From Amycolatopsis regifaucium (GTDB lineage Bacteria > Actinomycetota > Actinomycetes > Mycobacteriales > Pseudonocardiaceae), in assembly GCF_001613935.1 (NCBI RefSeq), contig NZ_LQCI01000045.1:131554-195553 (forward strand): a stretch of DNA of 64,000 nucleotides, given 5' to 3'. Positions 1 through 64,000 of the stretch are shown piece by piece (position 1 is the first letter of the stretch; each line of letters opens with the position of its first letter). A program made the position numbers and the translations under genes. The notes under the pieces are model-generated. The model was not told the DNA's origin. It made no database searches and saw only the letters and a program-made list of their open reading frames with translations.

Positions 1-135
1 GCGCTGCTCGTCATCACCTGGCTCGCGGGCGACGTCGAACTGGACACCGGCTTCCGCGGTGACGACGTCGACGACTATCCACAGTGGATCGAAGCTTTGC
101 AAGACACCCGCAACGACATCAAGGGAGGTGCCTGA
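1..135 (+). CDS. C-terminal end of a membrane-associated protein upstream of carA (partial)
   Basis: The window opens inside a reading frame whose last 44 residues are visible before TGA at 133-135. They begin ALLVITWLAGDVELDTGF and end DTRNDIKGGA. The stop overlaps the carA ATG (TGATG), so this is the gene preceding carA in the same operon. In other actinobacteria this place is held by a small membrane-anchored PH-domain-like protein between pyrC and carA; that identity comes from gene order, not from a motif. The N-terminus lies outside the window. Confidence 0.55.
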   Translation, partial: ALLVITWLAGDVELDTGFRGDDVDDYPQWIEALQDTRNDIKGGA

Positions 136-1267
136 TGAGCACCGTGAACGGCACCCGTGCGCCAGCCGCGCTGGTACTCGAAGACGGCCGGATCTTCCGC
201 GGCTCCGCGTACGGCGCCCGTGGCCGCAGCTTGGGCGAGGCGGTGTTCTGCACCGGCATGACCGGCTACCAGGAGACGCTGACCGACCCCTCCTACCACC
301 GCCAGATCGTGGTCCAGACCGCGCCGCAGATCGGCAACACCGGCTGGAACGACGAGGACGACGAGTCCGCCCGCATCTGGGTTTCGGGCTACGTCGTCCG
401 CGACCCGGCGCGCACCCCGTCCAACTGGCGCGCCAAGCGCACGCTGGACGAGGAACTGGAGCGCCAGGGCGTCGTCGGCATCTCCGAAGTGGACACCCGC
501 ACGCTGACCCGGCACCTGCGCGAGCAGGGCGCCATGCGGTCCGGCGTCTTCTCGGGTGACGCGCTCGGCAGCGACGAGGAGATGCTCGCCGAGGTGAAGG
601 CCGGCCCGCAGATGAAGGGCGCCGACCTCGCCGGCGAGGTCACCACGAAGCAGTCGTACGTCGTCGAGGCGCAGGGTGAGCGGAAGTTCCGCGTGGCCGC
701 GCTGGACCTGGGCATCAAGTCCAACACCCCGCGCATGATGGCCGCGCGCGGCATCGAGGTGCACGTCCTGCCCTCCTCGTCCACTGTGGACGAACTGCTC
801 GCGGTCGAGGCCGACGGTGTCTTCCTCTCCAACGGTCCCGGTGACCCGGCGACCACCGCGCACGCGACGGAGCTGACGAAAGCCGTACTACAGCGGGAAA
901 TCCCGCTGTTCGGCATCTGCTTCGGCAACCAGATCCTCGGCCGCGCGCTGGGACTGGGCACCTACAAGATGCGCTACGGCCACCGGGGGATCAACATCCC
1001 GGTGATCGACGTGGCGACGAAACGCGTCGCGATCACCGCGCAGAACCACGGTTTCGCCCTCGAAGGCGAACCGGGACAGCGGTTCGAGACGCCGTTCGGC
1101 GCGGCGCAGGTCTCGCACTACTGCCCGAACGACGACACCGTCGAAGGTGTCCGCGCGTTCGACGTCCCCGCGTTCTCGGTGCAGTACCACCCCGAGGCCG
1201 CCGCCGGCCCGCACGACGCGGCACCCCTGTTCGATGAGTTCGTGAGCTTGATGGAGAAGGCCAAGTA

Positions 1268-1268
<1 letters not shown>
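135..1268 (+). CDS. carA: carbamoyl-phosphate synthase small subunit
   Basis: 377-residue glutaminase subunit of carbamoyl-phosphate synthase. It hydrolyses glutamine and passes ammonia to CarB for pyrimidine and arginine synthesis. The N-terminal CPSase small-chain domain is followed by a class I glutamine amidotransferase domain: nucleophile Cys262 in GICFGNQ, and His352 and Glu354 in QYHPEA. I chose the ATG at 135, which overlaps the preceding stop and gives [18 protein letters not shown], over the longer frame from 84. GGAGGTG at 123-129 is a suitable ribosome binding site. The stop TAA overlaps the carB ATG, so the two subunits are translationally coupled. Confidence 0.97.
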
Positions 1269-4578
<3,310 letters not shown>

Positions 4579-4582
<4 letters not shown>

Positions 4583-5418
4583 CCGAACGGTTCGGGGCGA
4601 GGCTGGCGCGGGCGGTCGCGGACAAGGGACCGCTCTGCGCCGGGATCGACCCCCATCCCGGGTTGCTCCAGGCGTGGGATCTCCCGGCGGACGCGGGCGG
4701 CTTGGAGAAGTTCGCCCTGACCGCCGCCGAGGCGATCGCGCCCGAGGTCGCGGTGATCAAACCCCAGTCGGCCTTTTTCGAGGCCTACGGGCCTCCTGGG
4801 GTCGCCGTTCTGGCCAAGACGATGAAGGTGTGCCGGGAAGCGGGCGCGCTCGTCCTGCTGGACGTCAAACGCGGCGACATCGGTTCGACGATGGCGGCGT
4901 ACACGGCGGCGTTCCTGCCCGCGGGCGCCGAACTCGAAGCCGACGCCATCACCGTGTCGCCGTATCTCGGGTTCGGTTCGCTGGCGCCCGCGATCGACGT
5001 TGCGCAGACGCAAGGCAAGGGACTGTTCGTCCTCGCGCGCACCTCCAACCCGGAGGCGCAGGGACTGCAGAACGCCTTGCTGCCCAACGGAAAGACCGTC
5101 GCGCAGGACATCGTCGACACCGCGGCCGCGTACAACGCCGGTGTCGGGCCCCTGGGCGACATCGGCGTCGTCGTCGGCGCCACCATCGCGCCGGGAGAGC
5201 TCGATCTGAGCGTGCTGAACGGTCCGGTCCTGGCACCCGGTTTCGGGGCCCAGGGGGCCACTGTGGCCGATTTGCGGGTGCTTTTCGGGCCGGGACTGCC
5301 GGGAGTGCTCCCGGCGTCGTCCCGTGACGTGCTCAAGCACGGACCGGACCACGAGGCGTTGCGTGCGGCCGTTCGGCGGACACGGGATTCCCTCGGTCCC
5401 CTGGAAAACGGCCAATAG
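4579..5418 (+). CDS. pyrF: orotidine 5'-phosphate decarboxylase (long type)
   Basis: 279 residues. Converts OMP to UMP, the last step of de novo UMP synthesis. The signature [10 protein letters not shown] (residues 95-104) with catalytic Lys97 identifies the longer OMP decarboxylase subfamily found in mycobacteria and relatives. The ATG at 4579 overlaps the carB stop by four bases; the upstream extension in the same frame lies inside carB and is not used. It closes the pyrimidine part of the operon: a 107-bp gap with its own promoter follows before mihF. Confidence 0.96.
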
Positions 5419-5455
5419 CAGGCCCGGGAATCGGTCATGACCAGCCACCCCCGCA

Positions 5456-5485
5456 TTGTGGGCCGAGGTAACGGGTGGGTACCGT
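5456..5485 (+). promoter_or_regulatory. candidate promoter for mihF-gmk-rpoZ-coaBC
   Basis: TTGTGG (5456-5461) and TACCGT (5480-5485) are separated by 18 bp in the 107-bp gap between pyrF and mihF. This would give a leader of about 34 nt ending in the Shine-Dalgarno CCGGAGG at 5514-5520. The assignment rests on spacing and similarity to housekeeping sigma-factor sites only. Confidence 0.45.
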
Positions 5486-5525
5486 CGCCACACCCACCCA
5501 GATTTGAGAACTACCGGAGGAAAAC

Positions 5526-5843
5526 GTGGCACTTCCCCAGCTGACAGAGGAACAGCGTGCTGCGGCGCTGGAGAAGGCCGCCGCCGCCCGCCGCATCCGT
5601 GCTGAGCTGAAGGAGCGGCTGAAGCGGGGCGGTACCACTCTGGTCGACGTGTTGAAGCAGGCCGAGGAGAACGAAGTCCTCGGCAAGATGAAGGTCTCGG
5701 CTCTGCTCGAGGCTCTTCCGGGCGTCGGCAAGGTCCGTGCCCAGCAGACCATGGAACGACTGGAGATCGCACCCAGCCGTCGTCTTCGCGGCCTCGGCGA
5801 CCGGCAGCGCAAGGCGCTGCTGGCCGAATTCAGCGGCGAGTGA
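5526..5843 (+). CDS. mihF: actinobacterial integration host factor (mIHF)
   Basis: 105-residue basic nucleoid protein that bends DNA and contributes to chromosome organisation. It is the actinobacterial IHF, unrelated to enteric IHF. A helical N-terminus (residues 5-35) precedes a helix-turn-helix-like DNA-binding unit with LPGVGKVRAQQ (64-74) and a basic stretch PSRRLRGLGDRQRK (83-96). GTG start at 5526 with GGAGG five bases upstream. Its position between pyrF and gmk is the conserved actinobacterial order. The stop overlaps the gmk start. Confidence 0.96.
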   Translation: MALPQLTEEQRAAALEKAAAARRIRAELKERLKRGGTTLVDVLKQAEENEVLGKMKVSALLEALPGVGKVRAQQTMERLEIAPSRRLRGLGDRQRKALLAEFSGE

Positions 5844-6496
5844 GCGGCGACGGTCAGGACCACCCGGTGAACCCGGGCGCTGACCGCGGCGGTGAGCCGG
5901 TGGCGGGAGTTTTTTCCCGACACCGGCTCACGGTCGTATCGGGGCCTTCGGGAGTCGGGAAGTCGAGCGTGGTGGGGGAGCTGCGCAAGCTGGATCCGGA
6001 GATCTATTTCAGTGTTTCGGTGACCACGAGGAAGCCGAGGCCGGGTGAGGTCGACGGCGAGCACTACCACTTCGTCGACCGAGCCGAGTTCGACCGCATG
6101 GTGGCCGAGGGCAGGCTGCTGGAGCACGCCGAGTTCACCGGCAACTGCTACGGCACCCCGCGCGAGCCCGTCGAGCGGGCTCTGGCGGCCGGGCGCAACG
6201 CGGTACTGGAGATCGAACTCCAGGGCGCGCGGCAGGTCCGCAAGGCGATGCCGGAAGCCCGGCTGGTGATGCTGATGCCGCCGTCCTGGGCGGAACTGGT
6301 CGGCAGGCTGACCGGTCGCGGCACCGAGAACCAGGCCGCCGTCCAGGCGAGGCTGGCCGAGGCCGAGCGTGAACTGGCCGCCGCCGGCGAGTTCGACGAG
6401 CGCGTCGTCAACGCCGACGTGCGGGACGCCGCCGAGCAGTTGCTAAACTTGATAACCGGCGACCAGAACTTTGAAGATTCGGAGCACCACGAGTGA
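5840..6496 (+). CDS. gmk: guanylate kinase
   Basis: 218 residues. Phosphorylates GMP to GDP. P-loop GPSGVGKSS at residues 35-43, and the GMP-binding region with [19 protein letters not shown] follows. The first 27 residues, before [10 protein letters not shown], form an extension beyond the usual kinase fold. GTG at 5840 overlaps the mihF TGA (GTGA), which supports this start despite the extension. The stop overlaps the rpoZ GTG, so gmk and rpoZ are coupled, as in other actinobacteria. Confidence 0.96.
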
Positions 6497-6759
6497 CCCA
6501 GGCCATCCTGAACGAAGAACTCGAAGGCATCACCAACCCGCCCATCGACGACCTGCTCGAAAAGGTCAGCTCGAAGTACGCGTTGGCGATCTACGCGGCC
6601 AAGCGCGCTCGTCAGATCAACGACTACTACGCCCAGCTGGGCGAGGGTCTGCTGGAGTACGTCGGCCCGCTGGTCGAGCCGGGCCCGCGCGAGAAGCCGC
6701 TGTCCATCGCCCTGCGCGAGATCCACGGTGGCCTGCTCGAGCACACCGAGGGTGAGTAA
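6493..6759 (+). CDS. rpoZ: RNA polymerase omega subunit
   Basis: 88 residues; promotes folding and assembly of the beta-prime subunit. The family core is visible as [20 protein letters not shown] followed by AKRARQIN. The C-terminus [17 protein letters not shown] is the actinobacterial version. GTG start at 6493 overlaps the gmk stop. The coaBC start lies eight bases inside its 3' end. Confidence 0.96.
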
Positions 6760-7972
6760 AGCCAAGATCGTTCTGGGCGTAGGCGGCGGGATCGCCGCTT
6801 ACAAGGCCTGTGAGGTCCTGCGGGGACTGACCGAATCCGGTCACGACGTCCGCGTGGTCCCCACCGAAGCCGCGCTGAACTTCGTCGGCGCGGCCACCTT
6901 CGAGGCATTGTCCGGGAACCCGGTGCACACCGGCGTGTTCACCGAGGTGCCCGAGGTCCAGCACGTCCGCGTCGGCAAGGAAGCCGATCTGGTGATCGTC
7001 GTGCCCGCCACGGCGAACCTGCTCGCCAAGGCCGCGCACGGCATCGCGGACGATCTGCTGACGAACACCCTGCTCACCGCCCGGTGCCCGGTCGCCTTCT
7101 TCCCGGCGATGCACACCGAGATGTGGGAGCACCCGGCCACCCGCGACAACGTGGCGCTGCTGCGCTCGCGCGGGCTGGTCGTCGCCGAACCCGCCGCCGG
7201 CAGGCTCACCGGGGCCGACACCGGCAAGGGGCGGCTCGCCGACCCCGCCGAGATCGTCGACCTCGCCCGGCTCCTGCTCGCCGTGCCGAACGCCCTCCCG
7301 CGCGACCTCGAAGGCGTGCGCGTGGCGATTTCGGCGGGCGGTACACGGGAGCCGCTGGACCCGGTCCGGTACCTGGGGAACCGCTCGTCCGGCAAGCAGG
7401 GCTACGCGCTGGCCCGCGTCGCCGTGCAGCGCGGCGCCGAGGTCACCCTGGTCACCGCGCACACCGTCGCGTTGCCGGAACCGGCGGGCGCGAAGGTCGT
7501 CCACGTGTCGACCGCCGAAGAGATGCGCCAGGCGATGCACGCCGAGGCCGCCTCCGCCGACGTCGTCGTGATGGCCGCCGCCGTCGCCGATTTCCGGCCG
7601 TCGAACCGGGCCGAGCACAAGATCAAGAAGTCCGACGACTCGCCGGACCCTGTCGTCGAGCTCGCCCGCAACGCGGACATCCTGGCCGAACTGGTGCGGA
7701 ACCGGACGGAAGGCCGGTTGGTCGTGGGGTTCGCCGCGGAAACCGGGGACGACAAGGGTGGCGTTCTCGATCACGCTCGGGTCAAATTGAAGCGCAAGGG
7801 TGCTGATCTGCTGGTGGTGAACGCCGTCGGCGAGGGAAAGGCTTTCGGGACCGAGGACAACTCGGGCTGGCTTCTGGGGGCCGACGGAACCGAGATCCCG
7901 ATCCCGCTCGGCGCCAAGGCGGAACTGGCGTCCACATTGTGGGACGCTGTTGTGACCTTGATGAAGCGTTGA
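6752..7972 (+). CDS. coaBC: bifunctional phosphopantothenoylcysteine decarboxylase / phosphopantothenate-cysteine ligase
   Basis: 406 residues carrying two consecutive steps of coenzyme A synthesis. The N-terminal CoaC flavoprotein domain (about 1-180) has [11 protein letters not shown], the catalytic His71 region and PAMHTEMW (118-125), the actinobacterial form of the substrate-binding motif. The C-terminal CoaB domain (about 185-406) has [19 protein letters not shown] and [12 protein letters not shown] chose the GTG at 6752 ([10 protein letters not shown]), which overlaps rpoZ by eight bases, over the frame extension from 6728, which adds nothing conserved. Confidence 0.95.
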
Positions 7973-7994
7973 CCGCGCCTTGAACGATAGTCAG

Positions 7995-8024
7995 TACGCT
8001 TAGGGCAAGCTAAGGGGTGCCTAA
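7995..8024 (+). promoter_or_regulatory. candidate metK promoter with three TTAGG-type half-sites
   Basis: TACGCT (7995-8000) can serve as a -10, giving a leader of about 50 nt before metK. Directly over and after it lie TTAGG (8000-8004), CTAAG (8010-8014) and CCTAA (8020-8024), alternating half-sites at 10-bp intervals. Their composition resembles iron-box (DtxR/IdeR) half-sites, but the match to a full 19-bp box is only partial (12 of 19 by eye). No SAM-riboswitch-like sequence was seen. Confidence 0.3.
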
Positions 8025-8055
8025 CTTTCTGGGCATCAGACGTCTAGGTGAGGAA

Positions 8056-9270
8056 GTGACGGCCACCGTGACCGCGTCCACGAGCAGACTGTTCACATCG
8101 GAATCGGTGACCGAAGGTCATCCTGACAAGATTTGCGACGCCATCAGCGACTCCATCCTGGACGGCCTGCTGGCGAAGGACCCCCGCAGCCGGGTGGCGG
8201 TCGAAACCCTCATCACCACCGGACAGGTGCATGTCGCCGGCGAGGTGACCACCGAGGCCTACGCGGACATCCCGACCATCGTCCGCGATGTGATCCTGAA
8301 GATCGGCTACGACTCTTCGGCCAAGGGCTTCGACGGCAACTCCTGCGGCGTCAACGTCGCCATCGGTTCCCAGTCGCCCGACATCGCGCAGGGTGTCGAC
8401 ACCGCGTACGAGTCCCGCGTCGAGTCCGACGAGGACGAAATCAACCGCCAGGGCGCCGGCGACCAGGGCCTGATGTTCGGCTACGCCTGCTCGGACACCC
8501 CCGAGCTGATGCCCCTGCCGATCGCGCTCGCGCACCGGCTCTCGCAGCGGCTGACCCGGGTCCGCAAAGACGGCGTGCTGCCGTACCTGCGCCCGGACGG
8601 CAAGACCCAGGTCACCATCGAGTACGCCGGTGACCAGCCGGTGCGGCTCGACACGGTGGTCGTGTCCACTCAGCACGCCGACGGCATCGACCTCGAGCAG
8701 ATGCTCGGCGTCGACGTCCGTGAGCACGTGGTCGCCCCGGAGATCGCCGACCTCGGCCTCGACACCTCCAACGTGCGGCTGCTGGTGAACCCGACCGGCC
8801 GCTTCGTCATCGGCGGCCCGATGGGCGACGCGGGCCTGACCGGCCGCAAGATCATCGTCGACACCTACGGCGGCATGGCCCGCCACGGTGGCGGCGCGTT
8901 CTCCGGCAAGGATCCCTCCAAGGTGGACCGCTCGGCCGCGTACGCGATGCGCTGGGTGGCGAAGAACGTCATCGCCGCCGGTCTCGCCTCGCGCGCCGAG
9001 GTGCAGGTGGCGTACGCGATCGGCAAGGCGGCCCCGGTGGGCCTCTTCGTCGAGACCTTCGGCACCGAGACGGTCGACCCGTCGAAGATCCAGGCCGCCA
9101 TCACGGAGGTCTTCGACCTGCGGCCGGCCGCGATCATCCGCGACCTCGACCTGCTCCGCCCGATCTACGCGCCGACGGCCGCGTACGGCCACTTCGGCCG
9201 CCCTGAGCTGAACCTCCCGTGGGAGAGCACGGCGCGGGCCGCGGACCTGAAGTCGGCCGCGGGCGCCTGA
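8056..9270 (+). CDS. metK: S-adenosylmethionine synthetase
   Basis: 404 residues; makes SAM from ATP and methionine. The family signatures GHPDK (21-25), GAGDQG (133-138) and the glycine-rich [16 protein letters not shown] are all present, and length matches actinobacterial MetK. The GTG at 8056 gives [21 protein letters not shown] and has a GGTGAGG-type site just upstream. The frame extension from 8017 is unlike the family, and GTG 8068 is an alternative. A strong palindrome follows the stop. Confidence 0.97.
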
Positions 9271-9290
9271 GGCTTCGGTCCAGTAGTGCC

Positions 9291-9337
9291 ATGAAAGGCC
9301 CCTTCATTGCAAATTTTGCAATGAAGGGGCCTTTCAT
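9291..9337. repeat. family A palindromic repeat, likely terminator after metK
   Basis: Perfect inverted repeat: two 23-bp arms (9291-9313, 9315-9337) around one T. The arm begins ATGAAAGGCCCCTTCATTGC. The centre reads TTGCAAATTTTGCAA, and each arm contains its own near-palindrome TGAAAGGCCCCTTCA. It begins 20 bp after the metK stop and has no T-tract. Related copies are at 14870, 24847, 24944, 25835 and 58371. Confidence 0.9.
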
Positions 9338-9385
9338 TGCACGCGGTGACCGGCCCCGGCGAGCGAGTCTGGTAGAGATCACCGG

Positions 9386-11476
9386 GTGAGCAGCAGTCCC
9401 GAACCGACCCCGCTGTGGGAGCTTCCGGAGCCGAAGGCCGAGCCGGCGCGGAAGGCCAAACCGTCGCGCGCGAAAACCGCCAGCCGCCGGGGAGCGCAGA
9501 ACCCCGCGCCCGAGAACCCGGTCGCCCGCGTCGTCGTGGACATCCCGCTCACGCATCTCGACCGGACCTTCGACTATCAGATCCCGGAGAAGCTGCACGA
9601 AGCCGCCGTGCCCGGCTGCCGGGTGCGCGTCCGGTTCGCGGGCCAGCTCGTCGACGGGTATCTCGTCGAACGTGCCGACAGCACGGAGTTCACCGGGAAG
9701 CTCGCGTACATCGACAGGGTGACCTCCAGCGAGCCGGTGCTGCCCCCGGCGTTGCACACGCTCTGCCGGTCGGTCGCGGACCGGTACGGCGGCACGCTCA
9801 GCGACGTCCTGCGGCTGGCCATCCCGTCCCGGCACGCGAAGGTCGAGGGCGAGCCGCCCGCCGAGCCCGCGCCGACGCCGGAGGCACCCGAAACCACCGC
9901 GTGGGAGAAGTACCAGAGCGGGCCCGCGTTCCTGGAGGCCGTCGCGGAACGGCGTCCCGCCAACGCCGTCTGGCAGGCGCTGCCGGGGGAGGACTGGCCG
10001 CGCCGCCTCGCCGAAGCCGCCGCGGTGGCGGCCGCGGCCGGCCGCGGCGTGGTGATGGTCGTCCCCGACCACCGTGACCTCACGAGGTTGCACGACGCTT
10101 GCGTCTCCTTGCTGGGTGAGGGCGCGGTGGTCGCGTTGATCGCCGGGCTGGGCCCCGCCGAGCGCTACCGGCGCTGGCTCGCGGTGCTGCGCGGCGCGGT
10201 CCGCGTCGTCGTGGGCACGCGCGCGGCGATGTTCGCGCCGGTCGCCGATCCGGGGCTCTTCGTGGTGTGGGACGACGGCGACGACGTCCACCTCGACCAG
10301 CACGCGCCGTACCCCCACGTCCGTGACGTGCTGATGGATCGCGCGCACGCCGCGAAGGGGTCGATGCTCGTCGCCGGTTTCGCACGGACCGCCGAGGCAC
10401 AGTTCCTGGTGGAGTCGGGGTGGGCGCAGCCTCTCGTGGCGGCCAGGCCCGAACTTCGGGCCGCCGCACCGCGCGTCACGCCGGTCGGCGAGGACTTCGA
10501 CGTCGCCCGGGACGAGGCAGCGAAGGCGGCACGGCTCCCGTCGGTCGCGTTCGAAGCGGCGCGGCAGTCGCTGGCAGGCGGATTCCCGGTGCTGGTGCAA
10601 GTTCCGCGTCGCGGGTACGTTCCCGGGCTCGCCTGCGGCAACTGCCGGACGTCGGCGCACTGCCGTCGCTGCGCGGGTCCGCTTTCCTTGCCCGGCGGCC
10701 TGATCGACGGCGCACCGAGGCCACCCGCCTGCCGGTGGTGCGGTGTCCCCGAGACGAACTTCCATTGCGCCGCTTGCGGTTCCGTCCGCCTGCGGGCGGT
10801 CGTCGTCGGCTCCAAGCGGACCGCGGAGGAATTGGGCCGCGCCTTCTCCGGGTTCCCGGTGCGGACCTCGGGCGCGACGGAGGTCTTGGCCTCGGTGCCC
10901 GGGAAACCGGCGCTGGTGGTGTGCACTCCCGGAGCCGAGCCGATCGCGGAAGGCGGCTACGGCGCGGCATTGCTGTTGGACGGCTGGGCGCTGCTGGGAC
11001 GGCAGGACCTGCGCGCGGGGGAGGAGACCCTGCGCCGCTGGATGGCCGCCGCGGCACTGGTGCGGCCGGGGACCGAAGGCGGACGTGTGTTCGTCGGCGC
11101 CGAGGCTGGCCTCGCGGTCGTGCAGGCGCTGGTGCGCTGGGATCCGGGCTGGCACGCGAGCCAGGAACTGGCCGAACGGCGCGAACTGGGCTTCCCGCCC
11201 GCGATGCGGATGGCGAGTATCGAGGGCACCCCGGACGCGGTCGCCGGGCTGCTCGACGACCTCGCCCTGCCGGAAACCGGCGAAGTCCTGGGCCCGGTGC
11301 CGCTCGGCGACGTCGACGAGGACGGCAACGCCGAACGGGAGCGCGCCCTGGTCCGGGTGGCGCGTCCGCACGGGAAGGAGCTCGCCGCCGCCGTCCACGC
11401 GGCCGCCGCCCGGCGGGACGCGCGCAAGGCCACCGAGCCCATCCGGATCCAGCTCGACCCACTTGAGCTCATCTAG
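9386..11476 (+). CDS. priA: PriA-type primosomal protein N', degenerate helicase
   Basis: 696 residues. The order of elements matches PriA: N-terminal DNA-binding region VVVDIPLTHLDRTFDYQIP (about 50-70), helicase-like middle and the zinc cluster CGNC...CRRC...CRWCG...CAAC (about 415-470). The ATPase motifs have eroded: where other PriA proteins have GVTGSGKT this one reads ALPGEDWP, and the DEAH box is replaced by VVWDDGDD. This loss is known for actinobacterial PriA, so a structural role in restart is more likely than ATP-driven unwinding. GTG start at 9386. Confidence 0.85.
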   Translation: MSSSPEPTPLWELPEPKAEPARKAKPSRAKTASRRGAQNPAPENPVARVVVDIPLTHLDRTFDYQIPEKLHEAAVPGCRVRVRFAGQLVDGYLVERADSTEFTGKLAYIDRVTSSEPVLPPALHTLCRSVADRYGGTLSDVLRLAIPSRHAKVEGEPPAEPAPTPEAPETTAWEKYQSGPAFLEAVAERRPANAVWQALPGEDWPRRLAEAAAVAAAAGRGVVMVVPDHRDLTRLHDACVSLLGEGAVVALIAGLGPAERYRRWLAVLRGAVRVVVGTRAAMFAPVADPGLFVVWDDGDDVHLDQHAPYPHVRDVLMDRAHAAKGSMLVAGFARTAEAQFLVESGWAQPLVAARPELRAAAPRVTPVGEDFDVARDEAAKAARLPSVAFEAARQSLAGGFPVLVQVPRRGYVPGLACGNCRTSAHCRRCAGPLSLPGGLIDGAPRPPACRWCGVPETNFHCAACGSVRLRAVVVGSKRTAEELGRAFSGFPVRTSGATEVLASVPGKPALVVCTPGAEPIAEGGYGAALLLDGWALLGRQDLRAGEETLRRWMAAAALVRPGTEGGRVFVGAEAGLAVVQALVRWDPGWHASQELAERRELGFPPAMRMASIEGTPDAVAGLLDDLALPETGEVLGPVPLGDVDEDGNAERERALVRVARPHGKELAAAVHAAAARRDARKATEPIRIQLDPLELI

Positions 11477-11491
11477 TCCCCCGGAAACCCC

Positions 11492-11553
11492 GCATTTCGT
11501 CCTCTAAACGCGTTCCTTGCACACGCAACTACCGCGTTCAGAGGACGAAATGC
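11492..11553. repeat. family B palindromic repeat between convergent priA and a secreted protein gene
   Basis: 21-bp arms 11492-11512 and 11533-11553 with one mismatch. The left arm is GCATTTCGTCCTCTAAACGC plus G. It lies 15 bp after the priA stop and 6 bp after the stop of the minus-strand gene, so it can terminate both. The same GTCCTCT core recurs at 31715 and 42000. Confidence 0.85.
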
Positions 11554-11559
11554 ATGGGG

Positions 11560-12948
11560 TTAGAGGGTTGTGCCGGGGATCGCGAGGATGTCGGCGCGGG
11601 GCGAAGCGCCCGGAGCGGGCGTAGTAGACGGAGCGGGTTTAGTGGCCGGGCCGCCTAGGGCGGCGGTGAGCAGCGTGACGATCTGCGCCGAGATCGCCGC
11701 CCGCCGCGCCTCGAAATCGGCATCGGTCAGCGCCGAGGGATCGGTGGGCGTGCCGAGCACGGGCGTGTGCAGATGCCCGCCCGCGACACCGTCCAGGCCC
11801 AGGCCCGTCCGGAGCCGGTTGCTGCGGTACATGGACTCGTTGGACAGGTAGTTGCCGCCGCCACCGGAAGCCGCGATCTCGCCGGGCTTCGGCGCGTCCG
11901 TCCGGCAGACCGCCGTCCCCGTCCCGGGCTTCGTGCTGTCCGGCCACACACAGAACGCCTGGTTGTACAGCACCTGATACGCCCCGGCGGGCGCCGCGAG
12001 CATCTTTTCGTACGGCAGCGTGGTTTCGATGAACTGGACGGCGGGCTGCGGCCAGCCGGCGGCGGGCGGGACCTGGCCGGTGACGGACTCGTCGAGGTTG
12101 TCCGGGAAACCGCCGCGCCACGCACCGGCCCAGCGCTCGATGTCGAACCGGCCGGGACGGCCCTGGCTGATCGTCATGATCAGTTCCGGGCGGCGGAAGC
12201 GGTCCTTGAACGCCTTGCCGTAGGCCGCCTCCACGATGCCCGCGTCGAAGTAGCTCCACACCACCGGGAACGACACCGCCTGCACCAGCGCGGGGCCGGT
12301 CGGGGTCTGGATCACCTTGCCGTCCAGATGCAGGGCGGCCGCACCCGACGGGTTCGCGATGCGGACGCCCGCGCCGTTGAGGGTGAACGGATCGAAGCCG
12401 CTCACGAGCACCCGGCGCAGCGACGGGCCGAGCGGGAAGCGGGAGTCGTCGAGGCCCCGGGCTCCGACGTCGAACGTCTTCAGCAGCTTCGCCCGGGCGG
12501 GCGCGGACAGCGGGAAGCGCGGCGTCCACTGGCGCAGCGCCTTGCTCATCAGCAGACGCGCCCAGTAGAGCGGCCGGTCGTCGGCCTTGTCGATACCGCC
12601 GAGGTCGGGGCGGCGGCCCTGCGCGCGGTCGACAGCGGTCCGCCAGAGCCCGTCACCGGCGGTTTCCGCGAGCTTCTCGGCCTGCGCGGCGGTTTTCGTG
12701 GCGCAGAGACGGGTCGTGAAGTCGGAGACGAGCCGGTCGAACCCCGCGAGCCGGACCAGTTCCGGGCCGACGGCGGGACCACCGGACGGCAGTGTCGCGG
12801 TGAGGCGCCGTTCCTCGACCGTGATGGCCGCCGAGTCGTCGAAACAGGCCCGCGTGGGTTCGGCCTGCGCGACGCCGGGGACCGCGAGTACGGGAAGGGC
12901 GATGAGCAGCGGGAGGAACGCGCTCCATCGCCTGCCGGGAGTCTTCAT
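11560..12948 (-). CDS. secreted pyroglutamyl-peptidase-I-like (C15) protein with catalytic Cys replaced by Ser
   Basis: 462 residues. A Sec signal peptide (MKTPGRRWSAFLPLLIALPV, cleavage near VAQA at 26-29) leads a secreted protein. The second half resembles peptidase family C15: RVLVSGFDPFTLNGAGVRIA matches the N-terminal VTGFEPF block, and GGNYLSNESMY aligns with the active-site block GTYLCNxxxY. The nucleophile position is Ser369, codon TCC at 11842-11844, instead of Cys. The catalytic His is kept as His394 in AGGHLHTPVL, 25 residues later; the family spacing is 24. The C-terminus is Pro/Thr/Ala-rich. I chose the ATG at 12948, which starts the signal peptide. Activity cannot be assumed. 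Confidence 0.65.
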   Translation of the reverse strand: MKTPGRRWSAFLPLLIALPVLAVPGVAQAEPTRACFDDSAAITVEERRLTATLPSGGPAVGPELVRLAGFDRLVSDFTTRLCATKTAAQAEKLAETAGDGLWRTAVDRAQGRRPDLGGIDKADDRPLYWARLLMSKALRQWTPRFPLSAPARAKLLKTFDVGARGLDDSRFPLGPSLRRVLVSGFDPFTLNGAGVRIANPSGAAALHLDGKVIQTPTGPALVQAVSFPVVWSYFDAGIVEAAYGKAFKDRFRRPELIMTISQGRPGRFDIERWAGAWRGGFPDNLDESVTGQVPPAAGWPQPAVQFIETTLPYEKMLAAPAGAYQVLYNQAFCVWPDSTKPGTGTAVCRTDAPKPGEIAASGGGGNYLSNESMYRSNRLRTGLGLDGVAGGHLHTPVLGTPTDPSALTDADFEARRAAISAQIVTLLTAALGGPATKPAPSTTPAPGASPRADILAIPGTTL

Positions 12949-13010
12949 GGACCGCATTCTGCTCAACGCGATCCCCTCGCACTACCGACCTTCGCCGGTG
13001 CGGACAGGAC

Positions 13011-13039
13011 TTGTCCGGGGTGGACAGGCGGGGCAGACT
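13011..13039 (+). promoter_or_regulatory. candidate ggt promoter, leaderless type
   Basis: TTGTCC (13011-13016) and CAGACT (13034-13039) are spaced by 17 bp. The -10 ends six bases before the ggt ATG at 13046, so transcription would begin at or next to the start codon. No Shine-Dalgarno sequence is visible. Confidence 0.45.
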
Positions 13040-13045
13040 CGCGCC

Positions 13046-14857
13046 ATGGCCGCGCACAGAAGCACTCTGGGACGCATCACCGCAGTCACCGCGATCGCCG
13101 CTCTGGTCGGTGCCGCCGTGCCGGGCACCGCGGCGGCGGCACCACCGACACCCAAAGCCCCGACCGCCGTCGGCTATCTGGGTGCCGTGTCGAGCATCGA
13201 CGCGGACGCGACCGCGATCGGCACGAAGATCCTGCGTGAGGGCGGCAACGCCGTCGACGCGGCCGTGGCGACCGCCGCCGCGCTCGGCGTCACCGATCCG
13301 TTCTCCGCCGGGTTCGGCGGTGGCGGCTTCTTCGTCTACTACGACGCGCGCTCGGGCAAGGTGCACACCCTCGACGGCCGCGAGACCGCGCCGTCCACCG
13401 CGAACGAGAACCTCTTCGTCGAGAACGGCAAGGCGATCCCGTTCGCCGAAGCCGTCACCAGCGGACTCGGGGTCGGCGTGCCCGGTACGCCCGCCACCTG
13501 GCAGGAAGCCCTGCGCAAGTGGGGGACCAGGTCGCTGGCGAAGGCGGTCAAACCCGCCGAAGACCTCGCCCGCAAGGGCTTCACCGTCGACCAGACCTTC
13601 AACACCCAGATCGCCAACAACGCCGCCCGCTTCTCGGCGTTCCCGTCGACCCGGTCGCTGTACCTGCCCGGCGGCGCGCCGCCCGCGGTCGGATCGACGT
13701 TCAAGAACCCGGACCTGGCTGGCACGTACGCGCAACTCGCCACGAAGGGCACCGACGTCCTCTATCACGGGCCGATCGGCGCGGACGTCGTCAAGACCGT
13801 GCGGACGCCGCCGGTCGACCCCGCTTCGACGCTGAAGGTGCGCCCCGGCGACATGACCGCGGCCGACCTCGCCAAGTACCGCGTCGTGGAGCGCAAGCCG
13901 ACCAGGACCGAGTACCGCGGCCTCGACGTCTACGGCATGCCCGCGCCGTCGTCCGGCGGGCTGACCGTCGGCGAAGCGCTGAACATCCTCGAGAACACGA
14001 ACCTGCGCAAGCTGGAGAAGGCCGACTACCTGCACTACTTCCTGGAGTCGACCCGGCTCGCCTTCGCCGACCGCAACCGGTGGATCGGCGACCCGGCGTT
14101 CGTGGACGTCCCCGCGAAGGAACTGATCAGCCAGAAGTTCGCGAACAGCCGCGCGTGCCTGATCGACCCGGCGAAGGCAGGGACGAGCCCGGTGGCGCCC
14201 GCCGACCCGCGCAAGCCGGCTCCGTGTGTCGCGGGGACGAACGCCGCGCCGACGCCCTACGAGGGCGAGAACACCACGCACCTGACCGTCGCCGACCGGT
14301 GGGGCAACGTCGTCGCCTACACGCTGACCATCGAGCAGGAGGGCGGCAGCGGCATCGTCGTCCCGGGCCGCGGGTTCCTGCTCAACAACGAGCTGACCGA
14401 TTTCTCGTTCACCCCGGTGACGCCGGGTGTGCCCGACCCGAACCTGCCGGGCCCGGCCAAGCGGCCGCGTTCGTCGATGGCGCCGACCATCGTGCTCGAC
14501 CACGGCAAGCCGCTGCTCGCGGTCGGTTCGCCCGGTGGCGCGTCGATCATCACCACGGTGCTGCAGATCCTCACCGGCCGCATCGATCGCGGGCTGAAGC
14601 TGGTCGACGCGATCGCCGAACCGCGCGCTTCGCAGCGGAACTCGGCTGCCGCGCAGGTCGAGCAGGCTTTCCTCGACCAGACCGAGGTGCTCAAGGCGCT
14701 GAAGGCCAAGGGGCAGGGCTTCTCGACGGCGCCCGCGGAGATCGGGGCCGCGACCGGCGTCGAACGGCTGCGGGACGGGCGGTGGCTCGCCGCCGCCGAG
14801 CCCACGCGGCGGGGTGGCGGTTCTGCTGCTGTCGTGCTGCCCTGGCCGCCCCGGTAG
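13046..14857 (+). CDS. ggt: secreted gamma-glutamyltransferase (glutathione hydrolase)
   Basis: 603 residues. Cleaves or transfers gamma-glutamyl groups from glutathione-like substrates outside the cell. Signal peptide at the N-terminus (AVTAIAALVGAAVPGTAAAA). The Ntn-hydrolase autoprocessing site is ENTTHLTVAD, with the nucleophile predicted to be Thr410. Downstream LLAVGSPGGASI is the conserved oxyanion/substrate loop. The start at 13046 is the first codon giving a signal peptide; the frame extension from 12587 overlaps the divergent gene and is rejected. Together with the C15-like neighbour it suggests extracellular handling of gamma-glutamyl or pyroglutamyl peptides (inference). Confidence 0.93.
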   Translation: MAAHRSTLGRITAVTAIAALVGAAVPGTAAAAPPTPKAPTAVGYLGAVSSIDADATAIGTKILREGGNAVDAAVATAAALGVTDPFSAGFGGGGFFVYYDARSGKVHTLDGRETAPSTANENLFVENGKAIPFAEAVTSGLGVGVPGTPATWQEALRKWGTRSLAKAVKPAEDLARKGFTVDQTFNTQIANNAARFSAFPSTRSLYLPGGAPPAVGSTFKNPDLAGTYAQLATKGTDVLYHGPIGADVVKTVRTPPVDPASTLKVRPGDMTAADLAKYRVVERKPTRTEYRGLDVYGMPAPSSGGLTVGEALNILENTNLRKLEKADYLHYFLESTRLAFADRNRWIGDPAFVDVPAKELISQKFANSRACLIDPAKAGTSPVAPADPRKPAPCVAGTNAAPTPYEGENTTHLTVADRWGNVVAYTLTIEQEGGSGIVVPGRGFLLNNELTDFSFTPVTPGVPDPNLPGPAKRPRSSMAPTIVLDHGKPLLAVGSPGGASIITTVLQILTGRIDRGLKLVDAIAEPRASQRNSAAAQVEQAFLDQTEVLKALKAKGQGFSTAPAEIGAATGVERLRDGRWLAAAEPTRRGGGSAAVVLPWPPR

Positions 14858-14869
14858 GTCTTCGCGCGT

Positions 14870-14922
14870 GCCATGAAAGGTCCTTTCCTTGCAAAATTTG
14901 CAAGGAAAGGACCTTTCATGGC
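14870..14922. repeat. family A palindromic repeat, likely terminator after ggt
   Basis: Perfect palindrome with two 26-bp arms around a single A at 14896. The left arm is GCCATGAAAGGTCCTTTCCT followed by TGCAAA; the centre TTGCAAAATTTGCAA matches the 9291 copy. It begins 12 bp after the ggt stop. Confidence 0.9.
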
Positions 14923-14988
14923 GCTCTACGGAGGGGACAGGGAGAGCGACCGCGCCCCGAGACCGAGGCCCTTCTAGACTGAGCGGCG

Positions 14989-15036
14989 ATGTTCGCCCAG
15001 TCAGAGGTACCCGTCCCGCCGGCGGAGGTGCGTTGA
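14989..15036 (+). CDS. 15-codon leader ORF coupled to fmt
   Basis: A -10 hexamer TAGACT lies at 14975-14980. Eight bases later an ATG opens the frame [15 protein letters not shown], stopping at TGA 15034-15036. The last base of that stop is the A of the fmt ATG (TGATG), and the fmt ribosome binding site lies inside the leader. It would be a leaderless short ORF translationally coupled to fmt. Only the arrangement supports it; the peptide has no recognised function. Confidence 0.4.
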
Positions 15037-15962
15037 TGCGCCTCGTCTTCGCCGGTACCCCCGAACCCGCCGTCCCGTCGCTGCGCGCGCTCCTCGCGTC
15101 CGAACAGCACGAGGTCGTCGCCGTCGTGACCCGTCCGGACGCGCAGGCAGGCCGCGGCCGCCGGGTCGTCCGCTCCCCGATCGGCGCGCTGGCCGACGAG
15201 CACGGGATCGAGGTGCTGACCCCGCCGAAGGCGAGTGACCCCGCGTTCCTCGCCCGGCTCGCGGAGATCGCCCCCGACGCGTGCCCGGTCGTCGCGTACG
15301 GGGCGTTGCTGCCCCAGGCCGCGCTGGACATCCCGGCGCACGGCTGGGTCAACCTGCACTTCTCACTGCTGCCCGCGTGGCGCGGCGCCGCGCCGGTACA
15401 GGCCGCGATCCGCGCCGGGGACGAGATCACCGGCGCCTCGACCTTCCGGATCGTCAAGGAACTCGACGCGGGCCCGGTCTACGGGGTGATCACCGAGCGG
15501 ATCGGCGAGACCGACACCGCCGGTGAACTGCTCGGCAGGCTCGCGGAGTCCGGCGCGAAGCTGCTCGTGTCCACGATGGACGGAATCGCCGACGGTTCGC
15601 TGCGCGCGGTCGAGCAGACCGGCGACGGCGTGAGCTACGCGCCCAAGGTGACCGTCGAGGACGCGCGGGTGTCGTTCGCCGACCCGGCCACCGCGGTCGA
15701 CCGGCAGATCCGCGCGGTCAGCCCGGAACCGGGCGCGTGGGCGGAGTTCCGCGGCGAGCGGCTGAAGCTCGGGCCGGTGACGGTCGTCGACGAACCGGGC
15801 CCCCCGCCGGGTGAACTGGTCGTGGAGCGCAAGCGGGTCCTGGTCGGCACGGCGTCGAAGCCGGTGCGGCTGGGCGAAGTGCAGGCGCAGGGGAAGAAGC
15901 GGATGGCGGCCACCGACTGGGCGCGCGGTACGAGGATCGAACAAGGAGAGCGCCTGCAGTGA
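15036..15962 (+). CDS. fmt: methionyl-tRNA formyltransferase
   Basis: 308 residues; formylates initiator Met-tRNA using 10-formyltetrahydrofolate. The start [13 protein letters not shown] is typical, and the formyltransferase core [17 protein letters not shown] carries the conserved HxSLLP block. The C-terminal tRNA-binding domain follows from about residue 205. ATG at 15036 has GCGGAGG at 15022-15028; the extension from 14889 runs through a palindrome and is not coding. The stop overlaps the rsmB GTG. Confidence 0.97.
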
Positions 15963-17395
15963 ACGAGCGTAGGGAACGCCGGCCGTCGAGGCCGGAGCGA
16001 GGCCGTCCGGGCCCGCGCAAGGAAGGACCCAGCCGCCCGCCGCAGATCGACCCCGCCCGTCAGGTCGCCTTCGACGTCCTGCGCGCGGTCCGTGAAGAGG
16101 ACGCGTACGCGAACTTGGTGCTGCCGCAACTGTTGCGCACCCGCCGGATCTCCGGCCGTGACGCGGCGCTGGCCACCGAACTGACCTACGGCACCTGCCG
16201 CGCGGTCGGCATGCTGGACGCGGTCATCGAGGCGTGTCTCGACCGGCCACTGGCCAAAGTGGACGCCATCGTGCTGGACGGGCTGCGGCTCGGCGCGTAC
16301 CAATTGCTGCGCACCCGCATCCCCGAGCACGCCGCCGTCGGGGCCACCGTGGACCTCGTCCGCGCCGAAGTCGGTTCCTGGATCGCGGGTTTCGTCAACG
16401 CCGTGCTCCGTTCGGTGTCCGAAAAGGACGAACAGGCCTGGCTCGAACAGCTGGCCCCGGACGAGGCCGCCGACCCCATCGGCGCGTACGCGCTGCGGAC
16501 GGCGCACCCGCGCTGGGTCGCCCGGTCGTTCGCGGAAGCGCTGGGGGACAAGGGAGCCGAGCTGAAGGCGGCGCTCGAGGCCGACGACGACCGGCCCGAC
16601 GTGCATCTGGTCGCCCGTCCCGGTGAGATCAGCGCCGACGAGCTGGCCGCCATCACCGGCGGCGACGTCGCCCCGTATTCGCCGTACGGCGTCCGGATGC
16701 CCGCGGGCTCCGGTGACCCCGGCGACGTCGAGCCGATCAAGGAAAAGCTGGCCGCGGTCCAGGACGAGGGCAGCCAGCTGTGTGCGGTCGCCGTCACGAA
16801 GGTACCGCTCACCGGCTCCGACGAACGCTGGCTGGACCTGTGCGCCGGCCCCGGGGGCAAGGCCGCGCTGCTGGGCGCGCTCGCGTCGATCAGCGGCGCC
16901 ACCGTCGACGCCGTCGAGAAGGCGCCGCACCGCGCGAAGCTGATCGAGAACGTCGTCCAGGGGCTTCCGGTGAAGGTCCACGTCGCCGACGGCCGCGAGT
17001 CCGGCCTCGAACCGGGTTACGACCGTGTCCTGGTCGACGCGCCGTGCAGTGGTCTCGGCTCGCTGCGGCGCCGCCCGGAAGCGCGCTGGCGCCGCCGGCC
17101 CGGCGACATCTCGGACCTGACGAAACTGCAGGGCCAGCTGATCACCGCGGCGCTGGACCTGGTCCGCCCCGGCGGCATCGTCACCTACGTCGTCTGCTCG
17201 CCGCACCTGGCCGAGACCGAAGGCGTCGTCGGGGAGACCGCGCGCCGCGCGGGCGCCGAGGTCGTGGACGCGCGGGAGTTCTTCCCGGGTGTCCCGAAGC
17301 TCGGCAACGGGCCGTACGTGCAGCTGTGGCCGCACCGTCACGGCACCGACGCGATGTTCTGCGCCGTCCTGCGGAAGCCGGATTCCGCCGGGTGA
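15959..17395 (+). CDS. rsmB: 16S rRNA (cytosine-967-C5)-methyltransferase
   Basis: 478 residues. The NusB-like RNA-binding domain at about 25-165 ([20 protein letters not shown]) precedes the SAM methyltransferase domain: [11 protein letters not shown] for SAM binding, [17 protein letters not shown] with the PC cysteine, and [13 protein letters not shown] with the catalytic cysteine. The basic N-terminus ([18 protein letters not shown]) probably helps RNA binding. GTG start overlaps the fmt stop, and the following flavoprotein gene overlaps its own stop. Confidence 0.94.
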
Positions 17396-17898
17396 GCAGG
17401 GTTCTCGGCCTGGTCGCGAGCGCGTGCGGCGGACTGGACGTCCGGTTCGCCGCACAGCTCGCGCGACCGGCGGCGGACCGCGGCTGGGAGCTCGCGATCA
17501 CGCTCACCCCGACCGCGGCCCGCTGGCTGGAGACGACCGGCGGGCTCGGTGAGCTGGAGAAGTTCACCGAGCTGCCGATCCGCAGTACCTCCCGGCTGCC
17601 GGGCGAACCACGCCCGCATCCGGATCCCACGGTGTTCCTGTTCGCGCCCGCGTCCGCGAACTCCGTGGCGAAACTGGCCTTGGGCATCGCCGACAACCAG
17701 GCGCTGACCCTGCTCGGCGACGTCCTCGGCACGCCGGGCATCACGATCGCGGTCGGCTACCAGATCCAGGACACGCGAGTGCACCATCCGGCGTGGCGAC
17801 GGCATCTCGACACGCTCGCGTCGGCGGGCGTCACCACCGCCCGGCTGGCGCCCGAAGCGCCCTGGACCTCCGTGCTGGACTTGCTCCCCGCGCCTTAG
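17392..17898 (+). CDS. stand-alone HFCD-family flavoprotein
   Basis: 168 residues. The fold of homo-oligomeric flavin-containing Cys decarboxylases is visible: VLGLVASACGGLDVRFAAQL at the N-terminus, and FAPASANSVAKLALGIADN (about 83-101), which matches the PATANxLAKxAxGIAD block of CoaC. The CoaC motif PxMNxxMW is absent, so it is not a second CoaC. Candidate roles are decarboxylation of a peptidyl cysteine or flavin binding; no substrate can be named. It overlaps rsmB by four bases, and its stop overlaps the convergent hydrolase stop by four bases. Confidence 0.75.
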   Translation: MSRVLGLVASACGGLDVRFAAQLARPAADRGWELAITLTPTAARWLETTGGLGELEKFTELPIRSTSRLPGEPRPHPDPTVFLFAPASANSVAKLALGIADNQALTLLGDVLGTPGITIAVGYQIQDTRVHHPAWRRHLDTLASAGVTTARLAPEAPWTSVLDLLPAP

Positions 17899-19010
17899 CG
17901 GGCGCAGAACCCGATATCGACGGCGGCCGCGAGGTCGTCCGAAGCCTTGTCCGGCAACGGATCCTGGTTCACCACGACGTTCACCCGCCTGCCGTGCGGG
18001 ACAGCGCCCGACAGGTTCGCGAAGCCGACGATGTTCCCGCCGTGCCCCCAGAACCTGCCACCGCACGACAGCGGGACGGACGCGATGCCGAGCCCGTATT
18101 CCGCGCCGGGAAGGCCGACGGGCGCCGGAACGGTCCGCCGCATCTCCGCCTGCTGTGCCCGCGGGAGGAGGTGGCCGTCGACGAGCGCGCCGTAGAAGCG
18201 GTTCAGGTCTTCACCGGTCGAAATCAGTCCGCCGGAGGCTCCGGCCGCCGAAGGGTCGAATCCGGTGAAGTCGACAGGCCCCGGCGCATAGCCCCTGGCG
18301 TGGGGTGACGGCAGACGCTCGTCACCGCGCACCGGCAGGTACGTGTCGCGCAGACCGAGCGGTGCGGTGATCCTGTTCCGGATCTCGGCGGTGACCGGGC
18401 GTCCGGTGAGCTTCTCGATGAGCATTCCGGCGATGATGTAGTTCGTGTTGGAGTACGACCAGCTCGTGCCCGGTGCGAACAACGGTAGATGCGCGAGGCC
18501 GATCGCCACCAGTTCTTCCGGCTCCGCCCCGCGGTGCCGCCACTCGTCGATATCGAGGTCACGCACGTAGTCGTAGAGACCGCTGGTGTGCTGGAGCAGC
18601 TGCCGGACGGTGATCTCGGTGCCGTCGTTGCCGTTCCCGCGCACGAGACCGGGCAGGTACCGGTCGATCGGCGTGTCCAGCCCGACCTTCCCCTCGGCCA
18701 CCAGCTGCAGCACCACGACGGCGACGAAGGTCTTGGTGACACTGGCCGCCCGGAACTTCGAGCCGTGCGGGAACGGCGTCCGGGTCTCGACGTTCCCGAC
18801 GCCTTCCCGTGCTGACCACGTTCGCCCGGAGGCGCTCGTCACGGTCGCCTGCGCGCCGGGAACCCCGTCCTGAACCAGGGTCTTCAGTGCCTTGTCGACT
18901 TCGTCGTGCGGCTTGGCGACGGCGAGCGCCGGTGCGGCGGTCGCCGTGCCCAGCAACGCGATCAGCGAACCGATTGCGATGATCTTCCTGCCTGGCAAGG
19001 TTTTTCGCAT
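17895..19010 (-). CDS. secreted serine hydrolase (class C beta-lactamase / D-alanyl-D-alanine carboxypeptidase family)
   Basis: 371 residues. A signal peptide (KIIAIGSLIALLGTATAAPA) is followed by the penicillin-binding fold with all three motifs: SVTK at 90-93 (Ser90 nucleophile, Lys93), YSN at 186-188 and HGG at 323-325. HGG in place of KTG is common in esterase or peptidase members, so the substrate is uncertain. ATG at 19010. A TAACTT -10 lies six bases upstream and no Shine-Dalgarno sequence is visible. Confidence 0.88.
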   Translation of the reverse strand: MRKTLPGRKIIAIGSLIALLGTATAAPALAVAKPHDEVDKALKTLVQDGVPGAQATVTSASGRTWSAREGVGNVETRTPFPHGSKFRAASVTKTFVAVVVLQLVAEGKVGLDTPIDRYLPGLVRGNGNDGTEITVRQLLQHTSGLYDYVRDLDIDEWRHRGAEPEELVAIGLAHLPLFAPGTSWSYSNTNYIIAGMLIEKLTGRPVTAEIRNRITAPLGLRDTYLPVRGDERLPSPHARGYAPGPVDFTGFDPSAAGASGGLISTGEDLNRFYGALVDGHLLPRAQQAEMRRTVPAPVGLPGAEYGLGIASVPLSCGGRFWGHGGNIVGFANLSGAVPHGRRVNVVVNQDPLPDKASDDLAAAVDIGFCAR

Positions 19011-19016
19011 GAGCCG

Positions 19017-19022
19017 AAGTTA
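19017..19022 (-). promoter_or_regulatory. -10 element of the serine hydrolase gene (leaderless type)
   Basis: TAACTT on the minus strand, six bases before the ATG at 19010, with no ribosome binding site between. Confidence 0.4.
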
Positions 19023-19098
19023 GGGGCGCCGGTATCGGGTGGCCATGGTGCTGTCCCCACTCCGCGCCGGGGGTCTGCCCCACCCGTCGCGACACGGT

Positions 19099-19758
19099 TC
19101 AGCGCAGGCTGTGCCCGGGCGAGACGACGCCGGTCTCGTAGGCGAACACCACCGCCTGGCTGCGGTTGGCCGCGCCCAGCTTCCCGAAGATGTTGCCCAC
19201 ATGGGTTTTGACGGTTTCGAGACTGATGACCAGCTGGGCCGCGATGTCCACATTGGACATGCCGGTCGCGATGAGACGCAGGACCTCGGTCTCCCGTTTC
19301 GTCAGCGACGACGGACGGGGCGCGAGACCCGATTCCGCCGGGCGCGCGGCGACCATCCGCCGGATCGCGTCGGGGAAAAGCAGGGTTTCCCCGGCGGCGA
19401 TGGTCCGGATCGCGTGCGCGAACTCCTCTTTGCGTGCCCGCTTCAGCAGGAACCCGCTCGCCCCGGCGAGAAGCGCGTCGTAGACGTAGTCGTCGTTGTC
19501 GAACGTCGTGATCACGAGGACCTTCGGTGGTTCGGGCACTTCCGCCAGCACGCGCCGGGTCGCCTCGATCCCGTCGACCCCGGGCATGCGGACATCCATC
19601 AGCACCACTTCGGGACGCGTGCGGCGGACCAGGTCCACCACCTCGCCGCCGTCACCCGCCTCGCCGACCACGGTCAGGTCGGGCTGGTTGTCCAGCAGCG
19701 ACCGCAGCCCGGCGCGCAGCAGTGGCTCGTCGTCGACGATCAGGACCCGCAGTGTCAT
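19099..19758 (-). CDS. NarL/LuxR-type response regulator
   Basis: 219 residues. Receiver domain MTLRVLIVDDEPLLRAGL has acidic residues Asp9/Asp10, phospho-acceptor Asp55 in VVLMDVRMPG and Lys near 105 (FLLKRARKEE). The C-terminal LuxR helix-turn-helix is LTKRETEVLRLIATGMSNVD with ISLETVKTHVGNIFGKLGA (about 152-205). The start ATG at 19758 overlaps the stop of the kinase gene (ATGA), so the two form a coupled two-component pair. Target genes are unknown. Confidence 0.94.
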   Translation of the reverse strand: MTLRVLIVDDEPLLRAGLRSLLDNQPDLTVVGEAGDGGEVVDLVRRTRPEVVLMDVRMPGVDGIEATRRVLAEVPEPPKVLVITTFDNDDYVYDALLAGASGFLLKRARKEEFAHAIRTIAAGETLLFPDAIRRMVAARPAESGLAPRPSSLTKRETEVLRLIATGMSNVDIAAQLVISLETVKTHVGNIFGKLGAANRSQAVVFAYETGVVSPGHSLR

Positions 19759-20990
19759 GAACGCGACCGTAGCGGGATCGTGGTCACCAGCCGCCACAGC
19801 GGTTCCCCGTCCATGGCGGGCCCCGCGACGAGTTCGCCGCGCAGCGCTTCGACGCGTTCGGTGAGCCCGGGCAGTCCGTTGCCGCCGCGGCCGGAGTCGG
19901 TCGTCACCTCGCGAAGCGGGTTCACGATCTCGATCCGCAGCGCGTCGGCGAGCACCGCGACCCGTACCGTCACCGGGCCGGGATGGGCGTGCCGCAGCGC
20001 GTTCGTCAGTCCTTCTTGGACGATCCGGTACGCCTCGCGGGAAAGGGTCGCGGGCAGTTCGGCGGCGGGCCCGGTCAGTTCGTAGTCGATCACGGCGCCG
20101 CCGGATCGTGCCCGCTCGGCCAGCGTCGCGACCTCGATGAGCCGTCGCTCGGGCTCACGGGACGACCGATCCTCACGCAGCAGGCCGAGGACGTGGTCGA
20201 GGTCTTCGAGCGCCATCCTCGACGACTCTTCGATGGTGCCCAGCGCCTGCCGGGCCAGCTGTGGTTGCGACTCGACCAGTTCGGCGGCCGCGGCGGCCTG
20301 GATGGTCGACGTCGTCAGGGTGTGCCCGATGGAGTCGTGCAGTTCGCGGGCCAGCCGGTTGCGCTGCTCGAAGTGGTTCGCCCGGACTTCGGCCGCGGCG
20401 ACGCGTTCGGCGGCCGACGGACCCAGCAGCACGACCGCGCTGTACTGGAAGAGCCTGGTGAACCCGATCAGGAGATACGCGATGAGGACGAGCGTGCCCA
20501 GCGCGATCGGCAGCGTCCACAGCCCGCCGGTGCCGGATTCGACCGTCACCCGCTCCCCGAAGACCTCGATCGGGCTACCGCCGCCTCCCGCCCACACCGC
20601 GGCGAACACGAAGCCGAGCATCAGGAAGGAGCCGAGTCCGAACAGGACCCAGCCGAGCGCGGTGTGCACGAGCAGCCAGCCCGCCGAGCGCCAGCGCTCC
20701 GCCCAGGCGAGCTTGGTGTGCGGCGGGGGCTGCGCGATCCGGGTGCCCAGCATCTGGTTGGAGAACCAGATGCCGACCCGCCGCATCGGCCCCGGCAACC
20801 CGGCGAGCGCGACCAGCACGCCCATCGCGAGTACGCCGTAGACCAGCTTCGCTTTCGTGTCGCCGGGGATGAGGACGGCGGGGAGGAGCGCGACCGGGAA
20901 CGGCACCGCCGTCATCGCCATACCGAGGAAGCCGAACGGCACGCTGCGGTAACCGCCGATCCGCACCACGGGTTTGAAGGGGTTGACCAT
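19755..20990 (-). CDS. NarL-family sensor histidine kinase
   Basis: 411 residues. Hydrophobic segments near 25-70, 103-132 and 160-185 anchor the protein. A HisKA_3 dimerisation domain follows with phospho-acceptor His218 in ELHDSIGHTLT, then the ATPase domain with the N-box EGLTNALRHA (Asn330) and G-box GGNGLPGL (369-376). No extracellular sensory domain is obvious, so it may sense the membrane. The promoter TAGCGT is seven bases before the ATG. It is coupled to the downstream response regulator. Confidence 0.92.
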   Translation of the reverse strand: MVNPFKPVVRIGGYRSVPFGFLGMAMTAVPFPVALLPAVLIPGDTKAKLVYGVLAMGVLVALAGLPGPMRRVGIWFSNQMLGTRIAQPPPHTKLAWAERWRSAGWLLVHTALGWVLFGLGSFLMLGFVFAAVWAGGGGSPIEVFGERVTVESGTGGLWTLPIALGTLVLIAYLLIGFTRLFQYSAVVLLGPSAAERVAAAEVRANHFEQRNRLARELHDSIGHTLTTSTIQAAAAAELVESQPQLARQALGTIEESSRMALEDLDHVLGLLREDRSSREPERRLIEVATLAERARSGGAVIDYELTGPAAELPATLSREAYRIVQEGLTNALRHAHPGPVTVRVAVLADALRIEIVNPLREVTTDSGRGGNGLPGLTERVEALRGELVAGPAMDGEPLWRLVTTIPLRSRS

Positions 20991-20997
20991 GACCGGA

Positions 20998-21003
20998 ACG
21001 CTA
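20998..21003 (-). promoter_or_regulatory. -10 element of the kinase/regulator operon (leaderless type)
   Basis: TAGCGT on the minus strand, seven bases before the ATG at 20990, without a Shine-Dalgarno sequence. Confidence 0.45.
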
Positions 21004-21107
21004 TTCGGCGGCGCGTGCGCGCACCTCCCACTCCGGTGCCATTTCGCGTCATCCTCAAGACCGGGTGGCCGGTCACAGCCGGTTAGCGGACGTTAGCGGC
21101 GCCCTCC

Positions 21108-21113
21108 TACACT
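21108..21113 (+). promoter_or_regulatory. -10 element of rpe (leaderless type)
   Basis: TACACT, seven bases before the rpe GTG at 21121. No ribosome binding site is present. Confidence 0.45.
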
Positions 21114-21120
21114 CGGGCGC

Positions 21121-21804
21121 GTGGCTCACCGACCTTTGATCGCACCCAGCATCCTCTCCGCGGACTTCGCCCGGCTCGGCGACGAGATCCGCGCCGTCGC
21201 GGGTGAGGGGGAAACCCGCGCGGACTGGGTTCACGTCGACGTCATGGACGCGCACTTCGTGCCGAACCTGACCCTCGGCCTCCCCGTGGTGAAGTCGCTG
21301 CTCAAGGCCACCGACGTGCCGATCGACTGCCACCTGATGATCGAGAACCCCGACAAGTGGGCCATCGGGTACGCCGAGGCGGGCGCCTACAACGTCACCG
21401 TGCACGTCGAGGCGGCGCACGACCCGGTCGCACTGGCGAAGAACCTCCGTGCCGCCGGGGCGAAGGCCGGTCTGTCGATCAAGCCGAACACGCCGCTCGA
21501 AGACCACCTCGAGACCCTCAAGCACTACGACACGCTGCTGGTGATGTCGGTAGAGCCCGGCTTCGGCGGCCAGTCGTTCATCACCGATGTCCTGGAGAAG
21601 GTGCGCACCGCGCGGCGCCTGGTCGACACCGGTCACCTCAAGCTCGTCGTCGAGATCGACGGCGGGATCAACGCCGACACCATCGAGCAGGCCGCCGAGG
21701 CCGGTGTGGACTGCTTCGTCGCCGGTTCCGCCGTCTACGGCGCCGAAGACCCTGGTAAGGCCGTCGCGGCCCTGCGCGAACAGGCGGCCCGCGTCCGCGG
21801 CTGA
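21121..21804 (+). CDS. rpe: ribulose-phosphate 3-epimerase
   Basis: 227-residue TIM-barrel enzyme interconverting ribulose 5-phosphate and xylulose 5-phosphate. [14 protein letters not shown] at the N-terminus, [13 protein letters not shown] (38-50) with metal and catalytic residues, and [13 protein letters not shown] near 178 are diagnostic. Ribulose 5-phosphate is also the precursor of the riboflavin intermediate made by RibBA, which fits its place at the head of the rib cluster. GTG start immediately behind a leaderless-type promoter. Confidence 0.97.
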
Positions 21805-21915
21805 TCCCGCCTCTTGATCCGCCGTCGGGTCAGGGGAGGGAATCGGACCGGATGGGTGTTGGATGAAGGGAGCACCGTGTTCAGCGACGGTGCGACCAGG
21901 AGGAGGGCAGCAGGA

Positions 21916-22539
21916 GTGTTCACCGGCATTGTCGAGGAACTCGGCGAGGTCACCGCGGTCGAGCAGGTACCGAACGCCGCGCGGCTGACCGTGCGGGGGC
22001 CGCTGGTGACCAGCGACGCCGGCCACGGCGACTCCATCGCGGTGAGTGGCGTGTGCCTCACCGTGGTCGCGGTGGCGGGCGGTGAGTTTACCGTCGACGT
22101 CGTGCACGAAACCCTGCAGCGCTCCAGCCTCGCGAAGGTGAACGTCGGCGACGTCGTGAACCTGGAACGCGCGACGCCGGCGGGCGGCAGGCTCGGCGGG
22201 CACATCATGCAGGGCCACGTGGACGGCACCGGCGTCTATCTCAACCGGGACGACCTGGGGCTCACCACGTTCGCCCTGCCCGGAAAACTGTCACGTTACG
22301 TGGTCGAGAAGGGGTCGATCGCGGTCGATGGCGTCTCCCTCACGGTCGCTTCGGTGACCGACGAGGAGTTCTCCGTCGCCCTGATCCCGACCACCCTCGA
22401 ACTGACCACCCTCGGCCGTAATCAGCCGGGTGATCTGGTGAACCTCGAGGTCGACGTGGTCGCCAAGTACGTCGAGAAGCTGGCCATGCCGCACCTGCGC
22501 ACGCAGGGGGACCATGGTGGCGCGGAGGAGCGGGCGTGA
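21916..22539 (+). CDS. ribE: riboflavin synthase alpha subunit
   Basis: 207 residues; dismutates two 6,7-dimethyl-8-ribityllumazines into riboflavin. Two lumazine-binding repeats are visible, the first opening [12 protein letters not shown] and the second after [13 protein letters not shown] (about 97-109). GTG at 21916 has AGGAGG at 21901-21906, which fixes the start; the 34-residue upstream extension is not conserved. No FMN riboswitch is recognisable in the 111-bp gap after rpe. ribD, often present between rpe and ribE, is missing here. Confidence 0.95.
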
Positions 22540-22543
22540 GTGA

Positions 22544-24831
<2,288 letters not shown>

Positions 24832-24846
24832 CGCCTCCTGACTAAC

Positions 24847-24899
24847 GCAATGAAGGGGCCTTTCATCGCAAAATTTGGGATGAAAGGCCCCTTCATTGC
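24847..24899. repeat. family A palindromic repeat after the ribH cluster
   Basis: 26-bp arms 24847-24872 and 24874-24899 with one mismatch around a single A. The left arm starts GCAATGAAGGGGCCTTTCAT. It is 15 bp past the stop of the PH-like gene. Confidence 0.88.
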
Positions 24900-24943
24900 G
24901 CGCGGGTCGGGGCAAGGGCTCCGGCTGACCTCCGGCTCACCAA

Positions 24944-24998
24944 GTCCGTGAAGGCCTCCTTCCCTACCCTCAAAGTAGGGAAGGAGGCCTTCACGGAC
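24944..24998. repeat. family A palindromic repeat, likely terminator of xth
   Basis: Perfect 24-bp arms (24944-24967, 24975-24998) with a 7-nt loop. The left arm begins GTCCGTGAAGGCCTCCTTCC. It lies 18 bp downstream of the minus-strand xth stop, so the two convergent units each carry their own hairpin. Confidence 0.88.
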
Positions 24999-25016
24999 CT
25001 CGAACCCCAAAACTTC

Positions 25017-25796
25017 TCAGAGCGAGAGATCCACCACGATCGGCGCGTGGTCCGAAGGGCCCTTCCCCTTCCGTGCCTCACGGTCCACATAGGAATCGGT
25101 CACCGCGGCCGCCACCGTCGCGTCGGCGTACACGAGGTCGATCCGCATTCCCTTGTTGTTCGGGAAGTTCCCGGCCCGGTAGTCCCAGTAGGTGAACGGG
25201 TGGTCGTACTTCAGCGGCCGCGGGAACACGTCGGACAGCCCGAGGTCCCGCAGCGCCGCGAGCGCCTTCCGTTCCGGCTCGGTCACGTGCGTCGACTCGG
25301 CGAACACGGCGATGTCCCACACGTCCGCGTCGGTCGGCGCGATGTTGAAGTCGCCGAGCACCGCGAACGGCAGCCCGCGCGCCTGCTCTTCGCGCACGGT
25401 CGCTTCCAATGCCGAGAGCCAGGCCAGTTTGTAGTCGTAGTGCGGATTTCCCAGCTCACGGCCGTTCGGCACGTACACCGACCACAGCCGCAGCCCGCCG
25501 CAGGTGGCGCCGATGGCCCGCGCGTCGGTCTTGCCCTCGAAGGTGGGCTCGCCGGTCAGCCCCCGCGTCACGTCCTCCAGCCCCACGCGCGACACGATGG
25601 CGACGCCGTTCCAGCGGCCGATGCCGTACGCGGCCGTCTCGTAGCCCAGTTCCCGCACCGCGTCGACCGGGAAGGCGTCGGTGCCGGATTTGAGTTCCTG
25701 CAGGCACAGCACATCCGGTTGCACCGAGCCGAGCCAGTCGAGGACCCTCGGCAGCCGGGGTCCGATCGAGTTCACGTTCCAGGTCGCGATCCGCAT
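25017..25796 (-). CDS. xth: exodeoxyribonuclease III family nuclease
   Basis: 259 residues; AP endonuclease and 3'-5' exonuclease of base excision repair. The EEP-fold motifs are present: MRIATWNVNSI, LCLQELK with the metal-binding Glu, YVPNGRELGNPHYDYK, VLGDFNIAP and the C-terminal GPSDHAPIVVDL with catalytic Asp-His. I chose the ATG at 25796; the ten residues upstream in frame are unlike the family. It is flanked by two family A palindromes. Confidence 0.93.
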   Translation of the reverse strand: MRIATWNVNSIGPRLPRVLDWLGSVQPDVLCLQELKSGTDAFPVDAVRELGYETAAYGIGRWNGVAIVSRVGLEDVTRGLTGEPTFEGKTDARAIGATCGGLRLWSVYVPNGRELGNPHYDYKLAWLSALEATVREEQARGLPFAVLGDFNIAPTDADVWDIAVFAESTHVTEPERKALAALRDLGLSDVFPRPLKYDHPFTYWDYRAGNFPNNKGMRIDLVYADATVAAAVTDSYVDREARKGKGPSDHAPIVVDLSL

Positions 25797-25834
25797 GCCC
25801 GCGAGCGTCCCACACCCCACCGACACCCGGACGC

Positions 25835-25877
25835 GAAAGGGCCCTCCGAGGCGGGTCGCGTCTCGGAGGGCCCTTTC
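25835..25877. repeat. family A-like palindrome, likely terminator of the S1 protease gene
   Basis: Perfect 16-bp arms GAAAGGGCCCTCCGAG (25835-25850) and its complement (25862-25877) with an 11-nt loop, 13 bp downstream of the minus-strand protease stop. Confidence 0.85.
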
Positions 25878-25890
25878 ACCGGGGTGGAGG

Positions 25891-26628
25891 TCAGACCCCG
25901 GTGGTCGAGCGGATCCAGGAGCGTGCCGAAGCGACGCTGCCGTAGTTGTTGGTGCCGCGGATGTTCGAGCCGCTCTGGTTCTGCACGGTCGAAGCGACGC
26001 CGACCTGGACGCCGTTGGAGACCTGGGGGCCGCCCGAGTCGCCCTTCCACGCCGATCCGTTGATGCCGACGCTCTGGATCGCCGGGCCGCCGTAGGCGTC
26101 GGTCGAGCTGCCGGTGACGCGGACGTTGGCCACCTTCAGCGCCGAGGCGGGCGGGCCGGTCGGGGTCTCCCGGCCCCAGCCGTAGAGCTGGTTGGTGCTG
26201 CCGACCGAGGGGTTCGAGCCGGCCAGGGCGATCGGCGTGACACCGGCGTCGGAGGCCAGGTGCAGCAGCGAGATGTCGGAGCCGGCGGGCGAGGACACCT
26301 TGCGGTCGACGGCGATCACGCGGCCGCCCTGGAGCTGGTTGCTGCCGACGCGGACCCGCATGCCGCTGCCGTCGGAGTCGAGGCAGTGCTTGGCGGTCAG
26401 GACCCAGCGCTGGGCGATGACGCTGCCCGAGCAGTTGAAGCCGTCCCATTGGCGGCCGGGGGTGTTGACGTAGACCTGGGCGCCCCAGCTCACGGTGGGG
26501 GCGGTGCCGCCGCCCACGATGTTGGGCTGGACCCCGGTCGGGGTGCCCGCGGAGGCGACCGCGCCGGCGGTCATGGTGAGGGCTGCGGCGGCGAGGGTGG
26601 CGGCGCCCAGCGTGCGAAGACGGCTCAC
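25891..26628 (-). CDS. secreted trypsin-like serine protease (S1)
   Basis: 245 residues. Signal peptide MSRLRTLGAATLAAAALTMT, then a very short pro-segment before NIVGG (36-40), the activation site. The catalytic triad is complete: His81 in LTAKHC, Asp118 in GSDISLL, Ser198 in GDSGGP. Residue 192 is Ser and the usual Asp six residues before the nucleophile is not seen, so trypsin-like specificity is not assured. The GTG at 26628 sits at the start of the signal peptide with AAAGGA upstream; the 27-residue frame extension from 26709 is rejected. Confidence 0.9.
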   Translation of the reverse strand: MSRLRTLGAATLAAAALTMTAGAVASAGTPTGVQPNIVGGGTAPTVSWGAQVYVNTPGRQWDGFNCSGSVIAQRWVLTAKHCLDSDGSGMRVRVGSNQLQGGRVIAVDRKVSSPAGSDISLLHLASDAGVTPIALAGSNPSVGSTNQLYGWGRETPTGPPASALKVANVRVTGSSTDAYGGPAIQSVGINGSAWKGDSGGPQVSNGVQVGVASTVQNQSGSNIRGTNNYGSVASARSWIRSTTGV

Positions 26629-26853
26629 GGTGCAGGAGTCCTTTCGAGCGTCATCTGACGAAGAACCGAGGGAAGTGGAACTGGGACGGAAAGTAATCAC
26701 CCGGTTCACCCGCTAGGAACCAACGAACGTCTGATCCGGCACAAGACCCGACTTAGGTCGGTATACGTAGTGAAATACGGACCGCATCGTGGTAATCGCC
26801 ACCCGTACGAGGGTTAGACCATGGGGGCTCGTAAGACTGTCGGTGGGGCCCCA

Positions 26854-26859
26854 TAGGCT
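26854..26859 (+). promoter_or_regulatory. -10 element of uvrC (leaderless type) in a 238-bp divergent intergenic region
   Basis: TAGGCT lies seven bases before the uvrC GTG at 26867. The rest of the gap (26629-26866) holds the protease promoter region and a short palindrome CCGACTTAGGTCGG near 26747-26760, with GTATAC nearby. No gene was seen there. Confidence 0.45.
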
Positions 26860-26866
26860 TGGCGGT

Positions 26867-28825
26867 GTGGCTGACCCGACCACCTACCGTCCCTCGCCGG
26901 GGAGCATCCCGGACGCCCCTGGCGTGTACAAATTCCGTGACGCCACGAAGCGGGTCGTCTACGTCGGCAAGGCGAAAAGCCTCCGCAGCAGGCTGAACTC
27001 GTACTTCGCCGACATCACCGGCCTGCATCCGCGCACCCGCCAGATGGTGACCACGGCGGCGAGCGTCGAGTGGACCGTGGTGACCACCGAGGTCGAAGCG
27101 CTCCAGCTCGAGTACAACTGGATCAAGGAGTTCGACCCGCGGTTCAACGTCCGGTACCGCGACGACAAGAGCTACCCGGTCCTCGCCGTCACGATGAACG
27201 AGGAGTACCCGCGCCTGCACGTCTACCGCGGCCCGCGTAAGAAGGGCGTGCGGTACTTCGGGCCGTACGCGCATGCTTGGGCCATCCGCGAGACGCTCGA
27301 CCTGCTGCTCCGGGTCTTCCCGGCGCGCACCTGCTCGGCCGGGGTCTTCAAACGGCACGGCCAGATCGGCAGGCCCTGCCTGCTCGGCTACATCGGCAAA
27401 TGCTCCGCGCCGTGCGTCGGCAAGGTGTCCGCCGACGAGCATCGCGACATCGTCGAGGACTTCTGCGACTTCCTCGCCGGTCGCACCGACGCGATGATCC
27501 GCCGCCTGGAGCAGGAAATGGCGGCCGCGTCGGAGGAGCTGGAGTTCGAGCGCGCGGCCCGGCTGCGGGACGACCTCGGCGCGCTGCGGCGGGCGATGGA
27601 GAAGCAGGCGGTGGTGCTCGGCGACGGCACGGACGCCGACGTCGTCGCCTTCGCCCACGACGAACTCGAGGCCGCGGTCCAGGTCTTCCACGTCCGCGGC
27701 GGCCGGGTCCGCGGCCAGCGCGGCTGGGTGATCGACAAGGCCGAGGAGATGGACGTCAAGGACCTCGTCGACCACTTCCTCACACAGTTCTACGGCGAAC
27801 AGGCCGAACGCGCCGACGATCCCGACGGCGGCTCGCCGGTCCCGCGCGAGGTGCTCGTCCCCGAGCTGCCCGCCGACGCCGAAGCGCTCGGCGAATGGCT
27901 TTCCGGGCTGCGCGGTTCGCGGGTGAGCCTGCGGGTGCCGCAGCGCGGGGACAAACGCGCGCTCGCGGAAACGGTGACCCGCAACGCCGGCGAAGCGTTC
28001 ACCCAGCACAAACTGCGCCGCGCGGGCGACCTCACCGCGCGTTCGGCCGCGCTCGCGGAACTGCAGGACTACCTGGCGCTGGAAACCGCGCCGCTGCGTA
28101 TCGAATGCGTCGACATCAGCCACATCCAGGGCAGCGACGTCGTCGCGTCGCTGGTGGTGTTCGAGGACGGGATCCCGCGCAAGTCCGAGTACCGGCGGTT
28201 CGCGCTGCGCGAGGCGGCGGAGGAAGGCGACGTCGCGTCGATCGCCGAGGTCGTCCGTCGCCGTTTTTACCGTTATCTCAAGGAAAACGCCGAGGGCGCC
28301 GCCGTCGATCCGGACCGGCCGGGGATCGACCCGGAGACCGGTAAACCGCGCAAGTTCGCCTACGCGCCGAACCTGCTCGTCGTCGACGGCGCGGGTCCAC
28401 AGGCCACCGCGGCCGCGGACGTCCTCTCCGAACTGGGCATCACCGACATCGCCGTGGTCGGCCTGGCGAAGCGGCTGGAAGAGGTGTGGCTGCCCGGCGA
28501 TCCCGATCCGGTGATCCTGCCGCGCACCTCCGACGCGCTGTATCTGCTGCAGCGGCTGCGCGACGAGGCACACCGCTTCGCCATCCGCTACCACCGCGAG
28601 AAGCGGTCCAAACGGTTACAGGTGTCCGCATTGGACGGCGTGCCGGGCTTGGGGCAGGCTCGCCGTACCGCGCTGATCAAGCATTTCGGCTCGGTGAAGA
28701 GACTCCGTGAAGCACGGATCGAGGAGATCGAGGCGGTGCCCGGTTTCGGCAGGCGCACCGCGGAAGCGGTCGTCGCGGCGCTCGCAGGGGAGCCCGTGAC
28801 GACGGGGGAGTCAGGTACGACGTGA
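26867..28825 (+). CDS. uvrC: excinuclease ABC subunit C
   Basis: 652 residues; makes both incisions in nucleotide excision repair. GIY-YIG nuclease domain ([20 protein letters not shown], 19-38), a cysteine cluster in [20 protein letters not shown] and GKCSAPC, the UVR motif near 208-240, the RNase-H-like 5' incision domain with [12 protein letters not shown] and [10 protein letters not shown], and a C-terminal helix-hairpin-helix pair near 590-650. GTG at 26867 is seven bases after a TAGGCT -10 and lacks a Shine-Dalgarno sequence. It heads the conserved uvrC-rapZ-yvcK-whiA operon. Confidence 0.97.
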
Positions 28826-28842
28826 TCGGGGAAAGGACCATC

Positions 28843-29733
28843 GTGAGTGCGCAAGAAGAAGGCCGCGGTTCCGGGATGGAGGTCGCGGTCGTCTCCGGGT
28901 TGTCCGGGGCGGGTCGCAGTACCGCCGCGAAATGCCTGGAGGACCTGGGCTGGTTCGTGGTGGACAACCTGCCGCCCGAGCTGATCGCCACCATGGTCGA
29001 ACTCGGCGCGCAGGCGCGGGGCGCGATCACCAAGGTCGCCGTCGTGATGGACGTGCGGTCGCGCGCGTTCACCGACGACCTGGCGTCGGTCATCAAGGAC
29101 CTCGACGCCCGCGGGTACAAGCCGCGCGTGCTGTTCCTGGAGGCCACCGACGCGGTGCTGGTGCGCCGCTTCGAGGCCGTCCGCCGCGGACATCCGATGC
29201 AGGGGGACGGCAGGCTCGCCGACGGCATCACCGCCGAGCGCACACTCCTGGAGCCGCTGCGGGAAGAAGCCGACCTCGTGCTCGACACGTCGTCGCTTTC
29301 GGTGCACGACCTGCGCGCGAAGATCGAGGACGCCTTCGGTTCCGAGGCGAGCACACAGACCCGCGTCACCGTGCTGTCGTTCGGCTACAAGTACGGCCTG
29401 CCGATGGACGCGGACCTGGTGATGGACGTCCGGTTCCTGCCGAACCCGTTCTGGATCCCGGAACTGCGCGACCACACCGGTCTCGAGGGCGAGGTCCGCA
29501 ACTACGTGCTCAGCCAGGAAGGGGCGGACGAGTTCCTCGACCGCTACCACCAGCTGCTGCGCCTGATCGGTGCCGGCTACAAGCGCGAGGGCAAGCGGTA
29601 CCTGACGCTGGCCGTCGGCTGCACAGGCGGGAAGCACCGCAGCGTCGCCATTTCCGAGGAACTCGCCCAGCGTCTGTCCAATGAGGACGGTATGGCCGTG
29701 AAGGTGGTGCACCGCGACCTTGGCCGCGAGTAG
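28843..29733 (+). CDS. rapZ: RapZ-family RNase adapter / nucleotide-binding protein
   Basis: 296 residues. P-loop GLSGAGRST (19-27, Arg in place of the usual Lys) leads the RapZ/YvcJ fold. The C-terminal half contains LSFGYKYGLP, DVRFLPNPFW and AVGCTGGKHRSVA, all typical. In enterics RapZ guides RNase E to a regulatory RNA; the actinobacterial role is not settled. GTG 28843 has GGAAAGGA five bases upstream; GTG 28822, which overlaps the uvrC stop, is an alternative adding seven residues. Confidence 0.92.
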   Translation: MSAQEEGRGSGMEVAVVSGLSGAGRSTAAKCLEDLGWFVVDNLPPELIATMVELGAQARGAITKVAVVMDVRSRAFTDDLASVIKDLDARGYKPRVLFLEATDAVLVRRFEAVRRGHPMQGDGRLADGITAERTLLEPLREEADLVLDTSSLSVHDLRAKIEDAFGSEASTQTRVTVLSFGYKYGLPMDADLVMDVRFLPNPFWIPELRDHTGLEGEVRNYVLSQEGADEFLDRYHQLLRLIGAGYKREGKRYLTLAVGCTGGKHRSVAISEELAQRLSNEDGMAVKVVHRDLGRE

Positions 29734-30697
29734 CGCACCGCGCGCGGTCGCCTTGGGTGGCGGGCACGGCCTGCACGCCACCCTCACCGCGTTGCGCCGG
29801 GTGACCTCGCAGGTCACCGCCGTGGTCACCGTCGCGGACGACGGGGGCTCGTCCGGCAGGCTGCGCCGGGAACTGGGGCTGCTGCCGCCGGGCGACCTGC
29901 GGCAGGCCTTCGCCGCGTTCGCCGCCGAAGACGGCGGGACCTTGTGGGCGGAGGTGTTCCAGCACCGCTTCGGTGGTGACGGCGCGCTCGCCGGGCACGC
30001 GGTCGGAAATCTGTTGCTGGCCGGGTTGTTCGAGGTGCTCGGAGATCCGGTCGCCGCGCTCGACGAGGCGAGCAGGCTCATGGGCATCTCCGGCCGGGTC
30101 CTGCCGATGTCACCCGAACCGCTGGAAATCCAAGGCGAGGTTTCGGGGCTGGACGCCGAGAATCCCGAGGCGCTCAGGCGGATCCGCGGTCAGGTGGCGG
30201 TGGCGACCACGCCCGGTCAGGTGCACCGGATCAGCCTGCACCCGACGGGGCAGGCCGACAGGCCGCCGCGAGGCTGCGCGGAGGCGATCGAAGCGGTGCT
30301 CGGCGCGGACGTGGTGTTCCTCGGCCCGGGGTCGTGGTTCACCAGCGTGCTTCCGCATCTGCTGGTCCCGGACCTGCACGACGCCCTGGTCCGGACGAAG
30401 GCCACGAAGGTCGTCATTCTCAATCTGATCCCCCAACCGGGGGAGACAGCGGGCTTCTCTCCGGAGAAGCATCTGGACGTGCTCTTCGAACACGCCCCGG
30501 AATTGCGGGTGGACGCGGTCATCGCGGACCGTGACTCGGTGCCCTCACCAGCCCGGTTACGGAAGGCGGCCGGGAGACTGGGCGCACGGGCGTTGCTGGG
30601 GGCGGTGGCTGACCCGGTCGTGACGGGGCGGCATGATCCTGATGCGCTCGCGGGCTGTATGCGAGACGCTCTGGAGTCTCACCGGGGGAGGAGCTGA
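29720..30697 (+). CDS. yvcK: YvcK/CofD-like gluconeogenesis and morphology factor
   Basis: 325 residues. The CofD-like nucleotide-sugar-binding fold is shown by VALGGGHGLHATLTAL, VVTVADDGGSSGRLRRE, LLPPGDLRQAFAA and VVFLGPGSWFTSVLPHL. In Bacillus and mycobacteria homologues bind UDP-sugars and affect cell envelope growth on gluconeogenic carbon. TTG start at 29720 overlaps rapZ by 14 bases; no other in-frame start precedes the GGG motif. Confidence 0.9.
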   Translation: MAASSAPRAVALGGGHGLHATLTALRRVTSQVTAVVTVADDGGSSGRLRRELGLLPPGDLRQAFAAFAAEDGGTLWAEVFQHRFGGDGALAGHAVGNLLLAGLFEVLGDPVAALDEASRLMGISGRVLPMSPEPLEIQGEVSGLDAENPEALRRIRGQVAVATTPGQVHRISLHPTGQADRPPRGCAEAIEAVLGADVVFLGPGSWFTSVLPHLLVPDLHDALVRTKATKVVILNLIPQPGETAGFSPEKHLDVLFEHAPELRVDAVIADRDSVPSPARLRKAAGRLGARALLGAVADPVVTGRHDPDALAGCMRDALESHRGRS

Positions 30698-30715
30698 AAG
30701 TATGGAGGGGCAGCG

Positions 30716-31705
30716 ATGGCGATGACCGCCGCCGTGAAGGACGAGCTGAGCCGGCTGGAGATCACCAAGATCGGCCCGCGCCGCGCGGAGGTCGCGTCGA
30801 TGCTGCGATTCGCGGGCGGGCTGCACATCGTGGCCGGTCGCGTCGTGGTGGAAGCCGAACTGGACACCGGTTCGGTGGCGAGGCGGCTGCGCAAGGAGAT
30901 CCACGAACTGTACGGACACCAGTCCGACGTCCACGTCATCTCCTCCAGCGGGTTGCGCAAGGGCACGCGGTACGTCGTCCGGGTGGTCAAGGACGGTGAG
31001 GGCCTCGCCCGGCAGACCGGTTTGATCGACCAACGGGGCCGTCCGGTGCGCGGGCTGCCCGCCGCCGTCGTGTCCGGCGGTGTCGCCGACGCCGAAGCCG
31101 CCTGGCGCGGCGCGTTCCTGGCACACGGTTCGCTCACCGAACCCGGCCGTTCGTCGTCGCTCGAAGTCACCTGCCCGGGCCCGGAGGCCGCGCTGGCGCT
31201 CGTCGGCGCCGCCCGCCGGATGGGCATCCAGGCCAAGTCGCGCGAGGTGCGCGGAGCGGACCGGGTCGTGGTGCGCGACGGCGACGCGATCGGCGCCCTG
31301 CTGACCCGGCTCGGCGCGCACACGAGTGTGCTCGCGTGGGAAGAGCGGCGGATGCGCCGCGAGGTGCGGGCCACCGCGAACCGGCTCGCGAACTTCGACG
31401 ACGCCAACCTGCGGCGCTCGGCCCGCGCGGCCGTCGCGGCGGCGGCCAGGGTCGAGCGGGCACTGGACATCCTCGGTGAGTCCGCCCCGGATCACCTGCT
31501 CGCCGCGGGCAAGCTGCGGCTGTCGAACCGGCAGGCCTCGCTCGAAGAACTGGGCCAGCTGTCCGACCCGCAGATGACCAAGGACGCCGTCGCCGGCCGG
31601 ATCCGCCGCCTGCTGGCGATGGCCGACAAGAAGGCGAAGGAACAGGGCATCCCGGACACCGAATCCGCCGTGACCCCGGACATGCTGGAAGAGGACGAGG
31701 CCTGA
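30716..31705 (+). CDS. whiA: sporulation/division regulator WhiA
   Basis: 329 residues. LAGLIDADG-derived N-terminal domain ([20 protein letters not shown] onward) plus a C-terminal helix-turn-helix with [16 protein letters not shown] and [15 protein letters not shown]. In streptomycetes WhiA works with WhiB to activate cell division genes during sporulation. The ATG follows yvcK by 18 bp, so it is the last gene of the uvrC operon; a family B palindrome begins 9 bp after the stop. The conserved synteny with gap is interrupted after this gene. Confidence 0.96.
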
Positions 31706-31714
31706 CCCGCCGCC

Positions 31715-31770
31715 TTTAGTCCTCTGAATGCGGCAGTCGCGCTTGCGTCAATCGCCATCAGAGGACTAAA
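31715..31770. repeat. family B palindromic repeat after whiA
   Basis: 13-bp arms TTTAGTCCTCTGA (31715-31727) and its complement (31758-31770) with a partly self-complementary 30-bp spacer. It starts 9 bp after whiA. Its right arm supplies the stop codon of the decayed minus-strand frame. Confidence 0.75.
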
Positions 31771-32538
31771 CGCGGTGTTCGCCGAAGACGTCACAGGTGG
31801 CCGGGTCGCCGTCGAGAGCGGCGGTGGCCAGCAGGACGGCGCCCGCGGTCCAGGTGGTGCGCTCGTCCGGCCAGAACTCGTCGTCCGCGAACTGATAGCC
31901 GGTCCAGTACGAACCGTCTTCGTGCCGTAGCCGGGCAAGGCACGCGAGGAGTTCGGCGGCGCGCATCCCGCGGCCAACCGCGCGGTGGCGTCGGAACCGG
32001 TCACCACCGAGCCCAGGATCGGGTAGTACCAGTCCATCGCGTGTGGTTTCGCGGCGAACAACCCCGGCTCGCCGATCAGTGCCTCGCGAAGACGGCGAGC
32101 CGAGTTCCGCCACCGTGGACGGCTCAGACCCAGCGAAGCCGTGAGGGCGATCGCCTGGGTCAGCGCGTGATGGATGCTGCTGCACCCGGTGACGAGCCGG
32201 ACGCCGGGGTCGGCCCGCCAGGCGATGGCGCCCGACGACTGCTGTCGCGCGAGGACGGCGTCGATGGCCTTGTCCACCACCGGCCACATCCGCTCCAGGT
32301 ACGCGTGGTCTTCGCGCAGCAGATAGTGGTGCCGGACCCCGACCGCGACGTAGGCGGTGAAGTTCGTGTCCATAGTGGACACACTGATCCCGCCGCCGCG
32401 GTACTCGGCCGCCCACGAGCCGTCGGAACGCTGGTTCCGCGCCAGCCAGTCGTAGGCGGCTTCGGCCTCGGCGTGCAGCCCGGCGACGTCCAGCCCCATG
32501 GCGGCTTCGAGATGGTTCCACGGATCGAGGTGACCACC
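31766..32538 (-). pseudogene. decayed prenyltransferase/squalene-cyclase-like (alpha/alpha toroid) gene
   Basis: Two reading frames together resemble a family of actinobacterial prenyltransferase-like proteins. The upstream frame (32538 to about 31970) reads HLDPWNHLEAAMGLDVAGLH and continues through DGSWAAEY, DTNFTAYVAVGVRHHYL, GCSSIHHAL and AMDWYYPILGSVVTG. The match then jumps to another frame, MRAAELLACLARLRHEDGSY, with TGYQFADDEFWPDERTTWTA to the end. The segment between the two blocks appears shortened, and the N-terminus before HLDPW is missing behind an in-frame TGA. The stop at 31766 lies in the palindromic repeat. Product identity is from recalled family resemblance. Confidence 0.65.
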
Positions 32539-32545
32539 GGACCGC

Positions 32546-32974
32546 CACGGTCAGCGTGGGCAGCCGCCGCGCGACGCGGTGCTGCATGTCGGCGAAGCCA
32601 TACCATCGCTTGACCCTCGTCGCTTCCCGGCCCGTGACGGTGGTCGCGAGATGACGGGCGACACGCAGGGAGAACGCCAGCGGTTCCGGGAAGCCACCGC
32701 GTCGCATGCCGAGGAACTCGATCCACGACGGCAGGTCGCGCAGCTCTCGCGGTCGCGGTGTCCGGAACGGGTCCGGTTCCGCGAACAGGTCGAGCCCCGG
32801 GAGCTTCGTCAACCGCACGCCGTCATCGACCTCCGGATAAGGCGGCCCGGACAGCACCTCGACCCGATGACCCAGAGCGGCGAGTTCGCGGCTCAAATGC
32901 CGGACGTACACCCCTTGACCGCCGCTGCGCGGGTTTGCCCGGTAGGTCAGGAGCGCGATCCGCAACGCGCTCAC
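32546..32974 (-). pseudogene. truncated family 4 glycosyltransferase
   Basis: Starts 3 bp after the stop of the caspase gene with MSALRIALLTYRANPRSGGQ, a typical GT4 N-terminus with the G-G-Q-G loop, and runs to about residue 117. It then jumps to TRVKRWYGFADMQHRVARRL (about 120-139), which in intact homologues lies further into the N-terminal domain. The donor-binding C-terminal domain is entirely absent: after LPTLTV the sequence passes into the neighbouring prenyltransferase-like remnant. The frame stays open through the fused DNA to 31766, but the product would be a chimera without catalytic elements. Confidence 0.65.
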
Positions 32975-32977
32975 CGC

Positions 32978-35944
32978 TCACTCCCTGGCACCCCAGTATT
33001 CGAGCTGCGTACGGATCTTCCGGGTTTCCTGATGCCGTTCGCCGCGGACTTCGACGGAATCGTCGAGCAACTGGGTCCAGACCGAGAGGGCTTCGGTGAC
33101 TTGACCGGCTTTGGCGAGCGTGAGGGCGAGGCCGAACCGGAGGTCGAGGACGTCGGGATGCCGGTCATTCAGCCGTCCCGTCGCTTCGTCGAGGAGCCGT
33201 CGGTACTCCGAAACAACGGCTGGGGGGTGCTCGATCTCGGCGCTCCAGAAAGCGATGTTGTGCCGGATGTGACCGACGATCTCGTCGTCGCCCAAGGCCT
33301 GTTTCGCCTCCGGCAGCAGTTCTCGTGCCAGCCGGAGGGCTTCCTCGCCGTTCCCGGTCTTGCCCGTCGCCACCGCGAGGAAATGGCGCGCGTGCAGCGT
33401 CTCGCGATGGTCCGGGCCGAGTGACCGGGTGGCGTCGGAGACCAGGGCTTCGAACGCGGCCCGCGATTGCTCCAAGCGACCTGATTCGGCGAGGAGGTGC
33501 CCGATATTGTTGCGGACGCTCAAAACGTCTTCGTCGCCTTCACCCAGTGCGGCGGTGACGATCGGCAACAGCTCCTCGAACCGCGCGAGTGCCGTGGCGG
33601 CGTCCCCCGCCTTGCCGGTCCAGGTGGCATGCCTTGCCTTGCAGCGCAACGTGATCCGGTCGGTCTCCCCGAGTTGCCGGGCCGCGCGGTTGGTCCAGGC
33701 CGCCCAGCGTTCCCGGTTCTCGACGGGAATAGGTGACGCCCGGCGCTCCAGGGCGCGTAACGCGTCTTCGTGCAGATCGGCGAGCCAGAAGTACTCGGCC
33801 TCGTTGGCGCCGGCGTAGCTCTGTTCGAGGGTCGGCTCGTCGTCCCCGGTCACGGGCGCCACCTCCGAGGCCGCCTCCGCCAGCCGGAGTCGCAGCCGCC
33901 TCGCCACGTCGGGGAAGGGCGAAGGCAGGGCGCCCGTCCACAGAACCGTTTCGTCGGCCAGACCCGCCTGCGTCCGGCTGACGGAGTCACCGAGTTCGAC
34001 GAGGACGTCGCGGACGTGCACCTGCCTGTCCGGGCCCCCGCTCGCCGCGCTCGCCTTGGTGAGAATCGAGATCGGGATGGGGCCGCGGCCCGCGGCCACG
34101 CGCAGCAGGTCCAGGAGAACCGCCCGTGCGGGCTGGGGCGCGGCCGTCGCGCCGGTGTCCTCATCGGACTCCGGCCAGGCTTCCTCCTGGGTGACATTGA
34201 TGAAGGTGACCGTCGAATCGCCGAGCCGGACGACGTCGCGGTGGGTCAGTACGGCGTTCAGCACGCGGCGCCCGTTGACGAAGGAGCCGTTGGCGGAGTC
34301 GAGGTCGGTCAGCCACGCTGTCTCGCCGTCCCAGCGGATCTCGCAGTGGAGCCGGGAAACCCGCGAGTCGTTGAGGCGGAGCGCGGCCTTCCTGCTGCGG
34401 CCGAGGGTGATGAGCCCGTAGTTCAGTTCGTGCTTGACCGGCGGCTGGCCGGGGACGTCGATGATCAGGGTGCCGGGCGTGAGCTTCGGCGAGGTGGGCG
34501 AACCGCCGGGCGGGCGCACTTGTCCCGGCACCGGCCGTGTCCTGCCGGGCACCACCTGAGTCCGGTCCGGCTCCGGTCGGGTACCGAGCACCCGATTACG
34601 TCCGGTGGGATACATGTCGACGGTGACGGCGGCGGCCGTGAGGCCGCTCCGCTCACGCGTCGCCATCACCGTCTTGACCCACCCCAGCGCCGGATCGGCC
34701 GACAGGCTCCGGAGGAAGTCGCTCAGCCGGGCACCGACGTCCGGGTCGAGGTCGTCGAGCCCGTCCACCGCGATCCGCACGTGGCCGTCCGTCCACTGTG
34801 GAGCGAGAGTGCGCAAGGGGCCGAGAAGGACCAGATCGAAAGCGCTCGCACCGCTGCGCGCATCGTCGTCGAGATCGCTCGAAAACGTCTCGTCCGCTTC
34901 GCTGAAACCGGGAACGGTGCGCCGCAACTGGCGGGCCAGCTCCCGCGCGAGTTGCTCCGCGGTCCGGCCGCGTGCGGCGAACAGCACGGCGTGCAGGAAA
35001 TCCGGCGGCACGTACGCGCCGGCCACCGACGGTCGCGCCAGCGCGGCGAGCATGGTCGACTTCCCGGACCGCTCGCCGCCGGTGATCGCGACCAGGCGTG
35101 CCCCGGTGAGCAGGTGTCCGACGGTTTGCCCGAGCCGGGGGTCCGGCTGGTAGTCCTCGGTCAGCCGCTCGATCAGCGGGGCGGCCGGGTTGCCCGCCAG
35201 CGGCGATCGGCGCCACGTGGGGGAGGAGTTGAGCGCGATCCAGAGACCCTGATCGGCCTCGGTCACTTCACGGGTGCCGTCGAAACCCAGGTGCACCGCG
35301 GTCTGCATGGGGCACAGCCCGGCGATGACCCGTTTGAGATCCGCGCAGCGGACGCGCTCGCCGAGGCTCTCGTGCCCCGAACGCAGCACGGTGACCAGCG
35401 AGCGGCTGAAGCAGCCGTTGGCCGCGACGCGGTCGTCGGACGCGGTGAGCAGGTCGAACCGTTTCCCCGCCTCGCCCACGATCCGCAGCCAGCGCCTGCC
35501 CGCCTGCAACGCCCCGATGCCGGCGTGGCAGGTGTCGAGCAGGATCACCAGGCCGTCCAGCATCGAGTAGCGGCCGAGGAGTTCCTTGATCCGCTGCGCG
35601 AACAGGAACGACCTCCGGCTGTCCACCGGCAGGCTGGTGTCCTTGGTGAGGAAGTAGAAGTCGTCGTCGGCGTATTCGCCGTGCCCGACGAGCGAGAGGA
35701 AGAGCGTCGCCTCGTCCTCCGACGCGCGCTCGAACGCTTCGGCCAACGCGTCGTCGAGTTCGACCATGGTCGGGTCGACGAGCAGTCCGCGACCGTCCGC
35801 GAGAGCGGGAACGCAGCCGCCGATCCCCGGATCGAGCAATGCCGCCGAGACCTGCTTGCCCGCGTCCGGGAGGAACGACAACAGATTCAACGCCTCGCAC
35901 TGCGACGCGACGACCAGTGACCTCCGCTCTCCCACGGAGATCAC
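32978..35944 (-). CDS. caspase-like protease / STAND NTPase / FHA / TPR fusion protein
   Basis: 988 residues, four modules. (1) Caspase-like C14 domain, about 1-235, with catalytic His88 in LVGHGEYADDDFYFL and Cys139 in LLDTCHAG. (2) P-loop NTPase, about 255-450, with Walker A GGERSGKS (289-296), Walker B RIAVDGLDDLD (390-400) and ATRERSG near 428, as in STAND ATPases. (3) After a Pro/Arg-rich linker (445-490), an FHA domain at about 505-585 with GRSR, SRLH and NGSFVNG, the phosphothreonine-binding signature. (4) TPR-like helical repeats, about 715-985. There is no signal peptide or membrane segment. The layout fits a conflict or signalling switch in which peptide or phosphoprotein sensing releases protease activity (inference). 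GTG start at 35944; an alpha/beta hydrolase gene is divergent 72 bp away. Confidence 0.88.
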   Translation of the reverse strand: MISVGERRSLVVASQCEALNLLSFLPDAGKQVSAALLDPGIGGCVPALADGRGLLVDPTMVELDDALAEAFERASEDEATLFLSLVGHGEYADDDFYFLTKDTSLPVDSRRSFLFAQRIKELLGRYSMLDGLVILLDTCHAGIGALQAGRRWLRIVGEAGKRFDLLTASDDRVAANGCFSRSLVTVLRSGHESLGERVRCADLKRVIAGLCPMQTAVHLGFDGTREVTEADQGLWIALNSSPTWRRSPLAGNPAAPLIERLTEDYQPDPRLGQTVGHLLTGARLVAITGGERSGKSTMLAALARPSVAGAYVPPDFLHAVLFAARGRTAEQLARELARQLRRTVPGFSEADETFSSDLDDDARSGASAFDLVLLGPLRTLAPQWTDGHVRIAVDGLDDLDPDVGARLSDFLRSLSADPALGWVKTVMATRERSGLTAAAVTVDMYPTGRNRVLGTRPEPDRTQVVPGRTRPVPGQVRPPGGSPTSPKLTPGTLIIDVPGQPPVKHELNYGLITLGRSRKAALRLNDSRVSRLHCEIRWDGETAWLTDLDSANGSFVNGRRVLNAVLTHRDVVRLGDSTVTFINVTQEEAWPESDEDTGATAAPQPARAVLLDLLRVAAGRGPIPISILTKASAASGGPDRQVHVRDVLVELGDSVSRTQAGLADETVLWTGALPSPFPDVARRLRLRLAEAASEVAPVTGDDEPTLEQSYAGANEAEYFWLADLHEDALRALERRASPIPVENRERWAAWTNRAARQLGETDRITLRCKARHATWTGKAGDAATALARFEELLPIVTAALGEGDEDVLSVRNNIGHLLAESGRLEQSRAAFEALVSDATRSLGPDHRETLHARHFLAVATGKTGNGEEALRLARELLPEAKQALGDDEIVGHIRHNIAFWSAEIEHPPAVVSEYRRLLDEATGRLNDRHPDVLDLRFGLALTLAKAGQVTEALSVWTQLLDDSVEVRGERHQETRKIRTQLEYWGARE

Positions 35945-35984
35945 TTTGTCTCATCGAAGGGGCACCGGCAAGGGCATGCGCGAT

Positions 35985-35990
35985 ACTGTG
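35985..35990 (+). promoter_or_regulatory. candidate -10 of the alpha/beta hydrolase gene in the 72-bp divergent spacer
   Basis: TACTGT at 35985-35990 precedes AAAGGGG (36005-36011) and the GTG at 36017. The same short spacer must also hold the caspase gene promoter, so the two genes can be co-regulated. Confidence 0.3.
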
Positions 35991-36016
35991 CGTGTCGATA
36001 CGGGAAAGGGGTGCCG

Positions 36017-36925
36017 GTGGCTCGGATCGTTCTGGTGCACGGCATCGCCCAGGAACAGAAGTCCGCGGACACCCTCGAGGCGGAATGGCTGCCGAGCCTG
36101 GCGGGCGGGGTGCGGCTCGCCGGTGACCCCGCGCTGGCCGACGAGCTCTGGCGGGACGCCCGGCCCGGCGCGGCGCGGATGGCCTTCTACGGCGACCTTT
36201 TCCGCCGTGACGGTCAGCAGGGTGGCGCGGACGAGCTGACCGCCGAGGAATGGGGACTCGCCGGGGCGCTGGCCGCGGAATGGCTGCGGAACGCGGCGTC
36301 GTCGGCCGCACGCGAGGCCGACCGCGCCCGGGCCCAGGCCGAATTGGCCCGGCTGACGGCGGATCGCGGGGAAGAACAGGGCGTGCGCGCCGCCGCCCGC
36401 CCGGTGCTGAACGCGCTGGTGCGACTGCGGCCGTTCGCCCGCCTCGGGGTCGCGTTCGCCGAACGCGTGGTGGTCAAGGCACTCAAACAAGTGACGCTGT
36501 ACCTCACCGACGAGACGATCCGGAACCGCGTGCAGGATCGCGTCGCCGAGCACATCGGCCCGGAAACCGAAGTCATCATCGGCCATTCGCTCGGTTCCGT
36601 CGTCGCCTACGAAGCCGCTCATCTGCACGGCCGCCCGCTGCCGCTGCTGCTCACCCTCGGCTCGCCGCTCGGCCTGCGCACGGTGGTCTACGAGCGGACC
36701 CGCCCCCAGCCGCCGTCCGTCCCGCCCGGTGTCGCGCGCTGGGTGAACCTTGCCGACCGCGACGACCTCGTCGCCGCCCGCCCGGATCTCACGCCGCTCT
36801 TCCCCGGCGCGGACGGCGTCCTCGACAGCGGTTACATCGTCGACAACGGGGCCAAACCGCACGAAGCGGCGTTCTACCTGGCCAAGCGCCGCACCGGCGA
36901 AGTGCTTTCCGCCGCGCTGAGGTAG
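36017..36925 (+). CDS. lipase-like alpha/beta hydrolase divergent from the caspase-STAND gene
   Basis: 302 residues. RIVLVHGIAQEQ at the N-terminus is the oxyanion strand and loop. EVIIGHSLGSVVAYE carries the nucleophile (Ser191), ADRDD near 246-250 the likely acid, and KPHEAAFYLA the likely His282. MAFYGDLF near 55-62 is a second conserved block I associate with this family. A charged, Ala-rich helical insert (about 80-125) replaces the usual lid. No signal peptide, so it acts in the cytoplasm. Pairing with the caspase gene suggests it is an effector, for example on lipids (inference). GTG 36017 has AAAGGGG five bases upstream; GTG 36011 is possible. Confidence 0.72.
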   Translation: MARIVLVHGIAQEQKSADTLEAEWLPSLAGGVRLAGDPALADELWRDARPGAARMAFYGDLFRRDGQQGGADELTAEEWGLAGALAAEWLRNAASSAAREADRARAQAELARLTADRGEEQGVRAAARPVLNALVRLRPFARLGVAFAERVVVKALKQVTLYLTDETIRNRVQDRVAEHIGPETEVIIGHSLGSVVAYEAAHLHGRPLPLLLTLGSPLGLRTVVYERTRPQPPSVPPGVARWVNLADRDDLVAARPDLTPLFPGADGVLDSGYIVDNGAKPHEAAFYLAKRRTGEVLSAALR

Positions 36926-36970
36926 GGCTTTCGGTCGGTTCACTCACGAGCCCCGAACCAGTGGCGCGGC

Positions 36971-37843
36971 TTAACGGACAGCGGGAGCCGGTGTCTTCGC
37001 GGGCTGCCAGCCGGGCGGGCCGAACACATAGCCGAGTTTGTCCCGCCACGATCCGGCCGCGCGGACGTCACGCAGGATCGACCCGTACTCGTGGAAGCCG
37101 ACCTTGAGCAGGTTGTAGGTCCCGATGTTCTTGGTCAGCCCGTAAGTCGGCCGCTTGCCCTCGGGCACGAAACTGCCGAACATCCGGTCCCAGATGATCA
37201 GGATGCCGCCGTAGTTCGCGTCGAGGTACTCCTTGTCGCTGCCGTGGTGCACTCGATGGTGTGAAGGGGTGTTGAACACGTACTCGAACCAGCGCGGCAG
37301 CTTCCGGATCTTCTCGGTGTGCACGAAGAACTGGTAGACGAGGTCGATCGACAGGCCGGTGAGGATCATCCACGGCGGGATGCCGGCGAAGGCCAGGATC
37401 GACCAGAACGGCAGCTGGAAGTACGGGGTCCACTTCTGCCGCAGCGCGGTCGAGAAGTTGTAGTGCTCGCTCGAATGGTGGACCTGGTGGCCAGCCCACA
37501 TGAGCCGGACGCGGTGGCTTGCCCGGTGGTAGGCGTAGAAGACGAGCTCCTGGCCGAGCAGCATCAGCACCCAGGTCCACCAGTCGTCCGGGCTGAACTT
37601 CACCGGTGCCAGCTGGTAGAGCGCGGCGAACACGAACAGCATGGCGATGCGGAAGACGCCGTTGATCACGACCGCCACCGCGCCCATGGCCATGCTGGTC
37701 CGGGTGTCCTTGACGCTGTAGCCGATGACGTTGTCGTCGTGCCCCAGTACGTGCAAAGCGAGGATTTCGATCGCGACGAACAGCAGGAACACCGGTGTCG
37801 CCATCAGCACCGGGTCACTCAGATGGGCCAGGAAATCCGCCAC
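36971..37843 (-). CDS. sterol desaturase / fatty acid hydroxylase family membrane protein
   Basis: 290 residues. The eight-histidine di-iron signature is complete: HRASH (106-110), HQVHH (119-123) and HHRVHH (195-200). At least four hydrophobic segments (about 13-35, 50-78, 88-105, 145-172) make it an integral membrane oxidase that hydroxylates or desaturates a lipid. The substrate is unknown; hopanoid, carotenoid or fatty acid are options. GTG 37843 has AAAGGAG seven bases upstream. It is divergent from a TetR gene with two palindromes between them, so probably repressed by that regulator. Confidence 0.9.
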   Translation of the reverse strand: MADFLAHLSDPVLMATPVFLLFVAIEILALHVLGHDDNVIGYSVKDTRTSMAMGAVAVVINGVFRIAMLFVFAALYQLAPVKFSPDDWWTWVLMLLGQELVFYAYHRASHRVRLMWAGHQVHHSSEHYNFSTALRQKWTPYFQLPFWSILAFAGIPPWMILTGLSIDLVYQFFVHTEKIRKLPRWFEYVFNTPSHHRVHHGSDKEYLDANYGGILIIWDRMFGSFVPEGKRPTYGLTKNIGTYNLLKVGFHEYGSILRDVRAAGSWRDKLGYVFGPPGWQPAKTPAPAVR

Positions 37844-37878
37844 CGCACCGCTCCTTTTCTCGCCGCGATCTGACCTTG

Positions 37879-37891
37879 AGGTAACTTACCT
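37879..37891. promoter_or_regulatory. palindromic operator 1 in the hydroxylase/TetR spacer
   Basis: Perfect 13-bp palindrome AGGTAACTTACCT. On the minus strand it contains TAAGTT, a possible -10 for the hydroxylase gene. The divergent position suggests it is a TetR-family operator. Confidence 0.55.
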
Positions 37892-37900
37892 TTGGGTCAT

Positions 37901-37914
37901 TTACCTCAGGGTAA
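37901..37914. promoter_or_regulatory. palindromic operator 2 overlapping the TetR gene -10
   Basis: TTACC-TCAG-GGTAA shares the TTACC/GGTAA half-sites of operator 1. Its right half overlaps TAAGAT (37912-37917), a -10 that lies seven bases before the TetR GTG at 37925. Binding would therefore block the regulator's own promoter. Confidence 0.55.
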
Positions 37915-37924
37915 GATAGCCGCC

Positions 37925-38536
37925 GTGACAGAAGCAAGGGCCGTCGGCACGAAGGGCGTGCCCCGTGAAGAGCGGGAAACGCAGATCGTGCGTGCCGGCA
38001 CGGAGGAGTTCGGCAGGAACGGGTACGCCGGGGCGTCGATGGTGGAGATCGCCCGCCGGGTCGGCGTCACGAAACCCTTGCTGTATCAGTACTTCGGCTC
38101 GAAGGACGGGCTGTACCTCGCCTGCCTGCACCGAGCGGGGGACAGGCTTACCGAAGGCGTCGCCGAGACGATGGCGCGGGAGAGCGAGCCGCCGGAGCGG
38201 ATGCCGCTGGCGGTGCTTTCGGCCATCTTCGAGACCTTCGACCACGACCGCTACGCGTGGAAGCTGCTTCGCGACCCGACAGTGCCCTCGACCGGGGAGA
38301 TCGCCGGGGCCGCCGCCGACTACCTCTTCCGGCTCGACGGGTTCGCGCTGGTCGGCGCCGCCCAGCTGATGCGCTCGCGCGGGCTCGACGACGAGCGTGA
38401 CATCGAGGCCATCGCCCAGGTGTGGACCGGCGTCGTCGATTCACTCATCAGCTGGTGGATCGACCAGCCGGATCAGGACGCGGCGGCGATGACCGAACGG
38501 TGCGCGCGGATCATGCGGAACCTGTTCGGCTGGTGA
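37925..38536 (+). CDS. TetR-family transcriptional repressor
   Basis: 203 residues. N-terminal helix-turn-helix: RETQIVRAGTEEFGRNGYAG then MVEIARRVGVTKPLLYQYFG (about 16-60). The C-terminal ligand domain is helical and unassigned. GTG 37925 follows the -10 TAAGAT by seven bases; the extension from 37892 would start inside an operator. It probably represses itself and the divergent membrane hydroxylase; a lipid-like ligand would be consistent. Its 3' end overlaps the convergent NUDIX gene by 26 bp. Confidence 0.92.
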   Translation: MTEARAVGTKGVPREERETQIVRAGTEEFGRNGYAGASMVEIARRVGVTKPLLYQYFGSKDGLYLACLHRAGDRLTEGVAETMARESEPPERMPLAVLSAIFETFDHDRYAWKLLRDPTVPSTGEIAGAAADYLFRLDGFALVGAAQLMRSRGLDDERDIEAIAQVWTGVVDSLISWWIDQPDQDAAAMTERCARIMRNLFGW

Positions 38537-39020
38537 GCGCGGCCGCGGCGGCCTCGCCGTCGGCGAAGGCGAGCGGCGGACGGTCGTCCAGCGGGAACCA
38601 GGCGTATCCGGAATTCTCTTCCGACAGCGCGATTTCCGTGTCCGGCGGGAGTTCGCAGGTGAAGGCCAGCCCGATCGTCCTCAGGCCGGTGTCGCCGTAG
38701 ACCGACGAATACGAGCCGGCGAACCGGAGATTCCGGAGTTCGCAGCCGATTTCTTCGCGTCCTTCGCGGACGAGGTTCTCCTCGGCGGTTTCGCCGCCGG
38801 AGAGGAAGCCCCCGACGGTGTCCCATCCGCCCTTCCGGGGCTCATGGGCCCGGCGCAGCAACAGGATCCGATCGCCGTCGAGGACGAGACCGACCGTGGT
38901 CGGCAGTGGGTTGTCGTACTTGGTGAAGCGGCACGCGGGACACGCGACATGGGCGTCTTCACCGGTCCCGGCGAGCCGGGTGCCCGCGCCGCAGCGGGGG
39001 CAGAACTTCCAGTCCTTCAC
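38511..39020 (-). CDS. zinc-ribbon NUDIX hydrolase
   Basis: 169 residues. An N-terminal zinc ribbon has Cys7, Cys10, Cys27 and Cys30 (FCPRCGAG and ACPACRF), as in NADH pyrophosphatase-like NUDIX enzymes. The Nudix box runs from Gly71 to about 93 with REGREEIG, which keeps the metal-binding glutamates. The exact substrate is unclear; it lacks the extra NudC domain. GTG 39020 begins MKDWKFCPRC, and a TAGGCT -10 sits seven bases upstream. The 79-residue upstream extension is an artefact of the open frame. Confidence 0.88.
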   Translation of the reverse strand: MKDWKFCPRCGAGTRLAGTGEDAHVACPACRFTKYDNPLPTTVGLVLDGDRILLLRRAHEPRKGGWDTVGGFLSGGETAEENLVREGREEIGCELRNLRFAGSYSSVYGDTGLRTIGLAFTCELPPDTEIALSEENSGYAWFPLDDRPPLAFADGEAAAAALTSRTGSA

Positions 39021-39027
39021 GGGCCGA

Positions 39028-39033
39028 AGCCTA
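39028..39033 (-). promoter_or_regulatory. -10 element of the NUDIX gene (leaderless type)
   Basis: TAGGCT on the minus strand, seven bases from the GTG at 39020. Between here and the terminator at 39227 (about 190 bp) no convincing gene was found. Confidence 0.45.
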
Positions 39034-39226
39034 GTGGCCGGTGAAGGACCGGAAGGAGGGAACTTACGAGCATCGCCAGTACGAAGGCTCGGGCGAACCC
39101 ATCGGCGTGGCGCAGCGACGACTGCCCGACGTCGACACGCTCGTCCGCCGCCTGCGCGGCGACGAAAACGCCACCTCGACGGGAAATCCCGGACGGGGTG
39201 GCGATCGTCGGCGTACGCGGTGGATA

Positions 39227-39265
39227 CGGCTGGGGTGCCCGGCGCCGCTCCGGGCACCCCAGCCG
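39227..39265 (-). terminator. terminator hairpin of the sugar dehydrogenase gene
   Basis: Perfect 16-bp stem CGGCTGGGGTGCCCGG (39227-39242) with its complement (39250-39265) and a 7-nt loop, 4 bp beyond the minus-strand stop at 39270. It is GC-rich without a T-tract and unrelated to the A and B repeat families. Confidence 0.8.
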
Positions 39266-39269
39266 CGTT

Positions 39270-41840
39270 TCAGGTCGCGGCCTTGGAATTGCCGCGCAGT
39301 TTGACGTTGGCCGTCGAGGCGTTCTTGATCGCCGTCTCGATCTGCGCCATCGTCGAGGACGAGGTCAGGCCGGGCACCGTCGCCGTGTTCAGCGCGTAGA
39401 GCGTGAACGTGTACGGGTGCGTGGAGCCGCCGGGGCACGGGCCGAAGTATTTCTGCGCGTTCGATCCGCTGCCCATGGCCTTTTGCTTCGCGCCGTTCTG
39501 GTTAGGCACGGTGAAGCCCGAGCCCAGGCCTTCCGGCAGTGACGCCGCGGCCGCCGGGATGTCCCAGATCGCCCAGTGCAGTTTGTTGCCGTTGTTGGCC
39601 ACGTCGGCGAAGACGACCGCGTAGCCCTTGGCGCCCGTGGACCCGGCACCCCACGCCAGCGGTGGCGAGGTGTCCTGACCCGCGGTGCCGTCGCCGGCGC
39701 AGGTGTACTTGTCCGGGATGGAGGCGTTGTCGGCGAACGCGGAACTGGTCAGCTTGACCGCGCCGGGCTGGCCACCGCCGGGAAACTTCAGGCGTACCAC
39801 CACGTTGTCGATCGCGCTCGGGGTGCCACCGTTCTTGTCCGCGTTGGTCGAGGTGACCCACAAGCCGCCGTCCGGCGTCTTGGTGACCGAACGGAGCCTG
39901 CCCCAGCGACCGGAGAACAGCGACTGCACCGAGCCGACGCCGTTGCCCGACGCGTTGATCTGCGTGGCGAACAGCTGCTGGCTGGTGACGGCCGCGACGT
40001 AGATCCAGTCGTTGACGATCTCGATCCCGCTCGGCCCGCCGGAACTGGTCGGCCAGGTCTTCTTCGGCGCGACCGTGCCACCGCAGGTGCCCGTGGTGCC
40101 TTCACACTGGGGCCAGCCGAAGTTGCCGCCCTTCTGGATCAGGTTGAGCTCGTCCTGGGTGCCGTCACCGAACTCCGACGCCCACAGCTGGCCACGGGAG
40201 TCCCACGCCAGACCCTGCGGGTTACGGTGCCCGAAGCTCCAGACGTACCGGGCGTTCCCGCCGGTGGAGAAGAACGGGTTGTCACCCGGCGCCGATCCGT
40301 CGGAGTTGAGCCGCAGGATCTTCCCGTTGAGCGAACCCTTGTTCTGCGCGGTTTCCTTGTTCTGCCCGTCGCCGGCGGTGGCGTAGAGCTTGCCGTCCGG
40401 GCCGAAGCGCAGCCTTCCGCCGTTGTGGTAACGGTTCTTGGCGATCCCGGTGAGTACCGGTGTCGACGTCGACGACAGGGTTCCGTTGTCGTAGGTCATC
40501 TTCACGATCCGGTTGTCGCCGGACGCCGTGTGGTACAGGTAGATCGCGTGATCGGTGGCGTAGTTCGGCGAGATCGCGATGCCGAGCAGGCCGCCTTCGC
40601 CGCTGGTGCCGACCGCGCCGGGAACCTTGCCCACCGTGGTCTTCTGGCCCGACGGCGTGATCCGCAGGATCTCGAAGCGGTCGCGTTCGGTGGCCAGCGC
40701 CGTGCCGTCCGGCAGGAAGTCCACGGACCAGGCGAGGTCGACCTTCGTGATGTCCTTGTCGTATTCGGGGATTCCGCCGCCGGAAGCGCCGCCCGTCTTG
40801 ACGGAGAGCGCGGTGCTCGCCGCGGAGGCGTTGCCGTCGAGGTCCCGTGCCTTCACCGTGAACGTGTAGGACGTGTTCGCCGTCAGCCCGGTGATGGTCG
40901 CTTCGAGCGAAGGGGTCGTCGCGACCTTCGTGGTGCCCTGATAGACGTCGTAGCCGGCGATGGTCCCGCTGTCATCGATGGAAGCGTTCCACGCCAAGGA
41001 GACGCTGTTCGCGGTCACCGACGTCGAACGCAGGTTCCCCGGCACGGTCGGCGGCGTGGTGTCCCCGCTGGGCGGTGTGGTGAACTGCACGACATTGCTT
41101 TGCTGCGAGGGGTTTCCGGCCGCGTCGAAGGCGCCGACCGAGATGTCGTAGGCGGTGTTCGGCGTCAGGTTGTCGACGGTCGCGGTGAGCGTGTTCCCGT
41201 CGACGGTCTTCAGGACGTTGCCGCCGCGCATGACCTCGTACCGGACCACGCCGACGTTGTCGGTCGCGGCCTCCCAGGTGAAGGTGGCGGACCGGGCCTT
41301 GACGTCCTTGGCGGCCAGGTTCTTGGGCGGCGTCGGCGCTTCGGCGTCGAGCACTCCGCTCGCGGTGAGCTTGTCCGCGTTGGGGCCGCCGTTCACGGTC
41401 GTCGCGGTGGTACGGATCTTGTTGACCCCGGCGGCCAGCGCGACGTCCTTCGTCACGGTCTTCCACGTCGTCCACGCGCCGGTGCCGGGGAAGGACAGGG
41501 TGCCGGCGGCGGTGCCGTTGACGCTCAGCGAAACCGGCCTGTCGACCGTGGTTCCGTTGGCGTAGCGGAAAGTCAGGGTCTGGGTGCCGGCCTGAGCGGC
41601 GTTCACGGTGTACTCGACATAGCTGCCGACGACGTTGTCGAAGTTCACGAACCCGGTGCCGGAATAGCCCGCGTGGTTCGCTTCGACGGCGCCTTGGGAG
41701 ATCGTCGCGGCCTCGGATTCGTGGTCTGTCGCCGCCGCGCCGGCGGGCAGGGCCGGGAGGACGGCGAAGGTCATCGCCGTTGCGACGGCGCAGGTGAACA
41801 GCGCGCGCCACGGTGGTCGGGGTGCCACTGGTGCCTCCAT
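39270..41840 (-). CDS. secreted multidomain glucose/sorbosone-dehydrogenase-like protein fused to a PEBP domain
   Basis: 856 residues. Signal peptide to about Ala37; CBM6/35-like carbohydrate-binding domain (about 40-165); two fibronectin type III domains (168-256 and 262-349, each with an NxTPNTxY or GLTANTSYTF strand); a beta-propeller glucose/sorbosone dehydrogenase domain (about 360-690) with HNGGRLRFGPDGKLYATAGD and WSFGHRNPQGLAWD; and a C-terminal PEBP/YbhB-like domain (about 693-850) with DTSPPLAW, HWAIWDIP and KYFGPCPG. The protein probably binds polysaccharide and oxidises sugars with PQQ outside the cell; the PEBP role is unknown. ATG 41840 starts the signal region; GTG 41876 is an alternative. 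A palindromic operator lies upstream. Confidence 0.9.
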   Translation of the reverse strand: MEAPVAPRPPWRALFTCAVATAMTFAVLPALPAGAAATDHESEAATISQGAVEANHAGYSGTGFVNFDNVVGSYVEYTVNAAQAGTQTLTFRYANGTTVDRPVSLSVNGTAAGTLSFPGTGAWTTWKTVTKDVALAAGVNKIRTTATTVNGGPNADKLTASGVLDAEAPTPPKNLAAKDVKARSATFTWEAATDNVGVVRYEVMRGGNVLKTVDGNTLTATVDNLTPNTAYDISVGAFDAAGNPSQQSNVVQFTTPPSGDTTPPTVPGNLRSTSVTANSVSLAWNASIDDSGTIAGYDVYQGTTKVATTPSLEATITGLTANTSYTFTVKARDLDGNASAASTALSVKTGGASGGGIPEYDKDITKVDLAWSVDFLPDGTALATERDRFEILRITPSGQKTTVGKVPGAVGTSGEGGLLGIAISPNYATDHAIYLYHTASGDNRIVKMTYDNGTLSSTSTPVLTGIAKNRYHNGGRLRFGPDGKLYATAGDGQNKETAQNKGSLNGKILRLNSDGSAPGDNPFFSTGGNARYVWSFGHRNPQGLAWDSRGQLWASEFGDGTQDELNLIQKGGNFGWPQCEGTTGTCGGTVAPKKTWPTSSGGPSGIEIVNDWIYVAAVTSQQLFATQINASGNGVGSVQSLFSGRWGRLRSVTKTPDGGLWVTSTNADKNGGTPSAIDNVVVRLKFPGGGQPGAVKLTSSAFADNASIPDKYTCAGDGTAGQDTSPPLAWGAGSTGAKGYAVVFADVANNGNKLHWAIWDIPAAAASLPEGLGSGFTVPNQNGAKQKAMGSGSNAQKYFGPCPGGSTHPYTFTLYALNTATVPGLTSSSTMAQIETAIKNASTANVKLRGNSKAAT

Positions 41841-41909
41841 GCGTGCGGTCGGGGTCGGGGAGGTACAACGGCGCACCGGGCGAGCCCGGCGGGGAAGCGG
41901 AGTTTTAGT

Positions 41910-41924
41910 TAGGAAACTTTCCTA
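41910..41924. promoter_or_regulatory. palindromic operator upstream of the sugar dehydrogenase gene
   Basis: Perfect 15-bp palindrome TAGGAAACTTTCCTA, 70 bp before the ATG at 41840, in an unusually AT-rich stretch. It is likely a repressor site. I recall similar sequences upstream of actinobacterial carbohydrate genes, possibly ROK-type regulation; that part is a guess. Confidence 0.55.
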
Positions 41925-41999
41925 TCTATGGTTCAGATCACACACCAGCTCGTGCTTTGTGTCAATAGTCCACCAATATCAACACGGAGCGTCACGCAA

Positions 42000-42069
42000 G
42001 AACGCGTTTAGTCCTCTGAATGCGGTACTTGCGCGGGCAAGTACCGCATTCAGAGGACTGAACGCGTTC
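42000..42069. repeat. family B palindromic repeat, likely terminator of the PPOX gene
   Basis: 33-bp arms (42000-42032, 42037-42069) with one mismatch and a 4-nt loop GCGG: the longest hairpin in the window. The left arm begins GAACGCGTTTAGTCCTCTGA. It lies 24 bp downstream of the minus-strand PPOX stop. Confidence 0.9.
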
Positions 42070-42093
42070 TAGGGGGTGCGAGACGCGGGTCGG

Positions 42094-42531
42094 TCAGCCG
42101 GCGATGTCCGCGCGCGCGATGACCTTCGTGATCTTGGCGCGCACCAAGGACTCCTCGGGGACGGCGTTGCGCTTGCCGTAGGCCTCGGCTTTGTCGGCGC
42201 CCATGTACCGGCCACCGAGCCGGGTCGCCCACTCGAGCATCTCGTCGTAGTCGTTGTGCAGTACGGCCTCGGCGGTGAACTGCACGTAGGAGTACGGCGG
42301 CTTCTGGTCGTCGACGGCGAGTGAGATCCGGCCGTCGCGGCGGATCGCCTTCCCCTTGAGCGTGTCCGTCCCGGTGGTGAAGATCAGCTCGTCGCCGTCA
42401 GGCCCCTCGTCGAGCAGGAACCACACCGGCGTCACGATCGGCGCGCCGTTGGCCCGGACCAGGCCGAGCATGCCCGTACGGGTGCCCTCGCTCGCGAACT
42501 GCCACCACTCTTCCCGGCTCATCTCACGCAT
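42094..42531 (-). CDS. PPOX-class (F420/FMN split-barrel) flavin-dependent enzyme
   Basis: 145 residues. The split-barrel fold is indicated by TGMLGLVRANGAPIVTPVWF, ELIFTTGTDTLKGKAIRRDG and RISLAVDDQKPPYSYVQFTA. In actinobacteria such small proteins usually bind F420 and reduce diverse substrates, but FMN or heme binding cannot be excluded. The C-terminal ARLGGRYMG-type region (here TRLGGRYMGADKAEAYG) is typical of the TIGR-type F420 subgroup. ATG 42531 lies seven bases after a TAGCGT -10, which fits a leaderless transcript. Confidence 0.85.
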   Translation of the reverse strand: MREMSREEWWQFASEGTRTGMLGLVRANGAPIVTPVWFLLDEGPDGDELIFTTGTDTLKGKAIRRDGRISLAVDDQKPPYSYVQFTAEAVLHNDYDEMLEWATRLGGRYMGADKAEAYGKRNAVPEESLVRAKITKVIARADIAG

Positions 42532-42538
42532 GGACCGG

Positions 42539-42544
42539 ACGCTA
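42539..42544 (-). promoter_or_regulatory. -10 element of the PPOX gene (leaderless type)
   Basis: TAGCGT on the minus strand, seven bases before the ATG at 42531, the same hexamer as upstream of the kinase gene at 20990. Confidence 0.45.
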
Positions 42545-42643
42545 CCGGCAAGTCTCCGTGGTGAGCAGCCCTGGTCACTCGTGAGTGGCCGGTCACCGCC
42601 GGGCCGAGGCCGGTCACCCGTGCGGGGTGTCGGGGGCGGCGAC

Positions 42644-42649
42644 TAGCCT
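42644..42649 (+). promoter_or_regulatory. -10 element of the SMC-like operon (leaderless type)
   Basis: TAGCCT, eight bases before the GTG at 42658 of the first gene. There is no ribosome binding site. Confidence 0.45.
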
Positions 42650-42657
42650 GGCCTGCT

Positions 42658-44136
42658 GTGCGAGACGACGAGCTGACCGGGATGGGGCTGGCCGACGAGG
42701 GGCTGACCCGCCGCCTCAAGGCGCTGGCCTGCACCGCGCCCTTGCACGACCTCGACGCGCGCAAGGCGAAGCTGGATTGGGCGGACGCGACGATCTACCA
42801 GATGGCCGAGATCGCGCTGCACACGATCGACCAGGTCACCGTGTCGATGGACTTCGACACCGGCGCCGATCACGAACAGGTCATCGCGCGGTTGCTGCCG
42901 TTCGTCGCGCTCCAGGCCCCCGGCCGGACCCCGGACGAGCACGCGAAGGTCGCCCGCTGGGTGCTCGACAACCTGATCAACGTCGGCACCACCGATCGCG
43001 GCTTCCGCCGCGTCTACGGCTCCATCGGCCCGGGTGGCGGCTACCAGCGGCGCCAGTTCGACTTCAAACTGCTCGTCGAACTCGCCGCGCCCGACGGCGA
43101 GGTCTACCTGCGCGCCACCGACGAGGCGATCAACGTCCTCGTCGGCGCGCTGGACACCGACGTCGAATCCGCGCAGATCGCGGCCGAGGTCAAACTGGAG
43201 AACCTGATCAACCGCGGCCGCCTCGCGGACGCGAAGCTCGCCGCCGAACAGGCCCGTTACCGCACCGTCCAATACGGCGAGACGCTGCGTGCCAAACTCG
43301 ACGCCACCCGGCGCGACGTCCGCGCGGTCGACTGGGAGCGCGAGGTCCCGGAGCTGCTGGACCAGGCGCTGTCCCATATCGAGTCCCGCTTCCGCGCGGA
43401 GAACGCGATCCTCAAGAACATCACCGCGTCCCGCGACGAGACCGAGGACCCCGACCGCAAACGCCGCGCCGCCGAACTCGTCGACATCGTCAGCGACTGC
43501 ATCCGGCGCCACACCCGGCTGCAGTCGCGGCTGGCCGACGCCGGGGCGGTGTTCCGCGCCGAACAGGACCGCCAGCAGTTCTCCGGGCCGCCGCAGCGCG
43601 CGACGATCGACCTGTTCGGCCAGCTGCTGATGCCGACGCTGGGCCTGCCGATCGCCGACGCCGTCGCACCGGCGGAATCGTTCTTCCACGCCGGCGCCGG
43701 GATCTCCCCGCCGACCGTGCCGTCGCTGTCCTCGCTGGTGTCGCTGTTGCTGCGGCCGGCACCGGAACGCGACCAGCTCGTCGGCGAGATCCCCGAACCC
43801 GAGCTGATGCCGGCCGAGGTCACCGACAAGTTCGGCGACGAGCAGTGGCGCCTCGCCGACGACCTGCTCGACCTGCCCGAGGTACCGCGACGGCTGTCCG
43901 GGCTGCTCGAAGAGGCGCGCCGCATCGACCCGGGGCTGCCCGCTCTGGTCGCGTTGCGGGCGGTGCACGCCTACAGTCCCGAGGTCGGCGCCGCGCTCCG
44001 GCTGGGGGAGCGCCAGGTGCTGCTGGCCGTCGACGACGGCACGCTGCTCGAAGACCCCGAGTTCGGCGGAGCGGATCTGCTGCTTTCGTCGGCGCGGGTG
44101 GACCGTGATGACCAGGAAGAGGAGGAGGTCGCGTGA
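42658..44136 (+). CDS. first gene of the SMC-like operon; candidate kleisin (MukF-like) subunit
   Basis: 492 residues. I do not recognise a named domain. The protein is mainly helical and acidic at its end (DRDDQEEEEVA). It has N-terminal segments compatible with winged-helix folding (about 60-130, FVALQAPGRTPDEHAKVARW) and a long helical middle (about 190-300) rich in Arg/Glu. Size, position and coupling (GTGA overlap) to a 263-residue protein and a giant SMC-like ATPase match the MukF-MukE-MukB / JetA-JetB-JetC order, so a kleisin role is inferred from context. GTG start 42658. Confidence 0.6.
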   Translation: MRDDELTGMGLADEGLTRRLKALACTAPLHDLDARKAKLDWADATIYQMAEIALHTIDQVTVSMDFDTGADHEQVIARLLPFVALQAPGRTPDEHAKVARWVLDNLINVGTTDRGFRRVYGSIGPGGGYQRRQFDFKLLVELAAPDGEVYLRATDEAINVLVGALDTDVESAQIAAEVKLENLINRGRLADAKLAAEQARYRTVQYGETLRAKLDATRRDVRAVDWEREVPELLDQALSHIESRFRAENAILKNITASRDETEDPDRKRRAAELVDIVSDCIRRHTRLQSRLADAGAVFRAEQDRQQFSGPPQRATIDLFGQLLMPTLGLPIADAVAPAESFFHAGAGISPPTVPSLSSLVSLLLRPAPERDQLVGEIPEPELMPAEVTDKFGDEQWRLADDLLDLPEVPRRLSGLLEEARRIDPGLPALVALRAVHAYSPEVGAALRLGERQVLLAVDDGTLLEDPEFGGADLLLSSARVDRDDQEEEEVA

Positions 44137-44924
44137 CGACATCAGGGGACGTCGAATCCGCGGCCCGGCTGGTCTCGTTCGGCATGCGCCCGAAGCAACT
44201 GCCGTCGCGGGACGTCGTCTACGGCGATCTCGTCCGCCGCTACGGCGAGGACAGCGCGTTCAAGCAGCTCACGCACGCGGTCGCGGCCGGGCTCGGGCTG
44301 ATGGTGCTCGAAGTCAACCTCCAGGCCGGTGCGGTGCTCGCGGCGACCGACGAGTCCGTCTTCGAGATCAAGATGGACAGCTACGCGCGGCAGAGCAAGA
44401 TCCGTGAACGCCGCGAGACCGAGAAGGTCCTGCACGGCCTCATCCACCTGGCCACCGCCGCGCTCGGCTATCCGCGCCCCGACGACCTCGCCAACGACAC
44501 CTACATCGGCCGCGTCAGCGTCGAACAGGTGGACGCGATGGTGCGGGAGGCCTGCCGGATGCTCGACGAACGCGCGGCCGAGGCCGAGGCGAACAACGAC
44601 CCGCTCGCCGACGCTCCCGAACTCGAACAGGCTTGGCGCGCTTACGCGAGGCGTCCCGCGGCGGCGGCGACCAAGGACGGCAGGCTGGCGTCGGACACCA
44701 CCCGCGGCATGGTCGCGCGGGCGCTGCGTTTCCTCGCGGATCAGGGTTTCCTGGTCCAGGTCAGCGGGGAACAGGGCGGGACCTACCGGACCACGCCGCG
44801 CTATCAGGTGCAGGTGCGCGAACTCGCCGCCGACGCGGCCTTCGACGATCTGCTCGCGCTGAACGTGGTCTCGGTCGCCAACGGCGGCGGGACGCTGCGC
44901 GCGGCCGCGTCGGACACGCTCTAG
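44133..44924 (+). CDS. second gene of the SMC-like operon; candidate MukE/JetB-like subunit
   Basis: 263 residues. The sequence around SARLVSFGMRPKQLPSRDVV and the C-terminal winged-helix-like segment TRGMVARALRFLADQGFLVQ with TYRTTPRYQVQVREL is what a MukE or JetB (DUF4194-type) protein would show: two winged helices that bind the kleisin. The resemblance is structural and contextual rather than by clear motif. GTG 44133 overlaps the previous stop. A 180-bp gap separates it from the ATPase gene. Confidence 0.6.
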   Translation: MTTSGDVESAARLVSFGMRPKQLPSRDVVYGDLVRRYGEDSAFKQLTHAVAAGLGLMVLEVNLQAGAVLAATDESVFEIKMDSYARQSKIRERRETEKVLHGLIHLATAALGYPRPDDLANDTYIGRVSVEQVDAMVREACRMLDERAAEAEANNDPLADAPELEQAWRAYARRPAAAATKDGRLASDTTRGMVARALRFLADQGFLVQVSGEQGGTYRTTPRYQVQVRELAADAAFDDLLALNVVSVANGGGTLRAAASDTL

Positions 44925-45104
44925 AGGTGTCGGTGGGCGAAGCTGTGGTGACGAGCGGAAACCAGCTGATGCGAACCCGCCCAGGCCGGAGGCCCCGCTA
45001 TCGCGGCGGCAGTGCGCCGGGAAGCGCGGCGCGGGCGGCAAAGGGAACCAGCGCCCTGGCGACGCGTTCGCGGACGCGGGTTCTCGGATAAGGGGAGGGA
45101 AGAG
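44925..45104 (+). other. 180-bp spacer inside the SMC-like operon
   Basis: The only long gap in the operon. It contains GGAAACCAGC (44959-44968) and GGGAACCAGC (about 45045-45054) as near direct repeats, and a GC hairpin GCGCCG-GGAAGCG-CGGCGC near 45015-45033. It ends with the strong Shine-Dalgarno GGGGAGGGA ahead of the ATG at 45105. No ORF with coding character was found. It could be a structured leader or simply a processing site. Confidence 0.4.
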
Positions 45105-48100
45105 ATGTACGAGCTTTCGCGGGTTCGCCTGCATTCGGTGGGCCCGGCGGGCGCGCGCTATCAGGACGTCGTGCTGGACTTCAGCGGCGTCGGCGCGGCC
45201 ATCACCGCGCCCAAACAGGACGCGCTGTTCAGCGCCGGGATCCACCTGGCCGGGGAGGGCCCGCCGCGGCGCCCGTCGCCGGCGAGCGTGCTCTTCCTGG
45301 AGAACGGCGGCGGCAAGTCCGTCTTGATCAAGCTGATCTTCTCGGTCATGCTGCCCGGCCGCCGTCAGGTCGTCGGCACGACGAACACCAAGGTGCTGGA
45401 GAAGTTCGTCGCCGCCAAGGACGTCTCGCATGTGGTGCTGGAGTGGCTGCAGGTCGAGACCGGTCACCGGGTGATCACCGGCAAGGTGTCGGAATGGCGC
45501 GGGCACGTGGTGTCGGCGGATTCGGAGAACCTCGTCGACTCCTGGTATTGCTTCCGTCCCACGCCGTCGCTGGACTTGGACTCGCTGCCGCTGACGTCGG
45601 ACGGCAGGCTGCTGACGATGTCGGGATTCCACGACCGGCTCGACAAGGTGCACGGCGGTGAGCCGGAACTGGAGCTGTTCTGGACGCGGCGTCACCACGA
45701 GTGGACGTCCCGGCTGGACGGCCTCGGCCTCGACACCGAGCTTTTCCGGTATCAGCGCGCGATGAACGCGGGTGAAGGCGAGGCGGCGGACGCCTTCGCG
45801 TTCGGCACCGACGAGGCGTTCGTCGAGTTCCTGCTGCGCGCGGTGCTGTCGGAGGACGAGCCGAAGGATCTCGCCGAGGTCGTCGCGACCTACGCGCACA
45901 ACCTCGCCCAGCGCGGAGACCTGTTGTCGGAGCGGGATTTCGTCGCGGGCGCGCTCGATCTGCTCACGCCGCTGGCGGAGGAGGAAGGCGTCGCCGCCGC
46001 GTCGCGGAAGCTCGCCGACGCCGCCCGTGCCGAGATGCGGACGCTGGCCGGCCAGGTCGCGGCTCGCGACAAGCTGGAGAACGAGCGGCTGAGTGGTCTC
46101 GAACAGCACGTCGACGAGGTGAAGTCGGCCGAAAAGCTGGCCGAGGGCGACCACCGCCGCCTCACCGCCGGAGTCACCGAACTCCGGCGGCTGGTCGGGA
46201 AACTGCGGCTCGACGAGGCACAGGAGAGCAAGAAGCGGATCAACGGCGAACTCGCCGAGGCCAAGACCGCAGCCGAAGCCTGGCGTGAATGCGCCACCGT
46301 GCTCAACCACCTCAACGCCGCCCGCAAGGCCCGCGATTTCCGGGAACTGGTGGGGAATCGGGAGCAGAAGGCGCAGCCCGCGCTGCAGGCGCGCGACACC
46401 GCCGCGGCCGCGCTCGCGCGAGGTCTGCTGGCACTGGCCAAGAACGCGACCGATCAGGCGGCGAAGGCCGAAGCCCATGTCGGCGCCCTGCGTGCCGAAG
46501 CGGAGAAGGCACAGGCGGAACGCGACGAGTCGGCGAACCTCGCCGCCTCGCGCCGGGCGGAGGCTCGCGGCCTGGGCGCGCGGATCGCCGAAATCCGGGA
46601 GGAGATCGCGGAAGCCGTCCGGTCCGGTGCGCTCAAAGCGGGGGCGGACGTCGCCGACGCGGCGCGGGCCGCCCGCGCCGAAGCCGAGACGACCGCCGCC
46701 GAACTCGTCCGCCGCGAGCAGGAACTCGAACGGGTCGCCGAGGACCTGCGGGCCGCGCAGGCGACGGTCAACGACGCGCACCGCCTCGCCGGGTCCACCA
46801 AGGACCGGCTGGAGCGCGCCGCCGAAGAACTGGACCGCGCCAACCGGCGCACCGACGCGCTCGCCGTGGAACCCCGGCTGGTCGAACTCCTCGGCGCCGA
46901 CGATGTCGCGCTGGAGACGGATCTCCCGGTACTGCTGGAACGCCTTCGCGAGGCGGGCGCGACCGCGGAGAAGGAACAGACGGCGTTGCGGATGGAGGAA
47001 TCCGTCGACGAGCGGGCGCTGAACGCGCTCGGTTCCGGCGGTCTCCTGCCCGCCACCGAAGAGGTCCAGGCCGCGTTGGACGCGCTGGAAGCCGCGGGGA
47101 TGACCGCGTGGTCCGGCTGGCGCTACCTGTCCACTTTGGACAAGAAGCGGCGGGCGGCCGTGCTGGCCCGCGCGCCCCAGCTGGTCTCGGGGATCCTGCT
47201 CAACGAACCGGAGCAGGTCCGGCTCGCCGAAAAGGTGCTGGCGGAGCGGCGCTTGCTGCCCACCACGATCATCCCGGTCGCCACCACCGAGGCCACCACG
47301 ACCGACCGCCTGCCGGGGGAGTCGGGTATCGAATTCCTCGTTCCGCCCAACCCGGCGATGTACGACGAGGAAGCCGCCGACGCCGAGCGTGAGGCCATCG
47401 CGCTGCGGCACGCGGAACGGCAGCGCCGTCTGGAAGCGCTGGCGGCTTCGCTGGCCGAAGACGCCGCGCTGTCGTGGAAACTCAAGACCTGGCGGGAGGA
47501 CTATCCGCCCGGCAGCATCGCGACGCTGGCCGAGCAGCTGCAGCACGCGCGTACCGCCCACGAGACCGCGCGAACCGCGTTGGACCAGGCCGAGAAGGAA
47601 TTCCAGCGCCTCGGCGAGAAGGCGGCAGGGCTGCGGGAGCGGATTCCCGAACTGCGCACGGCTTCGGCGGAGGCGGGGGAGCGGGCTCGCGGGCTGGAGG
47701 CGCTCGCGACGCGGGCCGCGAAGATTCCCGAATGGACGGACGACGTCGAACGCGCGACCGAGACCGCCGAGCGGGCCGAGTCGACGGCGTCCGAAGCCGC
47801 GGTGAAGGCGTCCCGGCTGCGTGAGCAGGCCGGTGAGGAACAGCGCACCGCCGACGGGCACCGCCGCACGGCGACGACGGCGAAGTCGGAACTGGCCGAG
47901 GTCCCGGGTTCGAGTGACGTCACCGAAACCGACCCCACGCCCGCGGAACCGGTGGACGCGTTGCGGCGCACCTTCGCGTCGGCGTCCGAGGCCTACTCGA
48001 AGGTCGAGGTCGGCAGCGATCTGCGGGCCGAACTCGACCAGGCGGAAAGCGTCGAGGCGTCCGCGCGGGCGGCCGTCGAGGCACTGGACGACGCGGTCCG

Positions 48101-49571
48101 CGAGCGGGCCTCGATGCTGCTGGAGACGCCGGACGGTTCCGACGCTTCGGCGCGGGCGGCCGCGCAGGCGCGGGCGAACCGGGCGGTCGCGGTGCTGGAG
48201 GAGGAACGCATCGAGATCGTCGGTCTCGTCGCCACCCGCAAGGCGGAACTGAGCCAGCTTCCGGAACAGCCGTCCGCGCTCGCCCTCGACGCCAGGCCGA
48301 AGGACATCGAGCACGGCCTGGAGCTGATCGACGAGGCGAGCCTGGAAGTGTCCGCCGCCGCGCGGAAGTGGGAGGAACTGCAGGAGCGCCGCGCCGCGGC
48401 CGAAGCGACTTTGGAATCCGCGAGGACCTCCGCGTCCGGCTTCGGCCTGCTGGCCGAGTCGATGGCACACCTTTTGTCCAAAGAGGACGACGCGGTGGCC
48501 TTCGATGGCGACGTCGAGTCCGCGCGGACCAGGCATTCCCGGCTCAACACCGCTCTCACCGAGGCACAGGACGCCGCCGACGCCGGCGACCGCCGGGTGC
48601 GTGCCGCGGCCGACCAGCTGGCGCAGTACGCCACCGACAAGCGCTTCGAGAAGCTCAGCACCCCGGTGCGGCAGCAGGTGATTTCGGTCCGCCGCGACCA
48701 GCTGCCCGCGCACGCCGCGGAGTGGGCCGAAGCCTTGCGCCCGCGGCTGCGCACGCTCACCGACGATCTCGCGCAGATCGACCGTCACCGCGGCGGCATC
48801 ATCACCCGCCTGCAGGGCATGGTCGACGGCGCGTTGCGCACTCTCCGTGCGGCACAACGGGTTTCGCGGCTGCCGGACGGTCTCGGCGACTGGTCGGGCC
48901 AGGAGTTCCTGCGGATCCGCTTCACCGAACTGGAAGACAACGTGCTCGCCGAGAAACTGGGCGAGGTCGTCGACGAGGCCGCGGTGGGGAAGACCTCCGA
49001 CGGCCGGGACGTCAAGCGGGACGGGCTTTCGCTCGTGCTGCGCGGCGTGCAGGCCGCCGCTCCCAAGGGTTTTCGCGTCGACATGCTGAAGCCGGACTCC
49101 GTGCTGAGGACCGAACGCCAGCGCGTCTCGGAGATCCGGGACGTGTTCTCCGGCGGCCAGCAGCTGACCGCGGCGATCATCCTGTACTGCACGCTCGCCG
49201 CGCTGCGGGCCAACAACCGCGGCAAGGCGCGCGACCGGCACTCCGGGGTGCTGTTCCTCGACAACCCGATCGGCCGCGCGTCGGCCGGGTATCTGCTGGA
49301 GCTGCAGCGGGCGGTGGCCGAGGCGCTGGGTGTCCAGCTGATCTACACGACCGGTCTGTTCGACGCGGGCGCGCTGAGCGAGTTCCCGCTCATCGTGCGG
49401 CTTCGCAACGACGCGGATCTGCGGGCCGGGCGCAAGTACCTGTCCGTCGACGCGACGATCCGCAACGCGACCGACGACCTCGGCGATCCCGACGGTGTCG
49501 CGCGGCTTTCGGCGACGCGACTGTTCACGCGACCGGCGGAAGAGCCGGAACCGGAGGAGGAGACTGCCTAG
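45105..49571 (+). CDS. giant SMC/MukB-like coiled-coil ATPase
   Basis: 1488 residues. The N-terminal ATPase half has Walker A SVLFLENGGGKSVLIKL (Lys71). A long Ala/Glu/Arg-rich coiled coil spans about 260-1250 and is broken near 640-780 by a less charged region that could be the hinge. The C-terminal half has the ABC signature DVFSGGQQLTAAI (1348-1353) and Walker B VLFLDNP (1383-1388), where the catalytic Glu is replaced by Asn1387. This is the head-coil-hinge-coil-head plan of condensin-like proteins; with the two upstream genes it forms a MukBEF/Wadjet-like set. Role in chromosome organisation or plasmid defence is inference. ATG 45105 has GGGGAGGGA upstream; the extension from 45012 is not used. 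Confidence 0.85.
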   Translation: MYELSRVRLHSVGPAGARYQDVVLDFSGVGAAITAPKQDALFSAGIHLAGEGPPRRPSPASVLFLENGGGKSVLIKLIFSVMLPGRRQVVGTTNTKVLEKFVAAKDVSHVVLEWLQVETGHRVITGKVSEWRGHVVSADSENLVDSWYCFRPTPSLDLDSLPLTSDGRLLTMSGFHDRLDKVHGGEPELELFWTRRHHEWTSRLDGLGLDTELFRYQRAMNAGEGEAADAFAFGTDEAFVEFLLRAVLSEDEPKDLAEVVATYAHNLAQRGDLLSERDFVAGALDLLTPLAEEEGVAAASRKLADAARAEMRTLAGQVAARDKLENERLSGLEQHVDEVKSAEKLAEGDHRRLTAGVTELRRLVGKLRLDEAQESKKRINGELAEAKTAAEAWRECATVLNHLNAARKARDFRELVGNREQKAQPALQARDTAAAALARGLLALAKNATDQAAKAEAHVGALRAEAEKAQAERDESANLAASRRAEARGLGARIAEIREEIAEAVRSGALKAGADVADAARAARAEAETTAAELVRREQELERVAEDLRAAQATVNDAHRLAGSTKDRLERAAEELDRANRRTDALAVEPRLVELLGADDVALETDLPVLLERLREAGATAEKEQTALRMEESVDERALNALGSGGLLPATEEVQAALDALEAAGMTAWSGWRYLSTLDKKRRAAVLARAPQLVSGILLNEPEQVRLAEKVLAERRLLPTTIIPVATTEATTTDRLPGESGIEFLVPPNPAMYDEEAADAEREAIALRHAERQRRLEALAASLAEDAALSWKLKTWREDYPPGSIATLAEQLQHARTAHETARTALDQAEKEFQRLGEKAAGLRERIPELRTASAEAGERARGLEALATRAAKIPEWTDDVERATETAERAESTASEAAVKASRLREQAGEEQRTADGHRRTATTAKSELAEVPGSSDVTETDPTPAEPVDALRRTFASASEAYSKVEVGSDLRAELDQAESVEASARAAVEALDDAVRERASMLLETPDGSDASARAAAQARANRAVAVLEEERIEIVGLVATRKAELSQLPEQPSALALDARPKDIEHGLELIDEASLEVSAAARKWEELQERRAAAEATLESARTSASGFGLLAESMAHLLSKEDDAVAFDGDVESARTRHSRLNTALTEAQDAADAGDRRVRAAADQLAQYATDKRFEKLSTPVRQQVISVRRDQLPAHAAEWAEALRPRLRTLTDDLAQIDRHRGGIITRLQGMVDGALRTLRAAQRVSRLPDGLGDWSGQEFLRIRFTELEDNVLAEKLGEVVDEAAVGKTSDGRDVKRDGLSLVLRGVQAAAPKGFRVDMLKPDSVLRTERQRVSEIRDVFSGGQQLTAAIILYCTLAALRANNRGKARDRHSGVLFLDNPIGRASAGYLLELQRAVAEALGVQLIYTTGLFDAGALSEFPLIVRLRNDADLRAGRKYLSVDATIRNATDDLGDPDGVARLSATRLFTRPAEEPEPEEETA

Positions 49572-49598
49572 GTGGCACAGGGTGGCACTTTGGGGCAC

Positions 49599-49620
49599 AT
49601 GAGCGCTATAGTGCGCTCAT
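49599..49620 (+). promoter_or_regulatory. vapBC-type promoter embedded in a palindromic autoregulatory operator
   Basis: ATGAGCGC (49599-49606) and GCGCTCAT (49613-49620) flank TATAGT (49607-49612), which is the -10. The right arm contains the first two bases of the antitoxin ATG. Upstream, GGTGGCAC is repeated in tandem near 49571-49590. Repressor binding would cover promoter and start codon, as expected for toxin-antitoxin autoregulation. Confidence 0.65.
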
Positions 49621-49885
49621 GAGCGTTCAACACGAGATCTCCCAGCGTGATCTCCGGAACCGTTCCGGGGAGATCATGGACGCGGTCGAGCACGGTGAAA
49701 CCTTCACCGTGACCCGTAGCGGTTCGCCCATCGCCCAGCTGGTTCCGCTGTGTCGACGGCACGCCGTTTCCCGTGACCAGTTCGCCACCGGTTCGGCGAA
49801 CGCTCCGCTCATCGACCCGGACAGGTTCCGCGCGGACCTCGACGAGGCCTTCGAAGGGGAGGCGGACGATCCCTATGGCCGCTGA
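49619..49885 (+). CDS. Phd/YefM-type antitoxin
   Basis: 88 residues. The N-terminal Phd/YefM DNA-binding fold is clear in SQRDLRNRSGEIMDAVEHGE and TFTVTRSGSPIAQLVP. The acidic C-terminus (RFRADLDEAFEGEADDPYG) is the flexible toxin-binding tail. ATG 49619 follows the -10 by six bases (leaderless) and lies inside the operator palindrome. It overlaps the PIN toxin gene by 11 bases. It lies 47 bp after the SMC-like gene but has its own promoter. Confidence 0.9.
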   Translation: MSVQHEISQRDLRNRSGEIMDAVEHGETFTVTRSGSPIAQLVPLCRRHAVSRDQFATGSANAPLIDPDRFRADLDEAFEGEADDPYGR

Positions 49886-50291
49886 GGTCCACGGCCTGCT
49901 CGACACGAACATCCTCATTCTCCGGCGAAGGATCGATCACGCCCAGCTGCCGGATCTGATGTCGATCAGCGCGATCACGCTCGCCGAACTGTCGGCGGGT
50001 CCGCATTACGCCGCCGATCCGGCCGAACGGGCTCGGCGCACGGATCTGTTGCAGCGGGTGGAGTCCGAGTTCGACCCGCTGCCCTTCGGTACCGAGGCGG
50101 CGCGGATCTTCGGCCGGGTGTCGGCGTCCGTGCTCGCGATGGGCAGGACACCCCGGCGCAGGGTGGCCGACCTGATGATCGCCAGTGTGGCCATCGCGCA
50201 CCGGATGCCGTTGTACACCACCAATCCGCAGGATTTCGAAGGCCTCAAGGAACTCCTCGACGTCGTTGCGGTCACTCGGCCGGGAAACTGA
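49875..50291 (+). CDS. VapC-type PIN-domain ribonuclease toxin
   Basis: 138 residues. The acidic residues of the PIN active site are in place: Asp10 in GLLDTNILI, Glu38 in ITLAELSAG, Asp99 in RRRVADLMIASVA, and Asn117/Asp120 in YTTNPQDFEGL. VapC enzymes cleave specific tRNAs or rRNA. ATG 49875 lies inside the end of the antitoxin gene, so the two proteins are translationally coupled; the 34-residue extension is rejected. Confidence 0.92.
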   Translation: MAAEVHGLLDTNILILRRRIDHAQLPDLMSISAITLAELSAGPHYAADPAERARRTDLLQRVESEFDPLPFGTEAARIFGRVSASVLAMGRTPRRRVADLMIASVAIAHRMPLYTTNPQDFEGLKELLDVVAVTRPGN

Positions 50292-50454
50292 CCTGACGCG
50301 TTCGCATGACGAAGCGGCGGTGAGACGTCCGGCCGGATCCACTCACTCCCACGTCACCGCCCGATCACGACCCCAGAAAGCCGAGCGGGAACGGAGCTGA
50401 GCGGCGGACGGCGGGGAAAGCGGCGAAACACGACCGAAGACCCCGCGTTGTCTC

Positions 50455-50460
50455 TAGCAT
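50455..50460 (+). promoter_or_regulatory. -10 element of the DUF1963 gene (leaderless type)
   Basis: TAGCAT, seven bases before the ATG at 50468. The gap after the toxin gene (50292-50454) holds nothing else recognisable. Confidence 0.45.
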
Positions 50461-50467
50461 TCCCGTC

Positions 50468-51340
50468 ATGCCTTCGGATTCGTCACAAACCGGCTACGAG
50501 TTCCCCGACCTCACCCCGTTCACCCGGACAGCGGTCCGCCTGCATCCCCGAGCGGGGACGCCGACCGCATACGACAGCCACATCGGCGGACCATTGCTGT
50601 GGCCCGCGGACGAGCCCTGGCCGCACTGTCCCGACACCGCGCCGAACGCGCCGGCGCCGGGCGTGATCCACACGCCGACGGCCGGGCTGGAAGCGGCGCA
50701 CGACTGCGAGAAGGCGATGCCGCTGGCGGGCGTGGCACAGTTCTTCCGGCGAGACTTCCCGAAGTCACCCTTCCCCGACGGCACCGATTTGTTGCAGGTG
50801 CTGTTCTGCCCGGACCCGCACGACGGCCACGGCTACTGGGGGCCGGGTGTCCAGGTGGTCTGGCGGGATTCAGCCGGGGTGGCCGAGCTGCTCGCGAGCC
50901 CGCCCGAGCTGTTCCAGACCGAGGATTACGAGTACCTGCCCGCCCGGCCGTGTTCGTTCGCGTCGTGCGAGGTCGTCGACCATCCGCACCCATCGGAGCT
51001 GCCCGCCGAACTCAAGGCGACGCTGAAGTTCCTCGACGAGCGCGGGAACTTCGTCGACGACGACGTCGAAGACGCCTGGCCCTCGCTGACCGTCGGCTCC
51101 AAGCTCGGCGGCCTGAACTTCTGGTGGACGTCCGGCTCCCAAGACTTCCCGTTGTTCTGCCCGGACTGCGGTGGCGGGCTCGACCTCCTGCTGTCCTTCG
51201 AAAGCTCGGAAAGCCGGGACGACGATTGTCCCTGCGACCAGCCGGACGAGGGGCCAGGCTGGGAGCTGGCTGCCTCGTCGGTCAACCTCCTCGTCTGCGC
51301 CGCCGACGCGACGCACGCGATCAGGCCGCACGCGGACTGA
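50468..51340 (+). CDS. DUF1963 (YwqG-like) protein
   Basis: 290 residues. Resembles the YwqG/DUF1963 family: SHIGGPLLWPADEPWPHC near 40-55, MPLAGVAQFFRRDFP (hydrophobic core strand) and the ending KLGGLNFWWTSGSQDFPLFC followed by PDCGGGLDLLLSF. Cysteines in FCPDCGG and DDCPCDQ could bind a metal. Members are cytoplasmic and of unknown function, sometimes near toxin or SUKH-like genes, which is compatible with the neighbouring toxin-antitoxin pair. ATG 50468 is preceded by a leaderless-type promoter. Confidence 0.72.
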   Translation: MPSDSSQTGYEFPDLTPFTRTAVRLHPRAGTPTAYDSHIGGPLLWPADEPWPHCPDTAPNAPAPGVIHTPTAGLEAAHDCEKAMPLAGVAQFFRRDFPKSPFPDGTDLLQVLFCPDPHDGHGYWGPGVQVVWRDSAGVAELLASPPELFQTEDYEYLPARPCSFASCEVVDHPHPSELPAELKATLKFLDERGNFVDDDVEDAWPSLTVGSKLGGLNFWWTSGSQDFPLFCPDCGGGLDLLLSFESSESRDDDCPCDQPDEGPGWELAASSVNLLVCAADATHAIRPHAD

Positions 51341-51380
51341 TCGCGGTGTTTTGTCGGACCCCGGTGATAGAACCGATCCC

Positions 51381-52562
51381 GTGACCCCCAAGATCGACAC
51401 CGCGCAGCGCCGTGCCCGCCTCGCGACGCGTCATCGCCTCACCGCGCCCGCGGAGTCGGTGCACGCCGCCGCGGACGCGGTCGTCGCACTGCACGCCACG
51501 GATCCGGCGACGGTCCACCTCTCGGCGTGGGCCAGGGTCAAGGGTGACGGCGTCGCGGAACTGGAGAACGCGCTCTACGAAGAGCGCACGCTGGTGCGGA
51601 TCCTCGGCATGCGGCGCACGGTCTTCGTGGCCGGGCTCGAGAACGCGGCGCTGGTCCAGGCGGCCTGTTCGGCAGACATCGCCAAGAAGCAGCGCCGTCT
51701 GCTCGAACAGCACCTCGGTCAGCAGGGTCACCCGGAGAACGTGCCCGATCCGGAACGCTGGCTGGCCGAGGTCGAGGACGCGACAGAGCGCGCGCTGAAG
51801 GCCCGCGGTTCCGCGACGGCACAACAGCTGTCCGAGGACGAGCCCCGGCTGAGGCAACAGCTCCTGATGTCGAAGGGCAAGCCGTACGAGGCGATCGCCA
51901 ACGTCACCAGCCGGGTCCTGTTCCAGCTCGCGGTCGACGGCCGCATCGTGCGCGGGCGTCCGCGCGGCAGCTGGCTCAGCAGCCAGTACTACTGGGCCAC
52001 GATGGCGGACTGGCTTCCCCAGGGTCTCGCGGTGCGGGACGCCGACGAGGCCAGAGCCGAACTCGCCCGGAAGTGGCTCCACGCCTACGGACCGGCCCCG
52101 ATCGCGGATCTGCGGTGGTGGACGGGCTGGACGGTCGGGCAGACCAAGAAGGCGCTCGCGGCCGTTCAGCCGATCGAGGTCGATCTCGACGGTGTCCCCG
52201 GCGTGCTGCTCGCCGACGATGTGGAGCCCGTCCCGGAGCCTGAGCCCTGGGTCGCGCTGCTCCCTGCTCTCGACCCGACGTCGATGGGATGGCTCGACCG
52301 CGAGTGGTACCTCGGCCCGCATCGGGCGGCGCTGTTCGACGGCACCGGCAACATCGGCCCCACGATCTGGGCCGACGGCCGGATCGTCGGCGGCTGGGCG
52401 CAGCGTCCCGACGGGGAGGTGGTCCATCACTTCCTGGAGGACGTCGGCGCGGACGTCGAACGGGCCGTCGAGGCGGAGGCGAACCACCTGGCCGAGTGGT
52501 TCGGAGAGGTGCGAGTCACGCCACGGATGCGTACGCCGCTCGAGCGACGGCTAGCACAGTGA
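51381..52562 (+). CDS. HTH_42 winged-helix protein (AlkX/AlkZ DNA-glycosylase-like family)
   Basis: 393 residues. The family pattern is visible from RARLATRHRLTAPAESVHAA through LVRILGMRRTVFVA, RGSWLSSQYYW, DLRWWTGWTVGQTKKAL and LLPALDPTSMGWLDREWYLG. Relatives include interstrand-crosslink glycosylases (YcaQ/AlkX, AlkZ) that protect against genotoxic antibiotics. At the place where I align the catalytic QxQ motif this protein has ALHATD, so activity is uncertain. GTG 51381; a weak TAGAAC -10 lies seven bases upstream. The extension from 51171 overlaps the previous gene and is rejected. Confidence 0.75.
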   Translation: MTPKIDTAQRRARLATRHRLTAPAESVHAAADAVVALHATDPATVHLSAWARVKGDGVAELENALYEERTLVRILGMRRTVFVAGLENAALVQAACSADIAKKQRRLLEQHLGQQGHPENVPDPERWLAEVEDATERALKARGSATAQQLSEDEPRLRQQLLMSKGKPYEAIANVTSRVLFQLAVDGRIVRGRPRGSWLSSQYYWATMADWLPQGLAVRDADEARAELARKWLHAYGPAPIADLRWWTGWTVGQTKKALAAVQPIEVDLDGVPGVLLADDVEPVPEPEPWVALLPALDPTSMGWLDREWYLGPHRAALFDGTGNIGPTIWADGRIVGGWAQRPDGEVVHHFLEDVGADVERAVEAEANHLAEWFGEVRVTPRMRTPLERRLAQ

Positions 52563-52677
52563 AGCTGAGAGTTTTCCCAAGACGTCCTGGTAGCGACGCA
52601 CTTGATCGATTCTTGACCTGACCCACCGAGTGGTGGAAGTCTCGTCAGGGCAAAGAGGGCCGCCCGAGCGCGCACGC

Positions 52678-53751
<1,074 letters not shown>

Positions 53752-53754
53752 GCC

Positions 53755-54969
53755 ATGGCGCTGAAGAACCTCGAAGACCTGCTGGGCGAGGACGTTTCGG
53801 GCCGGTACGTACTCGTGCGCTCCGACCTGAACGTCCCGCTCGATGGGGAGACCATCACCGACGACGGCCGTGTCCGCGCGGCCCTGCCGACGCTCAAGCG
53901 GCTCGCCGAGGCGGGCGCGAAGGTGGTCGTCACGGCGCACCTCGGCCGTCCCAAGGGCGAGCCGGACCCCAAGTTCTCGCTCGCGCCCGTCGCCGTGAAG
54001 CTCACCGAGCTGCTCGGCGTCGACGTCCCGCTGGCCGGTGACGTGGTCGGCGAGTCCGCCAAGGCCACCGTCGCCGGCCTGACCGACGGTCAGGTGGCCC
54101 TGCTGGAGAACGTGCGTTTCGACGCGCGTGAGACCAGCAAGGTCGAGGCCGAGCGGCAGGAGCTGGCCGCCGAGCTGGCCGCGCTGGTCCCGGGCGGCGC
54201 GTTCGTCTCCGACGGCTTCGGCGTCGTGCACCGCAAGCAGGCTTCGGTCTACGAGATCGCGCGGGCGCTTCCGGCGTACGCCGGCGGTCTGGTGCTGGCC
54301 GAGGTCGACGTCCTCAAGAAGCTCACCGAGGACCTCGCGCGGCCGTACGTCGTCGTCCTCGGTGGCGCGAAGGTGTCGGACAAGCTGGGTGTCATCGCCA
54401 ACCTGCTGACCAAGGTCGACAGGCTGCTCATCGGTGGCGGCATGGCGTACACCTTCCTCAAGGCCCAGGGCCACGAGGTCGGGAACTCGCTGTTGCAGGA
54501 GGACCAGCTGGAGCAGGTCCGCGGTTTCCTCGCCGAGGCGGAGAAACGCGGCGTCGAGCTGATCCTGCCGGTGGACGTCCTCGCGGCGAAGGGCTTCGCG
54601 GCCGACGCGGAGTTCGACGTCGTCGACGCGAAGTCCATCCCGGCCGACCGCATGGGTCTCGACATCGGCCCCGAGTCGCGCGAACTGTTCGCGGGCAAGC
54701 TGGCCGACGCGGCGACCGTGTTCTGGAACGGCCCGATGGGCGTGTTCGAGTTCGAGTCCTTCGCCGGCGGCACCCGTGCCGTGGCCGAAGCGCTGGTCGA
54801 GAGCGACGCCTTCACCGTGGTCGGCGGTGGCGACTCCGCCGCGGCCGTGCGGCAGCTGGGCCTGCCCGAGGACGGTTTCTCGCACATCTCGACCGGCGGC
54901 GGCGCGTCGCTGGAGTACCTGGAGGGCAAGGAACTGCCCGGAGTCGCTGTGCTGGGAGAGAACGACTAG
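53755..54969 (+). CDS. pgk: phosphoglycerate kinase
   Basis: 404 residues; transfers phosphate from 1,3-bisphosphoglycerate to [16 protein letters not shown] and [17 protein letters not shown] form the substrate-binding N-domain. The hinge and nucleotide domain show [21 protein letters not shown] and [14 protein letters not shown]. The stop overlaps the tpiA GTG. Confidence 0.98.
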
Positions 54970-55754
54970 TGGCGCGCAAACCGCTCATCGTCGGCAACTG
55001 GAAGATGAACCAGAACCACCTCGAAGCCATCGCGCTGGTTCAGAAGATCGCCTTCGCCCTGCCGGAGAAGTACTACGCGAAGGTCGACGTCGCGGTCCTG
55101 CCGCCGTTCACCGACATCCGCAGCGTCCAGACGCTGACCGACGGCGACAAGCTGTCGCTCACCTACGGCGCCCAGGACCTGTCGCCGCACGACTCAGGTG
55201 CCTACACCGGTGACGTGTCGGGCCCGATGCTGGCGAAGCTGGGCTGCAGCTTCGTCACCGTCGGGCACTCGGAGCGGCGCGAGTACCACGGCGAGACCGA
55301 CGAACTGGTCAACAAGAAGGTCAAGGCCGCGCTCAAGCACGGCATCAAGCCGATCCTGTGCGTGGGGGAGAAGCTCGAGGTCCGCGAGGCCGGCGAGCAC
55401 ATCGCCCACACCACGGCCCAGCTGGTCGAGGGCCTGAAGGGGCTCAAGGCCGAGCAGGTCAAGGACGTCGTCGTCGCCTACGAGCCGGTCTGGGCCATCG
55501 GGACCGGCAAGGTCGCGACGCCGTCGGACGCCGAAGAGGTGTGCGGAGCCATCCGCGCCACCATCGCCGAGAAGTACGGCGTCGAAACCGCATCACTTGT
55601 GCGTGTGCTCTACGGCGGCTCGGCGAAGGCCAACAACATCAGTGACCTCGTCGCCTGCGAGAACATCGATGGTGCCCTCGTCGGTGGTGCGAGCCTGGAT
55701 GGTGACGAGTTCACCAAACTCTGCGCACTCGCCGCGGGCGGGCCCCTGCCCTGA
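54969..55754 (+). CDS. tpiA: triosephosphate isomerase
   Basis: 261 residues. GNWKMN (9-14) with Lys12, catalytic His100 in VTVGHSERR, Glu172 in [12 protein letters not shown], and the phosphate-binding GGSAKANN and [12 protein letters not shown] 54969 overlaps the pgk stop. It completes the gap-pgk-tpiA set. Confidence 0.98.
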
Positions 55755-55894
55755 TCGGGGCACCTACCGGGTAACCTGTGTATCCGGTCCGTCACACAGC
55801 AGTGGACGAGTCCAGGAGTACGGTGTGTTCTGGTGGTCAAGAGCCACCCGCGGCACACCGTTTTCCTGCATTCTCCAAGAGCGCAGAGGATGAC

Positions 55895-56125
55895 ATGAAG
55901 CTGTTCCTGCAAATCCTGTTGATCGCCTCCAGCTTTTTCCTGATTGTGGCCGTGTTGCTGCACCGGGGCCGGGGTGGCGGTCTGTCTTCGCTGTTCGGTG
56001 GCGGTATGCAGTCGAGCCTTTCGGGTTCGAGCGTGGCCGAGAAGAACCTCGACCGGATCACGCTGCTGCTGGGCGCGGTGTGGCTGATCAGCATCATCGG
56101 CCTCGGGCTCCTGCTCAAGGTCTGA
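55895..56125 (+). CDS. secG: preprotein translocase subunit SecG
   Basis: 76 residues with two hydrophobic helices (LFLQILLIASSFFLIVAVLL and ITLLLGAVWLISIIGLGLLL) joined by the glycine-rich loop RGRGGGLSSLFGGG that is typical of SecG. ATG 55895 has AGAGGA just upstream. It follows tpiA in the usual actinobacterial order; a TAACCT element at about 55770 may be its own promoter. Confidence 0.95.
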   Translation: MKLFLQILLIASSFFLIVAVLLHRGRGGGLSSLFGGGMQSSLSGSSVAEKNLDRITLLLGAVWLISIIGLGLLLKV

Positions 56126-56190
56126 TCGATCCAGGTGTTTCGGCGTGCCTATGGGGGGCGCGCCGCCGATCCCTATAGGTGTGAGGATTC

Positions 56191-56532
56191 ATGGTTGGCG
56201 GTAACGCGATTCGAGGCACCCGTGTGGGTGCCGGTCCTTCGGGCGAATCGGAACGGGGTGAGTCGGCGCCGAGGCGCCGCATTTCCTACTGGTGTGCCAA
56301 CGGGCACGAGGCGCAGCCCTCGTTTTCGATGGACGCCGAAATTCCCGACGAGTGGGACTGCCCGCGCTGTGGGCTCCCCGGTGGGCAGGACGAGAAGAAC
56401 CCGCCTGCCGCGCCGCGGACCGAGCCCTACAAGACCCACCTGGCTTACGTGAAGGAACGGCGTTCCGACGCCGACGGCGAGGCCATTCTCGCCGAGGCGC
56501 TGGAGCGGTTGCGCCAGCGCCGGGAGATCTAG
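56191..56532 (+). CDS. rbpA: RNA polymerase-binding protein RbpA
   Basis: 113 residues. Actinobacteria-specific activator that stabilises housekeeping sigma factor and promoter open complex. N-terminal tail MVGGNAIRGTRVGAGPSGE, the zinc-ribbon-like core YWCANGHEAQPSF with WDCPRCGLP, and the sigma-interacting C-terminal helix KTHLAYVKERRSDADGEAIL. ATG 56191. An eight-base gap separates it from the convergent kinase gene. Confidence 0.96.
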   Translation: MVGGNAIRGTRVGAGPSGESERGESAPRRRISYWCANGHEAQPSFSMDAEIPDEWDCPRCGLPGGQDEKNPPAAPRTEPYKTHLAYVKERRSDADGEAILAEALERLRQRREI

Positions 56533-56539
56533 CCGCCGC

Positions 56540-57742
56540 TCACCGGTCGAGCGGGTACCGGGCACGCACCCGGAACCCGCCGTCCTCGGTGTCGGCGGTC
56601 TCGAAACTCCCACCCAGCAGTCGAGCGCGTTCGGCCAAACCGGTCAGCCCGTGCCCTCCCGAGGGCAGGGCCGCACCGGCGGTCCGGGCGCGCTCGTTGC
56701 GTATTTCGACCTTGAGCGAGCCGTGCTCACCCTGGATCCGGATGGTCGCGGTGGCGCCCGGTGCGTGCTTGTGCACGTTCGTGAGGCATTCCTGCACGGT
56801 GCGGTAGGCCGCCGCGGAAACCTGGCTGGGCAGCAGGTCGGGGATCCGCTCGACGGTGAGGTGCACGGGGACGTCCGAGCCCCGGATCAACCGGTCGAGT
56901 TCGTTGATCCCGGGCCGCGGCCCGTCGTCCTCGGAACCCGAGCGCAGCACGCTCACGAGCGAACGCAGTTCCTCGAGCGTTTTGGTGCTCAGTTTCCGGA
57001 TGACCTGCGCGGTTTCGAGCGATCGGGGATCGGTCGTCTGTGCCTGCAGCGCGCCGGCCTGCATCGCGATCAGCGTGATCTGGTGCGAAACGACGTCGTG
57101 CATCTCCCGCGCCAGCCTGGCGCGTTCCTCCGCGCGGACGGCGTCGGCGTGGAAGCGGCGCTCGCGATCGCGGCTGGCGGCGAGTTCGGAGAGCTTCTGC
57201 GAGATCTCGGTCCGCGCTCCGATGAGCAGGCCGATGGCCACCGGCATCCCGGCGACGATGACGCCGTAGATCCCGTCGAGCACGTGTTCGCGCCAGCTGA
57301 GCTCGACGAAGTCCGGCAAGGGCCACTGGACGAATCGGCAGGTGAACACGAGCGCGAACCCGGTCCAGGTCTGCCAGTGCATCTGCTTGCGGGTGGCGAG
57401 GAAGCCGAGCGCGATCATCGCGGCGAGCTGCGACCAGCCTGCCAGGAAACCGGGGACCGTGGCGATCACCGCGAGGAACGGCAGCTTGCGGCGCAAGGCG
57501 AGGCCGAGGCAGGCGGCGCCGGAGAGATAGATGGAGTACGGCTGGGCCTTCTCGGGGATCACCAGCCAGACGTCGAGCGCGGCCAGGAAGATCGCGAGCG
57601 TGTCGACGCCCAGCGCGACCAGCGCCGGACGTTTGATCTTGGCGAACGACATGACCCCGGCGGCACGGCGCATCCGGTCGGCGGCGTCCGCTCCGGAGCC
57701 GCCCACCGAGATACCTGGCATCGAGAGACCCTCTGTGCTCAT
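56540..57742 (-). CDS. orphan NarL-family sensor histidine kinase
   Basis: 400 residues. Five to six hydrophobic segments (about 38-62, 68-82, 87-117, 125-140, 155-176) form the sensor. The HisKA_3 domain has phospho-acceptor His215 in AREMHDVVSHQI, and the ATPase domain the N-box ECLTNVHKHAP and G-box GHGLTGL. No response regulator gene is adjacent on either side. ATG 57742 has GAGG about nine bases upstream; GTG 57757 is an alternative. Confidence 0.9.
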   Translation of the reverse strand: MSTEGLSMPGISVGGSGADAADRMRRAAGVMSFAKIKRPALVALGVDTLAIFLAALDVWLVIPEKAQPYSIYLSGAACLGLALRRKLPFLAVIATVPGFLAGWSQLAAMIALGFLATRKQMHWQTWTGFALVFTCRFVQWPLPDFVELSWREHVLDGIYGVIVAGMPVAIGLLIGARTEISQKLSELAASRDRERRFHADAVRAEERARLAREMHDVVSHQITLIAMQAGALQAQTTDPRSLETAQVIRKLSTKTLEELRSLVSVLRSGSEDDGPRPGINELDRLIRGSDVPVHLTVERIPDLLPSQVSAAAYRTVQECLTNVHKHAPGATATIRIQGEHGSLKVEIRNERARTAGAALPSGGHGLTGLAERARLLGGSFETADTEDGGFRVRARYPLDR

Positions 57743-57979
57743 CGCTGGCGACCTCACTCGTCTTGTGGACTTGGATGGTGAGACGTGTTCTTCGCCCGAT
57801 CGGGACGCGCAGGAACGAACAAATGTGCGGATGCTAACGGGTGGATGTACGAAGGCGGTAAGTTTCCCCCAGTCGGGCTAGCGACTGTTCGGTCACTGTC
57901 CGTTCTGCGGACAAGTGCATGAACGTTCGGTCGGTGGGTCCGGACTTTACCGTGACAGTCCCCTGACAGCGGCCTCCTC

Positions 57980-57985
57980 TAGATT
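57980..57985 (+). promoter_or_regulatory. candidate -10 of the small secreted protein gene in the 275-bp divergent spacer
   Basis: TAGATT, 32 bp before the ATG at 58018; GAAGGAG lies at 58007-58013. A good -35 at the usual distance was not found, and the rest of the 57743-58017 gap shows no gene. Confidence 0.3.
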
Positions 57986-58017
57986 TCGGTTTCCGCACCG
58001 AAGGACGAAGGAGAACA

Positions 58018-58350
58018 ATGAGGAAGTCCCTGCTCGCGCTGGCCGCCCTGCCTGTTGCCGGTGCCCTGGCCACCATCGGAGCCGGAGTCGCCTCCGCCGC
58101 CCCGGCCACGGGTACCGGGTCGGAGTCGGCAGTCCAGCTGATGGCGAACTGTGATCCGATCTGGCGCCTCGCCGACAGGGCCGGGGGGAAGTGCTATGAC
58201 ATCGCGTTCCGGGTGGGTGTCCGGTGTAAGTCGACCCGTGGCGACTGGGAGGTCTTCTTCAGCCCCTGGACGCAGAAGAACTTCAGCGCCACGGCGTTCT
58301 GCCCGGCCGGCTGGGAGTCCGTCAGCGCCGACTACGACCTGCCCGACTGA
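58018..58350 (+). CDS. small secreted four-cysteine protein
   Basis: 110 residues. Clear signal peptide (MRKSLLALAALPVAGALATI, cleavage after ASA at about 27). The mature part of about 83 residues has four cysteines (45, 59, 70, 95), which could form two disulfides, and Trp/Tyr-rich segments such as GDWEVFFSPWTQKNF. No family is recognised; it could be an inhibitor, a surface factor or an antimicrobial-like protein. ATG 58018 with GAAGGAG upstream. It ends at a family A palindrome shared with the convergent pgl operon. Confidence 0.75.
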   Translation: MRKSLLALAALPVAGALATIGAGVASAAPATGTGSESAVQLMANCDPIWRLADRAGGKCYDIAFRVGVRCKSTRGDWEVFFSPWTQKNFSATAFCPAGWESVSADYDLPD

Positions 58351-58370
58351 GTCCTGACCTGAAGCGCGTA

Positions 58371-58411
58371 AAGGGCCCCTTCCCTCGGCTCAGCCAAGGG
58401 AAGGGGCCCTT
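58371..58411. repeat. family A palindromic repeat between convergent transcription units
   Basis: 20-bp arms AAGGGCCCCTTCCCTCGGCT (58371-58390) and 58392-58411 with one mismatch around a single C, extended by GCGCG/CGCGC outside. It lies 20 bp after the secreted protein stop and 12 bp after the pgl stop, so it can act in both directions. Confidence 0.85.
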
Positions 58412-58423
58412 CCGCGCAAAGCG

Positions 58424-59203
58424 TCAGGCCGTCGGAGGCTGATAGACCTTCGTGAGCTTCGAAGCGGCGCCCCGGTCCAGCAGCCAGAGCGTGCGACGAT
58501 CGCCGCGTGCTCCCGCCACCGGGATCTGCACCTCGCCCGCACCGGCCAGCGCCAGCGCGACGGCGTCCGCCTTGGTGTCGCCGCCGGTGACCAGCCAGAC
58601 GTCCCGCGCGCGCCGGATCGCGGGCAGGGTCAGCGAGATCCGGGTCGGCGGCGGCTTCGGGCAGTTGCGCACCGCGACGACCGAACGCTCCTGCTCGTAC
58701 ACCGCCGGGCTCTCGGGGAAGATCGAGGCGGTGTGCCCCTCCCCGCCGAGGCCGAGCAGCATGATGTCGAACGACGGCACGTCACCGTGGTCCTCGGGAC
58801 GGGCGTTGGCCGCCAGGACCTCCGCGTAAGCGGCGGCCGCGGCGTCGACGTCGTCGCCGAACTCGCCGTCCGAGGGTGCCATGGCGTGCACCCGCTCCGG
58901 GTCGATCGGGACGTGGTCGAGCAGGGCCTCGCGGGCCTGCTTCTCGTTGCGCTCGTCCGAGCCGGCCGGGACGAAGCGCTCGTCGCCCCAGTAGACGTCG
59001 AGACGCGACCAGTCGATGGCGTCACGGGCACTGGACTCGCGCAGTTCCTTCAGGATCGCGATTCCGGTGCCACCGCCGGTGAGCACCACCGAAGCCGACC
59101 CCTTGGCCGCCTGGACGTCCACGATCCGGGTGACCAGCCTGGCCGCCGCGGCGGCGGCCAGGAGGTCCGGGTTCCCGTAGACGACGACCTCGGTCTTGCT
59201 CAT
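58424..59203 (-). CDS. pgl: 6-phosphogluconolactonase
   Basis: 259 residues; hydrolyses the product of Zwf. Conserved SVVLTGGGTGIAILKEL, DVYWGDERFVP and LLGLGGEGHTASIFP, the usual catalytic and phosphate-binding blocks. ATG 59203 overlaps the opcA stop (ATGA). Last gene of the tal-pgi-zwf-opcA-pgl operon, ended by a palindrome. Confidence 0.96.
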   Translation of the reverse strand: MSKTEVVVYGNPDLLAAAAAARLVTRIVDVQAAKGSASVVLTGGGTGIAILKELRESSARDAIDWSRLDVYWGDERFVPAGSDERNEKQAREALLDHVPIDPERVHAMAPSDGEFGDDVDAAAAAYAEVLAANARPEDHGDVPSFDIMLLGLGGEGHTASIFPESPAVYEQERSVVAVRNCPKPPPTRISLTLPAIRRARDVWLVTGGDTKADAVALALAGAGEVQIPVAGARGDRRTLWLLDRGAASKLTKVYQPPTA

Positions 59204-60204
59204 GACTCGCTCTTCTTCGCGGCGACCGCGGCCTTCTTCTTGGGAGCCGCCGGAGCCTTCTTCACCGGGACGGCCTTGGTGGCCGTGCCGGAGGAGATCT
59301 TCGCGAGCCCGTTCAGCGAAGCCTCGTAGACCTCGTCCGGGTCGAGCCGCCGCAGCTCCTCGATCAGGCAGTCCTTGTTGTCCCGCCGCTGCAGGGCGAT
59401 CCGCCGGGTGGGCTGGCCCGGCTGGGTCAGCGTGCCGACCCGCCCGTCCGGCCGGTGCAGCTCCACCGGGCCGGAACGCCGGTCCAGCGTCACCGAGATG
59501 ATGCCCGCGGCGCCGGTGCTCTTGACCCGCTTGACCGGCACCTTCAGGTACTCGGCCAGCCAGCCCGCGAGCAGCTCTGTCGACGGCGAGTCGGCCTCGC
59601 CGGTCACGGTCGCCCCGGTGACCTTCTCGTGCGGCGGAAGGTCCAAGGCGGACACGAGCTGTGCGCGCCAGCTGGTCAGCCGGGTCCACGCCAGGTCGGT
59701 GTCACCCTCCACATAGGACTTCGCCCTCGTGGTGAGTGCTCTTATCGGCGCCTTCTCCGCGGCGGAGTCGGTGATCCGGCGCTGGGCCAGCTCGCCGAGC
59801 GGGTCCTTGGCCGGGGCCTTCGGACCGGTGCCCGGCCACCAGGTGACGATCGGCGCGTCCGGCAGCAGCAGCGGCACGACCGCGCTCTGCCCCTGCGCGG
59901 CCAGCGGGCCGTAGAGCCGCAGGACGATGACCTCGCTCGCGCCGGCGTCGCCGCCGACCCGGATCTGGCCGTCGATCCGCGGTGCCGCGGTCCGCGCGCC
60001 CTTGGCCACCACGATCACCCGGGAGGGGTGCTCCCGGCTGGCTTCGTTGGCGGCTTCGATCGCCTCTTCGAGCCTGTCGTCGTCATCGGCCACGATGACG
60101 AGGGTCAGCACCCGGCCGAGCGCCACCTGCCCGCCCTGTTCGCGGATCTCGACGAGTTTCTTGTTCAGCTGCGACGTCGTGGTCGACGGCAGGTCGATGA
60201 TCAC
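59200..60204 (-). CDS. opcA: glucose-6-phosphate dehydrogenase assembly/regulatory protein OpcA
   Basis: 334 residues. OpcA is needed for full G6PDH activity in cyanobacteria and actinobacteria. Conserved blocks: TSQLNKKLVEIREQGGQVAL, VLRLYGPLAAQGQSAVVPLL, PDAPIVTWWPGTGP and WTRLTSWRAQL. The last about 35 residues form an Ala/Lys/Pro-rich tail (TKAVPVKKAPAAPKKKAAVA) that is unlike the rest and resembles basic DNA- or polyanion-binding tails. GTG 60204 overlaps the zwf stop; the 20-residue extension lies in zwf. Confidence 0.94.
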   Translation of the reverse strand: MIIDLPSTTTSQLNKKLVEIREQGGQVALGRVLTLVIVADDDDRLEEAIEAANEASREHPSRVIVVAKGARTAAPRIDGQIRVGGDAGASEVIVLRLYGPLAAQGQSAVVPLLLPDAPIVTWWPGTGPKAPAKDPLGELAQRRITDSAAEKAPIRALTTRAKSYVEGDTDLAWTRLTSWRAQLVSALDLPPHEKVTGATVTGEADSPSTELLAGWLAEYLKVPVKRVKSTGAAGIISVTLDRRSGPVELHRPDGRVGTLTQPGQPTRRIALQRRDNKDCLIEELRRLDPDEVYEASLNGLAKISSGTATKAVPVKKAPAAPKKKAAVAAKKSES

Positions 60205-61730
60205 GGACGCCTCCAGTTCCGGCCGGTACGCTCCAGCATTTCGTCCGCGGACGGCGGGCCCCACGAACCCGGCGGGTACTGCTCGGGCGCGCCCTTCTTG
60301 GCCCAGGCGTCGAGGATCGGGTCCAGGATCTCCCAGGACAGCTCGACCTCTTCGTTCACCGGGAACAGCGACGGCTCGCCGAGCAGCACGTCCAGGATCA
60401 GCCGCTCGTAGGCCTCCGGCGAGGACTCGGTGAACGCGTGCCCGTAGCCGAAGTCCATGGTGACGTCGCGGACCTCCATCGTGGTCCCCGGCACCTTCGA
60501 CCCGAACCGCAGCGTGATGCCCTCGTCGGGCTGCACCCGGATCACCAGCGCGTTCTGGCCCAGTTCCTCGGTCGAGGTCGAGTCGAACGGCAGATGCGGC
60601 GCCCGTTTGAACACCACGGCGATCTCGGTGACCCGGCGGCCCAGCCGCTTGCCCGTCCGCAGGTAGAACGGCACACCCGCCCAGCGGCGGTTCTGCACCT
60701 CGAGGGTCACCGCGGCGTAGGTCTCGGTCGTCGAGTCCTTCGCGAAGCCCCCTTCCTGCAACAGACCCGGCACCTTCATGCCGCCCTGCCAGCCGCCCGC
60801 GTACTGGCCGCGCGCGGTCGTCTCTTCGAACGGTCCCACGGGCTTCGTCGCCGAAAGGACCTTGACCTTCTCGGCCCGCAGCGCGCGCGGCGCGAACGAG
60901 ACGGGCTCCTCCATCGCGGTCAGCGCGAGGAGTTGCAGCAGGTGGTTCTGGATGACGTCACGGGCGGCGCCGATACCGTCGTAGTACCCCGCGCGGCCGC
61001 CGAGGCCGATGTCCTCGGCCATGGTGATCTGCACGTGGTCCACGTAGTTGGCGTTCCAGATCGGCTCGAACAGCTGGTTCGCGAACCGCAGCGCCAGCAG
61101 GTTCTGCACCGTCTCCTTGCCGAGGTAGTGGTCGATGCGGAACACCGACTCCTCGGGGAAGACGTCGTTCACGATCTCGTTGAGCTCCTTGGCGCTCTTG
61201 AGGTCGCGGCCGAACGGCTTCTCGATGACGACGCGGCGCCAGGTCTCCTCGCTCGCGTCGGCGAGGCCGGAGCGGGCGAGCTGCTTGGTCACCACCGGGA
61301 ACGCGCCCGGCGGGATCGACAGGTAGAACGCGGTGTTGCCACCGGTGCCGCGTTCGGCGTCGAGGTCCTTGACCGTCTGCGCGAGCTTGTCGAAGGCCTC
61401 GTCGTCGTCGAAGGTGCCCTGCACGAAACGGATGCCTTCGGCGAGCCGGTTCCACACCGACTCCTTGAACGGCGTCCGCGCGTGCTCCTTGACCGAATCG
61501 TGCACGAGCTCGCCGAAGTCCTGGTGCTCCCAGTCCCGGCGGGCGAAGCCCACCAGGGAGAACCCGGCAGGCAGCAGCCCGCGGTGGGCGAGGTCGTAGA
61601 TCGCCGGCATCAGCTTCTTGCGGGCGAGGTCACCGGTGACGCCGAAGATCACCAGGCTGGACGGCCCGGCGATGCGCGGCAGCCGCTTGTCGCGCGGATC
61701 GCGCAGGGGGTTGTTCCAGGCACGGGTCAC
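60201..61730 (-). CDS. zwf: glucose-6-phosphate 1-dehydrogenase
   Basis: 509 residues; first oxidative step of the pentose-phosphate pathway. Nucleotide-binding IFGVTGDLARKKL (28-40) and active-site RIDHYLGKE (198-206) with His201. Length and ending are typical. GTG 61730 overlaps the pgi stop, and the end overlaps opcA, giving fixed stoichiometry with its activator. Confidence 0.98.
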   Translation of the reverse strand: MTRAWNNPLRDPRDKRLPRIAGPSSLVIFGVTGDLARKKLMPAIYDLAHRGLLPAGFSLVGFARRDWEHQDFGELVHDSVKEHARTPFKESVWNRLAEGIRFVQGTFDDDEAFDKLAQTVKDLDAERGTGGNTAFYLSIPPGAFPVVTKQLARSGLADASEETWRRVVIEKPFGRDLKSAKELNEIVNDVFPEESVFRIDHYLGKETVQNLLALRFANQLFEPIWNANYVDHVQITMAEDIGLGGRAGYYDGIGAARDVIQNHLLQLLALTAMEEPVSFAPRALRAEKVKVLSATKPVGPFEETTARGQYAGGWQGGMKVPGLLQEGGFAKDSTTETYAAVTLEVQNRRWAGVPFYLRTGKRLGRRVTEIAVVFKRAPHLPFDSTSTEELGQNALVIRVQPDEGITLRFGSKVPGTTMEVRDVTMDFGYGHAFTESSPEAYERLILDVLLGEPSLFPVNEEVELSWEILDPILDAWAKKGAPEQYPPGSWGPPSADEMLERTGRNWRRP

Positions 61731-63346
61731 TCGCCTGCCTCCTGTACCGCGCGGACCAGTTCGGCCAGGCCGGCGGCCCGGTCGGTGAGGTGCAGGCGCA
61801 GGACCGGACGGCCGTGCTCGGCGAGCACCTGGCCGTCACCGAGCGCCTGCGCGTGCTGCAGCACCCCGAGGGTGTACGGCCGGTCCGGTACGTCGAGATC
61901 CTGCTCGACGGCGCCGGTGAGCTGCAGGAAGACACCGTTCTGATGCCCGCCCTTGTGGTACTGCCCGGTGGAGTGCAGGAACCGCGGGCCCCAGCCGAAC
62001 GTGGTCTGCCGTCCGGTCCGCTTGGCGATTTCGCCGCGCAGGAGGGCCGTCGACGCGTCGTCGAGCCGGTCGAGGTAGGCCTGTACCGCGATGTACCCGG
62101 TTTCCGGGGCGGAGTCGAAGAAAGCCCGCAGGATGTCCGCGAGCTTCCCGTCGGTGGCCACGCCCGCCGAACCGAACACCTGGACCGCGCCGTCCACGGT
62201 GGACGGCTCTTCGCCGCCCTTGAGCGCGTCCGGGTTGTCGAGCAGGGACCGCGCGGCCTTCTTGGCGGCCTCGACGTCGGGCTGGTCGAACGGGTTGATC
62301 CCGAGCAGCCTGCCGACGAGCGCGGTGGCGAACTCCCACAGCAGCATCTGGGCGCCGAGCGGGCCGGTGACCGCGATCTTCGCCGCGCCTCCGGCCTGGC
62401 CCACCGCCACCGGGGTGGCGTCGGACTTCGCGTCGGCGAAACCGGGGGAGTCCGGGCCCTCGACGGCGACCGGCAGGAGACCGGTGCCCTGTTTGCCGGT
62501 GGACTCGGCGATCAGCTGCTCCGCCCAGTCGGCGAAGCCCTTGATACCCGAACCGGTGTCGGCGATGACGACCTTTTCCGCGCCGTCCTCGTGCGCCGCC
62601 GCCCACGCCGCGGCCAGCTTCACCGCGGGGTTGTCGGTCGAATCGGCCGCCAGCGTCTCGGCGACCGAAGCGGCCTGGTCGAGCAAGCGGGCGATGTCCG
62701 CGCCGGCGAGCCCGGCCGGGACGAGACCGAACGCGGTCAGCGCCGAGTAGCGGCCGCCGACGTCCGGGTCGGCGAGGAAGACCTTGCGGTAACCCTCCTT
62801 TTCGGACAGGTCCGCGAACGGGGAGCCGGGGTCGGTGACGACCACGATCCGCCGGGCCGCGTCGATGCCCGCGTCGGCGAAGGCCTTCGCGAAGATCCGC
62901 CGGTGGCTGTCGGTTTCGACGGTGCCGCCCGATTTGGAGGACACGACGATCACCGTCCGCTCCAGGTCACCGGCGAGAGCGTCGGCGACCTGGCCAGGGT
63001 CGGTGGTGTCGAGGACGGTCAGCGCGACCCCCTCGGTCGCGGCGATCACCTCGGGTGCCAGCGACGAACCGCCCATGCCGGCGAGGACGACGCGGTCGAC
63101 ACCCTCAGAGCGCAGGTCGGTCCGCAGTGCCTCGATCTCGCCGATCAACGGCCGCGAGGACTTGTGCAGCGTCGTCCACGAGAGACGGATCGACGCTTCG
63201 GACTCGGCTTCGGGACCCCACAGTGTGGCGTCCTTGGACGCCAATTTCGATGCGACCTGGTCGGCGACAAGCCGCTCCGCGAACGGAGCGGCTTTGCCGG
63301 CCAGGGCGGCGTCGACGATTTCGACGCCGGTCGTTTCCCCTGCCAT
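61727..63346 (-). CDS. pgi: glucose-6-phosphate isomerase
   Basis: 539 residues. Two SIS sugar-phosphate domains are visible: VVLAGMGGSSLAPEVIAAT with VIVVSSKSGGTVETDSH (about 88-150), then VIADTGSGIKGFADWAEQLI. The C-terminal part has FLHSTGQYHKGGHQNGVFLQ, holding the catalytic His/Glu-type region of actinobacterial Pgi. It differs from the classical enteric Pgi, as is usual for the copy placed between tal and zwf. ATG 63346, nine bases after the tal stop. Confidence 0.9.
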   Translation of the reverse strand: MAGETTGVEIVDAALAGKAAPFAERLVADQVASKLASKDATLWGPEAESEASIRLSWTTLHKSSRPLIGEIEALRTDLRSEGVDRVVLAGMGGSSLAPEVIAATEGVALTVLDTTDPGQVADALAGDLERTVIVVSSKSGGTVETDSHRRIFAKAFADAGIDAARRIVVVTDPGSPFADLSEKEGYRKVFLADPDVGGRYSALTAFGLVPAGLAGADIARLLDQAASVAETLAADSTDNPAVKLAAAWAAAHEDGAEKVVIADTGSGIKGFADWAEQLIAESTGKQGTGLLPVAVEGPDSPGFADAKSDATPVAVGQAGGAAKIAVTGPLGAQMLLWEFATALVGRLLGINPFDQPDVEAAKKAARSLLDNPDALKGGEEPSTVDGAVQVFGSAGVATDGKLADILRAFFDSAPETGYIAVQAYLDRLDDASTALLRGEIAKRTGRQTTFGWGPRFLHSTGQYHKGGHQNGVFLQLTGAVEQDLDVPDRPYTLGVLQHAQALGDGQVLAEHGRPVLRLHLTDRAAGLAELVRAVQEAGE

Positions 63347-63355
63347 GGTCGGTGA

Positions 63356-64000
63356 TCAGTCCTTTGCCTTTTCGAGCTGTCCGTTGACGGTCTCGAGAAG
63401 CTCGGTCCACGACTTCTCGAACTTCTCGACGCCCTCGTTTTCGAGGGTCAGGAAGACGTCGGTGATGTCGATGCCGACAGCGCTCAGCTTGTCGAAGACG
63501 GCCTGCGCGTCGGCGCCCTTGCCGGTCACCGTGTCACCGGTGACCTCGGCGTGGTCCGCGGCCGCGTCGAGGGTCTTCTCCGGCATCGTGTTGACCGTGT
63601 CCTTGACGACGAGCTGGTCCACATAGCGGGTGTCGGAGTACTGCGGGTCCTTCACCCCGGTGGAGGCCCACAGCGGACGCTGCGGGTTCGCTCCCGCCTC
63701 GGCGAGCGCCTTCCAGCGATCCGAAGCGAAGAGCTCCTCGAACGCCGCGTAGGCGAGCCGCGCGTTGGCGATGGCGGCTTCACCGCGCAGCGCCTTGGCC
63801 TCGTCGGTGCCGATGGCGTCGAGCCGCTTGTCGATCTCGGTGTCCACACGGGACACGAAGAACGACGCGACCGAGTGGATGCCCTTGAGGTCGTGGCCGT
63901 TGGCCTTGGCCTGCTCCAGCCCGGCGAAGTAGGCCTCGATGACCGCCCGGTACCGCTCCACCGAGAAGATCAGCGTGACGTTGACGCTGATGCCCTCGGC
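63356..64000 (-). CDS. tal: transaldolase (partial, 5' end outside the window)
   Basis: The C-terminal 214 residues are present, from [20 protein letters not shown] through [18 protein letters not shown] and [17 protein letters not shown] to the stop at 63356. These are the standard transaldolase blocks. The Schiff-base lysine strand lies upstream, beyond position 64000. It leads into pgi with a 9-bp gap, consistent with the conserved tkt-tal-pgi-zwf-opcA-pgl order. Confidence 0.95.

Follow-up and report, generated by a model that had tools for sequence, protein, structure and literature searches.

A putatively exported relative of pyroglutamyl peptidase I with serine at the nucleophile position in Amycolatopsis regifaucium

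We analysed a 64,000-nucleotide stretch of Amycolatopsis regifaucium DNA (hereafter, the window), in which a minus-strand gene (11560–12966) is flanked by priA on one side and by a divergent gamma-glutamyltransferase gene on the other. The gene encodes 468 aa from a TTG start codon, and its relatives align over the full length. An alternative in-frame start, the ATG at 12948 (Met7), gives 462 aa; residues are numbered here from the TTG. Residues 7–36 (12859–12948, minus strand) form a Sec-type signal peptide, recognised by eye from its charged start, hydrophobic core (mean Kyte-Doolittle hydropathy of at most 2.6) and AQA/E-like site, in line with the initial annotation of this gene. Hydrophobic N-termini are also seen in relatives. 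A family-specific region with predicted helices and no other Pfam family (residues 37–180; 12427–12858, minus strand) then precedes the C15-like domain (residues 184–440; 11647–12417, minus strand), which was delimited by hhalign against an alignment of Cys-type C15 enzymes (alignment A4).

The divergent neighbour (13046–14857, plus strand) matches PF01019 at 499.8 bits. A species-wide scan with the window protein found 14 Amycolatopsis loci, 13 of which show the same pairing; the remaining one (L011) ends too early. As far as seen the linkage is specific to Amycolatopsis, and it is absent from the 54 loci of other genomes (L083–L136). Short gamma-glutamyltransferase matches in L011, L019–L021 and L113 are artefacts of an over-long query ORF and fall within the C15-like gene, on its opposite strand. 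Because the pairing is local to Amycolatopsis it cannot account for the whole family, and we rejected a functional link to gamma-glutamyltransferase as the family's explanation. Clustering of the neighbours of the 54 loci revealed no other widely recurring gene. The largest shared cluster comprises eight of the 54 loci; the recognisable ones share a taxonomic family, and many of the clustered ORFs are probably shadow frames.

The window also contains two kinds of palindromic repeat. Three intergenic copies are of the GCAATGAAGGGGCCTTTCATTGCA type (9288–9341, 14870–14923 and 24847–24900), with two 24-nt inverted arms ∼30 nt apart; one copy lies before priA and one before fmt. The second repeat is ∼64 nt long and likewise present three times (11491–11554, 31711–31774 and 42003–42066). 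The copy that separates priA from the C15-like gene has a strong predicted hairpin (−44.6 kcal/mol, z −8.95), which may perhaps serve as a two-way terminator.

Profile comparison relates the window protein to pyroglutamyl peptidase I. Its sole Pfam match is Peptidase_C15 (PF01470), at 20.2 bits under a cut-off of 22.7, and its NCBIfam TIGR00504 score of 16.2 bits is far under the cut-off of 201.75. Some relatives pass the PF01470 cut-off (e.g., L081 at 33.7 bits and Streptomyces-type loci at 23–25 bits). An ordinary Cys-type C15 enzyme (232 bits), with Cys at the nucleophile position, is encoded separately in the same genome. For the Cys-type reference, 13 canonical matches (strong or partial) were reduced to eight sequences of the same class by setting aside one that contains a stop, both halves of a single gene and two partial matches; all eight aligned sequences carry Cys at the nucleophile. 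Aligning 27 relatives against these eight with hhalign gave a probability of 96.5% (E 8.5e-10). A non-redundant set of 73 members (at least 300 residues, <80% identity; median pairwise identity 45%, minimum 25%) gave 97.2% against the same eight (E 3.5e-11), with a score of 81.4, compared with at most 22.2 for 60 column shuffles of the eight-sequence alignment and 15.2 for the reversed alignment. Both hhalign alignments pair Ser375 with the catalytic Cys, His400 with the catalytic His, Glu277 with the catalytic Glu, and GFDPF with the GFxPF motif. The initial annotation had read the TCC codon at 11842–11844 as a Ser exactly at the C15 nucleophile position, with the catalytic His following 25 residues later, and all of these points hold: GGA on the plus strand reads as TCC on the minus strand, and the encoded Ser375, within GGGGNYLSNESMYR, is residue 369 when counted from Met7 (codon 12946–12948).

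A profile search of the PDB agrees with this assignment. It returned 16 distinct sequences with E values of 1 or lower (best 1.7e-4), all of them named pyrrolidone-carboxylate or pyroglutamyl peptidase, with the Ser and two His-containing motifs aligned where shown. The top-scoring chains carry Ser at the nucleophile; we take these to be engineered variants. A PDB search with the single sequence gave no match. AlphaFold2, supplied with 15 closely related sequences, modelled the mature protein at a mean pLDDT of 46.1 and the isolated domain at 34.1, and was confident in the N-terminal helices only. Since these models are of low confidence for the C15-like domain, the homology rests on the profile comparison.

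Most of the aligned members retain the equivalents of the catalytic residues and of the candidate pocket residues of C15 enzymes. Ser375 (11842–11844), at the position of the catalytic Cys, is Ser in 72 of the 73 non-redundant members and Ala in one. The catalytic Glu equivalent, Glu277 (12136–12138), is Glu in 69 and Asp in one, and the His equivalent, His400 (11767–11769), is present in 70. Phe191 and Phe194 of the GFDPF motif (12385–12396; 73/73 and 66/73, respectively) align with both Phe residues of GFxPF, a pair that lines the pyroglutamyl pocket of Cys-type enzymes. Gln268 (12163–12165) aligns with the Gln of the Cys-type GQAGGR motif and is Gln in 62 members, Arg in nine, Glu in one and Met in one. 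We assume that Phe191, Phe194 and Gln268 have the pocket roles of their counterparts in known C15 enzymes. Other conserved residues are specific to the family: His398 (11773–11775), which stands where Cys-type enzymes have a Phe, is invariant (73/73), and Glu377, Arg381 and a DDRxxYW motif are likewise conserved beyond C15. All of these residues are encoded on the minus strand.

Serine at the nucleophile position is a trait of the family and not an oddity of the window protein. Cys is absent from this position in the non-redundant set and also among 107 distinct segments of at least 150 residues, of which 105 have Ser, one has Ala and one has a gap. The window protein has 21 Ser positions, and just two of them, 375 and 267, reach a conservation of 0.99. 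The complete Glu-Ser-His triad is found in 69 of the 73 members, and one more has Asp-Ser-His. A Cys elsewhere in the protein does not fill the active site: the four Cys residues of the window protein are conserved in 51, 48, 19 and 19% of members, and none falls within the active-site motifs, so we rejected an alternative Cys nucleophile for this protein. The 71 Ser codons read are all TCN, which points to one ancestral Ser; the 72 occurrences are thus not independent events, and the Ser of the family would have arisen once or long ago.

Three members depart from this pattern. L098, L101 and L111, all from one taxonomic family, lack both Glu277 and His400, and in L111 the Ser is missing too. 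As they are mutually related, the losses do not represent three independent events. Nonetheless, loss of Glu and His together is the pattern expected if the triad acts jointly and catalysis is abandoned. These seemingly inactive natural relatives are usable for comparison. The same taxonomic family contains a subgroup (L094, L099, L100 and L102–L110) with Arg for Gln268 and an intact triad, and the altered pocket residue suggests that this subgroup possibly acts on another substrate.

The region upstream of the C15-like domain sets the family apart from Cys-type sequences, which are ∼200 residues long and lack the ∼145 extra residues that bear DDRxxYW. The motif reads DDRPLYW in the window protein (residues 129–135; 12562–12582, minus strand), and D129, D130, R131, Y134 and W135 are each found in 73/73 members. 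AlphaFold2 predicts helices here, some of them with good confidence. When these confident helices were compared with known structures, the matches were only middling (the best, at Z 7.6, is a designed protein); they pointed to no particular fold and may reflect just a commonplace arrangement of helices. We infer that the N-terminal region is part of the active unit, where it probably completes or covers the substrate site.

Of 60 genomes from the same taxonomic family, 24 contain a relative; the corresponding counts are 53 of 394 genomes for the class and five of 198 for the phylum, all five within that class. Eight of 72,556 plasmid records also contain one, from Streptomyces, Kitasatospora, Tsukamurella, Burkholderia, a Comamonadaceae bacterium, Enterobacter and Tenacibaculum (two). 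The viral contigs and phage records searched contained no relative. Members in several phyla are accompanied by export signals or a secretion-system context. Automatic annotation labels some members plain ‘pyroglutamyl peptidase’, which hides the Ser swap.

A secretion-system context is seen in Tenacibaculum finnmarkense (CP116296.1; L080). Here, the domain makes up the C-terminal portion of a protein of 594 residues that is encoded directly downstream of VgrG (Phage_base_V, 72.4 bits), which is itself preceded by an annotated TssD; a DUF4280 gene lies downstream of L080. L080 has Asp in place of the catalytic Glu. A 186-aa ORF overlaps the end of the gene and has a signal peptide (by eye) and no Pfam family. 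In a second strain of the same species the corresponding gene is in pieces. The arrangement suggests that L080 is likely a type VI secretion effector, and the overlapping ORF is a possible, putatively periplasmic immunity protein. Bacteroidota carry N-terminal pyroglutamate on most of their Sec-exported proteins (the Q-rule), and in Porphyromonas gingivalis the cyclase is essential and complete loss of the Q-rule lethal, according to passages of one study (PMC10653852). Judging from the effector layout of this one intact locus, a pyroglutamyl peptidase that is delivered by such a system would find a ready target in these pyroglutamate-capped exported proteins. The Tenacibaculum locus may thus represent a weapon, open to experiment, that acts on capped protein N-termini. 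One could extend this to a serine branch of clan CF that is extracytoplasmic, serving actinobacteria as an exoenzyme and Bacteroidota as a type VI weapon that strips rivals of their protective pyroglutamate caps; we regard so broad a picture as improbable.

We propose, with a probability of about 0.5, that the window gene encodes an exported C15-like hydrolase in which Ser375 is the nucleophile, acting with His400 and Glu277, and that the enzyme most likely removes N-terminal pyroglutamate or a similar cyclic residue. Known C15 enzymes work through a Cys-based acyl-enzyme. In the window protein, Phe191, Phe194 and Gln268 would hold the N-terminal pyroglutamyl residue, and Ser375, activated by His400 and Glu277, would attack its carbonyl; an acyl-enzyme would form on Ser375 and then be released by water. 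The substrates would be extracellular peptides or proteins. Ser would also suit the cell exterior, where a catalytic thiol would become oxidised, although this is reasoning only. Retention of the Ser together with Glu and His in distant relatives argues for an active serine nucleophile. Judged from the sequence alignments, catalytic activity of the window protein is likely, and a pyroglutamyl substrate, if the protein is active, is somewhat favoured.

The serine by itself does not settle the matter. In bacterial C15 enzymes replacement of the Cys by Ser abolishes activity, so Ser alone is insufficient for a working enzyme. The protein could instead be catalytically dead and bind pyroglutamyl peptides in the role of receptor, carrier or inhibitor. 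Cys-to-Ser replacement is a classic inactivating change, and inactive members seem to exist, as L098, L101 and L111 lack Glu and His and one of them the Ser as well. Yet in the non-redundant set (median pairwise identity 45%), 69 of 73 members retain Glu, Ser and His jointly, which is needless for binding, and neighbour clustering found no transporter or sensor gene recurring adjacent to the family across genera. We consider a dead binder unlikely. The initial annotation had offered both a serine-type peptidase and a binding protein; the conserved triad and the joint loss of Glu and His in three members favour the former and speak against the latter.

The family may alternatively consist of active C15-type serine hydrolases that act on something other than pyroglutamyl residues, such as a cell-wall amide or isopeptide, a lactam metabolite or an ester. 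His398, Glu377, Arg381 and DDRxxYW, all specific to the family, are consistent with this, and since the pocket Gln is Arg in nine of the 73 members, Glu in one and Met in one, part of the family may indeed have another substrate. On this view, the Tenacibaculum copy would act on the cell wall from within the periplasm, and the signal peptide (by eye) on the small ORF after it points to a periplasmic target. Most members, however, keep both pocket Phe residues and the pocket Gln, and Pfam shows no wall-binding domain in the four members scanned. We view a different substrate as possible, though not probable, for the family at large. Finally, the gene could be a spurious ORF, as it shares DNA with long antisense ORFs, or the Ser could belong to a single aberrant gene copy. 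Relatives in 24/60 and 53/394 genomes and protein-level conservation down to 25% identity refute both, and we give chance or error practically no weight. Our preferred reading is an exported serine hydrolase that removes N-terminal pyroglutamate or a similar residue.

The closest known system is pyroglutamyl-peptidase I itself (MEROPS C15, clan CF; PF01470, TIGR00504), with which the Ser family shares domain-wide profile homology, the GFxPF motif, the catalytic Glu and His, the N and Y after the nucleophile, and a DN motif. The family differs from C15 in having Ser for Cys, His398 for a Phe two residues ahead of the catalytic His, a signal peptide, ∼145 extra residues at the front with DDRxxYW, and insertions before the nucleophile. 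Because the family is homologous to C15 but lacks the defining Cys, and the window protein scores under the cut-offs of both models, we file it as probably a sister, serine-type branch of C15, distinct from the C15 enzymes themselves; its members may nonetheless act in the same way. The passages of a 2025 review that treat clan CF describe it as a single family with a Glu, Cys, His triad (PMC12445089). If active, the window protein would add a natural thiol-to-hydroxyl swap to a clan described there as cysteine-only, and the many Ser-family sequences would reveal what else changed to make serine work. A search of the open-licence PMC literature found no paper on a serine-type C15 enzyme.

Two further systems can be compared with individual members. 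On the conjugative IncHI2A plasmid pOXA436 (NZ_KY863418.1), an intact family member (L081) with the YLSNE and HIH motifs adjoins blaOXA-436. A ‘peptidase C15’ gene, which may encode the same protein, is named as a flank of blaOXA-48-like genes in Shewanella in a passage that does not mention a Ser (PMC9604219), and L081 was probably carried along from the chromosomal neighbourhood of the blaOXA-436 gene in Shewanella. Similarly, pyroglutamyl-peptidase domains are listed, in a section of Zhang et al. 2012 (PMC3482391), as cargo of PVC-type and polymorphic toxin systems. At the level of the general kind of domain, the Tenacibaculum member fits among this proposed cargo of contractile secretion systems.
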